Source: a bacterium
GTDB taxonomy: Bacteria > ARS69
Length of the DNA: 37,927 nt
Assembly: GCA_025774805.1 (NCBI GenBank)
Contig: JALGZR010000021.1
Coordinates: 1-37,927 of the forward strand
Reading direction: 5' to 3'
The notes beneath the pieces are model-generated. The model made no database searches and was not told the DNA's origin. It worked only from the letters and a program-made list of their open reading frames with translations. Both the position numbers and the translations under genes were made by a program. The first letter of the stretch is position 1; the number at the start of each line of letters is the position of its first letter. This document shows, one piece after another, positions 1-37,927 of the stretch.

Positions 1-447
1 TATGCCTACAACTCGGCCAGCGTGAGTGGCCAGCTCATCGAGCTGCTCGACATGCGGGTGAGAGAAGATTGGTTGTCCGGCAACGTGGAGGGCGATTTCG
101 AGACCTCCCGGATTCGACTCGGCGCCCGGTTCGACGGTCTGTTTCAGGATGGGTGGCGTTACCACCCGTACCTGGAGCTCGCCGCGCTCTACTCGAGGTT
201 GGACGTCACCATCGACACCGTGGACGGAATGGTCCCGAGGCCATTTCCCCAATCCCCCGATGAGGCCCCGTCGAGCATTCGCACGCTCGACGATTCCCAG
301 TGGGGCGGTGGGGCCCGATTCGGGCTGGAGACCGACATCACCGATCGGATCGCGTTCGACCTCGGGATCGCGTTCGAGATGATCGAGTTTCCCCCGGGCA
401 CGAACTCCGTCACGACTTTGGGCGGTCGGCTGACATTGCGCCTCTGA
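1..447 (+). CDS. Outer-membrane beta-barrel-like protein, 3' part only
   Basis: The reading frame is open to the left edge, so the gene begins outside the window; a GTG at 22 is only an internal codon of this open frame. The visible 148 residues alternate hydrophobic and polar residues in short strands (RIRLGARFDGLF, YHPYLELAALYSRLDV, WGGGARFGLETDI, IAFDLGIAFEMIEF) and end on a strand-like LGGRLTLRL. Paired strands with short turns and a terminal strand are typical of small outer-membrane barrels or porin-like proteins; the family cannot be named from this fragment. The next gene starts 128 bases downstream. No terminator is obvious in the gap. Placing it in the outer membrane is inference. 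Confidence 0.6.
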   Translation, partial: YAYNSASVSGQLIELLDMRVREDWLSGNVEGDFETSRIRLGARFDGLFQDGWRYHPYLELAALYSRLDVTIDTVDGMVPRPFPQSPDEAPSSIRTLDDSQWGGGARFGLETDITDRIAFDLGIAFEMIEFPPGTNSVTTLGGRLTLRL

Positions 448-575
448 GTCGGTTTCGGAGTCTGTCGCGCCGACTCCCGCACCCGGCCTGATTCCCTACC
501 CGACGGCCTCCCCTGACCCCGACACACTCAAGGCGAGGATCCGCCCGGCCGACCTCCGGAACGGAGGAGTGGTCC

Positions 576-983
576 ATGCCGGATACCGTTACCGGTCCGC
601 ACGTCGCCCACGTCGAGGCCGTCGAGTCCCTGGTGGCCGGCCGTCCCGAGGACACCGTTCGTCTTCTGAAACCCCTCGCGGACGCCGGGGGGCTGTCGTT
701 CGAAACGCGGCTGGCCCTGACGAAGGCGTATCTCCTCCTGGACCGGGGGGAGGAAGCGAGCCGCGAGCTCGAGGTCCTCACGGCGGCCGGCCCCCCGCCG
801 GACAAGGGCCTTCACGCCTATCTCGGGCTGCTCGACGCCTGGGCGTCGGCTCTGGCCTCCCGGCCCGAGGACGCCCTCCGCCAACTCGACGAGGTCGGTC
901 GGATCGACCCGCGCATGGAGCGCGCCGCGCGCCGCCTCCGCCTGCGAATCGAGAAGGGGGAACCGGCGGCGATCCGCTTCTGA
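576..983 (+). CDS. Small TPR-like helical repeat protein
   Basis: 135 residues with an ATG start and a clear Shine-Dalgarno GGAGG at 563-567. The sequence is almost entirely helical, with TPR-like A/B helix pairs: AVESLVAGRPEDTVRLLKPLA, FETRLALTKAYLLLDRGEEASRELEVL, and DAWASALASRPEDALRQLDEVGRIDP. The last unit carries the usual TPR ending (DEVGRIDP). No signal peptide or membrane segment is seen, so it is probably a cytosolic protein-protein interaction module. No enzyme domain is attached and the partner is unknown. It is followed by a cluster of three short hairpin repeats before the aminopeptidase gene, so it may be transcribed separately. Confidence 0.6.
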   Translation: MPDTVTGPHVAHVEAVESLVAGRPEDTVRLLKPLADAGGLSFETRLALTKAYLLLDRGEEASRELEVLTAAGPPPDKGLHAYLGLLDAWASALASRPEDALRQLDEVGRIDPRMERAARRLRLRIEKGEPAAIRF

Positions 984-987
984 CCCG

Positions 988-1120
988 CTCCCGCAGCAGA
1001 GATTGGTGAGAACTGCGGGCCGGGGTAAATTGGAGCGACTTTTCCCACACCTGGCCTGCATCTCTCGCCCGGTCCGTCGCGAGCCGCTGCCGCAGCAGAG
1101 CCTGGTGAGACCCGCAGGCC
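988..1120. repeat. Cluster of three dispersed hairpin repeats
   Basis: Two direct copies of a 34-bp element lie at 988-1021 and 1087-1120. They share CCGCAGCAGAG, then TGGTGAGA, then GC(A/G)GGCC. An inverted copy lies between them (about 1052-1072, GGCCTGCATCTCTCGCCC). The inverted copy and the second direct copy can pair as a longer hairpin. Further copies occur at 2587-2610, 20611-20639, 28263-28347 and 31227-31260, always between genes or at gene ends. Confidence 0.75.
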
Positions 1121-1163
1121 GGTCCGGCCGCGACCGGCAACCGATTCCCAGAGGAGAGGGACG

Positions 1164-2318
1164 ATGGACCCCAGAGACGAGAGACTCGCGCGCGTCGTCG
1201 TGGAGTACTCTCTGAGCCTTCAACCCGGAGAGCGGGTTCTCCTGGACTTCCGAGGCTCCTCGACCGAAAACCTCCTGCTGGAGACCGTGACCGGGGTGAC
1301 CGAGGCCGGTGGCGTTCCCTTCCCCCTCGTGGGGGACGACTCCATCGGACGCCGGTTCCTTCGCGCCGCCGACGAGGAGCAGGTCAAATCCTGGGGCAAG
1401 ATCCACGATGTCCTGATGCGGCAGATGCAGTGCTACGTCCGGGTCAACGGGACCGACAACCCGTTCGACTCCTCCGACGTGTCGGAGGAGGCCCGGAAGT
1501 GGGAGCGAGAGCACTACATGCGTCCGGTCCACCTCGAGTACCGCGTGCGGAACACGAAGTGGGTCGTGCTCCGCTACCCGAGCAATTCCATGGCCCAGCA
1601 GGCCCGGATGAGCCGGGAGGCCTTCGCCGACCTCTACTACGAGGTTTGCACTCTCGACTACGAGCGCTTCTCCCGCGCCATGGATCCGCTGAAGAGTCTC
1701 ATGGAGCGGACCGATCGCGTCCGCCTCACGGCGAAGGACACGGACGTGACGCTGTCCATCAAGGACATCGACGTCGTGAAGTGCGACGGGCACATGAACC
1801 TGCCGGACGGCGAGGTCTTCACCGCCCCGGTGCGCGAGTCGGTGGACGGCGTCATCACGTACAACTCGGGGACCATCTTCGGCGGCACGAGCTGGGATTG
1901 GATCCGCCTCACGTTCGAGAAGGGGAAGATCGTCGACCTCGAGGCCTCGAACGACCCGGACAAGCTCCGGGAGATCTTCGCCACCGACGAGGGAGCCTCC
2001 TACGTGGGCGAGTTCTCGTTCGGGCTCCACCCGAGTCTGCACCGGCCGATCCGGGACACTCTGTTCGACGAGAAGATCTACGGATCCTTCCACACCGCCC
2101 TCGGGCAGTGCTACAACACCGCGGAGAACGGGAATCGATCCGCCATCCACTGGGATCTCGTCTGCATTCAGACGGAGGAGTACGGTGGGGGCAACGTCTG
2201 GTTCGACGGAGAGCTGGTGCGGGAGAACGGGCACTGGGTCCATCCCGAACTGAGGGACGCTCTCTCGATCGAGGCCCTGAACGCCGGCGAGCGGAGGGAA
2301 CCCGAGCCGGTGGGATGA
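1164..2318 (+). CDS. M29-family (AmpS/PepS/AmpT-like) metallo-aminopeptidase
   Basis: 384 residues, close to the usual length of about 400 for M29 aminopeptidases, which remove N-terminal amino acids using two metal ions. Family signatures are in the right order: an acidic ligand in NLPDGEVFTAP (about residues 212-222), the GEFSFGLHP block with the second Glu (about 281-289), a His/Tyr block SFHTALGQCY (about 308-317), and the HWD ligand pair IHWDLV (about 327-332). The N-terminal half has the expected alpha/beta domain (LQPGERVLLDFRG). The ATG start follows AGAGGAGAGG at a good distance. There is no signal peptide, so it acts in the cytosol, probably in peptide turnover together with the M3 peptidase downstream. 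Confidence 0.9.
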   Translation: MDPRDERLARVVVEYSLSLQPGERVLLDFRGSSTENLLLETVTGVTEAGGVPFPLVGDDSIGRRFLRAADEEQVKSWGKIHDVLMRQMQCYVRVNGTDNPFDSSDVSEEARKWEREHYMRPVHLEYRVRNTKWVVLRYPSNSMAQQARMSREAFADLYYEVCTLDYERFSRAMDPLKSLMERTDRVRLTAKDTDVTLSIKDIDVVKCDGHMNLPDGEVFTAPVRESVDGVITYNSGTIFGGTSWDWIRLTFEKGKIVDLEASNDPDKLREIFATDEGASYVGEFSFGLHPSLHRPIRDTLFDEKIYGSFHTALGQCYNTAENGNRSAIHWDLVCIQTEEYGGGNVWFDGELVRENGHWVHPELRDALSIEALNAGERREPEPVG

Positions 2319-2373
2319 TCCCGGCGAGGAAGCGGCGTGCCGGGCCCGAAGGCCGTGCGGCGCGCCGACCTCA

Positions 2374-2511
2374 CTACCTCAAGACCGTCATCTTCCGGGA
2401 CTGGAGTTGGGACCACGTCGTCGGCAGCGTGTAGTCGAAATCGCGGTTCGCGTCGAGGCCGGGTTGAACGATCGTGAACGTGCCGTCGGGCTCCTCGGTG
2501 ATCACGGACAC
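2374..2511 (-). pseudogene. Antisense remnant of a coding 3' end
   Basis: In the gap between the two peptidase genes, the minus strand reads ...GAVSVITEEPDGTF, then TIVQPGLDANRDFDY, then TLPTTWSQLQSRKM and TVLR before a TAG at 2374-2376. Third codon positions are strongly GC-rich, as in real genes here, and the peptide has normal composition, resembling the last strands of an outer-membrane or extracellular protein. The frame continues upstream without a start other than GTG at 2511 and hits a stop at 2587-2589, inside a hairpin repeat. I read it as the surviving tail of a gene whose front was lost; a 45-residue functional peptide cannot be excluded. Confidence 0.35.
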
Positions 2512-2586
2512 GGCTCCCGGAGAGCCCCGGGCCCCGTTCGCCCGTCCCGCGCTCGCCCCGCGGTAGCCAGCGGTCGCGAAAGGGTG

Positions 2587-2610
2587 CTAGCCTGCGTTTC
2601 TCACCAGGCT
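2587..2610 (-). repeat. Dispersed hairpin repeat, single inverted copy
   Basis: Plus strand CTAGCCTGCGTTTCTCACCA then GGCT. On the minus strand it reads AGCCTG, loop GTGAGAAACG, CAGGCT, a perfect 6-bp hairpin. It is one of the cleanest copies of the family. Confidence 0.75.
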
Positions 2611-2678
2611 CGCCGCGCCATCCCCGGGCGGCGACGGGTGTTGTCCGCCTTCTCCTACCCCTTCCCCGGACGCGAGCG

Positions 2679-4541
2679 ATGAGTGAACTCGACCGATTCC
2701 TGCACGAACTGAACGAGACGTATCTGGCCAAGCACCACGCGAAGGAGTCCGCCTTCTGGGAAACCCGCATGGGTCTGGCCGACCGCCACGACGAGCTCGC
2801 CCGCGCCGAGCTCGAGTTGCGGGACTTCCTGGCCGACGGGGAGCGGCTGAAGGAGCTGCGGGCCTGGAAGGCGAAGGGCGTCGCCACCCCCGCCCAGGGC
2901 TTCGTGCTCGAGGGTTGGATTCGCACCCTCTCGCGAAACCAGGTGGAGGATGCCGAGGCGAAGGAGCTCCTCACCGAGCTCGTCGCGTGCGAGACGGACC
3001 TCCAGCGCGCCCGCGGGAGCATGCCGCTCGGTTACGTCGAGCCGGGAGGGAAGTTCATTCCCGCCAGCTCGGTGGAGCTCGGGAACCAACTCCGAACCCA
3101 TCCTGATGCCGGGGTGCGGGAGGCCAGCTTCGCCGGCTTGCGCTCGATCGAGGACTTCGTCCTCGAGCACGGCTATCCCGACGTCGTGAGGCTGCGGAAC
3201 CGCTTCGCCCGGCGTCTCGGCCACTCGGATTACTACGAGTACAAGGTTCGCTGGGCGGAGGGGTTCGACAAGAACACCCTTTTCGGATACCTCGACGATC
3301 TCGAGGCTCGAACTCGTGATCATGCCGGGGAGGAGATCGAGTCCCTCCGCAAGCGCGAAGGCCGACAGGCCCTCGACCCGTGGAACTTCGGCTACCTGAC
3401 CCAGGGCGGGGCCGTCCGGGAGGAACAGGATCCGTACTTCCGCTTCGAGGACGCGCTCGAGCGCTGGGTGCGGAGCTTCGCGGCCCTCGGGATCCGCTTC
3501 CGAGACGCCCGCATCACGCTCGACCTGATCGATCGGAAGGGAAAGTACGAGAACGGGTTCATGCACGGACCGGTGCCGGCTTTCGTCCGCCGGGGAACCT
3601 GGCTCCCGGCCGAGATCAACTTCACCGCGAACGCCCTGCCCGACCGCACGGGCGCCGGCCACCGCGCCGCCCAGACCCTGTTCCACGAAGGGGGACACGC
3701 GGCCCACTTCTCGAACATCGTCACCGAGGCGCCCTGTTTCTCCCAGGAGTTCGCACCGACGTCGGTCGCCTTCGCCGAGACGCAATCGATGTTCTGCGAC
3801 AGCTTCCTCGAGGACGCCGACTGGCAGATGCGTTACGCGCGGGACGCGGACGGCCGCCCCATCCCGTTCGAGATCATCGAGAAGGAGATCCGTTCGGTCC
3901 ATCCGTTCGCCGCCCAGCAGGTTCGGAACATGCTCGTGGTCTGCTACGCGGAGAAGGCGCTGTACGAGATCCCGGACGACGAGCTCACTCCCGAGCGCAT
4001 TCTCTCGACCATCCGGGAGGAGGAGTCGCGGATCATGCTCCTCGAGGGCGGGAGCTCGCGACCCGTTCTCTCCGTTCCCCATCTGCTGTCCTGGGAGTCC
4101 TCCGCCTACTACCACGGGTACGTCCTGGCGCAGATGGCGGTCCACCAGACGCGCGCCCACTTCCGCAAGTGCTACGGACACCTCGTCGACAACCCGTCCG
4201 TCGGGCGGGATCTGTCGGAGACTTACTGGAAGCCGGGGAACTCGCGCGGGTTTCTGGAGCTGGTCGAGGAGATGACGGGGAAGCCCTTCTCCGCCGATGC
4301 GCTCGTCGACGAGGTGTCGATCCCGACGGACGCCGCGGTCGATCGCGCGCGCCGCATGGTGGAACGGCTTCCGGACATCCCCGAGCCGACCGGCGAGGTC
4401 GAGCTCGACCTCCGCCTCCGCGTGATCCACGGACCCGAGACCGTGGTGGAGGCGGGTAAGAGTCCTCTCGAGGTCGCCGAGACGTTCCGGGCGTGGATCC
4501 TCGAGAACTGGCCGCGGGCCGCGGCCGGGGCCGGCGCCTGA
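2679..4541 (+). CDS. M3-family zinc oligopeptidase (oligoendopeptidase F-like)
   Basis: 620 residues, the normal size for M3 thimet oligopeptidase/PepF-type enzymes, which cleave short peptides inside a closed helical channel. The zinc-binding HExxH motif is present as FHEGGHAAH (His336, Glu337, His340). The third ligand region follows in TSVAFAETQSMFCDSF. The conserved PNYxxG-like helix region near the C-terminus is represented by YYHGYVLAQMAVHQ. No signal peptide is seen, so it is cytosolic. The ATG at 2679 has only a weak upstream GACGCGAG and no clear Shine-Dalgarno. It probably completes degradation of peptides together with the M29 aminopeptidase upstream. Confidence 0.9.
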   Translation: MSELDRFLHELNETYLAKHHAKESAFWETRMGLADRHDELARAELELRDFLADGERLKELRAWKAKGVATPAQGFVLEGWIRTLSRNQVEDAEAKELLTELVACETDLQRARGSMPLGYVEPGGKFIPASSVELGNQLRTHPDAGVREASFAGLRSIEDFVLEHGYPDVVRLRNRFARRLGHSDYYEYKVRWAEGFDKNTLFGYLDDLEARTRDHAGEEIESLRKREGRQALDPWNFGYLTQGGAVREEQDPYFRFEDALERWVRSFAALGIRFRDARITLDLIDRKGKYENGFMHGPVPAFVRRGTWLPAEINFTANALPDRTGAGHRAAQTLFHEGGHAAHFSNIVTEAPCFSQEFAPTSVAFAETQSMFCDSFLEDADWQMRYARDADGRPIPFEIIEKEIRSVHPFAAQQVRNMLVVCYAEKALYEIPDDELTPERILSTIREEESRIMLLEGGSSRPVLSVPHLLSWESSAYYHGYVLAQMAVHQTRAHFRKCYGHLVDNPSVGRDLSETYWKPGNSRGFLELVEEMTGKPFSADALVDEVSIPTDAAVDRARRMVERLPDIPEPTGEVELDLRLRVIHGPETVVEAGKSPLEVAETFRAWILENWPRAAAGAGA

Positions 4542-4571
4542 TCTCGAGAGGCGGCGGGGGAGGGGCCGGTA

Positions 4572-5519
4572 TTGACCTCGACGTCCGCGGGGCGCGTCTA
4601 CGCGGCGCTCCTGTCGGTGCAGATCATGTTCGCCGTGCAGTACGTCGTGGCCAAGGTCCTGCTGGAGGCCATTCCGCCGGGCGCCTGGGCCGCGATCCGT
4701 CTCCTCACCGGCACGTCGATCTTCCTCGCGGTGTACGTCGCAGGAGTGGTCGGCCGTCGCGGCAGCGGCGAGGGCAGGGAAGGGGGTCGCGGGTCCGCTC
4801 ACGGAAGGGTCACGCCGCGGGACCTGGCCCTCCTGGCGGTCTTCTCCTTCTTCGGGGTCGTTCTCAACCAGATCTGCTTCATCGAGGGGTTGGCGCGAAC
4901 CACTCCTTCCCACTCGGCGCTGATCAACACCACGATCCCGGTGGCGACCCTGCTCTTCGCGGTGCTCCTCGGACGGGAGCCCCTGCGCGCGTCCTCCGCC
5001 CTCGGGATCGGTCTCGCGATGGCGGGCGTGCTCCTGCTGCTGAAGGTCGATCGCCTGGAGCCCCGGGCGGAGTGGTTCGTCGGTGATCTCCTCACCCAGG
5101 TCAACGCGGCCTCCTTTTCCCTCTTCCTCGTGATCTCCCGGGACACGATCCGCCGGATCGGTCCGATTCCCGCGACGGCCGGGGTATTCTGCTTCGGCTC
5201 CCTCGGCGTCGCGCTCTACGGGGGAAGCGAGGCGATGCGCGTCGATCCCGCGGAGCTCGACGGCGTCATCTGGGCCATCGCGATCTACATCGTCCTCTTT
5301 CCCACGGTGCTCTCCTACTTCCTGAACTACTGGGCGCTGGCGCGCGTCGAGTCGTCGCGGGTCGCGCTCTTCGTCTACCTTCAACCCCTCATCGCCTCGG
5401 CCCTCTCGGTGGCGTTTCTGGGAGAGCCGCTCACCCTCCGCCTTTTCGTCAGCTCGGCGCTCGTCTTCGCCGGGGTGTTGTTCGCCTCGCGGGTACCCGT
5501 TCGGGCGGGATCCCGGTAG
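4572..5519 (+). CDS. EamA/DMT-superfamily membrane transporter
   Basis: 315 residues with about ten hydrophobic helices, the standard two-EamA-repeat layout of drug/metabolite transporters. The first repeat begins VYAALLSVQIMFAVQYVVAK and ends near MAGVLLLLKV. The second begins at FVGDLLTQVNAASFSLFLVI and ends FAGVLFASRV. A charged 25-residue insert (GRRGSGEGREGGRGSAHGR) separates helices 2 and 3. The TTG start is chosen because GGGGGAGGGG lies six bases upstream. It starts 30 bases after the M3 gene and may be co-transcribed. Such proteins export amino acids or small metabolites; the substrate cannot be told from sequence. Confidence 0.85.
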   Translation: MTSTSAGRVYAALLSVQIMFAVQYVVAKVLLEAIPPGAWAAIRLLTGTSIFLAVYVAGVVGRRGSGEGREGGRGSAHGRVTPRDLALLAVFSFFGVVLNQICFIEGLARTTPSHSALINTTIPVATLLFAVLLGREPLRASSALGIGLAMAGVLLLLKVDRLEPRAEWFVGDLLTQVNAASFSLFLVISRDTIRRIGPIPATAGVFCFGSLGVALYGGSEAMRVDPAELDGVIWAIAIYIVLFPTVLSYFLNYWALARVESSRVALFVYLQPLIASALSVAFLGEPLTLRLFVSSALVFAGVLFASRVPVRAGSR

Positions 5520-5637
5520 CTCGCCTCCCCGGCGGGGGGACGGGGCGGCGGAACGCGGTTCGAGCGGGGAGCGCCCCCAGTTTGTCCTTGCACGCCGTTC
5601 CCGTCCCGTCGAGCATGTGCGGTCACGGGGAGGGCGC

Positions 5638-6969
5638 GTGGCACGAGTCGGATACCGGGAGCTACTGGCACGGAACCGGAATTACCGGTTCATCTGGTTC
5701 GCGGAGACCATCAGCTTCCTCGGAGATTGGTTCAACACGATCGCGATCTACGCGATCGTCCAGGAGCTGTCGGGCACCGGTCGCGCGTTCGCGGGAGTGA
5801 TGGTCGCCAAGACCCTGCCCGTGTTTCTCGTGGCCCCGATCGCCGGACCGCTGGTGGACCGGCTCGACCGACGCACGCTGATGATCCTCTCCGATCTCAC
5901 GCGTGCCGCCCTCGTGGTCGGACTCGTGCTGGCCCATCGCGCGGAGAGTCTGTTCTCCCTCTACGGCTGCCTCGTCCTCATGGTCGCCATGTCGGGCGTG
6001 TTCATCCCCGCGCGCGGCGCCGCGATTCCCCAGGTCACGACGGCCGGACAGCTCGCCCCCGCGAACGCGCTCTCGGGAGCGACGTGGTCGGTGATGCTCG
6101 CGTTCGGGGCCGCCCTGGGAGGGTGGGTGACGCACGCTCTGGGTACGGACACGTCGCTCGCGCTCGACGGTCTCACGTTCCTCGGTTCGGCGGCCTGTCT
6201 CCTGGCGCTTCCGCGTCTCCCGGCCCCCGGAGCGGAGGCGACGCACCACGATCGGTCGTTCATCGGCGGACTCCGCCACCTCGTCTCGCACCGGCGGACG
6301 TTCGCGCTGGCATGCCTGAAGCCGCTCATGGCCCTGAGCGGCGGTGCGTTCGTGCTGATTCCGATCTACGGCACGACGGTCTTTCCCGATCGGGGGGGGC
6401 CGCTCTGGGTGGGACTGCTCTACAGCGCCCGGGGTCTGGGCGCACTCATCGGCGCGATCGCCCTGATCCGTCTGTTCGGGGACGCGAGCCGGACCATGCG
6501 CCGCATCCTCCTCTTCGCGTATCCGGCCGCGGCGGTCTCCTATATCGGGCTCGGCCGGGCTCCGAGCCTCGAGCTCGCCGCGCTCGCCTACTTCGCGGCG
6601 GCGATCTCGAGCGGAGCGAACTGGGTGATGTCGGGCACGCTCATCCAGCGAGAGGTCGATCGGCGGTTCCTCGGACGGGTGTTCTCGGTCGAGTTCGGAA
6701 CGATGACCCTCGTCATCTCCGCGACCGGGTGGCTGGCCGGCACCGCAATTGACACCATGGGGATCGGGCCGCGCCGCGTCGGCACCCTTTCCGGCCTTGC
6801 GCTATTGGTACCGTTCCTCTTCTGGGCGGGCTTCCTGCTGTCGGAGCGGCGCCGGGCGGCGGCGGAAAGGGAGATCCACGGCACCGCGCCCCCGCGACCC
6901 GGGGTCTCCCCCGAGGCGTTCGACGCGACGCATCCGGCCGAGGAGGACGAGGACACGCTCGGAGCGTGA
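5638..6969 (+). CDS. MFS transporter (EntS/bacteriocin-exporter-like)
   Basis: 443 residues from GTG 5638, preceded by GGGGAGGG; an in-frame GTG at 5617 would add seven residues but has no better ribosome site. About twelve hydrophobic helices are visible. The first (FIWFAETISFLGDWFNTIAI) and the cytoplasmic loop motif GPLVDRLDRRTLMILSD (MFS motif A form) match the EntS/MFS_3 group of exporters. A hydrophilic acidic tail (ATHPAEEDEDTLGA) ends the protein. It lies in the inner membrane as a proton-driven exporter; the substrate is unknown. It converges on the large gene that follows, with a GC-rich hairpin between them. Confidence 0.85.
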   Translation: MARVGYRELLARNRNYRFIWFAETISFLGDWFNTIAIYAIVQELSGTGRAFAGVMVAKTLPVFLVAPIAGPLVDRLDRRTLMILSDLTRAALVVGLVLAHRAESLFSLYGCLVLMVAMSGVFIPARGAAIPQVTTAGQLAPANALSGATWSVMLAFGAALGGWVTHALGTDTSLALDGLTFLGSAACLLALPRLPAPGAEATHHDRSFIGGLRHLVSHRRTFALACLKPLMALSGGAFVLIPIYGTTVFPDRGGPLWVGLLYSARGLGALIGAIALIRLFGDASRTMRRILLFAYPAAAVSYIGLGRAPSLELAALAYFAAAISSGANWVMSGTLIQREVDRRFLGRVFSVEFGTMTLVISATGWLAGTAIDTMGIGPRRVGTLSGLALLVPFLFWAGFLLSERRRAAAEREIHGTAPPRPGVSPEAFDATHPAEEDEDTLGA

Positions 6970-6992
6970 CGCCCCCGGCCGTCGGGCTCGCC

Positions 6993-7040
6993 CCGGCCCG
7001 GCGCGCCGTCCCGGGGAGCCGGTGAAGCGCGCCGGCCCGG
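6993..7040. terminator. GC-rich hairpin between convergent genes
   Basis: Left arm 6993-7005 (CCGGCCCGGCGCG) and right arm 7028-7040 pair at 12 of 13 positions around a 22-base loop. It sits in the 76-bp space between the MFS gene and the convergent RIFT-barrel gene, a natural place for a two-way terminator. No T-run follows on either side, so termination would be atypical. Confidence 0.45.
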
Positions 7041-7045
7041 ACCGA

Positions 7046-9640
7046 TCAGCGGAGCAGGACCCGGCCCGCGACGATTCCGGCGATCACGAGGGCCCCGATC
7101 GCCCCGGTAAGGACCTTGAGCTTCTTCACCGCCCGGCTCCTCTGCGGAACGAACTCGACGGGATCGCCGAACGTCTCGACCGGAGGGGGAGGGGTTCGCG
7201 CGTCGTCCGGATGGTGATCGAACCAGGACTGCATGATTCCGTAGTGCATCAGAATCGAGACCGGCCGCGTGTAGGACTTCGTGTCGAACCCGTCGAGCGT
7301 CTCCAGGGAGTGCCGGAAGAAGAACTCGCCCCGCTCGAGGAAACGCTCGCGCTCCTCTCCCTCGGAGTGGAGCGCGGCGAACTTGAAGACGTCGCTCTTC
7401 CGCACGTCCTGTGCCGCCCAGGTCTCATTGGGGTACTCGAGCGCGTCGGCAGCGTCCAGAATGGGCCGCTCGTGCTCCGCCATCCAGCGCGCGTAGTGCA
7501 GGAGCGCGGCCCGCGCGTAGGCGTAGAGCTCGTCCGCGCGCGCCGCCTCCGCCGCATCGTCGAGGAACCTGCCGAGCGACTGGAGATGGACGGTGTAGGA
7601 CCAGCGCTCCTCGGCGTCGAGGAGCCGTCGCGCCTCCAGGTCGTCCTCGGGGTGGATCGTGCGACGCAGGATCTCGTGACACTTCTCGAGATACGTCTCG
7701 TCCTCGGTGAGCCGCCAGCCGTTCAGGAGCGCGTTGATCGAGTTTCCCGCCCCCCGGCCCGGCCCGTGATAGTGGAGCTCGCGCGTCTTGGACGCCAGCC
7801 CCGTTCGACCGCGGTCGATCCACCGGAAGACGGTCCGCGCGCCGTCGTCCGCGTCGATCACCCAGCGCGCGCAGCCGATCGCGGCCTCGCGTCCCAGAGG
7901 ATCGGCCGTCAGGAACCAGTAGTGCATCAGGCCCGTCGTGTAGTTGTGCTCATCGTCGGGACCTCCGCCGACCGAGCCTTTTGGGTAGGTGCGATGCGTG
8001 CTCGTGTCGCCGTCAATGTAGTGCGCGGTGTGCCAGAACAAACCCTGGTTGTAGGCCGCCCTGTCCTCGTGGGTGTGATAGATGTCGATGTCGATGACGT
8101 GGCGCGCAAGCTCCTCGTGAATCCGGAACCAGCGGGGATCCCCGCTGCGAAGGAACTGGACGAGGGCGCCGTACACGACGTCGTACTGGTTGTTGGCGTG
8201 GGAGATGAACGTCCCCTCGCCCTCCCAGTACCTCGCCTCGTGATCGGCCCAGGTCTCTCCGAAGTTGCGCCAGCCGTACTCGTCCGCCTCTTCACGCTTG
8301 GACTCGAAGGCGTCCGGCCCCTCGATCGCCTGATCGACGAGCCGCAGGTAGAGCCCGTTCCGGTCGCGGTGCCGGGCGGTCAGGTACGGGATCGCTCCCG
8401 ACGCCTCGCACCAGTCGGGATCGAGGCGGAAGAGAAGCGGGGCGCGGTGCGCATCCGGCTCCGGGGCGGTCGCGGCCTCGCCGAACGTGAGAACGAGGTC
8501 GTGGGTCTTCTGCTCCCCTCCCTGGATCTCGTGGAGCCCGCCGAACTGCCGGGGGAAGAGACGCACCGTGAGGACGCCGTCCCGTGCCTCCATCGCCTTC
8601 GGGAAGTTCTGCCAGAAGTGCCGCATCGACGCGGAGACGCCCGCGTTCCCGTCGTGAACCGCGATCCGGGGCGTGGCCCGCCGGCCCGTGCGCTGGACAC
8701 CGCCCGTACGGAGGCGGTACCCGCAGAACGAGACGGGGATCGACCCGGTCCGATCGAGGTGGATCCGGCTTCTCCAGTTCTCTCCGCCGCTCGAGTCCTG
8801 GTAGATCTCCACTCCTCCGTCGGGAGCCTCCGCCAGCGGGGCGTTCGGTCGGGTCGACCAGGAGACCACGGGGGCGCGGCGACATCCGAACTCGAGTGAG
8901 AGATCCTCGAGCAGAATCGAGCCCTCGTCTCCGAGGTGCCAGTGTCCTCCGGCATGCTTCGCGCGCCGGGGATTGCGGACCGTGATCGTCGCCCGGCACG
9001 ATCCGCTTCCGGCGAAGAAGCTCAGTCTCGCCGCGAAGTCGAGAAGCGGCCGCTCGCGGCCCCGCGACCTCTCGCGCCCGAACACTCCGGTGAGGAGGAT
9101 CGTCGAACGGAGCGGTCCCTCGACCTCGAGGGCGGCCCCGCGCACGCGGGGAATCCACCGGTCGCCGTCCGCGTCGATCGCGCTCCACCGGCTGCGGGCC
9201 GGCTCGAGCAGCTCGAGGCCGCCGCTGCGCACGCTCTGGAAGGGGAGGAACTCGCGCCGATCGATCGTGAACTGGGCCGCTCCGGTGTCGACGAACCATC
9301 CCCGCTCGGTCTCGTCCAGGCGGAGCGTCCCGGGAGCTCCGACCCCGGAGTCCGGGGGACCGGTGGTGTGGAGCCGCATCTCGACCTCGGTCCCCGCTTC
9401 CACGTCCACGGTGAAGTCGAGGTGCGCCCAGCGGGCGGTCCCGCCCGACCATCGATCCACGATAGCGGTCTGGAGCGGGCAGAGGTTCCCCTCCCCGTCC
9501 GTGAGAAGGAGCTCACGCCCCTCGCGCACCCGTCCCCGGGGAAGGGGAACCCCGATCGTCACCGGCTCCCCCCGCCGGCGGATCCCCTGCTCCTCCCGGG
9601 CCCGGAGCACCAGAGTCGTCGTTTCGGAAGTCGAGTCCAT
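7046..9640 (-). CDS. RIFT-barrel / beta-sandwich / alpha-toroid protein (PcRGLX/YetA-like) with C-terminal anchor
   Basis: 864 residues from ATG 9640, chosen because AGGAG lies nine bases upstream; an upstream in-frame ATG at 9727 lacks this. The N-terminus matches RIFT-barrel domains of exo-rhamnogalacturonan-lyase-like proteins: EPVTIGVPLPRGRV, then LTDGEGNLCPLQTAIVDRW and WAHLDFTVDVEAG. A central beta-sandwich follows (about residues 110-400). The C-terminal half is rich in His/Asn/Trp helical repeats typical of an alpha/alpha toroid (SHANNQYDVVYGALVQFL, HYIDGDTSTHRTYPKGS, DDEHNYTTGLMHYW). There is no signal peptide. The last residues are basic then hydrophobic (RSRAVKKLKVLTGAIGALVI...), a tail-anchor-like membrane segment. 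Polysaccharide lyase or related glycan activity is inferred from the fold only. Confidence 0.65.
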   Translation of the reverse strand: MDSTSETTTLVLRAREEQGIRRRGEPVTIGVPLPRGRVREGRELLLTDGEGNLCPLQTAIVDRWSGGTARWAHLDFTVDVEAGTEVEMRLHTTGPPDSGVGAPGTLRLDETERGWFVDTGAAQFTIDRREFLPFQSVRSGGLELLEPARSRWSAIDADGDRWIPRVRGAALEVEGPLRSTILLTGVFGRERSRGRERPLLDFAARLSFFAGSGSCRATITVRNPRRAKHAGGHWHLGDEGSILLEDLSLEFGCRRAPVVSWSTRPNAPLAEAPDGGVEIYQDSSGGENWRSRIHLDRTGSIPVSFCGYRLRTGGVQRTGRRATPRIAVHDGNAGVSASMRHFWQNFPKAMEARDGVLTVRLFPRQFGGLHEIQGGEQKTHDLVLTFGEAATAPEPDAHRAPLLFRLDPDWCEASGAIPYLTARHRDRNGLYLRLVDQAIEGPDAFESKREEADEYGWRNFGETWADHEARYWEGEGTFISHANNQYDVVYGALVQFLRSGDPRWFRIHEELARHVIDIDIYHTHEDRAAYNQGLFWHTAHYIDGDTSTHRTYPKGSVGGGPDDEHNYTTGLMHYWFLTADPLGREAAIGCARWVIDADDGARTVFRWIDRGRTGLASKTRELHYHGPGRGAGNSINALLNGWRLTEDETYLEKCHEILRRTIHPEDDLEARRLLDAEERWSYTVHLQSLGRFLDDAAEAARADELYAYARAALLHYARWMAEHERPILDAADALEYPNETWAAQDVRKSDVFKFAALHSEGEERERFLERGEFFFRHSLETLDGFDTKSYTRPVSILMHYGIMQSWFDHHPDDARTPPPPVETFGDPVEFVPQRSRAVKKLKVLTGAIGALVIAGIVAGRVLLR

Positions 9641-9824
9641 TCTCTCGATCTCCTGTCGCTTCGCGCTCCGCATCGGGACGCGCGGTCCCGGCGCCCCTTC
9701 GAGCTGTCGGGAGACTATATCCTGCATCGTCGATCGTCATTCGGAACGTGAGAGCTGGCAATGATTTCGGAGCATGCCTTCACGCAGGGCGGTACGGTTG
9801 CACGCGTGCGTGGTGCGCCTTTCC

Positions 9825-9854
9825 TTGACTCGGGCCGTCTTCGGGAGCTAGCCT
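9825..9854 (+). promoter_or_regulatory. Candidate sigma70-type promoter for the XPB operon
   Basis: TTGACT at 9825-9830, an 18-base spacer, then TAGCCT at 9849-9854. The -35 is strong and the -10 weak. Downstream, 9853-9876 carries CTGTAACC then TTCCTGAATTGGAATG, almost the same as a sequence in the leader of the acyl-CoA dehydrogenase gene (26981-27003). Confidence 0.4.
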
Positions 9855-9928
9855 GTAACCTTCCTGAATTGGAATGTACTGGAGAACATGGCGGGAAGCG
9901 CCCCTGACCCCCTGGACGAGGACGAGCC

Positions 9929-11674
9929 ATGGCGAATCCCTCCGAACAGCCCCTGATCGTCCAGTCCGACCACTCCCTGCTGCTGGAGGTCGGCCACGAT
10001 CGCGCGGAGTCGTGTCGGGAAGCGATCCTCCCGTTCGCCGATCTCCTCAAGTCGCCCGAGCACGTCCACACGTACCGCATCACCCCGCTCTCCCTCTGGA
10101 ACGCCTCGGCGTCGGGTCTCGAGGCCGTGGACGTCCTCGAGCGCCTCGAATCCTACAGCCGGTACCCCCTGCCCCCGAATCTCGTCCTCGAGATCGAGAC
10201 CCAGATGGGGCGCTACGGGATGGTGGAGCTCCTTCCCGGAGACCGAAAGGGGGAGATCCTCCTCACGGTGACCGACGACCGGGCGGCGGAGGAGGTGTTC
10301 GTCAGCCCGGAGATCCGCCCCTTCCTCTTGGACGAGGGCAACGGGGACCCGCGCTGCCGCCGCATCCGGGGCGTCGATCGCGGGGAGATCAAGATCGCCC
10401 TCACCGGGATCGGGTTTCCGGCCCGGGATCTCGTGGGGTTCGAGGAGGGGGCCCGGCTCGCGTTCGAGCTGCGGGAGCGCACCGTCGAGGGAGCTCCGTT
10501 CGCCCTCCGGGGCTACCAGACGACCGCGGTCGAGGCCTTCTACCAGAACGGCAGCCCCGAGGGTGGACAGGGAATCATCGTTCTCCCCTGCGGGGCGGGG
10601 AAGACGATGGTCGGGCTCGGAGCCATCCATGAGACCCAGGAAAGGACGCTGATTCTCGTCACGAACACGGTCGCGGCAAAACAGTGGATCCGCGAGATCC
10701 TGGACAAGACCACGCTCGGTCCGGGCGACGTGGGGGAGTACGACGGGTCCGCCAAGGAGATCCGTCCGGTGACCGTCGCCACGTATCAGATCCTCATCTA
10801 CCGGGGGAAGAAGGACGGGGAGTTCCCCCACATGGCCCTCTTCCGCCGGGAGAAGTGGGGACTGATCATCTACGACGAGGTCCACGTGTTGCCCGCGCCG
10901 GTGTTTCGGGCCACCTCCGAGATCCAGTCCCGTCGTCGGCTCGGGCTCACGGCGACTCTCATCCGGGAGGACGGCCGGGAGACCGACGTGTTCAGTCTCA
11001 TCGGTCCGAAGCGCTACGAGCTTCCCTGGCGGGATCTGGAGTCGAAGGGGTGGATCGCGGAGGCCCGCTGCTTCGAGATTCGCGTGCCGTTTCCCGAGGA
11101 GCTGCGCGTGCGCTACGCGGCCGCTGACAAACGGCGCAAGTACCGCGTCGCCGCCGAGAATCCCCGCAAGGAACAGGTGGTCCATCAAATCCTCGAGAAC
11201 CACCCCGAGGATCACATCCTGATCATCGGCGGGTATCTGCGACAGCTTCGCTCGCTCGCTGCCTCGGTGGGGGCGCCCCTCATCACCGGACAGGTCCCTT
11301 CCGTCGAGCGCGAGAGGCTCTACGACGCGTTCCGGGCGGGAGACATCCGGATTCTCGTCGTCTCCAAGGTCGCGAACTTCGCGGTCGATCTTCCGGAGGC
11401 GAACGTCGCCATTCAGGTGAGCGGCACGTTCGGATCGCGCCAGGAGGAGGCGCAGCGGCTCGGCCGCATTCTCCGGCCGAAGAGAGTCGACACGCGGTTC
11501 TACTCTCTCGTCACGTCTCAGACCTCGGAACAGGAGTTCGCCCTCCGCCGCCAGCTCTTTCTGACGGAACAGGGGTACCACTACACCGTCGTCGATCTCG
11601 AGTCGTCCGCGGGGCTCGAGGATCTGCTGGAGGCGAAGGCGATGCCCGGTCCACCAGGAGTCGCCGCCACGTGA
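9929..11674 (+). CDS. Bacterial XPB/ERCC3-like superfamily 2 DNA helicase
   Basis: 581 residues, the length of bacterial XPB helicases such as that of mycobacteria. An N-terminal XPB-type damage-recognition/Helicase_C_3-like region (about 1-190) precedes two RecA-like domains. Motif I is PCGAGKTMVG (about 219-228) and motif II is the XPB-type DEVH (about 315-318). Motif III is LGLTATLIRED followed by GRETDV, which includes the RED motif special to XPB. Motif VI is QRLGRILRPK (about 508-517). These enzymes are ATP-dependent 3'-5' DNA translocases; in bacteria the role is probably DNA repair but is not well established. The stop overlaps the GTG of the next gene, so the two products are made together. 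The ATG has a modest GAGG upstream. Confidence 0.92.
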   Translation: MANPSEQPLIVQSDHSLLLEVGHDRAESCREAILPFADLLKSPEHVHTYRITPLSLWNASASGLEAVDVLERLESYSRYPLPPNLVLEIETQMGRYGMVELLPGDRKGEILLTVTDDRAAEEVFVSPEIRPFLLDEGNGDPRCRRIRGVDRGEIKIALTGIGFPARDLVGFEEGARLAFELRERTVEGAPFALRGYQTTAVEAFYQNGSPEGGQGIIVLPCGAGKTMVGLGAIHETQERTLILVTNTVAAKQWIREILDKTTLGPGDVGEYDGSAKEIRPVTVATYQILIYRGKKDGEFPHMALFRREKWGLIIYDEVHVLPAPVFRATSEIQSRRRLGLTATLIREDGRETDVFSLIGPKRYELPWRDLESKGWIAEARCFEIRVPFPEELRVRYAAADKRRKYRVAAENPRKEQVVHQILENHPEDHILIIGGYLRQLRSLAASVGAPLITGQVPSVERERLYDAFRAGDIRILVVSKVANFAVDLPEANVAIQVSGTFGSRQEEAQRLGRILRPKRVDTRFYSLVTSQTSEQEFALRRQLFLTEQGYHYTVVDLESSAGLEDLLEAKAMPGPPGVAAT

Positions 11675-13395
11675 AGCGGAGCCTGCGAGACTTCCTCGAG
11701 AAAGAGCTCCTCTTCGAGCACCTGCGCTCGATCTACCGCCACTTCCTCGGAACGGGCGGGTACGAACGCGGCGAAATGGTCCAGGGCCTCGTCGAGCATC
11801 TCGAGAGCTCGGAGGTGCGGTCCCGTCTGGTGACCGAGCTCACCCCCGAGGAGCGCGAGATGCTCTACGTGCTCCGGCAGGTGGGTGGGATCGCTCCCCG
11901 GGATTGGCTGTTCCGGGAGCTGGCGGCGCGCGGGGACCAACCCGCGAGAGCCATGAGGCGCGTGTTCTGGAACCTGCGTCGGCGGCACGTCACGTATCTC
12001 ATCGGAAGCGATACGGCCTATCTTCCGGAGGGCATCAGCGACGTCCTGGGCGACCGGATCAGCGGAATGCCGCCCCGTCAGGAGTCGGACGTCATTCCCG
12101 GGGCCAGCGCCGTCCGGCAGTCGGTCCACGGTCTCGTGATCGCCCTCTTCAACTACATCCACCAGAGTCCGCCCCGGGTCATGGCCGAGGAGGAGCGAAT
12201 CTGGAAACGCGACCTCGAGAACATGGCCGACTTCTTCCACTCGTACCTGCTCGAGTCGGGCGCGGGCGGTGACTCGGTGAAGCTCATCCGGGGCCGCCTC
12301 AGCCGGCTCGTCGAGCTGCTCCGCAAGATGGGATTCCTCGAGAAGCGGGGCAAACGCCTCTACCTCGATGCGGAGAACTGGTCCGACTGGTCGCGGCGGA
12401 GCGAGGTCGACCGCCTGAGTCTTTTCCTCTCCTTCCTCAAGGATCACTACGAGAAGATCCCCCTGGCCCTGGAGGCGCTGGTGGACTGGCGGAGCGCGGG
12501 GTGGATTCCGCTCGATCGCCTGACCGAGGCGGTTCGCTACCGGTCGCTGCGCGGCGCCTTTCACGTGCTTCGCGTGCGGCCCCAGGCCGAGGTCGCCGCG
12601 GAAGGGCCGGGTCGGCGCTGGGTTTCCGCCTGCGTTCACCTCCTCGCCGATCTCGGTCTGGTCTACACGGGAAGCGATCGGGACGGTGAGCCGATGGCCC
12701 GCGCGACCGACGGGGCGATCCGGGCGTGGGAGATGCTTCACTCGGGGAAATCGAGACGGCGGCGCAGCAAGGAGCCGGAGGGACCGAGAGCTTACGCTCA
12801 GCCGAACTTCGAGCTGCTCATTCCGGAGGAGTGCTCGCCCCGGCTTCACCAGGAGATCGGAGCGGTGGCTCGGCTCCGCTCGCTCGATCGCTTCTGGACG
12901 TACGTGCTGACTCCGGCCTCCGTCGCGCGCGGCGTGGAGGAGGGCTTCACACGGGATCGGGTTCTCGAGCTCCTCGACCGGCTGGTGGAGGGAATGCTGC
13001 CCTCCAACGTCCGCGATGCCGTGGCGGGGTGGGCGTCGACGACCTGGTGGGTCGAGGCGGACGGAAAGGGAACGGTCCTCCGGGCCGAGGAGTCCCGGTT
13101 CGACTCCATTCTCCGGATGGAGGGAGTCGAGGAGGTGTTCGAGCGGGACAATCACTCCCTGTTCCCCTTAGTCTCCCGGAAGGAGGCCGCCCACTGGCTC
13201 GAAGAGCGCGGCGTCCGGGTGGTCGAGGAGGACTGCGACCCGCCCGGGGAGTTCGGCCGATCGGCCCGGGAGGAGTACGACCGCGCGCTCGAGGCATGGA
13301 ACCGTCGTCTCGAGCACGGCGGGGAGGGAACGCCCGCTGGGAGCTTCTGGGACGATCCCGTTCCGGTGGAGCCGTTGCCCGAAGCCTCCAGTTGA
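11671..13395 (+). CDS. Helicase_C_3-domain protein, XPB partner
   Basis: 574 residues from GTG 11671, overlapping the XPB stop by four bases (GTGA). The C-terminal half (about 373-460) matches the helicase C-terminal-like domain found in mycobacterial proteins next to ercc3: AYAQPNFELLIPEECSPRL, then DRFWTYVLTPASVARGVEEG and DRVLELLDRLVEGMLPSNV. No Walker motifs are present, so it is not itself a helicase. The N-terminal 350 residues look like a string of winged-helix modules (ELTPEEREMLYVLRQVGGI, LIRGRLSRLVELLRKMGFLEKRGKRLYLD), suited to DNA binding. The tight coupling suggests a subunit or regulator of XPB. The acidic, Pro-rich tail is poorly conserved-looking. Confidence 0.8.
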   Translation: MKRSLRDFLEKELLFEHLRSIYRHFLGTGGYERGEMVQGLVEHLESSEVRSRLVTELTPEEREMLYVLRQVGGIAPRDWLFRELAARGDQPARAMRRVFWNLRRRHVTYLIGSDTAYLPEGISDVLGDRISGMPPRQESDVIPGASAVRQSVHGLVIALFNYIHQSPPRVMAEEERIWKRDLENMADFFHSYLLESGAGGDSVKLIRGRLSRLVELLRKMGFLEKRGKRLYLDAENWSDWSRRSEVDRLSLFLSFLKDHYEKIPLALEALVDWRSAGWIPLDRLTEAVRYRSLRGAFHVLRVRPQAEVAAEGPGRRWVSACVHLLADLGLVYTGSDRDGEPMARATDGAIRAWEMLHSGKSRRRRSKEPEGPRAYAQPNFELLIPEECSPRLHQEIGAVARLRSLDRFWTYVLTPASVARGVEEGFTRDRVLELLDRLVEGMLPSNVRDAVAGWASTTWWVEADGKGTVLRAEESRFDSILRMEGVEEVFERDNHSLFPLVSRKEAAHWLEERGVRVVEEDCDPPGEFGRSAREEYDRALEAWNRRLEHGGEGTPAGSFWDDPVPVEPLPEASS

Positions 13396-13445
13396 GCCAT
13401 CCTCCTCCCGCGCCGTACGAATCCCCGCCTTCCGGAGAGAGATCG

Positions 13446-14474
13446 TTGAACCGTCCCCCGCGCGCGACTTCCGGCCTTCCCCGGTTGGCGCTCGCCGCCT
13501 TCGCCCTCACTCCGGCCCTCTTTCTCGCGGCCTGCGATCGCCCGGGCGACTCGCGCGCTCCGGAAGACGGGTTTCGCGTCGCGCTTCTGCTGACGGGGCC
13601 GATCTCTGACGATGGATGGAACGCGAGCGCGCACGACGGACTGCTTCGCATCGAGCGGGAGCTCGGTGCGAGCGTCGCGAAGGTCGAGAGTCTCGAGAAG
13701 AGCCGTTTCGAGGAGAATCTCCGCCAGTTCGCGGCGGACGGGTACGATCTCGTCTTCGGTCACGCGTACGAATTCCAGGACGCGGCGCTGCGCATCGCCC
13801 CCGACTTCCGCAACACGACGTTCGTGGTGATCGCCGGAAACACGTCGGCGCCGAACGTCGGCGCGGTGCACTTCCGTCTCGAGGAGGCGAGCTACGTTCT
13901 CGGGGCGCTCGCCGCGAAGCTCTCGGACACGCGGGTGGCGGGGATGATCGGCGGCGAGGAGATCCCCTCGCTCGTGCCCGGTTTCGACGGCTTCGTGAAC
14001 GGAGCGCGGAGCGTCGAGCCCGAGTTCGAGGTGATCACGAAATACGTCGGCAACTGGCACGACGTCGCCCTGGCCCGGGAGCACGCCGAGGCGTTGATCG
14101 AGCAGGGAGCACGCTTCCTCTTCCAGAACGCCGACAAGGCGGGCCTGGGTGTCTTCCAGGCGGCCGCGGGGCACGAGGGCGTTTTCGCGTTCGGATCGAA
14201 TCGCGATCAGAACAGCGTGCTTCCCGAAGCCGTTCTCGCGAGCGCCGTCCTCGACGTGCCCGAGGCGTACGTGCAGATCGCGCGCGCCGTGAAGGAGGGC
14301 ACGTACCGTCCTTCCGCCGCGACGATGGGCTCGCGGGAGGGCGTGGTCAGCGTCGTGATCAACCCGGTGCACGCCGCGAGACTCGGCCCGGAGATCGCGG
14401 CGTTCCTCGCGGGTCTGGAGAACCGGATCGCCCACGGCGAGCTCGAAGTCCTCGGGCCGCCGGCCGACCGGTGA
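13446..14474 (+). CDS. BMP/PnrA-like substrate-binding lipoprotein of a nucleoside-type ABC transporter
   Basis: 342 residues from TTG 13446, chosen because GGAGAGAG precedes it and the next residues form a lipoprotein signal: basic start, LALAAFALTPALFLAAC, with Cys as the lipid-modified residue. The mature part follows the basic membrane protein family: VALLLTGPISDDGWNASAHD, then YDLVFGHAYEFQDAAL, NTTFVVIAGNTSAPNVG, EASYVLGALAAKLSD, GFVNGARSVEP and FAFGSNRDQNSVLPEAVLAS. Such proteins bind purine nucleosides or related ligands outside the inner membrane. The stop overlaps the ABC ATPase start by GTGA. It begins 50 bases after the XPB partner gene with no visible terminator, so one long transcript is possible. 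Confidence 0.9.
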   Translation: MNRPPRATSGLPRLALAAFALTPALFLAACDRPGDSRAPEDGFRVALLLTGPISDDGWNASAHDGLLRIERELGASVAKVESLEKSRFEENLRQFAADGYDLVFGHAYEFQDAALRIAPDFRNTTFVVIAGNTSAPNVGAVHFRLEEASYVLGALAAKLSDTRVAGMIGGEEIPSLVPGFDGFVNGARSVEPEFEVITKYVGNWHDVALAREHAEALIEQGARFLFQNADKAGLGVFQAAAGHEGVFAFGSNRDQNSVLPEAVLASAVLDVPEAYVQIARAVKEGTYRPSAATMGSREGVVSVVINPVHAARLGPEIAAFLAGLENRIAHGELEVLGPPADR

Positions 14475-16054
14475 CCCGGTCCCGTCCCTCCGACCCGCTC
14501 CCCTCGAACCCCGGTCCGGGCGAACCTCCCCTGCTGGTCTGCGAATCGATCGACAAGCGCTTCGGCGACCTCGTCGCACTCCGAGGGGTGGACCTCGACG
14601 TCCGGGCCGGGGAGGTCCACGCCCTCCTCGGCGAAAACGGCGCGGGCAAGACCACGCTCATGAACCTGCTCTACGGACTGCTGCTTCCCGACGCGGGGCG
14701 CATCCGCTGGCGGGGGAGGGAAGCGCGGTTCGGCGGTCCCGCCGACGCCCTCGCGCTCGGCATCGGCATGGTGCACCAGCACTTCACACTTGTCCCGGCG
14801 CTGACCGTCTGGGAGAACGTGTGGCTCGCCCACCCCGGCCGCGCGGAGCTCCTCGTCGACGCCGATCGCGCCCGGGGGGAGGTGCGCGCCCTGGCCGAGC
14901 GCTTCGGCCTCGCGCTCGATCCCGACGCGCGGGTTCGCGATCTGCCGGTGGGAGCCCGTCAGCGAATCGAGATCACGAAGGCCCTGACGCGCGACATCTC
15001 CCTGTTCATCCTCGACGAGCCGACGGCGGTCCTCGCTCCCGGGGAGGTCCGGACGCTGTTTCGCGTCCTCCGTCGACTGGCCGAGGCCGGGTCGGCGATC
15101 CTCTTCATCAGTCACAAGCTCGACGAGGTGCTCGAGGTCTCGGACCGGATCACCGTGCTCCGCCACGGGCGGGTCACGGCGCGCTGCTCCACGGCCGAGG
15201 CGGACGCCGCCGAGCTGACCCGACGGATTCTCGGAGACGAGATCGCGGCGGCTCCCTCCGCGCGGGTGCGGATGTCGAGCCCCGCAGGCGCCTCCGAGGG
15301 AGAGGACCGACCCGCACTCTCCGTGCGCCGCCTGGAGACCGCGGCGGGGACCGGGGTGCCGCTGCGCGAGATCTCCTTCGATCTGCGGCCCGGGGAGATC
15401 CTGGGAGTCACGGGGGTCGACGGCAACGGACAGGACGAGCTGGTCGCGGCGCTGGCCGGTCTCCTCCGACCCCGGGCGGGGAGCATTCGTCTCCTCGGAG
15501 AGGACGTCACTTCGCTCGACGTCCGGGCGCGGTGGCGGCGGGGCCTGTCGGTGCTGCCGGGCGATCGGGCGCGCGAAGGACTCGTCCCCGCCCTGACGCT
15601 CTGGGAGAACCTCGCGTTGCGGGAGTTCGGTGCCCCCTGGGCCCGCTGGCGGGGACGGTACGCCGTCGTTCCGAATCGCCACCGCCGGCGCGCGCAGGCC
15701 CTTCTGACCCGACATGACGTGCGATCCCCCGGACCCGGGACGACGGCCGCCCGGCTGTCGGGAGGCAATCAGCAGAAGCTCCTTCTCGCCCGGGAGCTGG
15801 CCGCGGAGCCCGAGGTCCTCGTGCTGCTGAACCCGACGCGGGGACTCGACGTCGGAGCCGCGGACGCGCTCTACCGCACGCTCGATGAGCTCCGCCGGGG
15901 GGGACGCGCCGTTTTTCTCGTGTCGACGGAGCTCGACGAAGTCCTCGCGCGGGCGGATCGATGGGCCGTCCTCAGCGCGGGAACGCTTCGCGAGTCGCCC
16001 ACGCCCGATCGGGAGGCGATCGGGGCGATGATGCTCGGCGGAGGCCGGTCGTGA
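14471..16054 (+). CDS. Two-domain ABC transporter ATPase (nucleoside/simple-sugar type)
   Basis: 527 residues with two fused nucleotide-binding domains, as in the RbsA/NupO-type ATPases that energise BMP transporters. Domain 1: Walker A GENGAGKTT (about 54-62), Q-loop MVHQHFTLVP, a degenerate signature LPVGARQRIEI (about 157), and Walker B LFILDEPTAVL (about 178). Domain 2: Walker A is degenerate (GVDGNGQDEL), while the signature LSGGNQQK (about 429) and the Walker B-like VLVLLNPTRGLDVGA are kept. Asn in place of Asp in the second Walker B is usual for this family. It sits on the cytosolic face with the two permeases that follow. The GTG start overlaps the lipoprotein stop, and the end overlaps permease 1. 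Confidence 0.92.
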   Translation: MTRSRPSDPLPSNPGPGEPPLLVCESIDKRFGDLVALRGVDLDVRAGEVHALLGENGAGKTTLMNLLYGLLLPDAGRIRWRGREARFGGPADALALGIGMVHQHFTLVPALTVWENVWLAHPGRAELLVDADRARGEVRALAERFGLALDPDARVRDLPVGARQRIEITKALTRDISLFILDEPTAVLAPGEVRTLFRVLRRLAEAGSAILFISHKLDEVLEVSDRITVLRHGRVTARCSTAEADAAELTRRILGDEIAAAPSARVRMSSPAGASEGEDRPALSVRRLETAAGTGVPLREISFDLRPGEILGVTGVDGNGQDELVAALAGLLRPRAGSIRLLGEDVTSLDVRARWRRGLSVLPGDRAREGLVPALTLWENLALREFGAPWARWRGRYAVVPNRHRRRAQALLTRHDVRSPGPGTTAARLSGGNQQKLLLARELAAEPEVLVLLNPTRGLDVGAADALYRTLDELRRGGRAVFLVSTELDEVLARADRWAVLSAGTLRESPTPDREAIGAMMLGGGRS

Positions 16055-17172
16055 GCCCGGTCGCGAGCCCGGCCGGCGCCGGATCCGATTCGCCCCGCGC
16101 GGGCACGGCGCGCCCGGCGACGCGCCTGCGGGCGATCGCGCTCCAGGTCGCGCTGCTCCTCGGAGCGATGGCGGTGTCCGGCCTCGTCGTCCTCGCGACG
16201 GGGCGGGACCCCGTCGCGGCCCTCGGGGCGCTCGTCTCCGGCGCGTTCGGCTCCTCCTACGGGATTCTCAACGTCTTGACGAAGACCTGCCCGTTGCTCC
16301 TGACGGGCCTGGCCGTGCTGATCGCGTTCCGGACCGGCTTCTGGAACATCGGGGCGGAAGGGCAGTTCATCGTCGGCGCGATCGTGGCCGGCTGGATCGG
16401 AACGTGGCCGGGCGTTCCCGGCGTCGTGCACCTCCCGTTTCTCTTCGCGGGTGCCTTCGTGGCCGGCGCGGCGTGGTGCGGGATCGCCGCCTGGCTCCGG
16501 GTGCGGCGGGGCGCGCTCGAGGTGATCTCGACGATCATGCTCAACTTCGTCGCGCTCTACGTTCTCTCGTGGCTCGTCCACGGTCCGCTCATCCAGGCGT
16601 CGGGGGCCCAGCCGATCGGGGATCCCCTCGTGCCCTCGGCGACGCTCCCCCGGGTGTTCGGACCGGGCTACACGCTTCACGCGGGGATTTTCCTCGCGCT
16701 GGCCGCGGTCGCGGCCGGCAGCCTCCTGCTTCGCGTTACGGAGACCGGCTTTCACCTTCGCGTGGTCGGACACAACCCGGGGGCCGCCCGATGGGCGGGG
16801 ATCCGCGTCGAGCGCACGCTGTTCGCGGCCGCGATCCTCTCCGGGGGCATCGCGGCGGTGGCCGGTGCCACCGAGGTGTCGGGGGTGCTGGGCCGTCTCT
16901 TCGATCGGGTCTCGCCGGGCTACGGGTTCACCGCGATCGCGGTCGCCCTTCTCGCCCGCCTGAGCCCGTGGGGGCTCGTGCCCGCGGCGCTCTTCTTCGG
17001 GGCGCTCGAGGCGGGCTCCTCCCGCATGCAGCAGGAGGCGGACGTGTCCTGGGTGCTCGTCCTCGTGATCCAGGGAGTCGTCATCGTCGCGTCGGTCGCG
17101 ACCGGGCGGATCGCGCGGGGATTCTCGCAGGGATACTCGCCGGGATACTCGCCGGGCGAGGGGAAGGGCTGA
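16051..17172 (+). CDS. ABC transporter permease 1 (nucleoside type)
   Basis: 373 residues from GTG 16051 (GTGA overlap with the ATPase). About nine or ten hydrophobic helices. Family signatures are clear: LTKTCPLLLTGLAVLIAFRT, GFWNIGAEGQFIVGAIVAGW, LEVISTIMLNFVALYVLSWL, and the cytosolic loop VVGHNPGAARWAGI that contacts the ATPase. It forms the membrane channel together with permease 2. An extra C-terminal tail consists of GFSQ-GYSP-GYSP, coded by three 12-bp repeats at 17118-17153, and looks like recent slippage. The stop shares one base with the ATG of permease 2. Confidence 0.92.
   Translation: MSPVASPAGAGSDSPRAGTARPATRLRAIALQVALLLGAMAVSGLVVLATGRDPVAALGALVSGAFGSSYGILNVLTKTCPLLLTGLAVLIAFRTGFWNIGAEGQFIVGAIVAGWIGTWPGVPGVVHLPFLFAGAFVAGAAWCGIAAWLRVRRGALEVISTIMLNFVALYVLSWLVHGPLIQASGAQPIGDPLVPSATLPRVFGPGYTLHAGIFLALAAVAAGSLLLRVTETGFHLRVVGHNPGAARWAGIRVERTLFAAAILSGGIAAVAGATEVSGVLGRLFDRVSPGYGFTAIAVALLARLSPWGLVPAALFFGALEAGSSRMQQEADVSWVLVLVIQGVVIVASVATGRIARGFSQGYSPGYSPGEGKG
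17118..17153 (+). repeat. Three 12-bp tandem repeats inside the permease 1 gene
   Basis: Units at 17118-17129, 17130-17141 and 17142-17153 read GGGAT(T/A)CTCGC(A/C). The second and third are identical. They add GFSQ, GYSP and GYSP to the C-terminal tail without breaking the frame. Confidence 0.85.
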
Positions 17173-18104
17173 TGGAGTTCGCCGCCGGTCTTCTCGAGGC
17201 CGCCGTCCGCATCGCGGTACCGATTCTCCTCGTCGTCCTCGGCGAGATCGTCGCCGAGCGGGCGGGCGTGCTCAACATCGGCCTGGAGGGCATGATCCTC
17301 GTCGGCGCGTTCGCGGGCTTCGCGGGGGCGTGGACGACCGGCTCCCCGGTCCTCGGGCTCGCCGCCGGGGTGGTGGCCGCGACCGGGCTGGCGTTCCTCT
17401 TCTCGGCCGCCGTCGTCCGCGCCGCGCTCGACCCCATCGTGACCGGGGTGGCGCTCAACATCTTCGCCCTCGGTCTGACCGGCGTCCTGTTCCGGGCGCT
17501 CACCGACGGAGCGGCGGGCGGGATCTTCGTCGAGACGCTGCCGCCGGTTCCCGTGCCCGGGCTGGCGCGCCTGCCGGTCCTCGGTCCGGCGCTCTTCTCG
17601 CTGAACGTCCTCGGCTACGCCGCGATCGTCCTCACGGCGGTCACGGCGTTCTTCCTGGCGCGGACATCCCCCGGTCTCGTGGTCCGGGCGACGGGAGAGA
17701 ACCCGGAGGCCGTCGAGACCGCCGGGGTCGACGTTCGCCGGGTGCGGGAGGCGGCGGTTCTCTTCGGAGGCGCCCTGGCCGGAGCGGCGGGGGTCTACCT
17801 GGCCGTCGGCTACTCGAACACATTCGTCGAGAACATGTCGGCCGGTCGCGGGTTCGTGGCTCTGGCGATCGTCGTGTTCGCGCGGTGGAGCCCGGGAGGC
17901 GGGGCGGTGGGAGCCCTCCTGTTCGGCCTGGCGGTAGCCCTCCAGGTGCGGCTGCAGGGCCGGGCGGTGCTCGGAGTCGAGATCCCCTACCAGTTCTTCC
18001 AGATGTTGCCGTACGCTCTCACTCTGGCGGTTCTCGCCGGCGCGGGCCGCCACGGCGCGGGAGCCCCCGCCGCTCTCGCGCGGCCCTGGGTGCGGAGCCG
18101 CTGA
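17172..18104 (+). CDS. ABC transporter permease 2 (nucleoside type)
   Basis: 310 residues from ATG 17172, whose A is also the last base of the preceding TGA. About eight to nine hydrophobic helices. Typical motifs are RIAVPILLVVLGEIVAERAG, VLNIGLEGMILVGAFAG, LDPIVTGVALNIFALGLTG, and the coupling loop ATGENPEAVETAGVDV. It pairs with permease 1 to make the transport channel. The GVLNIGLEGM block is diagnostic for the second permease of nucleoside/BMP systems. The next gene begins two bases after the stop. Confidence 0.92.
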   Translation: MEFAAGLLEAAVRIAVPILLVVLGEIVAERAGVLNIGLEGMILVGAFAGFAGAWTTGSPVLGLAAGVVAATGLAFLFSAAVVRAALDPIVTGVALNIFALGLTGVLFRALTDGAAGGIFVETLPPVPVPGLARLPVLGPALFSLNVLGYAAIVLTAVTAFFLARTSPGLVVRATGENPEAVETAGVDVRRVREAAVLFGGALAGAAGVYLAVGYSNTFVENMSAGRGFVALAIVVFARWSPGGGAVGALLFGLAVALQVRLQGRAVLGVEIPYQFFQMLPYALTLAVLAGAGRHGAGAPAALARPWVRSR

Positions 18105-18105
18105 G

Positions 18106-18918
18106 GTGCCGGCGCCGGGGGAGGCCAGGACGCGAATGCGGGTCACCCGGACGGAGAGGGTCGCGGTCGTCCTCCCGGGGAGCGGGGAGGAGGACGGCGT
18201 TCACCTCTTCGACGTTCTCGTGAGCTTGCTCGGAGACGTCGATCCCGTCACCGGGATGGTGTCGAACCTCGCCGACATGAAGCGGATCATCCGGCGCGAG
18301 ATCGTCGGGCAGCTTCACGGTCGAGTTCTCGACGGCGAGCGGGAGACGCCACGCCTGCCGACTCCGGGGGCGCTGGCCCGGCACGTCTGGGATCGCCTGG
18401 ACGGCGCCTTCGGAACCGCGAAGCTGTGCCGGGTCCGGCTCGCGGGGCACCCGTCGCCGGTGATCGATGTCGGGGGAGGAGAGGAGACGACCATGGACGT
18501 CACCCGGATCTACGAGTTCAGCGCCTCGCATCGCCTCCACGCCGCCGGGCTCTCCGACGGGGAGAACCTCCGGGTGTTCGGCAAGTGCAACAACCCGGCG
18601 GGTCACGGTCACAACTACGTGCTGGAGGTGACGCTGCGAACGGGACCGGGGGAGAGGGGAGAGCCCCTGCCGGCCGACACGTTCGACCGGATTGTCGAGG
18701 AGCGGGTGGTCGACCGTTGGGATCACCGTCACCTCAACGTGGACGTCCCCGAGTTCGCCGGCGTGAATCCGACCGCGGAGGAGATCGCCCGGCTCGCGTG
18801 GAACCGTCTCGAGGCCCCGCTCGCCGAGGCGGCCGGAGGGCGCGCCCGGCTCCACCGCATCACGCTCCGGGAGACGGCGCGCAACCTCGTCGAGTACTAC
18901 GGAGAGGAGGTCGCGTGA
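18106..18918 (+). CDS. Tandem 6-pyruvoyl-tetrahydropterin synthase/QueD-like protein
   Basis: 270 residues from GTG 18106 (GGAG eight bases upstream); ATG 18136, with GGGGGAGG before it, is an alternative. Single PTPS/QueD proteins have about 120-140 residues, and here two copies are fused. The C-terminal copy (about 128-270) is complete: zinc-binding FSASHRLHAAG, catalytic-Cys block FGKCNNP, GHGHNYVLEVT, then VVDRWDHRHLNVDVPEF with the catalytic His, PTAEEIARLAWNRL, and RETARN. The N-terminal copy keeps only the back half (DPVTGMVSNLADMKRI, PTPGALARHVWDRLDG) and has lost the Cys, the zinc ligands and the DHRHLN His. The family acts on dihydroneopterin triphosphate in pterin or 7-deazaguanine synthesis. 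The stop overlaps the next GTG. Confidence 0.85.
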   Translation: MPAPGEARTRMRVTRTERVAVVLPGSGEEDGVHLFDVLVSLLGDVDPVTGMVSNLADMKRIIRREIVGQLHGRVLDGERETPRLPTPGALARHVWDRLDGAFGTAKLCRVRLAGHPSPVIDVGGGEETTMDVTRIYEFSASHRLHAAGLSDGENLRVFGKCNNPAGHGHNYVLEVTLRTGPGERGEPLPADTFDRIVEERVVDRWDHRHLNVDVPEFAGVNPTAEEIARLAWNRLEAPLAEAAGGRARLHRITLRETARNLVEYYGEEVA

Positions 18919-20069
18919 GCTCTCCCGCCGCCCGTTTCGACGCCCCGGCCACCCCGGCGGAGAGGGAAGAGCTCGTCCGCCTGCGACGTGACTTCCACCG
19001 CCATCCCGAGATCGCTTTCGAGGAAGTGCGGACCGCGGGCGTCGTGGCCGCGCGCCTGCGGGAGCTCGGCTACGAGATCCGCGAGAAGATGGCCGGGACC
19101 GGCGTGATCGCGACGCGCGGGAACGGCGAGCGAACCCTCTTCGTCCGGGCGGACATGGACGCGCTTCCCGTCGAGGAGGCGAACGAGGTCGAGTACCGGA
19201 GTCGCACCGTGGGAGTGATGCACGCGTGCGGGCACGACGGGCACACCGCGATCAACCTGATGGTGGCCGCCCGCTGGGCGGAGGGCGACCTCCCGGGAAG
19301 GATCCGATTCGGGTTCCAGCCGGCGGAGGAACGGGGCGTCGGGGCCGACCGGATGATCGAGGAGGGGGCGCTCGAGGGAGTCGACGCCGCGCTCGGCCTC
19401 CATCTCTGGAACTACCTTCCGGTCGGCACGGTCGGCGTCATCCCCGGTCCGGCCATGGCCTCGGTCGACGAGTTCCGCGTGGAGGTTCGGGGACGGGGCG
19501 GTCACGCCGCGATGCCCCACCAGTGCGACGATCCCATCGTGACGGCGGCGGATCTCGTCCTCGACTTCCAGACGATCGTCAGCCGGAGCGTCGATCCCCT
19601 GGAGACCGCGGTGGTTTCGGTGACCTCGATCGAGGGAGGAGACGCCTACAACGTGATCCCCGACCGCGTGAGCATGCGGGGCACGGTGCGCACGTTCGAC
19701 TCTGCGGTGCGGCGGGAGGTTCACCGGCGGCTCCGAGAGATCGTCGGGGAGAGGGGAGCGATCGAGATCGACTTGATCACCCGGCCTCTCGTCAATGATG
19801 CGCGCATGTGCGCGATCGTGGCGGAGGCGGCCGGCGCCGTCGTCGGCGAGGAGAACGTCCGGGCGGACGGGAAGTCGATGGGCGGCGAGGACTTCGCGTC
19901 CGTGCTCGCCGCGGTTCCCGGCTGCTTCTTCTTCGTGGGATCGGGCGGACCCGAAGGCGCCCACCCGCACCACAATCCCCGGTTCGACATCGACGAGCGC
20001 GCCCTGCCGATCGGGCTGGAGGTGATGTCCCGGGCGGCGCGTCTCTATCTCGAACGGGGGCTCGCGTGA
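18915..20069 (+). CDS. M20D-family amidohydrolase (hippurate/N-acyl amino acid hydrolase-like)
   Basis: 384 residues from GTG 18915, overlapping the PTPS stop (GTGA). M20D signatures: LRRDFHRHPEIAFEE, ADMDALPVEE, the metal-binding HACGHDGH, FQPAEERGVGADRMIEEG with the catalytic Glu pair, GLHLWNYLPVGTVGV, the dimer-domain block GRGGHAAMPHQCDDPI, and the late ligand motif GKSMGGEDFA. These enzymes hydrolyse N-acyl or conjugated amino acids in the cytosol using two metals. The gene lies between a PTPS and a Nudix gene in the same overlapping run, so its substrate may be the imported compound or its conjugate. That is inference from context. Confidence 0.92.
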   Translation: MSSPAARFDAPATPAEREELVRLRRDFHRHPEIAFEEVRTAGVVAARLRELGYEIREKMAGTGVIATRGNGERTLFVRADMDALPVEEANEVEYRSRTVGVMHACGHDGHTAINLMVAARWAEGDLPGRIRFGFQPAEERGVGADRMIEEGALEGVDAALGLHLWNYLPVGTVGVIPGPAMASVDEFRVEVRGRGGHAAMPHQCDDPIVTAADLVLDFQTIVSRSVDPLETAVVSVTSIEGGDAYNVIPDRVSMRGTVRTFDSAVRREVHRRLREIVGERGAIEIDLITRPLVNDARMCAIVAEAAGAVVGEENVRADGKSMGGEDFASVLAAVPGCFFFVGSGGPEGAHPHHNPRFDIDERALPIGLEVMSRAARLYLERGLA

Positions 20070-20599
20070 AGTTCCGGATGGGGCATCCGCTCGAGGACCA
20101 CTTCGAGGGGGATCCGCCGACCTGCACGAAGTGCGGTCACGTCCACTACCTCGATCCCAAGGTGGCCGCCTGCGTCATCTTCCGGTGGGGCGACGGCGTG
20201 TTCCTGATGCGGCGGTCGATCGAGCCCGGTCTCGGGCGATGGACGTTTCCGGGCGGGTTCGTCGACGGGGGCGAGACGCTGGAGGAGGCCGCGAGGCGCG
20301 AGGCCCGGGAGGAGGCCGGCTGCGAGGTGCGCCTCGACGACCTGCTCGGCGTCTACAGCTATCCGGGGAAGACGTTCGTCATCGTCATCTACCGGGCAAC
20401 GGTCGTGGAGGGAACGCCGTACTGCCGGTCCGAGGGCCTCGAGGCGCGGTCGTTTCCCGACGCGGAGATTCCCTGGGACGAGCTCGCCTTCTCCAGCACC
20501 CGAGAGGGCCTCCGCGACTACCTGGCCGCCGACGCCGAGCCGACGCGGGTGGGCCGATCCCGGAATCTGGAGGGAGCCGGAGGCTCCGACCCCGCTTGA
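20066..20599 (+). CDS. Nudix hydrolase with partial zinc ribbon
   Basis: 177 residues from GTG 20066, overlapping the M20D stop. The Nudix box is complete: GGFVDGGETLEEAARREAR then EEAGCEV (about 67-90), with the REAREEAG core that binds metal and cleaves nucleoside diphosphate-X compounds. Before it sits one zinc-ribbon half, CTKCGHVHYLDPKVAACVI, as in ADP-ribose/NADH pyrophosphatase-type Nudix proteins; only one CxxC pair is present. The tail (EPTRVGRSRNLEGAGGSDPA) is disordered-looking. It is the last gene of the run and meets the Lon-like gene tail-to-tail 34 bases on, with a hairpin repeat filling the gap. Confidence 0.9.
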   Translation: MKFRMGHPLEDHFEGDPPTCTKCGHVHYLDPKVAACVIFRWGDGVFLMRRSIEPGLGRWTFPGGFVDGGETLEEAARREAREEAGCEVRLDDLLGVYSYPGKTFVIVIYRATVVEGTPYCRSEGLEARSFPDAEIPWDELAFSSTREGLRDYLAADAEPTRVGRSRNLEGAGGSDPA

Positions 20600-20610
20600 G
20601 CGTAGAGCGC

Positions 20611-20639
20611 CCGAGCCTGGTGAGATATGCAGGCTACGG
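20611..20639 (+). repeat. Dispersed hairpin repeat overlapping the Lon-like stop codon
   Basis: AGCCTG, loop GTGAGATATG, CAGGCT form a perfect 6-bp stem (20614-20635). It fills the 34-bp gap between convergent genes. The TAG stop of the minus-strand Lon-like gene (20634-20636) is part of the element, so it may also act as a two-way terminator. Confidence 0.75.
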
Positions 20640-23087
20640 GTGGCCGTACTCGCGCATCTGCTCGGCGAGCTCGCGGAGGCGCTTGTCGACGCGCCCGTTC
20701 ACCGAGTCGCGCGGGTAGCGACGCCTGCCCTCCTTCTTTCCGGCGACGACCCCGGTCAGGATCTCGATGCCCTCGTCAATCGTGGCCACGGCGTAGATGT
20801 GGAACTTCCCGTTCCGGACCGCCTCGACGACCCGGGGGTAAAGCATGAGATCGGCCCGATTCGCCTCGGGGACCATCACGCCCTGGCGGCCGGTGAGCCC
20901 CTTCGCGGCGCACGCGTCGTAGAAGCCCTCGATCTTCTCGTTCGCGCCGCCGATCGGCTGGATCTCCCCCTTCTGGTTCACGGAGCCGGTCACCGCGATC
21001 TCCTGGCGGATGGGGATCCCCGACAGCGACGAGAGAAGGGCGTAGAGCTCGGTGGAAGAGGCACTGTCGCCGTCGACGCCGTGGTAGGACTGCTCGAAGC
21101 AGACCGAGGCGCTCAGCGTGAGCGGCTTCTCCTGCGCGTACTTCTCCCGGATGAACCCCGCGAGGATCTGCATTCCCTTGTCGTGGGTCCGTCCCGAGAG
21201 GTCGGCCTCGCGCTCGATGTTGATGATGCCCGCGTTGCCCATGCTCACCGTCGCGGTGATCTTGGACGGGATGCCGAAGCTGAACTCACCGGAGTCGTAG
21301 ACCGCCAGGCCGTTCACCTCGCCGACCTGGCGACCGTCCACGTCGATGAAGATCGTCCCCTCCCGTATCAGGTCCTGCATCTTCTCCATGGAGAGGTTGT
21401 GCCGGTAGTCCCGCTCCTCCCGGGCCCGGCGCACGTGCTCGAAGTGGACCCTCGGCGCGTTCTCCTTGCGGGCGAAGTGGCTCGCCTCCCGGGCGAGATC
21501 GGCGATCCGGTGGAAGCGGGTCGAGAGCTTGCGCCTCCGCCCGGCGAGACGGCTGCCGTGCTCGACGAGCTCGGCAACGCCGGTCCGGTCGAAGGGCAGG
21601 ATCTCCTCCTCGTCCACGAGCCCTTGGACGAAGCATCCGTAGAGCCGGCGGTTCTCCGGATCGTTGTCCATCTCGGTGTCGAAGTCGGCGCGGACCTTGA
21701 AGATCTTCTTGAAGTCCTCGTCGTAGTGGTAGAGAAGCGCGTAGAGATGGGCGTCTCCGATGAGGACGACCTTCACGCAGATGCGCACCGGTTCCGGCTT
21801 GATGGCCGGCGGCCCCAGAACGACGAACGGCTCGGAGATCGGAATCTCCAGGAGGCCGGTGCGCAGGGTCCGCTTGAGCGTGTTCCAGACGAACGCGGGC
21901 TCGTGGAAGAGGTCCGACGCGTTCAGCACCAAGTATCCGCCGTTGGCCGCGTGCAGGCTGCCCGCCCGGATCCGCGTGTGATCGACCGTCTCCTCGCCGC
22001 CCCGGGACCACTTCCTCTCGATGATGCCGAAGAGCTGGGCCGAGGCCGGCGTGTTCTCCACGACGACCGGCGCGCCTTTCGTCCCGGAGTGGTCCACGAC
22101 CAGGTTCACCTGGTACTCGACGACTCCGCTGCCGGGGAAATCCCCCTCGCTCTCGCTCCCCTCGCCCTTCTCCTCCCCCTCGTCGGTCGACGTGAACGGG
22201 GCGAGGTGCGTCAGCAGGTGCTCCTCGACCTGGCCGATCCACTCCAGGACGCTGGACTGCTCGGTGAACTCCTCTCGGATCTCGTCGACGCAGTGCTTCA
22301 CGAGCGGGCGAATCGTGTTGCGGTCGTGCTCGGCGAACGCCGAGTTCATCTCGCTGTCGATCTTCATCGCCCCTTTCACGACCTCTTGGAGCTCGCCGTG
22401 GTACTCGCGGTGCTTCTCGCGAAGCTCCTCGAGTCGCTCCTTCGGGAACTCGCCGGCCTCGACCGCCTGTTCGAGATCGGTGAGGAACTTCGGCTCTCCG
22501 TCGACGACGGGAACGACCTCCGGGTTCGTCATCGGACCGACCTGGACCTGGACGAGGGCGAAACCCTCCGCGCCCACCCTCTCCTCGAAGGTCTGGATCA
22601 GCTCGCGGGTCCGCGTCCGGAAGCGATCGCGAATCTGCTCCTTGCCCTTCCGGTAGGGCTCGCTTTCGAAGATCTGGGGAATGTCCCGGCCGAGATGCCG
22701 GATCACCCGCTGCATTCCGTCGCGCAGCCGCGCTCCCTTGCCCGCCGGAACGAACAGTGCGCGCGGCCGGTCCGGCTTCGAGAAGTTGTGGACGTAGCAG
22801 AGATCGTCCGGCGGTACGGTTCCCCGATCGAGGTGTTGGAGAACCCGCTGGATGGTCGTGTTCCGGCCCGTGCCGACGAACCCCGACACGAAGATGTTGT
22901 AGCCGGGCGACCTCATCTCCAGTCCGAGCGTGATCGCGCGGAGGGCCCGCTCCTGTCCGATGATCTCGCGCACCGGATCGAGCTCGCTGGTGCAGTCGAA
23001 GTCGAACGAGTCCGGGTCGCAGACCCAGCGCAGGTCCTCGGGCGGCAGGGGTGGGCGGTCGGGGGCTTCGGGGAGCTTGTCGGTCAT
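20634..23087 (-). CDS. Lon-like AAA_32/LonB-type ATP-dependent protease
   Basis: 817 residues from ATG 23087 (AGGAG upstream; ATGA overlap with the S9-like gene before it). The layout fits the AAA_32 Lon-related family: an N-terminal region (LRWVCDPDSFDFDCT), an ATP-binding loop VSGFVGTGRNTTIQ (about 66-79) in which Arg replaces the Walker A Lys, a long coiled-coil insert with acidic stretch (EERVGAEGF to DEGEEKGEGSESEGDF), HAANGGYLVLNASDLF as the Walker B region, a helical LID, and a C-terminal S16 Lon protease domain. The catalytic dyad is present: Ser in VDGDSASSTELYALL and Lys in GGANEKIEGF. It has no signal peptide and is a cytosolic, possibly membrane-associated, protease. The stop codon lies inside a dispersed repeat. 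Confidence 0.88.
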   Translation of the reverse strand: MTDKLPEAPDRPPLPPEDLRWVCDPDSFDFDCTSELDPVREIIGQERALRAITLGLEMRSPGYNIFVSGFVGTGRNTTIQRVLQHLDRGTVPPDDLCYVHNFSKPDRPRALFVPAGKGARLRDGMQRVIRHLGRDIPQIFESEPYRKGKEQIRDRFRTRTRELIQTFEERVGAEGFALVQVQVGPMTNPEVVPVVDGEPKFLTDLEQAVEAGEFPKERLEELREKHREYHGELQEVVKGAMKIDSEMNSAFAEHDRNTIRPLVKHCVDEIREEFTEQSSVLEWIGQVEEHLLTHLAPFTSTDEGEEKGEGSESEGDFPGSGVVEYQVNLVVDHSGTKGAPVVVENTPASAQLFGIIERKWSRGGEETVDHTRIRAGSLHAANGGYLVLNASDLFHEPAFVWNTLKRTLRTGLLEIPISEPFVVLGPPAIKPEPVRICVKVVLIGDAHLYALLYHYDEDFKKIFKVRADFDTEMDNDPENRRLYGCFVQGLVDEEEILPFDRTGVAELVEHGSRLAGRRRKLSTRFHRIADLAREASHFARKENAPRVHFEHVRRAREERDYRHNLSMEKMQDLIREGTIFIDVDGRQVGEVNGLAVYDSGEFSFGIPSKITATVSMGNAGIINIEREADLSGRTHDKGMQILAGFIREKYAQEKPLTLSASVCFEQSYHGVDGDSASSTELYALLSSLSGIPIRQEIAVTGSVNQKGEIQPIGGANEKIEGFYDACAAKGLTGRQGVMVPEANRADLMLYPRVVEAVRNGKFHIYAVATIDEGIEILTGVVAGKKEGRRRYPRDSVNGRVDKRLRELAEQMREYGHP

Positions 23088-25564
23088 CGATTCTCCTCGC
23101 TCTCGTTCGATTCCGTATCGGGTGCGTTCCCCGGCTCTCCCGCTTCGGGCGTCGGCCACGAGATCCGGACCGGTGGGCAGTCCAAGGCGTGAAACGCTGC
23201 GGGAGAGGAAAGGTTCTCGAGGGAAAAGGCGACGCGGATCGGCCAGGAGGCCGTTCCCCGCCGGGGGTCGCCGTCGAGGCGGATCCGCTGGCCGCTTCCC
23301 TCGATCAAGGTCTCTTCCCCGGGCCAGTCGACCGGAACCGCGATCGGTTGCGCGACCCATCCCGCCGCGTCATGGAGCTTGAACGGGGAGCCGCGACCGG
23401 TGAGAACGAGCTCGAAGTCCACGACCGGGAGATCGGAGGAGAGGACGAGCTCCAAACTCAGGTGTCCGTCCCGCGGCGCGGGCTCGTTCCGAGGAGGGAC
23501 GTGCTCCACGGATCGGACCCGAAGCGACCACGGTCCCGCGGTCACCGGGCGTCCGATCCCCGCGGCGGGCCGTCCCTGCAGGTGTCGATCGAACCACTCC
23601 GCCGCCCGCTCGAACGCGTCGATCCGGTGCGACGGAACGGTGAGGCTCGTCCCTTCTCGCGGATAGACGACGAGCTCGACCTCGGCCCCCCGCTCCTCGA
23701 GCGCGGCGTGGAGCCGCCGGAGGTCGGCCAGGCGGGCGTCGTCGGCGGCGCCGTGCAGGGCGAGCACGGGGGTGGCCACGGTCTCCGGGGAATCGTCCCG
23801 GGAGTCGGCGTCGGATTCGCTTTCGTGGTGGGTGGGGAGCACGTCGGGGTCGGGGAGGGAGACCGCCGCCGCGAATCGATCCGTGGCCGCGATCGCCTCG
23901 TACGCGAGCGATCCGCGCCAGAGCCCGCCGAGGATCCCGAGGCGCTCCGGATCCGCGATTCCCTCGGCCACGAGGTGGTCGACGCCGGCCATCAGGTCGG
24001 TGAGACCGGCGCGAGCCGGATCGCCGGCGCCCGCGACGTTGAAGTCGGCTCCGTAACCGCTGCTCCCGCGCGGGTTGACGCCGAGAACGGCGTATCCCCG
24101 GGAGGACCACGCGTGGAATCGGTGCGTCCGCAGCGTGTTCGTCGTGTTCGAGCCGGGCCCCTCCCCCGCGCACAGGATCGTGGGCAGAGGGGAGGAGTCG
24201 TCCCGACCGCCGGGAAGCACGAGGACCCCCTCGACCTCCCCGCCGTCGGACGTGGACCAGCGGATCACCCGAGACTCGGCCGTCACCCTCGACGAGATCT
24301 CCCGGTTCAGGTCGGTCACGGGGATGATGTAGTCGTCGTCGAACGTCCAGGTGCAGACTTCCGGCGCCCGGTCCGGCCCCTCGTGCACGAACGCGGCCTT
24401 GCGCCCGCTCGAGTGGCCCGCGAGATGCCGGACCCGTCCGGGATCGCCGTGCACCCGCTTGACGATGCGGCTGTTCGGAAACAGGCGGGCGAGGACCTCG
24501 TTCGTCCCGTCCTCGAGGATGGCGAGGATCCGATCCGAGCCCTTGCCGGTCGCGATCTCGACGACGTCCCGATCGATTCGCTCGGAGATGAGCTCCCACT
24601 CCCCGCCGGCGGCGGGCACCGCGTAGACGTTCGCCTGGGAGCGGCTCTTCGTGGAGTCGAGCGCGGCCAGGAAGTAGATCACCTCTCCGTCGTTCGACCA
24701 CCGGGGGAAGCGCTCGGGCCCGGGACGGTCGAGGATGCGTCTCACCTCCCCGGTGGCGATCTCCAAAACGTACAGGTCCGACTTCGCACGATCGGCGGGA
24801 TCCCCGGTTCCGTTCGAGGCGAACGCGATGCGCTCTCCGTCGAAGGAGAGGGCGTATTCCCCGATCCCCGGATCCCCCGCGTGGATTCGCCGAGCTCCTT
24901 CCCCGTCGGGAGGAATCAGCCAGAAGACCTTCGGCCGTCTCTCCCGCTCGATCGACCACGCGTCGACATCGGGGGGGATCCGTTCCTCCCCGGGACTCGA
25001 CTCGTCGGGGGGCGGGGGGCTCTCACTGAGGACGATCATCGACCCGTCCGGCCGCCACGCGTAGGACTCGACCCCCTCGGGTAGGTCCGTCCACGGGATC
25101 GCCTCGCCGCCGACGAAGGGGAGGATCCAGACCTGGCGCAGTGCGCCCTCGCCGCGCGCCGAGAGAAAGGAGAGGAGATCTCCGCCCGGAGAGAAGGCGG
25201 GGGAGGTGGCGTCCTCGTCCTCCCGGGTGACCGGCCGGTGGAATCGCTCCTTGGACTCGGGCCGTCCTCGGATCTTGGCCACGATTCCCCGGAGCGTCTT
25301 CCACTCCTTCGAGTCGAGGAGATGGATCCGGCGGCGGACGGTGTGCGTCTCCAGGTCCGCGGACTCCACCTCGAAGGCGAGACGACGGCCGTCCTCGGCG
25401 AACGCGATGTTCGAGGGCTCGGCGGTGCCCACGAGGTCCCGGATCGTGATCTCCCCCTCCGCGCGTCCGGGGGTGAGCGCGAGGGCGAGAGCGAGGGCGA
25501 AAGCGAGGACGGGCGGCTCGAGTGCCGCAAGACCCTGTTTCGGTACGACCGGACTGCGAATCAT
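23084..25564 (-). CDS. S9 prolyl-oligopeptidase-like protein lacking catalytic Ser and His
   Basis: 826 residues with an N-terminal signal-like segment (PPVLAFALALALALTPGRAEG), so probably exported. A PD40/WD40-like beta-propeller follows (about 40-400; repeats such as DATSPAFSPGGDLLSFLS and PERFPRWSNDGEVIYFLA). Then comes an alpha/beta-hydrolase domain (about 410-665; RGYAVLGVNPRGSSGYGADF, DHLVAEGIADPERLGILGG) and an extra beta-rich C-terminal domain of about 150 residues not usual in S9. The nucleophile elbow, normally GGSYGG, reads GGLWRGS with Leu548 in place of Ser. The catalytic His position, normally REGHGF, reads REGTSL with Thr639. The acid-Asp motif LHGAADDARL is kept. It is therefore probably a non-enzymatic binding protein. 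It overlaps the Lon-like gene by ATGA. Confidence 0.85.
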   Translation of the reverse strand: MIRSPVVPKQGLAALEPPVLAFALALALALTPGRAEGEITIRDLVGTAEPSNIAFAEDGRRLAFEVESADLETHTVRRRIHLLDSKEWKTLRGIVAKIRGRPESKERFHRPVTREDEDATSPAFSPGGDLLSFLSARGEGALRQVWILPFVGGEAIPWTDLPEGVESYAWRPDGSMIVLSESPPPPDESSPGEERIPPDVDAWSIERERRPKVFWLIPPDGEGARRIHAGDPGIGEYALSFDGERIAFASNGTGDPADRAKSDLYVLEIATGEVRRILDRPGPERFPRWSNDGEVIYFLAALDSTKSRSQANVYAVPAAGGEWELISERIDRDVVEIATGKGSDRILAILEDGTNEVLARLFPNSRIVKRVHGDPGRVRHLAGHSSGRKAAFVHEGPDRAPEVCTWTFDDDYIIPVTDLNREISSRVTAESRVIRWSTSDGGEVEGVLVLPGGRDDSSPLPTILCAGEGPGSNTTNTLRTHRFHAWSSRGYAVLGVNPRGSSGYGADFNVAGAGDPARAGLTDLMAGVDHLVAEGIADPERLGILGGLWRGSLAYEAIAATDRFAAAVSLPDPDVLPTHHESESDADSRDDSPETVATPVLALHGAADDARLADLRRLHAALEERGAEVELVVYPREGTSLTVPSHRIDAFERAAEWFDRHLQGRPAAGIGRPVTAGPWSLRVRSVEHVPPRNEPAPRDGHLSLELVLSSDLPVVDFELVLTGRGSPFKLHDAAGWVAQPIAVPVDWPGEETLIEGSGQRIRLDGDPRRGTASWPIRVAFSLENLSSPAAFHALDCPPVRISWPTPEAGEPGNAPDTESNESEENR

Positions 25565-25670
25565 TTCCTCTCCGGGTCGGGGCCCGGATCATACCGGGAA
25601 GCGCGCGGTCTGGGGAGTGGTTCCCCCCGGCGGGGGACCGGGGTAGGATCGCCGTCCCGGAGGTGGACCC

Positions 25671-26939
25671 GTGAGCTCCCCTTCTCCCGTTCCCGACCCC
25701 GCTCCCGGCCACGCGCCGGGCCGACCGCGCGGCCGAAAGCCGGGCCGAGCGCCGGTTCGCGCGCCGGGCCGACCGCGTGGCCTCGCCTCCGACCGCCCGC
25801 CCGACCCGGCGCCGACGGAGCCGCCGCCGGCGGCGATCGACGCCTACCGCGAAGCGCTCGGACCCTGGTTTCGGGCCCACGGGCGCGATCTGCCGTGGCG
25901 CCGCGATCCCACGCCTTACCGGGTCTGGGTTTCCGAGATGATGCTCCAGCAGACCCGCGTCGAAACGGTCATTCCGTACTTCGAGCGGTTCGTCACGCGC
26001 TTCCCCGACGTGGGCGCCCTCGCGGCCGCGCCGGAGGAGGAGGTTCTGGAATCCTGGAGCGGGCTCGGGTACTACCGGCGGGCCCGAATGCTCGCCGCCG
26101 GCGCGCGCGAGGTCGTCGCCCGGCACGGCGGGCGCTTTCCCGACGACGAGCGGGCCGCCCTCGCCCTCCCCGGCATCGGACGATACGCGGCCGGGGCCAT
26201 CCGCTCCATCGCTCTGGGAGCGCGCGCCCCCGTGCTCGACGGAAACGTGACGCGCGTTTTGACTCGGGTCTTCGGAATCCGCGGGGATCCCTCGCGCGCT
26301 CCGGTGAGAGGTCTTCTCTGGCGGATCGCGGGAAGGGTCGTGGAGCGCGGAGATCCCGGCGAGCTCAACCAGGCCCAGATGGAGCTCGGCGCCATCGTGT
26401 GCGCCCCGCGCGACCCGGACTGTGAGCGCTGTCCGCTCGCCGCGCTCTGCGTGGCCCGGCGGGAGGGAATCATCGAAGACCTGCCGGAGCTCCGCCCCCG
26501 TCGGAGGACGGTGGAGGTCGCCTGCACCGTTCTGCTGGTCCGCCACGGGGACGCCGTTCTCCTTCGCCGAAGGCTCCCCGGCGAGCTCCTCCCGGGAATG
26601 TGGGATCTTCCCGGCGCGTTCACGGGGACGGCCGACGATCGCTCGACCGGGATCGCGGCGGCCGGCGCTCTTCTTCCGTGGCCGGTCGAGGCCGGCCGAA
26701 CTCTCGGCACCGTGAAGCACGCGATCACGTACCGCCGGATCTCCCTGGAGGTGCGGGAGGCTTCCCCCGCGGAACCGTTCCGTGAACGGCGCGCGGCCGG
26801 CGGCCGGCGCGGCCCGGACGGGGCGGAGCTCACGTGGCTCCCGGGTGAAGAGGCGCTGGGCAAGGCCCTCTCCGCTCCCGCCCGAAAGGTGATCCGCCGG
26901 TGGGGTCTCGCGCCTGGGCCGGAGGGGGACTCGGCTTGA
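25671..26939 (+). CDS. mutY: MutY A/G-specific adenine glycosylase with basic N-terminal tail
   Basis: 422 residues from GTG 25671 (GGAGGT upstream). MutY removes adenine mispaired with 8-oxoguanine. Catalytic Glu89 lies in SEMMLQQTR, the helix-hairpin-helix is ALPGIGRYAAGAI, and the conserved Asp190 lies in VLDGNVTRV. The iron-sulfur Cys set is Cys244, 251, 254 and 260 (C-x6-C-x2-C-x5-C). The C-terminal Nudix-like 8-oxoG recognition domain follows (VACTVLLVRHGDAVLLRRRL, GMWDLPGAF). The odd part is the first 50 residues: Pro/Gly/Arg-rich with PGRPRGRKPGR and APGRPRG, resembling AT-hook DNA-binding peptides (core GRP). The promoter of the next gene overlaps this stop codon. Confidence 0.92.
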   Translation: MSSPSPVPDPAPGHAPGRPRGRKPGRAPVRAPGRPRGLASDRPPDPAPTEPPPAAIDAYREALGPWFRAHGRDLPWRRDPTPYRVWVSEMMLQQTRVETVIPYFERFVTRFPDVGALAAAPEEEVLESWSGLGYYRRARMLAAGAREVVARHGGRFPDDERAALALPGIGRYAAGAIRSIALGARAPVLDGNVTRVLTRVFGIRGDPSRAPVRGLLWRIAGRVVERGDPGELNQAQMELGAIVCAPRDPDCERCPLAALCVARREGIIEDLPELRPRRRTVEVACTVLLVRHGDAVLLRRRLPGELLPGMWDLPGAFTGTADDRSTGIAAAGALLPWPVEAGRTLGTVKHAITYRRISLEVREASPAEPFRERRAAGGRRGPDGAELTWLPGEEALGKALSAPARKVIRRWGLAPGPEGDSA

Positions 26940-26964
26940 CGGCCCCGATGCCGAACCCTATCTT
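26936..26964 (+). promoter_or_regulatory. Sigma70-type promoter for the acyl-CoA dehydrogenase gene
   Basis: TTGACG at 26936-26941, exactly 17 bases, then TATCTT at 26959-26964. The -35 overlaps the mutY stop codon. The leader of about 70 bases carries CTGTAACTTT then CTGAATTGCAATG (26981-27003), shared with the XPB gene leader. Confidence 0.7.
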
Positions 26965-27044
26965 GGGAAACGCTGGAGAACTGTAACTTTCTGAATTGCA
27001 ATGAGTTCCCGGGTCGCTGGCCGACCCGCTTCGCGGAGATGACC

Positions 27045-28265
27045 ATGTCGACGACGACCGCTCCCACCGCCACCGACCAGGGCCCCTGGTTCCGCCTCAG
27101 CGCGGAGCAGGAGGAGATCCGGAAGCTCGCCCGCGACTTCTCGGACAAGGAGATCACGCCCGAGGTCGCGGAGCACCACGATCGGGAGGGGAGCTATCCC
27201 TACGAGATCGCGAAGAAGGGCTGGGAGATCGGGCTCATGAACTGCATCGTGCCCGAGGCTTACGGCGGTCTGGGAATGGGGGCCCTCGAGGAGTGCCTGA
27301 TCGCCGAGGAGCTCGCCCACGGGTGCATGGGCATCTCGCTGTCCATCATGGCGAACAATCTGGGCATCGTTCCCGTGAAGCTCGCCGGGACCGAGGAGCA
27401 GAAGAAGAAGTACCTCGGCATGCTGATGGAGGAACCGCTCCACTGCGCCTACGCCCTGACCGAGCCGGAGATCGGCTCCGACCCGGCGGGACTCAAGATG
27501 TCGGCGGTCAAGAAGGGCGACAAGTGGATCCTCAACGGCGTCAAGCGGTGGATCACGGGCGCGGGGGTCTCGGACTGGTTCGTGGTCTTCGCCCAGAGCG
27601 ATCCCGAGAAGCGGCACAAAGGCATCAACGCGTTCATCGTCGAGAAGGACCACCCCGGCGTCTCCCTCGGGAAGAAGGAAGACATGATGGGGCAGCGCGC
27701 ATCCTTCACGTGCGACATCAACTGCGACGACGCGGAGATCCCGGCGGAAAACCTCTTGGGTGAGGAGAACTCGGGGTTTTACCTGGCGATGCGCTCGTTC
27801 CAGTTCACCCGACCGGCGATCGCGGCCGGCGCGGTCGGCGTCTGCCAGAACGCCCTCGACCATTCCCTGAGGTACGCGCTCGAGAGGAAGACCTTCGGGA
27901 CCTACATCGCGAATCACCAGGGCGTCCAGTTCATGCTGGCCGACATGGCCCGCGACATCATGGCGGGACGGCTCCTGACCTGGCAGTGCGCGTGGATGTG
28001 CGACCAAGGCATCGACAACAACTACGAGGTCGCCGTCGCGAAGCTCTTCACGGCGGATCGGGCGATGCGGATCACCGACGACGCGATCCAGATCTTCGGG
28101 GGCTACGGCTACTCGAAGGAGTACCCGGTGGAGAAGCTCCTGCGCGACGTGAAGGTCTGCCAGATCTACGAGGGGACGAGCCAGATCCAGAAGGTCATCA
28201 TCGGCCGGCACGTCGTCCGGGAGATGGCGAAGAAGATGGGCATCGACCCGAAGGAGCTGCGGTAG
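27045..28265 (+). CDS. Acyl-CoA dehydrogenase (short/medium-chain type)
   Basis: 406 residues from ATG 27045; GGAG at 27035-27038 is six bases away, whereas ATG 27039 directly touches it. These FAD enzymes carry out the first step of fatty-acid beta-oxidation. Signatures: YALTEPEIGSDPAGL (FAD/substrate site), WITGAGVSDWFVVFA, RKTFGTYIANHQGVQFMLADM, and IQIFGGYGYSKEYPVEKLLRD. The catalytic Glu376 lies in CQIYEGTSQIQKVIIGRH. It is a cytosolic homotetramer by family. No electron-transfer flavoprotein gene is nearby. A strong promoter precedes it, so it is probably its own transcript. Its TAG stop is the first triplet of a dispersed hairpin repeat. Confidence 0.95.
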   Translation: MSTTTAPTATDQGPWFRLSAEQEEIRKLARDFSDKEITPEVAEHHDREGSYPYEIAKKGWEIGLMNCIVPEAYGGLGMGALEECLIAEELAHGCMGISLSIMANNLGIVPVKLAGTEEQKKKYLGMLMEEPLHCAYALTEPEIGSDPAGLKMSAVKKGDKWILNGVKRWITGAGVSDWFVVFAQSDPEKRHKGINAFIVEKDHPGVSLGKKEDMMGQRASFTCDINCDDAEIPAENLLGEENSGFYLAMRSFQFTRPAIAAGAVGVCQNALDHSLRYALERKTFGTYIANHQGVQFMLADMARDIMAGRLLTWQCAWMCDQGIDNNYEVAVAKLFTADRAMRITDDAIQIFGGYGYSKEYPVEKLLRDVKVCQIYEGTSQIQKVIIGRHVVREMAKKMGIDPKELR

Positions 28266-28347
28266 CCTGCATTCCTCACCGTCCTCGGCTTCGGATGCGG
28301 ATCGCCGCGCCAGGGCGGATCGCCGCGCCCGGTGAGATACGCAGGCT
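28263..28347. repeat. Paired inverted hairpin repeats after the dehydrogenase gene
   Basis: 28263-28281 (TAGCCTGCATTCCTCACCG) and 28330-28347 (CGGTGAGATACGCAGGCT) are facing copies of the dispersed element. They pair over about 18 bp with few mismatches. The loop holds two direct copies of GCGGATCGCCGCGCC (28297-28311 and 28315-28329). The first copy contains the stop codon of the dehydrogenase gene. The whole block resembles a BIME or small MITE and may end transcription. Confidence 0.7.
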
Positions 28348-28391
28348 TGCCGGACTCGCGAAGTCGAGGCGAGGTCCGGGTCGCGCGACGA

Positions 28392-28616
28392 TCAGCCCCA
28401 CCAGCAGGGCACCTGCTCGTCGACGAGCCGGGCCTTGTCGCAAAGAACCTCTTCCAGGAGGGGGGAGGCGTCGAGTCCCGACTCCACCGGGACCTCCCGA
28501 TGCGTGCCATCCGCAAAGATGATGCGCATCTGGACGGGCCCTCGCTCCGGATGCATCCTCACGGCGATCCGGTCGACCGGAACCTCCACCCATCGTTCCC
28601 GTTCCCTGACTTCCAT
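28392..28616 (-). CDS. Small conserved-looking hypothetical protein
   Basis: 74 residues from ATG 28616 with GGGGAG five bases upstream. GC-rich third positions and the clear ribosome site argue that it is real; longer in-frame starts have neither. The product starts MEVRERERWVEVPVDRIAVR, has a strand-rich middle (VQMRIIFADGTHREVPVES), then a helix (SPLLEEVLCDKARLVDEQ), and ends VPCWWG. There is no signal peptide, membrane segment or known motif. It lies downstream of the FAD monooxygenase on the same strand, 212 bases away. I do not recognise the family. Confidence 0.6.
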   Translation of the reverse strand: MEVRERERWVEVPVDRIAVRMHPERGPVQMRIIFADGTHREVPVESGLDASPLLEEVLCDKARLVDEQVPCWWG

Positions 28617-28662
28617 GGAGTCTCCCCGATCTCGCCCGTCTGCCTTCCGGGTGGCCGCGCGG

Positions 28663-28678
28663 CGCTCCCGCGGGAGCG
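28663..28678. repeat. 16-bp perfect palindrome
   Basis: CGCTCCCGCGGGAGCG, about 50 bases upstream of the small hypothetical gene on the minus strand. It could be an operator or simply a GC-rich palindrome; no partner regulator is adjacent. Confidence 0.4.
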
Positions 28679-28828
28679 AGCAGCGTACGGCAGCAGCGTC
28701 CCGAAAAAGAGAGCGGGCGGCTGCACGAAGGACGAGCATGTCATCCCCAAGATCGGCAAATCAGCCGGAAGATTCCAGGGTGCAAATCGATTCTTCGCAA
28801 AATTCTCGTCAGGATTCGATTCTTTTTG

Positions 28829-30100
28829 TCAGGAGTCCGACGGTGATCTCAACTCGAGACCGATCTGCCGCGCGAGGGTCTCGAGGTCCTCTCCGCTCGC
28901 CGGAATGCAGGACAGTAGATCCGCCGCGTGACCGTGGATCCACTGCTCCGGCCCGGACGGACTCAGCCGGGCGGTGAGACCGAGGAGCGCCTTCCACTCC
29001 TCCGCGCGCCTCCGGGAGTACTCGTCGAGAACCCCCTCGGACGCCGCGCCCCGATGGACTTCCGAGATCCGGGTGGCCAGGTCGAATCCCTCGCGCAGCC
29101 CCACGTTCATGCTCTGGATGCCGACGGGACCGGTCAGGTGCGCCGAGTCGCCGGCCAGCCACATGCGTCCCCGGCCGAAGTCCGAGGCGAGGCGGGATTC
29201 GAACCGGACGATCATCGACCAGGTGATCTCCTTCGGCTTCGCGCCGAACCACGGCGCCCGTTCCGCCAGGAATCCCCGCAGGTGCTCAGCGGTCAGGGCG
29301 GGAGCGGAGGCGTCAGCCATGTGAACCGCGACCCGGCTCTTGTAGCGCGGCTCGGGCGGCTGGCGGGGATCGGCGACCTGGAAGCTCCAGCGACAGCGTC
29401 CGTCGGGGAGCGGCCAGAGTGCGTTCATCAGGCCGTCGGCGATCGAGATCCGCATCTCGTCGCCGACGCTTCCGTCGACCTCGAGCTCGAAGACCGCGAA
29501 AAAGAGGGGGTCGCCGTGTGCGGCGTGGTCGATTCCCAACGTCCTCCGAACGAACGATCGGTGTCCGTCCGCGCCGATCACGTAGCGGGGCTCGAATCGG
29601 AGGCGCTTGCCGACGGCCCACTCCGTCACCGCGATCGCGTAGCCGCTCGACACCTTCTCCAGGCGATCGATCTCGGCGTGGATCCGGTCGCTCCGCACTT
29701 CGAGATCACTGAGGCGGTGATTCCAGTGGACGTCGATGCCGCGCTTCCGAAGCGCCTCCTCGAGAGCGCGCTCGAGGGTGGACTGACGGATCGCGAGGAC
29801 GTAGGGGTGGTCTCCCGGGAGTCGGGAAAGGTCCATCTCGGCGCGGCGGTCCGCCCCGTCGTAGAGCGCGATCCGGTTCACGCGCAGTCCCTCGGCCCCG
29901 ACGGCGTCGGCCAGGCCGAGCCCCGCGAGCAGATCGAGGCTCCGGGCGTGCAGGGCGAGGGCGTAGCTCTGGGCGGCGGTTCGGGGCTGTTCGTCGATGA
30001 GGTGGACCCCCATGCCGCGCTCGTGGAACTGCAACGCCGTGAACAGACCCACGGGTCCCGCCCCCACGATCAGGACCTCGGGTCGGTGCTTCCGAAACAT
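28829..30100 (-). CDS. FAD-dependent monooxygenase (phenol hydroxylase/PheA-TfdB-like)
   Basis: 423 residues from ATG 30100, preceded by a very strong AGGAGGAGGT. The Rossmann FAD motif is VLIVGAGPVGLFTALQFHERG near the start, the DG motif is VIGADGHRSFVRRTLGID (about 190), and the GD motif is MWLAGDSAHLTGPVGIQSMN followed by VGLREGFDLA (about 320). This set defines group A flavoprotein hydroxylases, which use NAD(P)H and oxygen to hydroxylate aromatic or polyketide-like compounds in the cytosol. The protein is shorter than TfdB (about 580) and lacks its thioredoxin-like C-terminal domain. The substrate is unknown. The region upstream holds a palindromic operator-like site. Confidence 0.88.
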   Translation of the reverse strand: MFRKHRPEVLIVGAGPVGLFTALQFHERGMGVHLIDEQPRTAAQSYALALHARSLDLLAGLGLADAVGAEGLRVNRIALYDGADRRAEMDLSRLPGDHPYVLAIRQSTLERALEEALRKRGIDVHWNHRLSDLEVRSDRIHAEIDRLEKVSSGYAIAVTEWAVGKRLRFEPRYVIGADGHRSFVRRTLGIDHAAHGDPLFFAVFELEVDGSVGDEMRISIADGLMNALWPLPDGRCRWSFQVADPRQPPEPRYKSRVAVHMADASAPALTAEHLRGFLAERAPWFGAKPKEITWSMIVRFESRLASDFGRGRMWLAGDSAHLTGPVGIQSMNVGLREGFDLATRISEVHRGAASEGVLDEYSRRRAEEWKALLGLTARLSPSGPEQWIHGHAADLLSCIPASGEDLETLARQIGLELRSPSDS

Positions 30101-30275
30101 GCCGGACCTCCTCCTTCGGCTTCGGCGCCCGCCACGGGCATCCCCGACCCTCTGGCCCGGGCCATCCCTGAAGGATCGGCTGCGATCGCGGATCCGCGAT
30201 CTCGCGACGATCCTCTTGGATCATCCGGGCCAGGGGCATGCGGCGCATCTCGATCATGACTTCCATCAATGCAAA

Positions 30276-30293
30276 AACTGATCATTGTCAGTT
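30276..30293. promoter_or_regulatory. Operator-like palindrome upstream of the monooxygenase
   Basis: AACTGA-TCATTG-TCAGTT: perfect 6-bp arms around six bases, in the most AT-rich part of the gap between divergent genes. The form suits a TetR- or MarR-type dimer. No such regulator is encoded in the window. Confidence 0.4.
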
Positions 30294-30377
30294 GACGAGC
30301 CGACGGATCACATCTTCTCGCCGAGGCTACAAAGGACCCCCTGGTCAAGATAGTGAAGTAGTGTATCATTAAATCCG

Positions 30378-30483
30378 TCGAGGGAGAGGCCCAGCGTCGG
30401 CTTCCTTCGGGCCGTAGCGGGGTTGCTGGGTGAGGGGTTCGGGGATCCGCCGGGCAACCCCCCGCCAGGGTCGTCTCCCTCGA
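30378..30483 (+). ncRNA. Structured leader RNA, three-way junction, upstream of the PepSY gene
   Basis: A perfect 10-bp closing stem pairs TCGAGGGAGA (30378-30387) with TCTCCCTCGA (30474-30483). Inside are a stem GGCCC/GGGCC (30388-30392 with 30409-30413) and an 8-bp stem GGGGTTGC/GCAACCCC (30419-30426 with 30454-30461). The layout, a closed three-way junction in a 5' leader about 80 bases before the start codon, is that of a riboswitch or cis-regulatory RNA. The segment TAGCGGGGTT recalls the cyclic-di-GMP-I class, but the rest of that consensus is absent. The class is unknown. Confidence 0.5.
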
Positions 30484-30564
30484 TTTCTATCCTACCGGGC
30501 GTCTTCTCGCAAACCGGTTCAGAACGGGCCCCGAACCCTGATAGCGTGGTCGCGAGTCGAGGCC

Positions 30565-31122
30565 TTGAGCACCTTCCGGAAGATCTGTCGGTTCCTCCAT
30601 CGCGAGTTCGGCTACTTCGCGGTCGGCCTGACGCTGGTCTATGCAATCTCCGGCGTCGCCGTGAACCACGTCCACCACTGGAACCCGAACTACCGCCTTC
30701 ACAGCGAGACCTTCCGACTCGAACCGATTCCGGAGACTGATCCGGAGGCGATCGCGGCGACCGTGCTCGATCGTCTCGGGATCTCCGATCCGGTCAAGAA
30801 CGTTTGGCGTCCCGACCGGGCCCACGTCCAGATCTTTCTCGAGGGCGCGACCCTCGAGGTCGACACGGGGACCGGCGAGGTGGTGTGGAACGGATTCGCG
30901 GAGCGGCCCTTCCTGTTCGACGTGAACTTCCTCCACCTCAATCACGGCAAGGGCGCGTGGACGGTCATCGCGGACGCCTACTCCGTTCTTCTCGCCGTTC
31001 TCGCGATCACCGGCATCTTCCTCGTGAAGGGGCGCAAGGGGCTGGCCGGCCGCGGCGGGGCCTGGATGGTCCTGGGAATCGTCTTCCCGGTGGTCTATCT
31101 GATCTTCGTACGCTATCTCTGA
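30565..31122 (+). CDS. PepSY-associated transmembrane protein
   Basis: 185 residues from TTG 30565; the frame is open far upstream, but that part lies in the leader RNA and has no coding character. Three hydrophobic helices are visible: FGYFAVGLTLVYAISGVAVN (about 13-32), WTVIADAYSVLLAVLAITGI, and WMVLGIVFPVVYLIFVRYL at the C-terminus. Between helices 1 and 2 lies a periplasmic PepSY-like domain of about 80 residues (AIAATVLDRLGISDPVKNVW, ATLEVDTGTGEVVWNG). Histidine-rich NHVHHWNPN follows helix 1, a pattern seen in PepSY_TM proteins linked to iron or flavin/heme reduction. The exact role is unknown. A strong hairpin follows the stop. Confidence 0.75.
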   Translation: MSTFRKICRFLHREFGYFAVGLTLVYAISGVAVNHVHHWNPNYRLHSETFRLEPIPETDPEAIAATVLDRLGISDPVKNVWRPDRAHVQIFLEGATLEVDTGTGEVVWNGFAERPFLFDVNFLHLNHGKGAWTVIADAYSVLLAVLAITGIFLVKGRKGLAGRGGAWMVLGIVFPVVYLIFVRYL

Positions 31123-31137
31123 GTCTCCGGTGTGTGT

Positions 31138-31197
31138 CGGTGCGTGGCGGAGGGGACCGGTGCATGCCGAGGAGTACCGGCGCGTGCCGGAAGCCCG
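31138..31197 (+). repeat. Three 20-bp imperfect tandem repeats
   Basis: Units start at 31138, 31158 and 31178 with CGG(T/C)GC(G/A)TG(G/C)CG. They lie just after the PepSY stop; no function is visible. Confidence 0.55.
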
Positions 31198-31215
31198 GCA
31201 ACGACGAAGCCGGGC
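31193..31215 (+). terminator. Hairpin after the PepSY gene
   Basis: GCCCGGC, loop AACGACGAA, GCCGGGC: a perfect 7-bp GC stem 70 bases after the stop codon. There is no T-run, only TTG downstream, so termination is likely but not certain. Confidence 0.45.
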
Positions 31216-31226
31216 GCGGCTTGTCG

Positions 31227-31260
31227 CTGCCGCAGCAGAGGCAGGTGAGACATGCAGGCT
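31227..31260 (+). repeat. Dispersed hairpin repeat containing a gene start
   Basis: This matches the 34-bp copies at 988-1021 and 1087-1120, sharing CTGCCGCAGCAGAG and GGTGAGA. In this copy, AGGTGAGAC-ATG supplies both the ribosome site and the start codon of the alkyltransferase-like gene; the TGA in GGTGAGAC closes the frame upstream. Confidence 0.75.
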
Positions 31261-31620
31261 GAATTCCCGCGTCGGGGAGCGGGTCCTGAACGGCGTTCGG
31301 AGAAGGCCGGGCGCGACCCCGCGGTCCACGAGCGCATCTTCCACCTCGTCCGGCAGGTGCCGCGGGGCAAGGTGGTCTCGTACGGCCGCATCGCGCGCAT
31401 CGTGGGCGCGGGGACTCCGCGGGTCGTGGGTTTCGCGATGCGCGCCGCCCCCGACGACGTGCCCTGGCAGCGGGTCGTCAACGCGAAAGGCGAGGTGAGT
31501 CCGCGATCGGCGGGGGACGGCGCCGCGGTTCAGCGTCGCCTCCTCGAGGCCGAGGGGGTCCGCTTCGACGAGCGGGGAAGGATCGACCTCGAGCGATTCG
31601 GCTGGCTGCCGGAGGAGTAG
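31252..31620 (+). CDS. Alkyltransferase-like protein (ATL, MGMT family without the active Cys)
   Basis: 122 residues. The winged-helix DNA-binding part of O6-alkylguanine-DNA alkyltransferase is present: IFHLVRQVPRGKVVSYGRIA, then RVVGFAMRAAP. The active-site PCHRV motif reads PWQRVVNAKG, with Trp72 in place of Cys, which defines ATL proteins. ATLs bind O6-alkylguanine without repairing it and direct the lesion to nucleotide excision repair. The ATG at 31252 lies within a dispersed repeat. An in-frame TGA two codons upstream rules out a longer form, and no internal start is better. The first 20 residues (FPRRGAGPERRSEKAGRD) are not typical of the family. Confidence 0.9.
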   Translation: MQAEFPRRGAGPERRSEKAGRDPAVHERIFHLVRQVPRGKVVSYGRIARIVGAGTPRVVGFAMRAAPDDVPWQRVVNAKGEVSPRSAGDGAAVQRRLLEAEGVRFDERGRIDLERFGWLPEE

Positions 31621-31794
31621 GGCAGGGGTGTGGAGCCGCGACCAGGTCCGGAGGCGCGGGGCGCCGTGCGGACTTCCTCTCTTGAGCCATCGCCCTCGAT
31701 GACCGAAGATGGCGTAGATTTCCGTCCGGCGGTCCCGGCGCTCGCCGAGACCGCCGGAGAGCATTCCGGGCGATCCCGCGAGGGGACCCTCGAG

Positions 31795-32643
31795 ATGGGC
31801 AAGAAGAAGAAAGGCGCTCCCGCTCCGGCGCAGATTCCCTCTCCGGTCGAGGTGGGAGACCCTCCCCGCAAGATCGCGGAGCCCGTCTATCTCGAGGAGC
31901 TGGGCAAGCTCCAGATCGAGCTCGTCAAGCTGCAGGAGTGGATCAAGGCCAAGGGCCTGAAGGTCGTCGTCATCTTCGAGGGGCGCGACGCCGCCGGGAA
32001 GGGCGGGGTCATCAAGCGGATCACCGAGCGCCTCAACCCCCGGATCTGTCGCGTCGTCGCGCTGGGAACACCCACCGAGCGGGACAAGACCCAGTGGTAC
32101 TTCCAGCGCTACGCGGCCCATCTTCCCGCGGCGGGCGAGATGGTCCTGTTCGATCGAAGCTGGTACAACCGCGCCGGCGTCGAGCGCGTCATGGGCTACT
32201 GCACGGAAGAGGAGCACCGGGAGTTCCTCCGCTCCTGTCCCGAGTTCGAGCGGATGCTGATCCGCTCGGGCATCATTCTCATCAAATACTGGTTCTCGGT
32301 CTCGGACGAGGTGCAGGAGAAGCGCTTCCAGGATCGGAACCTCGACCCGACCAAGCGCTGGAAGCTCAGTCCCATGGATCTGAAGTCGCGCGATCTCTGG
32401 GTCGAGTACTCGCGGGCCAAGGACGAGATGTTCGCCTACACGGACATCAAGCAGGCCCCGTGGTACGTCGTGAACGCGGACGTGAAGAAGCGGGCCCGCC
32501 TCAACTGCATCGCCCACCTGCTGAGCATGGTTCCCTACGGGGATCTCACGCCCGGCCCGGTCAAGCTGCCCCCCCGCACGGACCAGGGTGGCTACGTCCG
32601 TCCCCCGATGGGGGACCAGACCTTCGTGCCCGAGATCTACTGA
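31795..32643 (+). CDS. ppk2: Polyphosphate kinase 2 family (class I)
   Basis: 282 residues from ATG 31795, with GAGGGG upstream; ATG 31699 would add 32 low-complexity residues without a ribosome site. PPK2 uses polyphosphate to phosphorylate nucleoside diphosphates. Signatures: Walker A IFEGRDAAGKGGVIKRI (about 59-75), ALGTPTERDKTQWYFQRY, lid/Walker B MVLFDRSWYNRAGVERVMG (about 116-134), and KYWFSVSDEVQEKRFQDR. It ends in PPMGDQTFVPEIY. One kinase domain of about 280 residues fits the class that makes GTP or ATP from the diphosphate. It is cytosolic. It follows the ATL gene by 174 bases. Confidence 0.93.
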   Translation: MGKKKKGAPAPAQIPSPVEVGDPPRKIAEPVYLEELGKLQIELVKLQEWIKAKGLKVVVIFEGRDAAGKGGVIKRITERLNPRICRVVALGTPTERDKTQWYFQRYAAHLPAAGEMVLFDRSWYNRAGVERVMGYCTEEEHREFLRSCPEFERMLIRSGIILIKYWFSVSDEVQEKRFQDRNLDPTKRWKLSPMDLKSRDLWVEYSRAKDEMFAYTDIKQAPWYVVNADVKKRARLNCIAHLLSMVPYGDLTPGPVKLPPRTDQGGYVRPPMGDQTFVPEIY

Positions 32644-32785
32644 GGGACCAGCCGAGCCGCCGGCCCTCCCGCCACGCCGCCCCCTACCTAAAGCTCTTGT
32701 TCTCGAAGGCCGATTCTGGAGCGGGATTCCGCACCGGTTGCGCTTGCCCCGGTGAGGGGGGCCGGCCGGGGATTCGGAGGGGGTC

Positions 32786-33667
32786 TTGCGTCTCGTCGCC
32801 TGCTCGAACTGTCACGCCCAGTACGACGTCACGAACAAGGCAGAGTCGACCGTCACCTGTCGGTGCGGAGCGGCCGTCGACGCCCGGCCCCGTCCCGCGG
32901 TGGACGCCGAGATCCACCGTTGCGGCTCGTGCGGCGCGGTGGTGGCGAAGGGCGCGGGCCACTGCGACTACTGCGGCTCCGTGATCGTCCACGTCCGGCG
33001 CAATCTCAGCCTTCTCTGTCCCGAGTGCTTCGCACGCAACCGGGAGGACTCCCGCTTCTGCACCGCCTGCGGCGTCGCGTTTCGTCCGGAGCCGCTGGAG
33101 ACGATCGCGCCCGAGCTCCCCTGTGTCGAGTGCGGCGCCCTCATGCCGCCGCGATCGGTCGGCCGGGTGTCGGTGAACGAGTGCCCGAACTGCGGAGGCC
33201 TCTGGGTGCCGGGGGACCGTTTCGACGCGCTCATCGATCGGGCGATCGAGATCCGGCGGCAGGCGGACGCGGGGACGATCACGGCCCCGAGTCCCCGCGT
33301 GCGCGGAGGCAACCCGGTGTCGGACCGGGTGAAGTACCGGAGCTGTCCCGTGTGCGACGCGTTCATGCTGCGTCGCAACTACCGGCGGACCTCCGGAGTG
33401 ATCATCGATCGGTGCCACGATCACGGGACGTGGCTCGACCCGGACGAGCTGGAACAGATCGCGGGGTTCATCCTGAGCGGTGGGTTGGAACGAGCGCGCC
33501 GCGCCGAGAATACCTCGATGAAGACGGGGTCGGCGCCGGGCTCGGCGGGATCTTCCGCGCGAGCCGGAACGGAGCTCGCGAAGATGCTGGTGGATCACGA
33601 CAGGCGGCGGGCGAAGCGGGGCCTCGTCGTCTCGTTCGTCGATTTCCTGAGCGAAGTGCTCTCTTGA
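32786..33667 (+). CDS. Multi zinc-ribbon (zf-TFIIB) protein
   Basis: 293 residues from TTG 32786 with GGAGGGGG just upstream. At least five CxxC-type zinc ribbons are visible: CSNCHAQYD near the start with CRCG, CGSCGAVV with CDYCGS, CPECFARN with CTACG, then two zf-TFIIB units, CVECGALMPPRSVG...CPNCGGLWVPGDRFDALI and CPVCDAFMLRRNY...CHDHGTWLDPDELEQI. The second TFIIB unit has Cys-His replacing one Cys pair. The C-terminus is helical and basic (LVDHDRRRAKRGLVVSFVDF). It lies 76 bases before the SPFH gene. The pairing resembles B. subtilis YdjG and YdjI, which act with PspA at the membrane; the zinc-ribbon protein may recruit or regulate the SPFH scaffold. Confidence 0.82.
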   Translation: MRLVACSNCHAQYDVTNKAESTVTCRCGAAVDARPRPAVDAEIHRCGSCGAVVAKGAGHCDYCGSVIVHVRRNLSLLCPECFARNREDSRFCTACGVAFRPEPLETIAPELPCVECGALMPPRSVGRVSVNECPNCGGLWVPGDRFDALIDRAIEIRRQADAGTITAPSPRVRGGNPVSDRVKYRSCPVCDAFMLRRNYRRTSGVIIDRCHDHGTWLDPDELEQIAGFILSGGLERARRAENTSMKTGSAPGSAGSSARAGTELAKMLVDHDRRRAKRGLVVSFVDFLSEVLS

Positions 33668-33743
33668 ACCGAAACCGGCGGTCGGGGAATCCGGGGCGGC
33701 TCCCGCTCCGTCCGACCGCCCCGACCGGAAAGGGCGACGCGCC

Positions 33744-34883
33744 ATGAGTTTCCTCGAAAAGCTCCGATCCGAGCTCGTCGACATCGTCGAGTGGGTGGAC
33801 GACAGCCACCGGACCCTGGTGTGGCGGTTCCCGCGCTACCACAATCAGATCAAGAACGGCGCGAAGCTCATCGTGCGGCCGGGGCAGGAGGCGATCTTCG
33901 TACATCAGGGAAAGATCGCCGACCAGTTCGGACCCGGAACCTACGTCCTGCAGAGCCGGAACCTCCCGGTGCTGAGCACTCTCGCCGGTTGGCCCCACGG
34001 GTTCGACAGTCCGTTCAAGGCGGAGGTCTACTTCGTCGCCACGCGCCAGGTCACCGACCTGAAGTGGGGAACACCGAACCCGGTCATGATGCGGGATCCG
34101 GACTTCGGTCCGATCCGCGTCCGCGCGTTCGGCACGTACACGATCAAGGCGGTCGACGCGCGCGCTCTTCTGACCGAGCTCGTCGGCACCGACTCCAGCT
34201 TCGAGTCGGACGAGATCTCCGAGCTCCTGCGATCGATCGTGAACTCGGAGTTCGCGGACCTCGTCGCGAACGCGTCGGTTCCCGTCCTCGACCTCGCGTC
34301 CAACTACCAGGAGCTCTCCGGACAGCTCCGGGAGGCGGTGCGGCGCCGCGTCCGGGAGGTGTTCGGGCTCGACGTCCCGCAGCTCTACATCGTGAACGTC
34401 TCCCTTCCGGCGGAGGTCGAGCAGGCGCTCGACGCGCGCACCAGCATGAACCTCGTCGGTGACCTCGCGGCGTACCAGCAGTACCAGATCGGGCAGTCCA
34501 TGCCGGTCGCCGCCGCGAATCCGTCCGGCGGCCTCGCCGGCGCCGGCGTCGGTGTCGGAATGGGCATGGCAATGGCCCGCCAGATGGTGCCGGGAACGGA
34601 TGGACAGATGGGGGGAGGTGTGCCCTCTGCCGCCGTTCCGCCGATCGGGCCAGCGCCCGCGCCTCCGGCTGTCACGTGGCACATCGTGGAGCAGGGCGCC
34701 ACGGTGGGTCCGTTCGCATACGGCCAGGTTTCCGAGGCGATCACCGCCGGACGGATCCGACCCGAGACGCTCGTCTGGACGGCGGGCATGAGTGGCTGGG
34801 TCGCCGCCGCTCAGGTGCCGCAGCTGGGGCAGCTGTTCGCCGGGGCGGTGCCGCCGGCACCGCCTCCGCCGTCCGCGGGGTGA
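33744..34883 (+). CDS. SPFH-domain protein with C-terminal GYF_2 domain (YdjI-like)
   Basis: 379 residues. The N-terminal part matches YdjI/virion-core-protein-like SPFH proteins: IVEWVDDSHRTLVWRFPRYH, NQIKNGAKLIVRPGQEAIFV, DQFGPGTYVLQSRNLPVLST, and GPIRVRAFGTYTIKAVDARAL. A helical stretch (QLREAVRRRVREVFGLDVPQ) ends in a Gly/Met-rich hydrophobic segment (GGLAGAGVGVGMGMAMARQM). A GYF_2 domain follows at about 311-365: WHIVEQGATVGPFAYGQVSE, IRPETLVWTAGMSGWVAAAQ. Such proteins assemble on the inner face of the membrane and gather partners. The tail is Pro-rich. It probably works with the zinc-ribbon protein upstream. The stop lies 26 bases before the tRNA-like fragment. Confidence 0.88.
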   Translation: MSFLEKLRSELVDIVEWVDDSHRTLVWRFPRYHNQIKNGAKLIVRPGQEAIFVHQGKIADQFGPGTYVLQSRNLPVLSTLAGWPHGFDSPFKAEVYFVATRQVTDLKWGTPNPVMMRDPDFGPIRVRAFGTYTIKAVDARALLTELVGTDSSFESDEISELLRSIVNSEFADLVANASVPVLDLASNYQELSGQLREAVRRRVREVFGLDVPQLYIVNVSLPAEVEQALDARTSMNLVGDLAAYQQYQIGQSMPVAAANPSGGLAGAGVGVGMGMAMARQMVPGTDGQMGGGVPSAAVPPIGPAPAPPAVTWHIVEQGATVGPFAYGQVSEAITAGRIRPETLVWTAGMSGWVAAAQVPQLGQLFAGAVPPAPPPPSAG

Positions 34884-34909
34884 GGGGGTGGGGAGGAGGC
34901 TGACCCGCC

Positions 34910-34948
34910 GCGGGTTCGATTCCCGCCGCCTCCACCACTAACTTTTTT
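34910..34948 (+). other. 3' end of a tmRNA/tRNA-like gene: T arm, acceptor strand, CCA, T-run (probable att remnant)
   Basis: T stem GCGGG (34910-34914), loop TTCGATT, and CCCGC (34922-34926). Then come the acceptor strand CGCCTCC, discriminator A, CCA (34935-34937), and a T-run at 34943-34948. A U at the position opposite nucleotide 3 of the acceptor fits the Ala-type acceptor of tmRNA. Upstream there is no D arm, anticodon arm or room for a tmRNA body; only GGAGGC (34895-34900) could pair with GCCTCC. Integrative elements commonly leave exactly this part of ssrA or a tRNA gene at their edge. Confidence 0.6.
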
Positions 34949-35224
34949 AAATCAAAGGCTTACGGCTTCCAGAAAAGCTGTCTCCGGATATCCTCCGTGA
35001 AAATGTGTGACACCTAGTAAAGCCGGCCCCGATGCGGCGGCGCTGCGCCTCCGGATCTGTGCGGGGGGCGCCGGGCGACCGGCGTCCCTACCGCGAAGTG
35101 AAAATGTGTGGCTGAAGGTTAACGCGCCCGAGACTCGCCACTTAGCAGTCGGATGCGATAGAGCTGCACGTCTGGCCCTGTGCGGGGGGGCCTGGCGACG
35201 GGCGTTCTCACCGCGACGTGAGGC

Positions 35225-35271
35225 GCTTCGCTCCAACGATCCAGCGATTGGATACAACCGTTGGCCGAAGC
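35225..35271. repeat. Composite hairpin in the island
   Basis: Three stacked perfect stems: GCTTCG/CGAAGC (35225-35230 with 35266-35271), CCAACG/CGTTGG (35233-35238 with 35259-35264) and ATCCA/TGGAT (35239-35243 with 35249-35253), with small bulges between them. It could be a transposon-end or recombination hairpin, or an RNA element. Confidence 0.5.
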
Positions 35272-35320
35272 TCAAGAAGTAGTGCCAGGTTGACGGCTAA
35301 CTCCTCTGACACCCCCCCTC

Positions 35321-35351
35321 CCCCGTCCCCCCGGTCCCGGGCGAGCGGGAG
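35321..35351 (+). repeat. Dispersed C-rich repeat, copy 1
   Basis: CCCCGT then CCCCCCGGTCCCGGGCGAG then CGGGAG. Other copies are at 36195-36221, 37261-37285 and 37448-37478. The core CCCCCCGGTCCCGGGCGAG is identical in all four. Confidence 0.75.
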
Positions 35352-35700
35352 GGGTGCGGGGTCGATGAAAGCTCCCGGTAGGCCCGCCCGGCCGCCCGAT
35401 CACCGTCGAGCAGAGGGCGGAACAGGATCAAGGGTGAGTTTCGAAGACTCGCCACCCGCGACCTCACCCGTGACGGCTGTGTGAGCACACTTAGTTCCAG
35501 CCGTGGGGAAGTTCGTGAGTAAAGGGCCGGTTACTTCTAAAGAATGATCTCTTGTCGGAAAGGGGTCAGCAAACGCTCTTGAACGGATCTAGGGCACGTC
35601 TCTGGACTGAGGAGGGGAAGCGGTACATACTGAATCCTGGTGACGGCGCGTGAATCGCACCGGGACACCGGGCAAGTTCCAAATGAGATTGGAGAAGGCA

Positions 35701-36027
35701 TTGAGCGTTTATCTCATCGCAGACGTCCAGGTTACTGATGACAAGTGGATACCGGAGTACGCCGCGAACGTTCACGATATTGTCCACAAGCACGGAGGCA
35801 AGTACCTCACGCGTAGCGCCAACATCACACACGTTGAAGGGGACGAGCGTGACTCGACACTGATTGCGATTCTGGAGTTTCCATCTATGGACAACGTCAG
35901 GGCTTTTGCAGACGATCCGGCCTACGCGGATTACGGGAAGGCACGGCGTTCCGGAAGCATCAGCAGCCTCCGCGTGATCGACGCCACCGATGCTGCAGGG
36001 ACGATTCCGTACTTGCCAAAGGGCTAG
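35701..36027 (+). CDS. DUF1330-type dimeric alpha-beta-barrel protein
   Basis: 108 residues from TTG 35701, chosen because GGAG lies six bases upstream and the protein then begins like the family (SVYLIADVQVTDDKWIPEYA). The pattern continues with NVHDIVHKHGGKYLTRSANI, a beta strand LIAILEFPSMDNVRAFADDP, and AYADYGKARRSGSISSLRVI, matching DUF1330 proteins, small cytosolic dimers of ferredoxin-like fold with unknown function. Codon use is noticeably less GC-rich than in the core genes (for example GTTTATCTC, GATGACAAG), consistent with transfer. An upstream GTG at 35650 in frame has no ribosome site. Proteins of this size and type are frequent cargo of integron cassettes. Confidence 0.75.
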   Translation: MSVYLIADVQVTDDKWIPEYAANVHDIVHKHGGKYLTRSANITHVEGDERDSTLIAILEFPSMDNVRAFADDPAYADYGKARRSGSISSLRVIDATDAAGTIPYLPKG

Positions 36028-36194
36028 CGCCAGACAATTCCGTGTGTTCTTAGATTGTTTCGAAGGAACCGCGGCCATTTGAATTGGGACCTTTGACGAG
36101 GCTCGGTTCCTACGCCACTTGCACATGATGGTCGGCCGGCGAGGGCGAGAGTGGTCACTGAGCGGTGTCTTCCCCTTTCGCCTTGCGATCTCTC

Positions 36195-36221
36195 CCCCGT
36201 CCCCCCGGTCCCGGGCGAGCG
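36195..36221 (+). repeat. Dispersed C-rich repeat, copy 2
   Basis: It directly abuts the stop codon of the minus-strand cassette-type gene (36223-36225), where the attC of that gene would be expected. Confidence 0.7.
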
Positions 36222-36222
36222 A

Positions 36223-36558
36223 CTAAACTTCCTGAATCACATTGCGTCCGCCGCCGGGCCGAGATGCCCACTCAAAGTGTTCAACGATCTGCACTTTTGA
36301 GTCCTCGCTGATACGCAACTCGCACTTTGACTTGCCACCGTTCAGCACGCCGCCGGCTTCTAGTTGGCAGTAGCGGAATTCAAACGAACTGCCGTCAACG
36401 ACCCCTACCAGAAACCCGCGTTCGATTCTGCCGCCGGAATATTCTGCATGAACGCTGCGTCCCTCTTGTCGAAACTCAAATATTGTGCGCTCGTCGATAA
36501 CACCATTCTCATCCGTTTCGACGGCATTCATTCTAAGATTGTGCAGGTTGAACTCCAT
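36223..36558 (-). CDS. Small protein of the family often labelled N-acetylglutamate synthase (true function unknown)
   Basis: 111 residues from ATG 36558, with GAGGTGAGG upstream. The central pattern is AEYSGGRIERGFLVGVVDG, then FEFRYCQLEAGGVLNGGKSK, ending in strands KVQIVEHFEWASRPGG and VIQEV. It matches a widespread small beta-rich family that databases often call n-acetylglutamate synthase without enzymatic support; no acetyltransferase motif is visible. No signal peptide. Codon use is AT-richer than in the core genome. About 28 bases separate the start from the R' end of an attC-like site, the normal position of a cassette gene behind the preceding attC. Its own 3' attC is not seen. Confidence 0.7.
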   Translation of the reverse strand: MEFNLHNLRMNAVETDENGVIDERTIFEFRQEGRSVHAEYSGGRIERGFLVGVVDGSSFEFRYCQLEAGGVLNGGKSKCELRISEDSKVQIVEHFEWASRPGGGRNVIQEV

Positions 36559-36585
36559 GTGATCGTTTCCTCACCTCGGTAATCC

Positions 36586-36726
36586 GTATAACGCCTTGCG
36601 TTTCAGCTGCGAGCGCTGCTCTCGGGGAGTACCGCGAAGGTACCGAGCCAAGCGAGGCACTCCCGGCCGGCCTCGATACGTCCAATATGCGCCGCGGCGC
36701 TCGTCAGATGCAAACGCTAGTTGGGC
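36586..36726 (-). other. Integron attC-like recombination site
   Basis: Read on the minus strand: R'' GCCCAAC (36726-36720), spacer TA, then an imperfect inverted repeat, then spacer AAGGC and R' GTTATAC (36592-36586). The inner arms GCGTTT-G-CATCTG-A-CGAGCGC and GCGCTCGCAGCTGAAACGC pair over about 20 bp with single unpaired G and A bases on one strand only, like the extrahelical bases of real attC sites. Total length is 141 bp, at the upper end of the usual range. R'' fits the RYYYAAC consensus exactly; R' deviates from GTTRRRY at one base. Confidence 0.6.
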
Positions 36727-36950
36727 GCCGCATGTGGAGCGGCGACATTCACCCACCGAAGCCCACCGGGGCCGGCAGCACGGCAGGTGCGCGTCCATCG
36801 CGACATGGCGCGAGTCCAGAAGAGATGGACTGCCGACCTCAGTCCGGCACTACCGGCCTTGGTGAGAGCCAGCTTCCGAGCACTTCGCCCCTCGATCACT
36901 GGCGCGCGACCGCCAGCATGCCCTGCTGCCGGCCGCACCAACCCGGAAGA

Positions 36951-37091
36951 GGTCAGGGAGAGCTGGAGCGCGGTCGTTACGCGCCGGTGTGGGATGGCCG
37001 AGATGAGGCCGGCCGTCCGGTATCTCCCGGGGTCTACTTCGTGAGGCTCGAAGCCGGGGACTTCTCCTCCACGCAGCACAACCTCCTTTGA
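36951..37091 (+). pseudogene. Remnant of a FlgD-Ig-type C-terminal domain
   Basis: The frame reads GQGELERGRYAPVWDGRDEA then GRPVSPGVYFVRLEAGDFSS before TQHNLL and a TGA. The G-x-Y-x-x-x-W-D-G-R-D-x-x-G-R-x-V-x-x-G-V-Y-F-x-R-L pattern is the last part of the FlgD Ig-like domain, which ends many secreted proteins in FCB-group bacteria. Upstream codons in the same frame have no protein-like character and no start, so only the 3' end of a gene survives here. The usual basic end (such as KMVLLR) is altered. Confidence 0.65.
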
Positions 37092-37260
37092 CGCGCGGGT
37101 CAATGCCAATGCGGCCAGAAGCCGAGGGGATCCAACCGGTTCGCGTTTAGCGGGTGCCTGGAGGGCACAATGCCGGTTACCCCGTGACATGGCTTCCGGG
37201 CAGATCCACTTGATGCGAGGCTGGCAAACTGGCGGAGCCAATCGACCCGGGTCGCGGTGG

Positions 37261-37285
37261 CCCCCCGGTCCCGGGCGAGCGGGAG
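37261..37285 (+). repeat. Dispersed C-rich repeat, copy 3
   Basis: Lies within the second ~190-bp unit and is followed by TAATGCAACCG, as in copy 4. Confidence 0.7.
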
Positions 37286-37447
37286 TAATGCAACCGTGCG
37301 CATACGACGAGCGGATCCAGCCGGTCCGGAGGCCACGAGTCGTGTCAGTTTGCCTTACCGCCCTGACCCCGCGACCTAGGCGCCGGCCAGATCCGCCGCG
37401 ACGGGAAGGTAACAGATCAGGCGTCCCAATCCAGCCGATCCGCCCCT

Positions 37448-37478
37448 CCCCGTCCCCCCGGTCCCGGGCGAGCGGGAG
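37448..37478 (+). repeat. Dispersed C-rich repeat, copy 4
   Basis: Lies within the third ~190-bp unit; same 31-base form as copy 1. Confidence 0.7.
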
Positions 37479-37761
37479 TAATGCAACCGCGCACATACGG
37501 CGAGCGGATCCAGCCGGACCAATTGCCACGGGACAATCAAGGTGTGGACCATGCTGCTCCCGTGGCCTGGACACCGGCCAGATCCGCCAAGGGCGAAGCT
37601 GGCAAACTGGCGGACCCAATCCAACCGACTCGCCAGGCCGCCGTAACTGCTCTCCTGCCAGTCTCTTCCGCCACCCGTGATCTGACCCTCACCAACCGGC
37701 TATACTGATACCAGCCCCGGCCGGATCCCCGACGCCGACCGCCAGACTACGGGCGGATGTC

Positions 37762-37927
37762 ATGAAGCGGCTGATGTGGTTCTGCCTACTTCCGTTCCTC
37801 CTTTCTGAACCCACGCCCGCCACGACGATCAACGTCCCAGAGGACATCCCCACGATCTGGCAGGCCGTGGATCTCGCGCAGTCGGGCGACAGCGTTCTCG
37901 TCGGACCTGGCGTCTGGACCGATCGGG
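37762..37927 (+). CDS. Exported right-handed parallel beta-helix protein, 5' part only
   Basis: The gene runs off the right edge after 55 codons. The ATG at 37762 begins a signal peptide (MKRLMWFCLLPFLLSEPTPA), followed by TTINVPEDIPTIWQAVDLAQ and SGDSVLVGPGVWTDR. The phrase V-P-x-D-x-P-T-I-x-x-A-[VI]-x-x-A-x-x-G-D-x-V-x-V-x-P-G marks the first rung of secreted parallel beta-helix proteins, which in FCB-group bacteria often end in a FlgD-Ig or type IX-like sorting domain. Function is unknown; many bind or act on surface glycans. A possible -10 TATACT lies at about 37699 with no good -35. The ribosome site is weak (GGCGGATGTC). Confidence 0.75.
   Translation, partial: MKRLMWFCLLPFLLSEPTPATTINVPEDIPTIWQAVDLAQSGDSVLVGPGVWTDR

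What the first reader, a model, noticed from the sequence alone, without database searches (positions are those of the whole stretch)
36223..36726. Orphan integron-type cassette with attC-like site
On the minus strand, a 141-bp site with R'' GCCCAAC, R' GTTATAC and a ~20-bp imperfect stem with one-sided unpaired bases precedes a small cargo-type gene by about 28 bases. This is the normal attC-to-next-cassette arrangement. There is no integron integrase in the window, so it may be a stray cassette or part of a clusters-without-integrase element. Integrons in this phylum are little described as far as I know.
Basis: partly seen in the sequence, partly recalled or inferred. Interest (0 to 1): 0.7.

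Follow-up and report, generated by a model that had tools for sequence, protein, structure and literature searches.

The report
Genuine attC site, decayed chromosomal integron
The stretch holds a real integron recombination site followed by a small captured gene; it is a leftover piece of a chromosomal gene-capture system that this bacterial lineage carries, which is a known kind of system in a lineage where I found no description of it.

Summary
Window 36586-36726 (minus strand) is a genuine attC: R'' GCCCAAC, R' GTTATAC, an L''/L' stem with the usual one-sided extra base, 141 bp, 27 nt before a real 111-aa gene. A covariance model built from 36 attC sites of other phyla finds it (38.4 bits); one built only from a relative's sites finds it at 63 bits. 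It is the only site in the contig. The genome does carry an integron integrase, on contig C266, but with a TAG before the catalytic Tyr and changes at conserved residues, so probably dead. Two attC follow it, and a decayed array starts contig C120. A relative in the same family (G002) has an intact integrase and at least 30 attC, most of them near-identical 139-142 bp sites, the window site's own type. So this is not a random stray: it is a one-attC remnant (or contig-split edge) of the lineage's sedentary chromosomal integron, with cassettes on the same strand as intI. Neither neighbouring cassette is complete here, so it does not meet the two-attC CALIN definition. New member of a known kind.

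The parts
36586..36726 (-). attC site, 141 bp: R'' GCCCAAC (36726-36720) ... R' GTTATAC (36592-36586), lineage-type imperfect stem with extrahelical A
   Evidence: Models R1 38.4 bits and R2 63 bits; alignment to G002 attC sites 101-103 identical of 126-134 aligned for the closest
36720..36726 (-). R'' box GCCCAAC; predicts that the upstream cassette starts with GTTGGGC (not found up to the contig end)
   Evidence: sequence; boundary search
36586..36592 (-). R' box GTTATAC, recombination point G^TTATAC; start of the P0001 cassette; predicts distal R'' GTATAAC (not found in the window)
   Evidence: sequence; boundary search
36223..36558 (-). cassette-type gene P0001, 111 aa, no Pfam or NCBIfam family; low GC3 (0.58 against 0.88 in the SPFH gene at 33744-34883); relatives on haloarchaeal and Acinetobacter plasmids; absent from the other four genomes of the family
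36187..36225 (+). local repeat copy (core CCCCGGTCCCGGGCGAGCG) abutting the stop codon of P0001, where the rest of the cassette and its attC would be expected
   Evidence: role is inference
36930..37091 (+). fragment resembling the C-terminal end of a secreted FlgD-type-domain protein (VWDGRDEAGRPVSPGVYFVRLEAGDFSSTQHNLL*), antisense to the cassette; chromosomal debris on the upstream side of the attC
   Evidence: translation; BLAST matches in the own genome; domain name from memory

Best explanation
It is a genuine attC of this lineage's own sedentary chromosomal integron, left as a one-site remnant with its downstream cassette gene P0001. Mechanism (established for integrons in general; [quoted passage not shown] Shown: the site, its structure and lineage type, the integrase gene and further attC sites elsewhere in the genome, and a working-looking version of the system in a relative. 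Inferred: that P0001 entered as a cassette, that its own attC was later lost (a repeat now abuts its stop codon), and that the region no longer recombines, because the only integron integrase found in the genome has a TAG before the catalytic tyrosine.
For: Two independent models match. Similarity to G002 sites goes far beyond the stem: 103 of 131 aligned bases identical to the best, best attC of another phylum scoring 16.6 against 53.9. Own-genome intI at C266:32698-33639, 415.8 bits, followed on the same strand by attC at C266:34646-34780 and 35432-35527 (45.6 and 50.1 bits); weaker attC at C120:1038-1097, 1756-1848 and 3405-3468. In G002, R' of each attC predicts R'' of the next exactly in 18 of 22 cassettes, plus the one testable cassette of C266 (19 of 23; shuffles mean 3.2, maximum 9). 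G000 and G002 IntI are sisters (support 99/84), fitting vertical inheritance. P0001 has foreign composition and is absent from the relatives. In G000 the intI has TAG plus G-to-E and L-to-P at conserved motifs that are intact in G001 and G002.
Against: There is only one attC in a 38-kb contig. P0001 has no distal attC and the upstream DNA is not a recognisable cassette. P0001 relatives were not found in 50 other intI-bearing genomes, so nothing outside shows it as a cassette gene. The contig ends 1.2 kb beyond the attC, so an intact array beyond the end is not excluded. The TAG could be an assembly error.
Confidence: 0.72

Rival explanations
1. The attC is the edge of an intact integron array that the assembly cut at the end of contig C114; P0001 is the last gene of the array.
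For: The attC lies 1.2 kb from the contig end; C266 and C120 also carry their attC at contig ends. Repeated attC sequences break assemblies, and fragmented assemblies split integrons (noted for draft genomes in PMC9024848).
Against: The 1.2 kb beyond the attC is not cassette-like: no boundary GTTGGGC, no coding pattern on the cassette strand, an antisense secreted-protein fragment, and repeats shared with another chromosomal place on C63.
Confidence: 0.14
2. A lone cassette was inserted by IntI at a non-attI genomic site (attG-type insertion): the attC ends a cassette lying at higher coordinates and P0001 is a resident gene.
For: Single attC away from an array; such insertions were demonstrated by Loot et al. 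2024 (doi 10.1038/s41564-023-01548-y, known here only through citations in PMC11023631 and PMC12444791).
Against: P0001, not the upstream DNA, looks acquired (low GC3, absent from relatives) and starts at the cassette-typical distance; no upstream cassette gene or GTTGGGC boundary found.
Confidence: 0.1
3. A chance imperfect palindrome with GTT/AAC ends, not an attC.
For: Pairing alone is not rare in GC-rich DNA: shuffled sequence reached a score of 17 or more 8 times in 1.5 Mb; the whole-site fold is not significant.
Against: 63-bit match to a model from another genus, identity across the whole 141 bp, a further attC of similar type beside intI in the same genome.
Confidence: 0.02

Closest known systems
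Sedentary chromosomal integrons with homogeneous attC (e.g. the Vibrio cholerae superintegron with VCR repeats; comparison from general knowledge)
   Same: Chromosomal intI, long same-orientation arrays of small accessory genes, and one near-identical attC type per lineage (G002: 17 sites on one 13.6-kb contig)
   Different: In this lineage intI reads in the same direction as the cassettes, with the attI-like junction downstream of intI; in G000 intI is interrupted and the array broken up
Integrons with intI on the same strand as the cassettes (archaeal integrons of PMC9668308 with attI downstream of intI; Treponema from memory)
   Same: Layout intI - attI-like junction - cassettes, all on one strand, in G000 C266 and G002 C352; also in most of the intI loci with attC hits fetched here
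   Different: Another lineage, with its own 139-142-bp attC type
CALIN / single-attC elements (IntegronFinder 2.0, PMC9024848)
   Same: attC and cassette gene without a nearby integrase
   Different: Only one attC, below the two-site threshold; that paper says single-site CALIN can be true positives
attG insertions (Loot et al. 2024)
   Same: A single attC outside an array in a genome that carries an integron
   Different: No bounded cassette or empty site could be shown

Membership tests
attC site | R'' RYYYAAC and R' GTTRRRY boxes | tested here: met
   GCCCAAC fits RYYYAAC; GTTATAC keeps the core GTTR and the final Y, deviating at one R position (GTT-A-T-A-C), as several of the catalogued sites in A1 do
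attC site | Inner stem L''/L' with extrahelical base(s) on one side | tested here: met
   CATCTG-A-CGAGCGC pairs with GCGCTCG-CAGCTG, one mismatch; model R1 alignment shows it
attC site | Match to a covariance model of known attC | tested here: met
   R1 38.4 bits, E 4.5e-8; R2 63 bits. IntegronFinder's own attC model was not available
attC site | Recombined by an integron integrase | not testable with these tools
   needs a recombination assay
Integron gene cassette (attC-bounded gene) | Gene follows R' closely and ends in its own attC whose R'' complements the starting R' | tested here: not met
   Start 27 nt after R' fits, but the distal R'' GTATAAC and any second attC are absent; P0001 is at best a cassette that lost its 3' end
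CALIN (cluster of attC lacking integrase) | At least two attC less than 4 kb apart | tested here: not met
   One site in the whole contig
Complete integron in this genome | intI gene with adjacent attC | tested here: met
   C266: TIGR02249 415.8 bits over the 265-bit cut-off; two attC on the same strand downstream
Complete integron in this genome | Functional integrase with intact catalytic residues | tested here: not met
   In-frame TAG before the catalytic Tyr of the frame; sequencing error not excluded
Sedentary chromosomal integron in the family (G002) | Intact intI, long array, homogeneous attC, cassettes in one orientation | tested here: met
   429.3-bit intI; at least 30 attC over several contigs, 17 on C23; mean column identity 85%; end rule 18 of 22. 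Link of C23 to intI not assembled

The most novel reading that the evidence does not exclude
In a small phylum with few genomes, a VCR-like sedentary integron with same-strand intI has died in one genus (G000) while staying intact in another (G002), and the window's lone attC-plus-gene is a cassette that IntI placed or left outside the array before it died, so that the lineage can be used to watch a chromosomal integron decay and scatter its cassettes.
Probability: 0.25. Interest if true: 0.5.

Novelty: new member of a known kind. Interest (0 to 1): 0.33.

Why it matters
It adds a lineage represented by only five held genomes to those with a chromosomal integron, gives its attC type, and offers a pair of related genomes, one with an intact and one with an interrupted integrase, in which loss of an integron and the fate of its cassettes can be compared. 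It does not change how integrons are thought to work.

Tried and rejected
Rfam on the window: nothing. RF00290 was an unrelated RNA family picked by mistake. P0001 in Pfam, NCBIfam, PDB sequences, viral contigs and 50 intI-bearing genomes: no relatives; only distant plasmid relatives. A long minus-strand ORF ending in the attC (36717-37619) was considered as the upstream cassette gene and rejected: no family and no codon-position GC pattern. Boundary motifs of neighbouring cassettes in the window: absent. The local repeat as part of the integron: not found on the attC-bearing contigs examined. The phylum could not be named: the one genome-contig scan went to IntI, and near relatives are withheld there. 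A recollection that P0001 resembles small proteins annotated 'n-acetylglutamate synthase' was not tested.

Full report
What is there. The window is the whole of contig C114 (37,927 bases) of a 5.1-Mb, 284-contig genome. On the minus strand, 36726 to 36586 reads GCCCAACTAGCGTTTGCATCTGACGAGCGCC...GCGCTCGCAGCTGAAACGCAAGGCGTTATAC. The outer boxes are R'' GCCCAAC and R' GTTATAC. The inner arms pair as CATCTG-A-CGAGCGC with GCGCTCG-CAGCTG and GCGTTT with AAACGC, leaving an unpaired A and G on the left arm. P0001 starts 27 nt after R' behind a good ribosome-binding site.

Is it more than chance? Pairing alone is only suggestive: shuffled DNA gives arm scores of 17 or more 8 times in 1.5 Mb, against 17.8-19.1 here, and the whole-site fold is unremarkable. 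I therefore used profile evidence. Thirty-six attC near integrases of other phyla (fetched, picked by arm pairing and the extrahelical base) align cleanly, and the model made from them (R1) hits the window site at 38.4 bits, E 4.5e-8. The training sites were chosen for pairing, so the pair counts are biased, but none came from this genome or its relatives. R1 with filters off did not report the 141-bp site, most likely because of its long loop. A second model (R2) from 18 full-length sites of relative G002 hits it at 63 bits with default filters and with filters off.

The rest of the genome. The integron integrase family TIGR02249 matches C266:32698-33639 at 415.8 bits. The protein has the IntI-type HHLHETVVQRAV segment, but an in-frame TAG replaces the Tyr of DGYDIRT, ahead of the catalytic tyrosine (TTMVY), and two conserved motifs are changed (YGAELRL where G001 has YGSGLRL, QELPGH where both relatives have QELLGH); the relatives' genes are open throughout. 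Two attC lie downstream on the same strand. The R' of the first (GTTGTGC) predicts the R'' of the second (GCACAAC) exactly. The first cassette's R'' GTCTAAC predicts a start GTTAGAC; GTCAGAC is found between intI and the first gene, a one-base-changed, attI-like junction. C120 begins with further, partly decayed attC among small genes (a methyltransferase, then a HEAT-like protein and others).

The relatives. The phylum holds only five genomes here, all of one family. G002 and G001 have intact integrases (429.3 and 423.2 bits). G002 carries at least 30 attC on several contigs, 17 of them on the 13.6-kb C23, mostly 139-142 bp and with 85% mean column identity. Across 23 cassettes (22 of G002 and one of C266) the end rule holds exactly 19 times against 3.2 in shuffles, and 21 of 23 ORFs start 2-36 nt after R'. 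The window site aligns with these over its whole length (e.g. 103 of 131 aligned bases identical), much better than with any attC of another phylum. G000 and G002 IntI are sister branches, near Gemmatimonadota sequences. intI and cassettes read in the same direction in G000 C266 and G002 C352.

What it is. A genuine attC of the lineage's own sedentary integron type. What remains open is why it stands alone. The upstream side (36727-37927) shows no cassette start, no coding signal on the cassette strand, an antisense fragment of a secreted protein, and repeats shared with C63: chromosomal debris. The downstream side holds P0001, a gene of foreign composition absent from the other four genomes, but no distal attC; instead a local repeat abuts its stop codon. 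The simplest reading is a broken cassette array reduced to one attC and one gene, in a genome whose integrase is itself interrupted. A split array at the contig end or a lone insertion at a secondary site are the live alternatives.

Limits. The integrase stop and the contig ends come from a draft, metagenome-style assembly with 5% estimated contamination. C266 and C120 are assigned to this genome by binning only, though C266's attC type supports it. Whether the site recombines cannot be tested here. The statement that integrons are undescribed in this phylum cannot be checked, because the phylum could not be named.

Noticed in passing
window 35313-35351, 36187-36225, 37247-37285, 37440-37478: A GC-rich repeat (core CCCCGGTCCCGGGCGAGCG) occurs four times, same strand, in the last 2.7 kb of the contig; in the rest of the 5.1-Mb genome only one one-mismatch copy (C17:4917). 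Copies flank the DUF1330 gene and abut P0001's stop.
   Followed up: partly
window 37238-37530 and C63:108-425: A roughly 193-bp partly duplicated intergenic unit, followed by the start of a secreted protein; 37559-37876 has an 80% identical copy near the end of C63.
   Followed up: partly
window 34907-35013: About 100-bp dispersed repeat with 72-89% copies on C259 (two) and C261 and shorter matches on C190 (next to a tyrosine recombinase) and C244.
   Followed up: no
window 35650-36027: DUF1330 protein with low GC3 (0.68), between two repeat copies, opposite in direction to the cassette; possibly also acquired. No attC next to it.
   Followed up: partly
G000:C266:32698-33639 (L001 1438-2454): Integron integrase interrupted by one TAG, frame open beyond it; further changes at conserved motifs.
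   Followed up: yes
G002:C352 (L135), between intI and the first gene: attI-like junction GGATA-GTTGGGC downstream of intI, matching the first cassette's R'' GCCCAAC, with a promoter-like TTGCGA-17-TATACT ahead that could drive the cassettes.
   Followed up: partly
window 34841-34937: ARAGORN reports a tRNA of unknown type with a four-base anticodon; probably spurious (no Rfam match).
   Followed up: no
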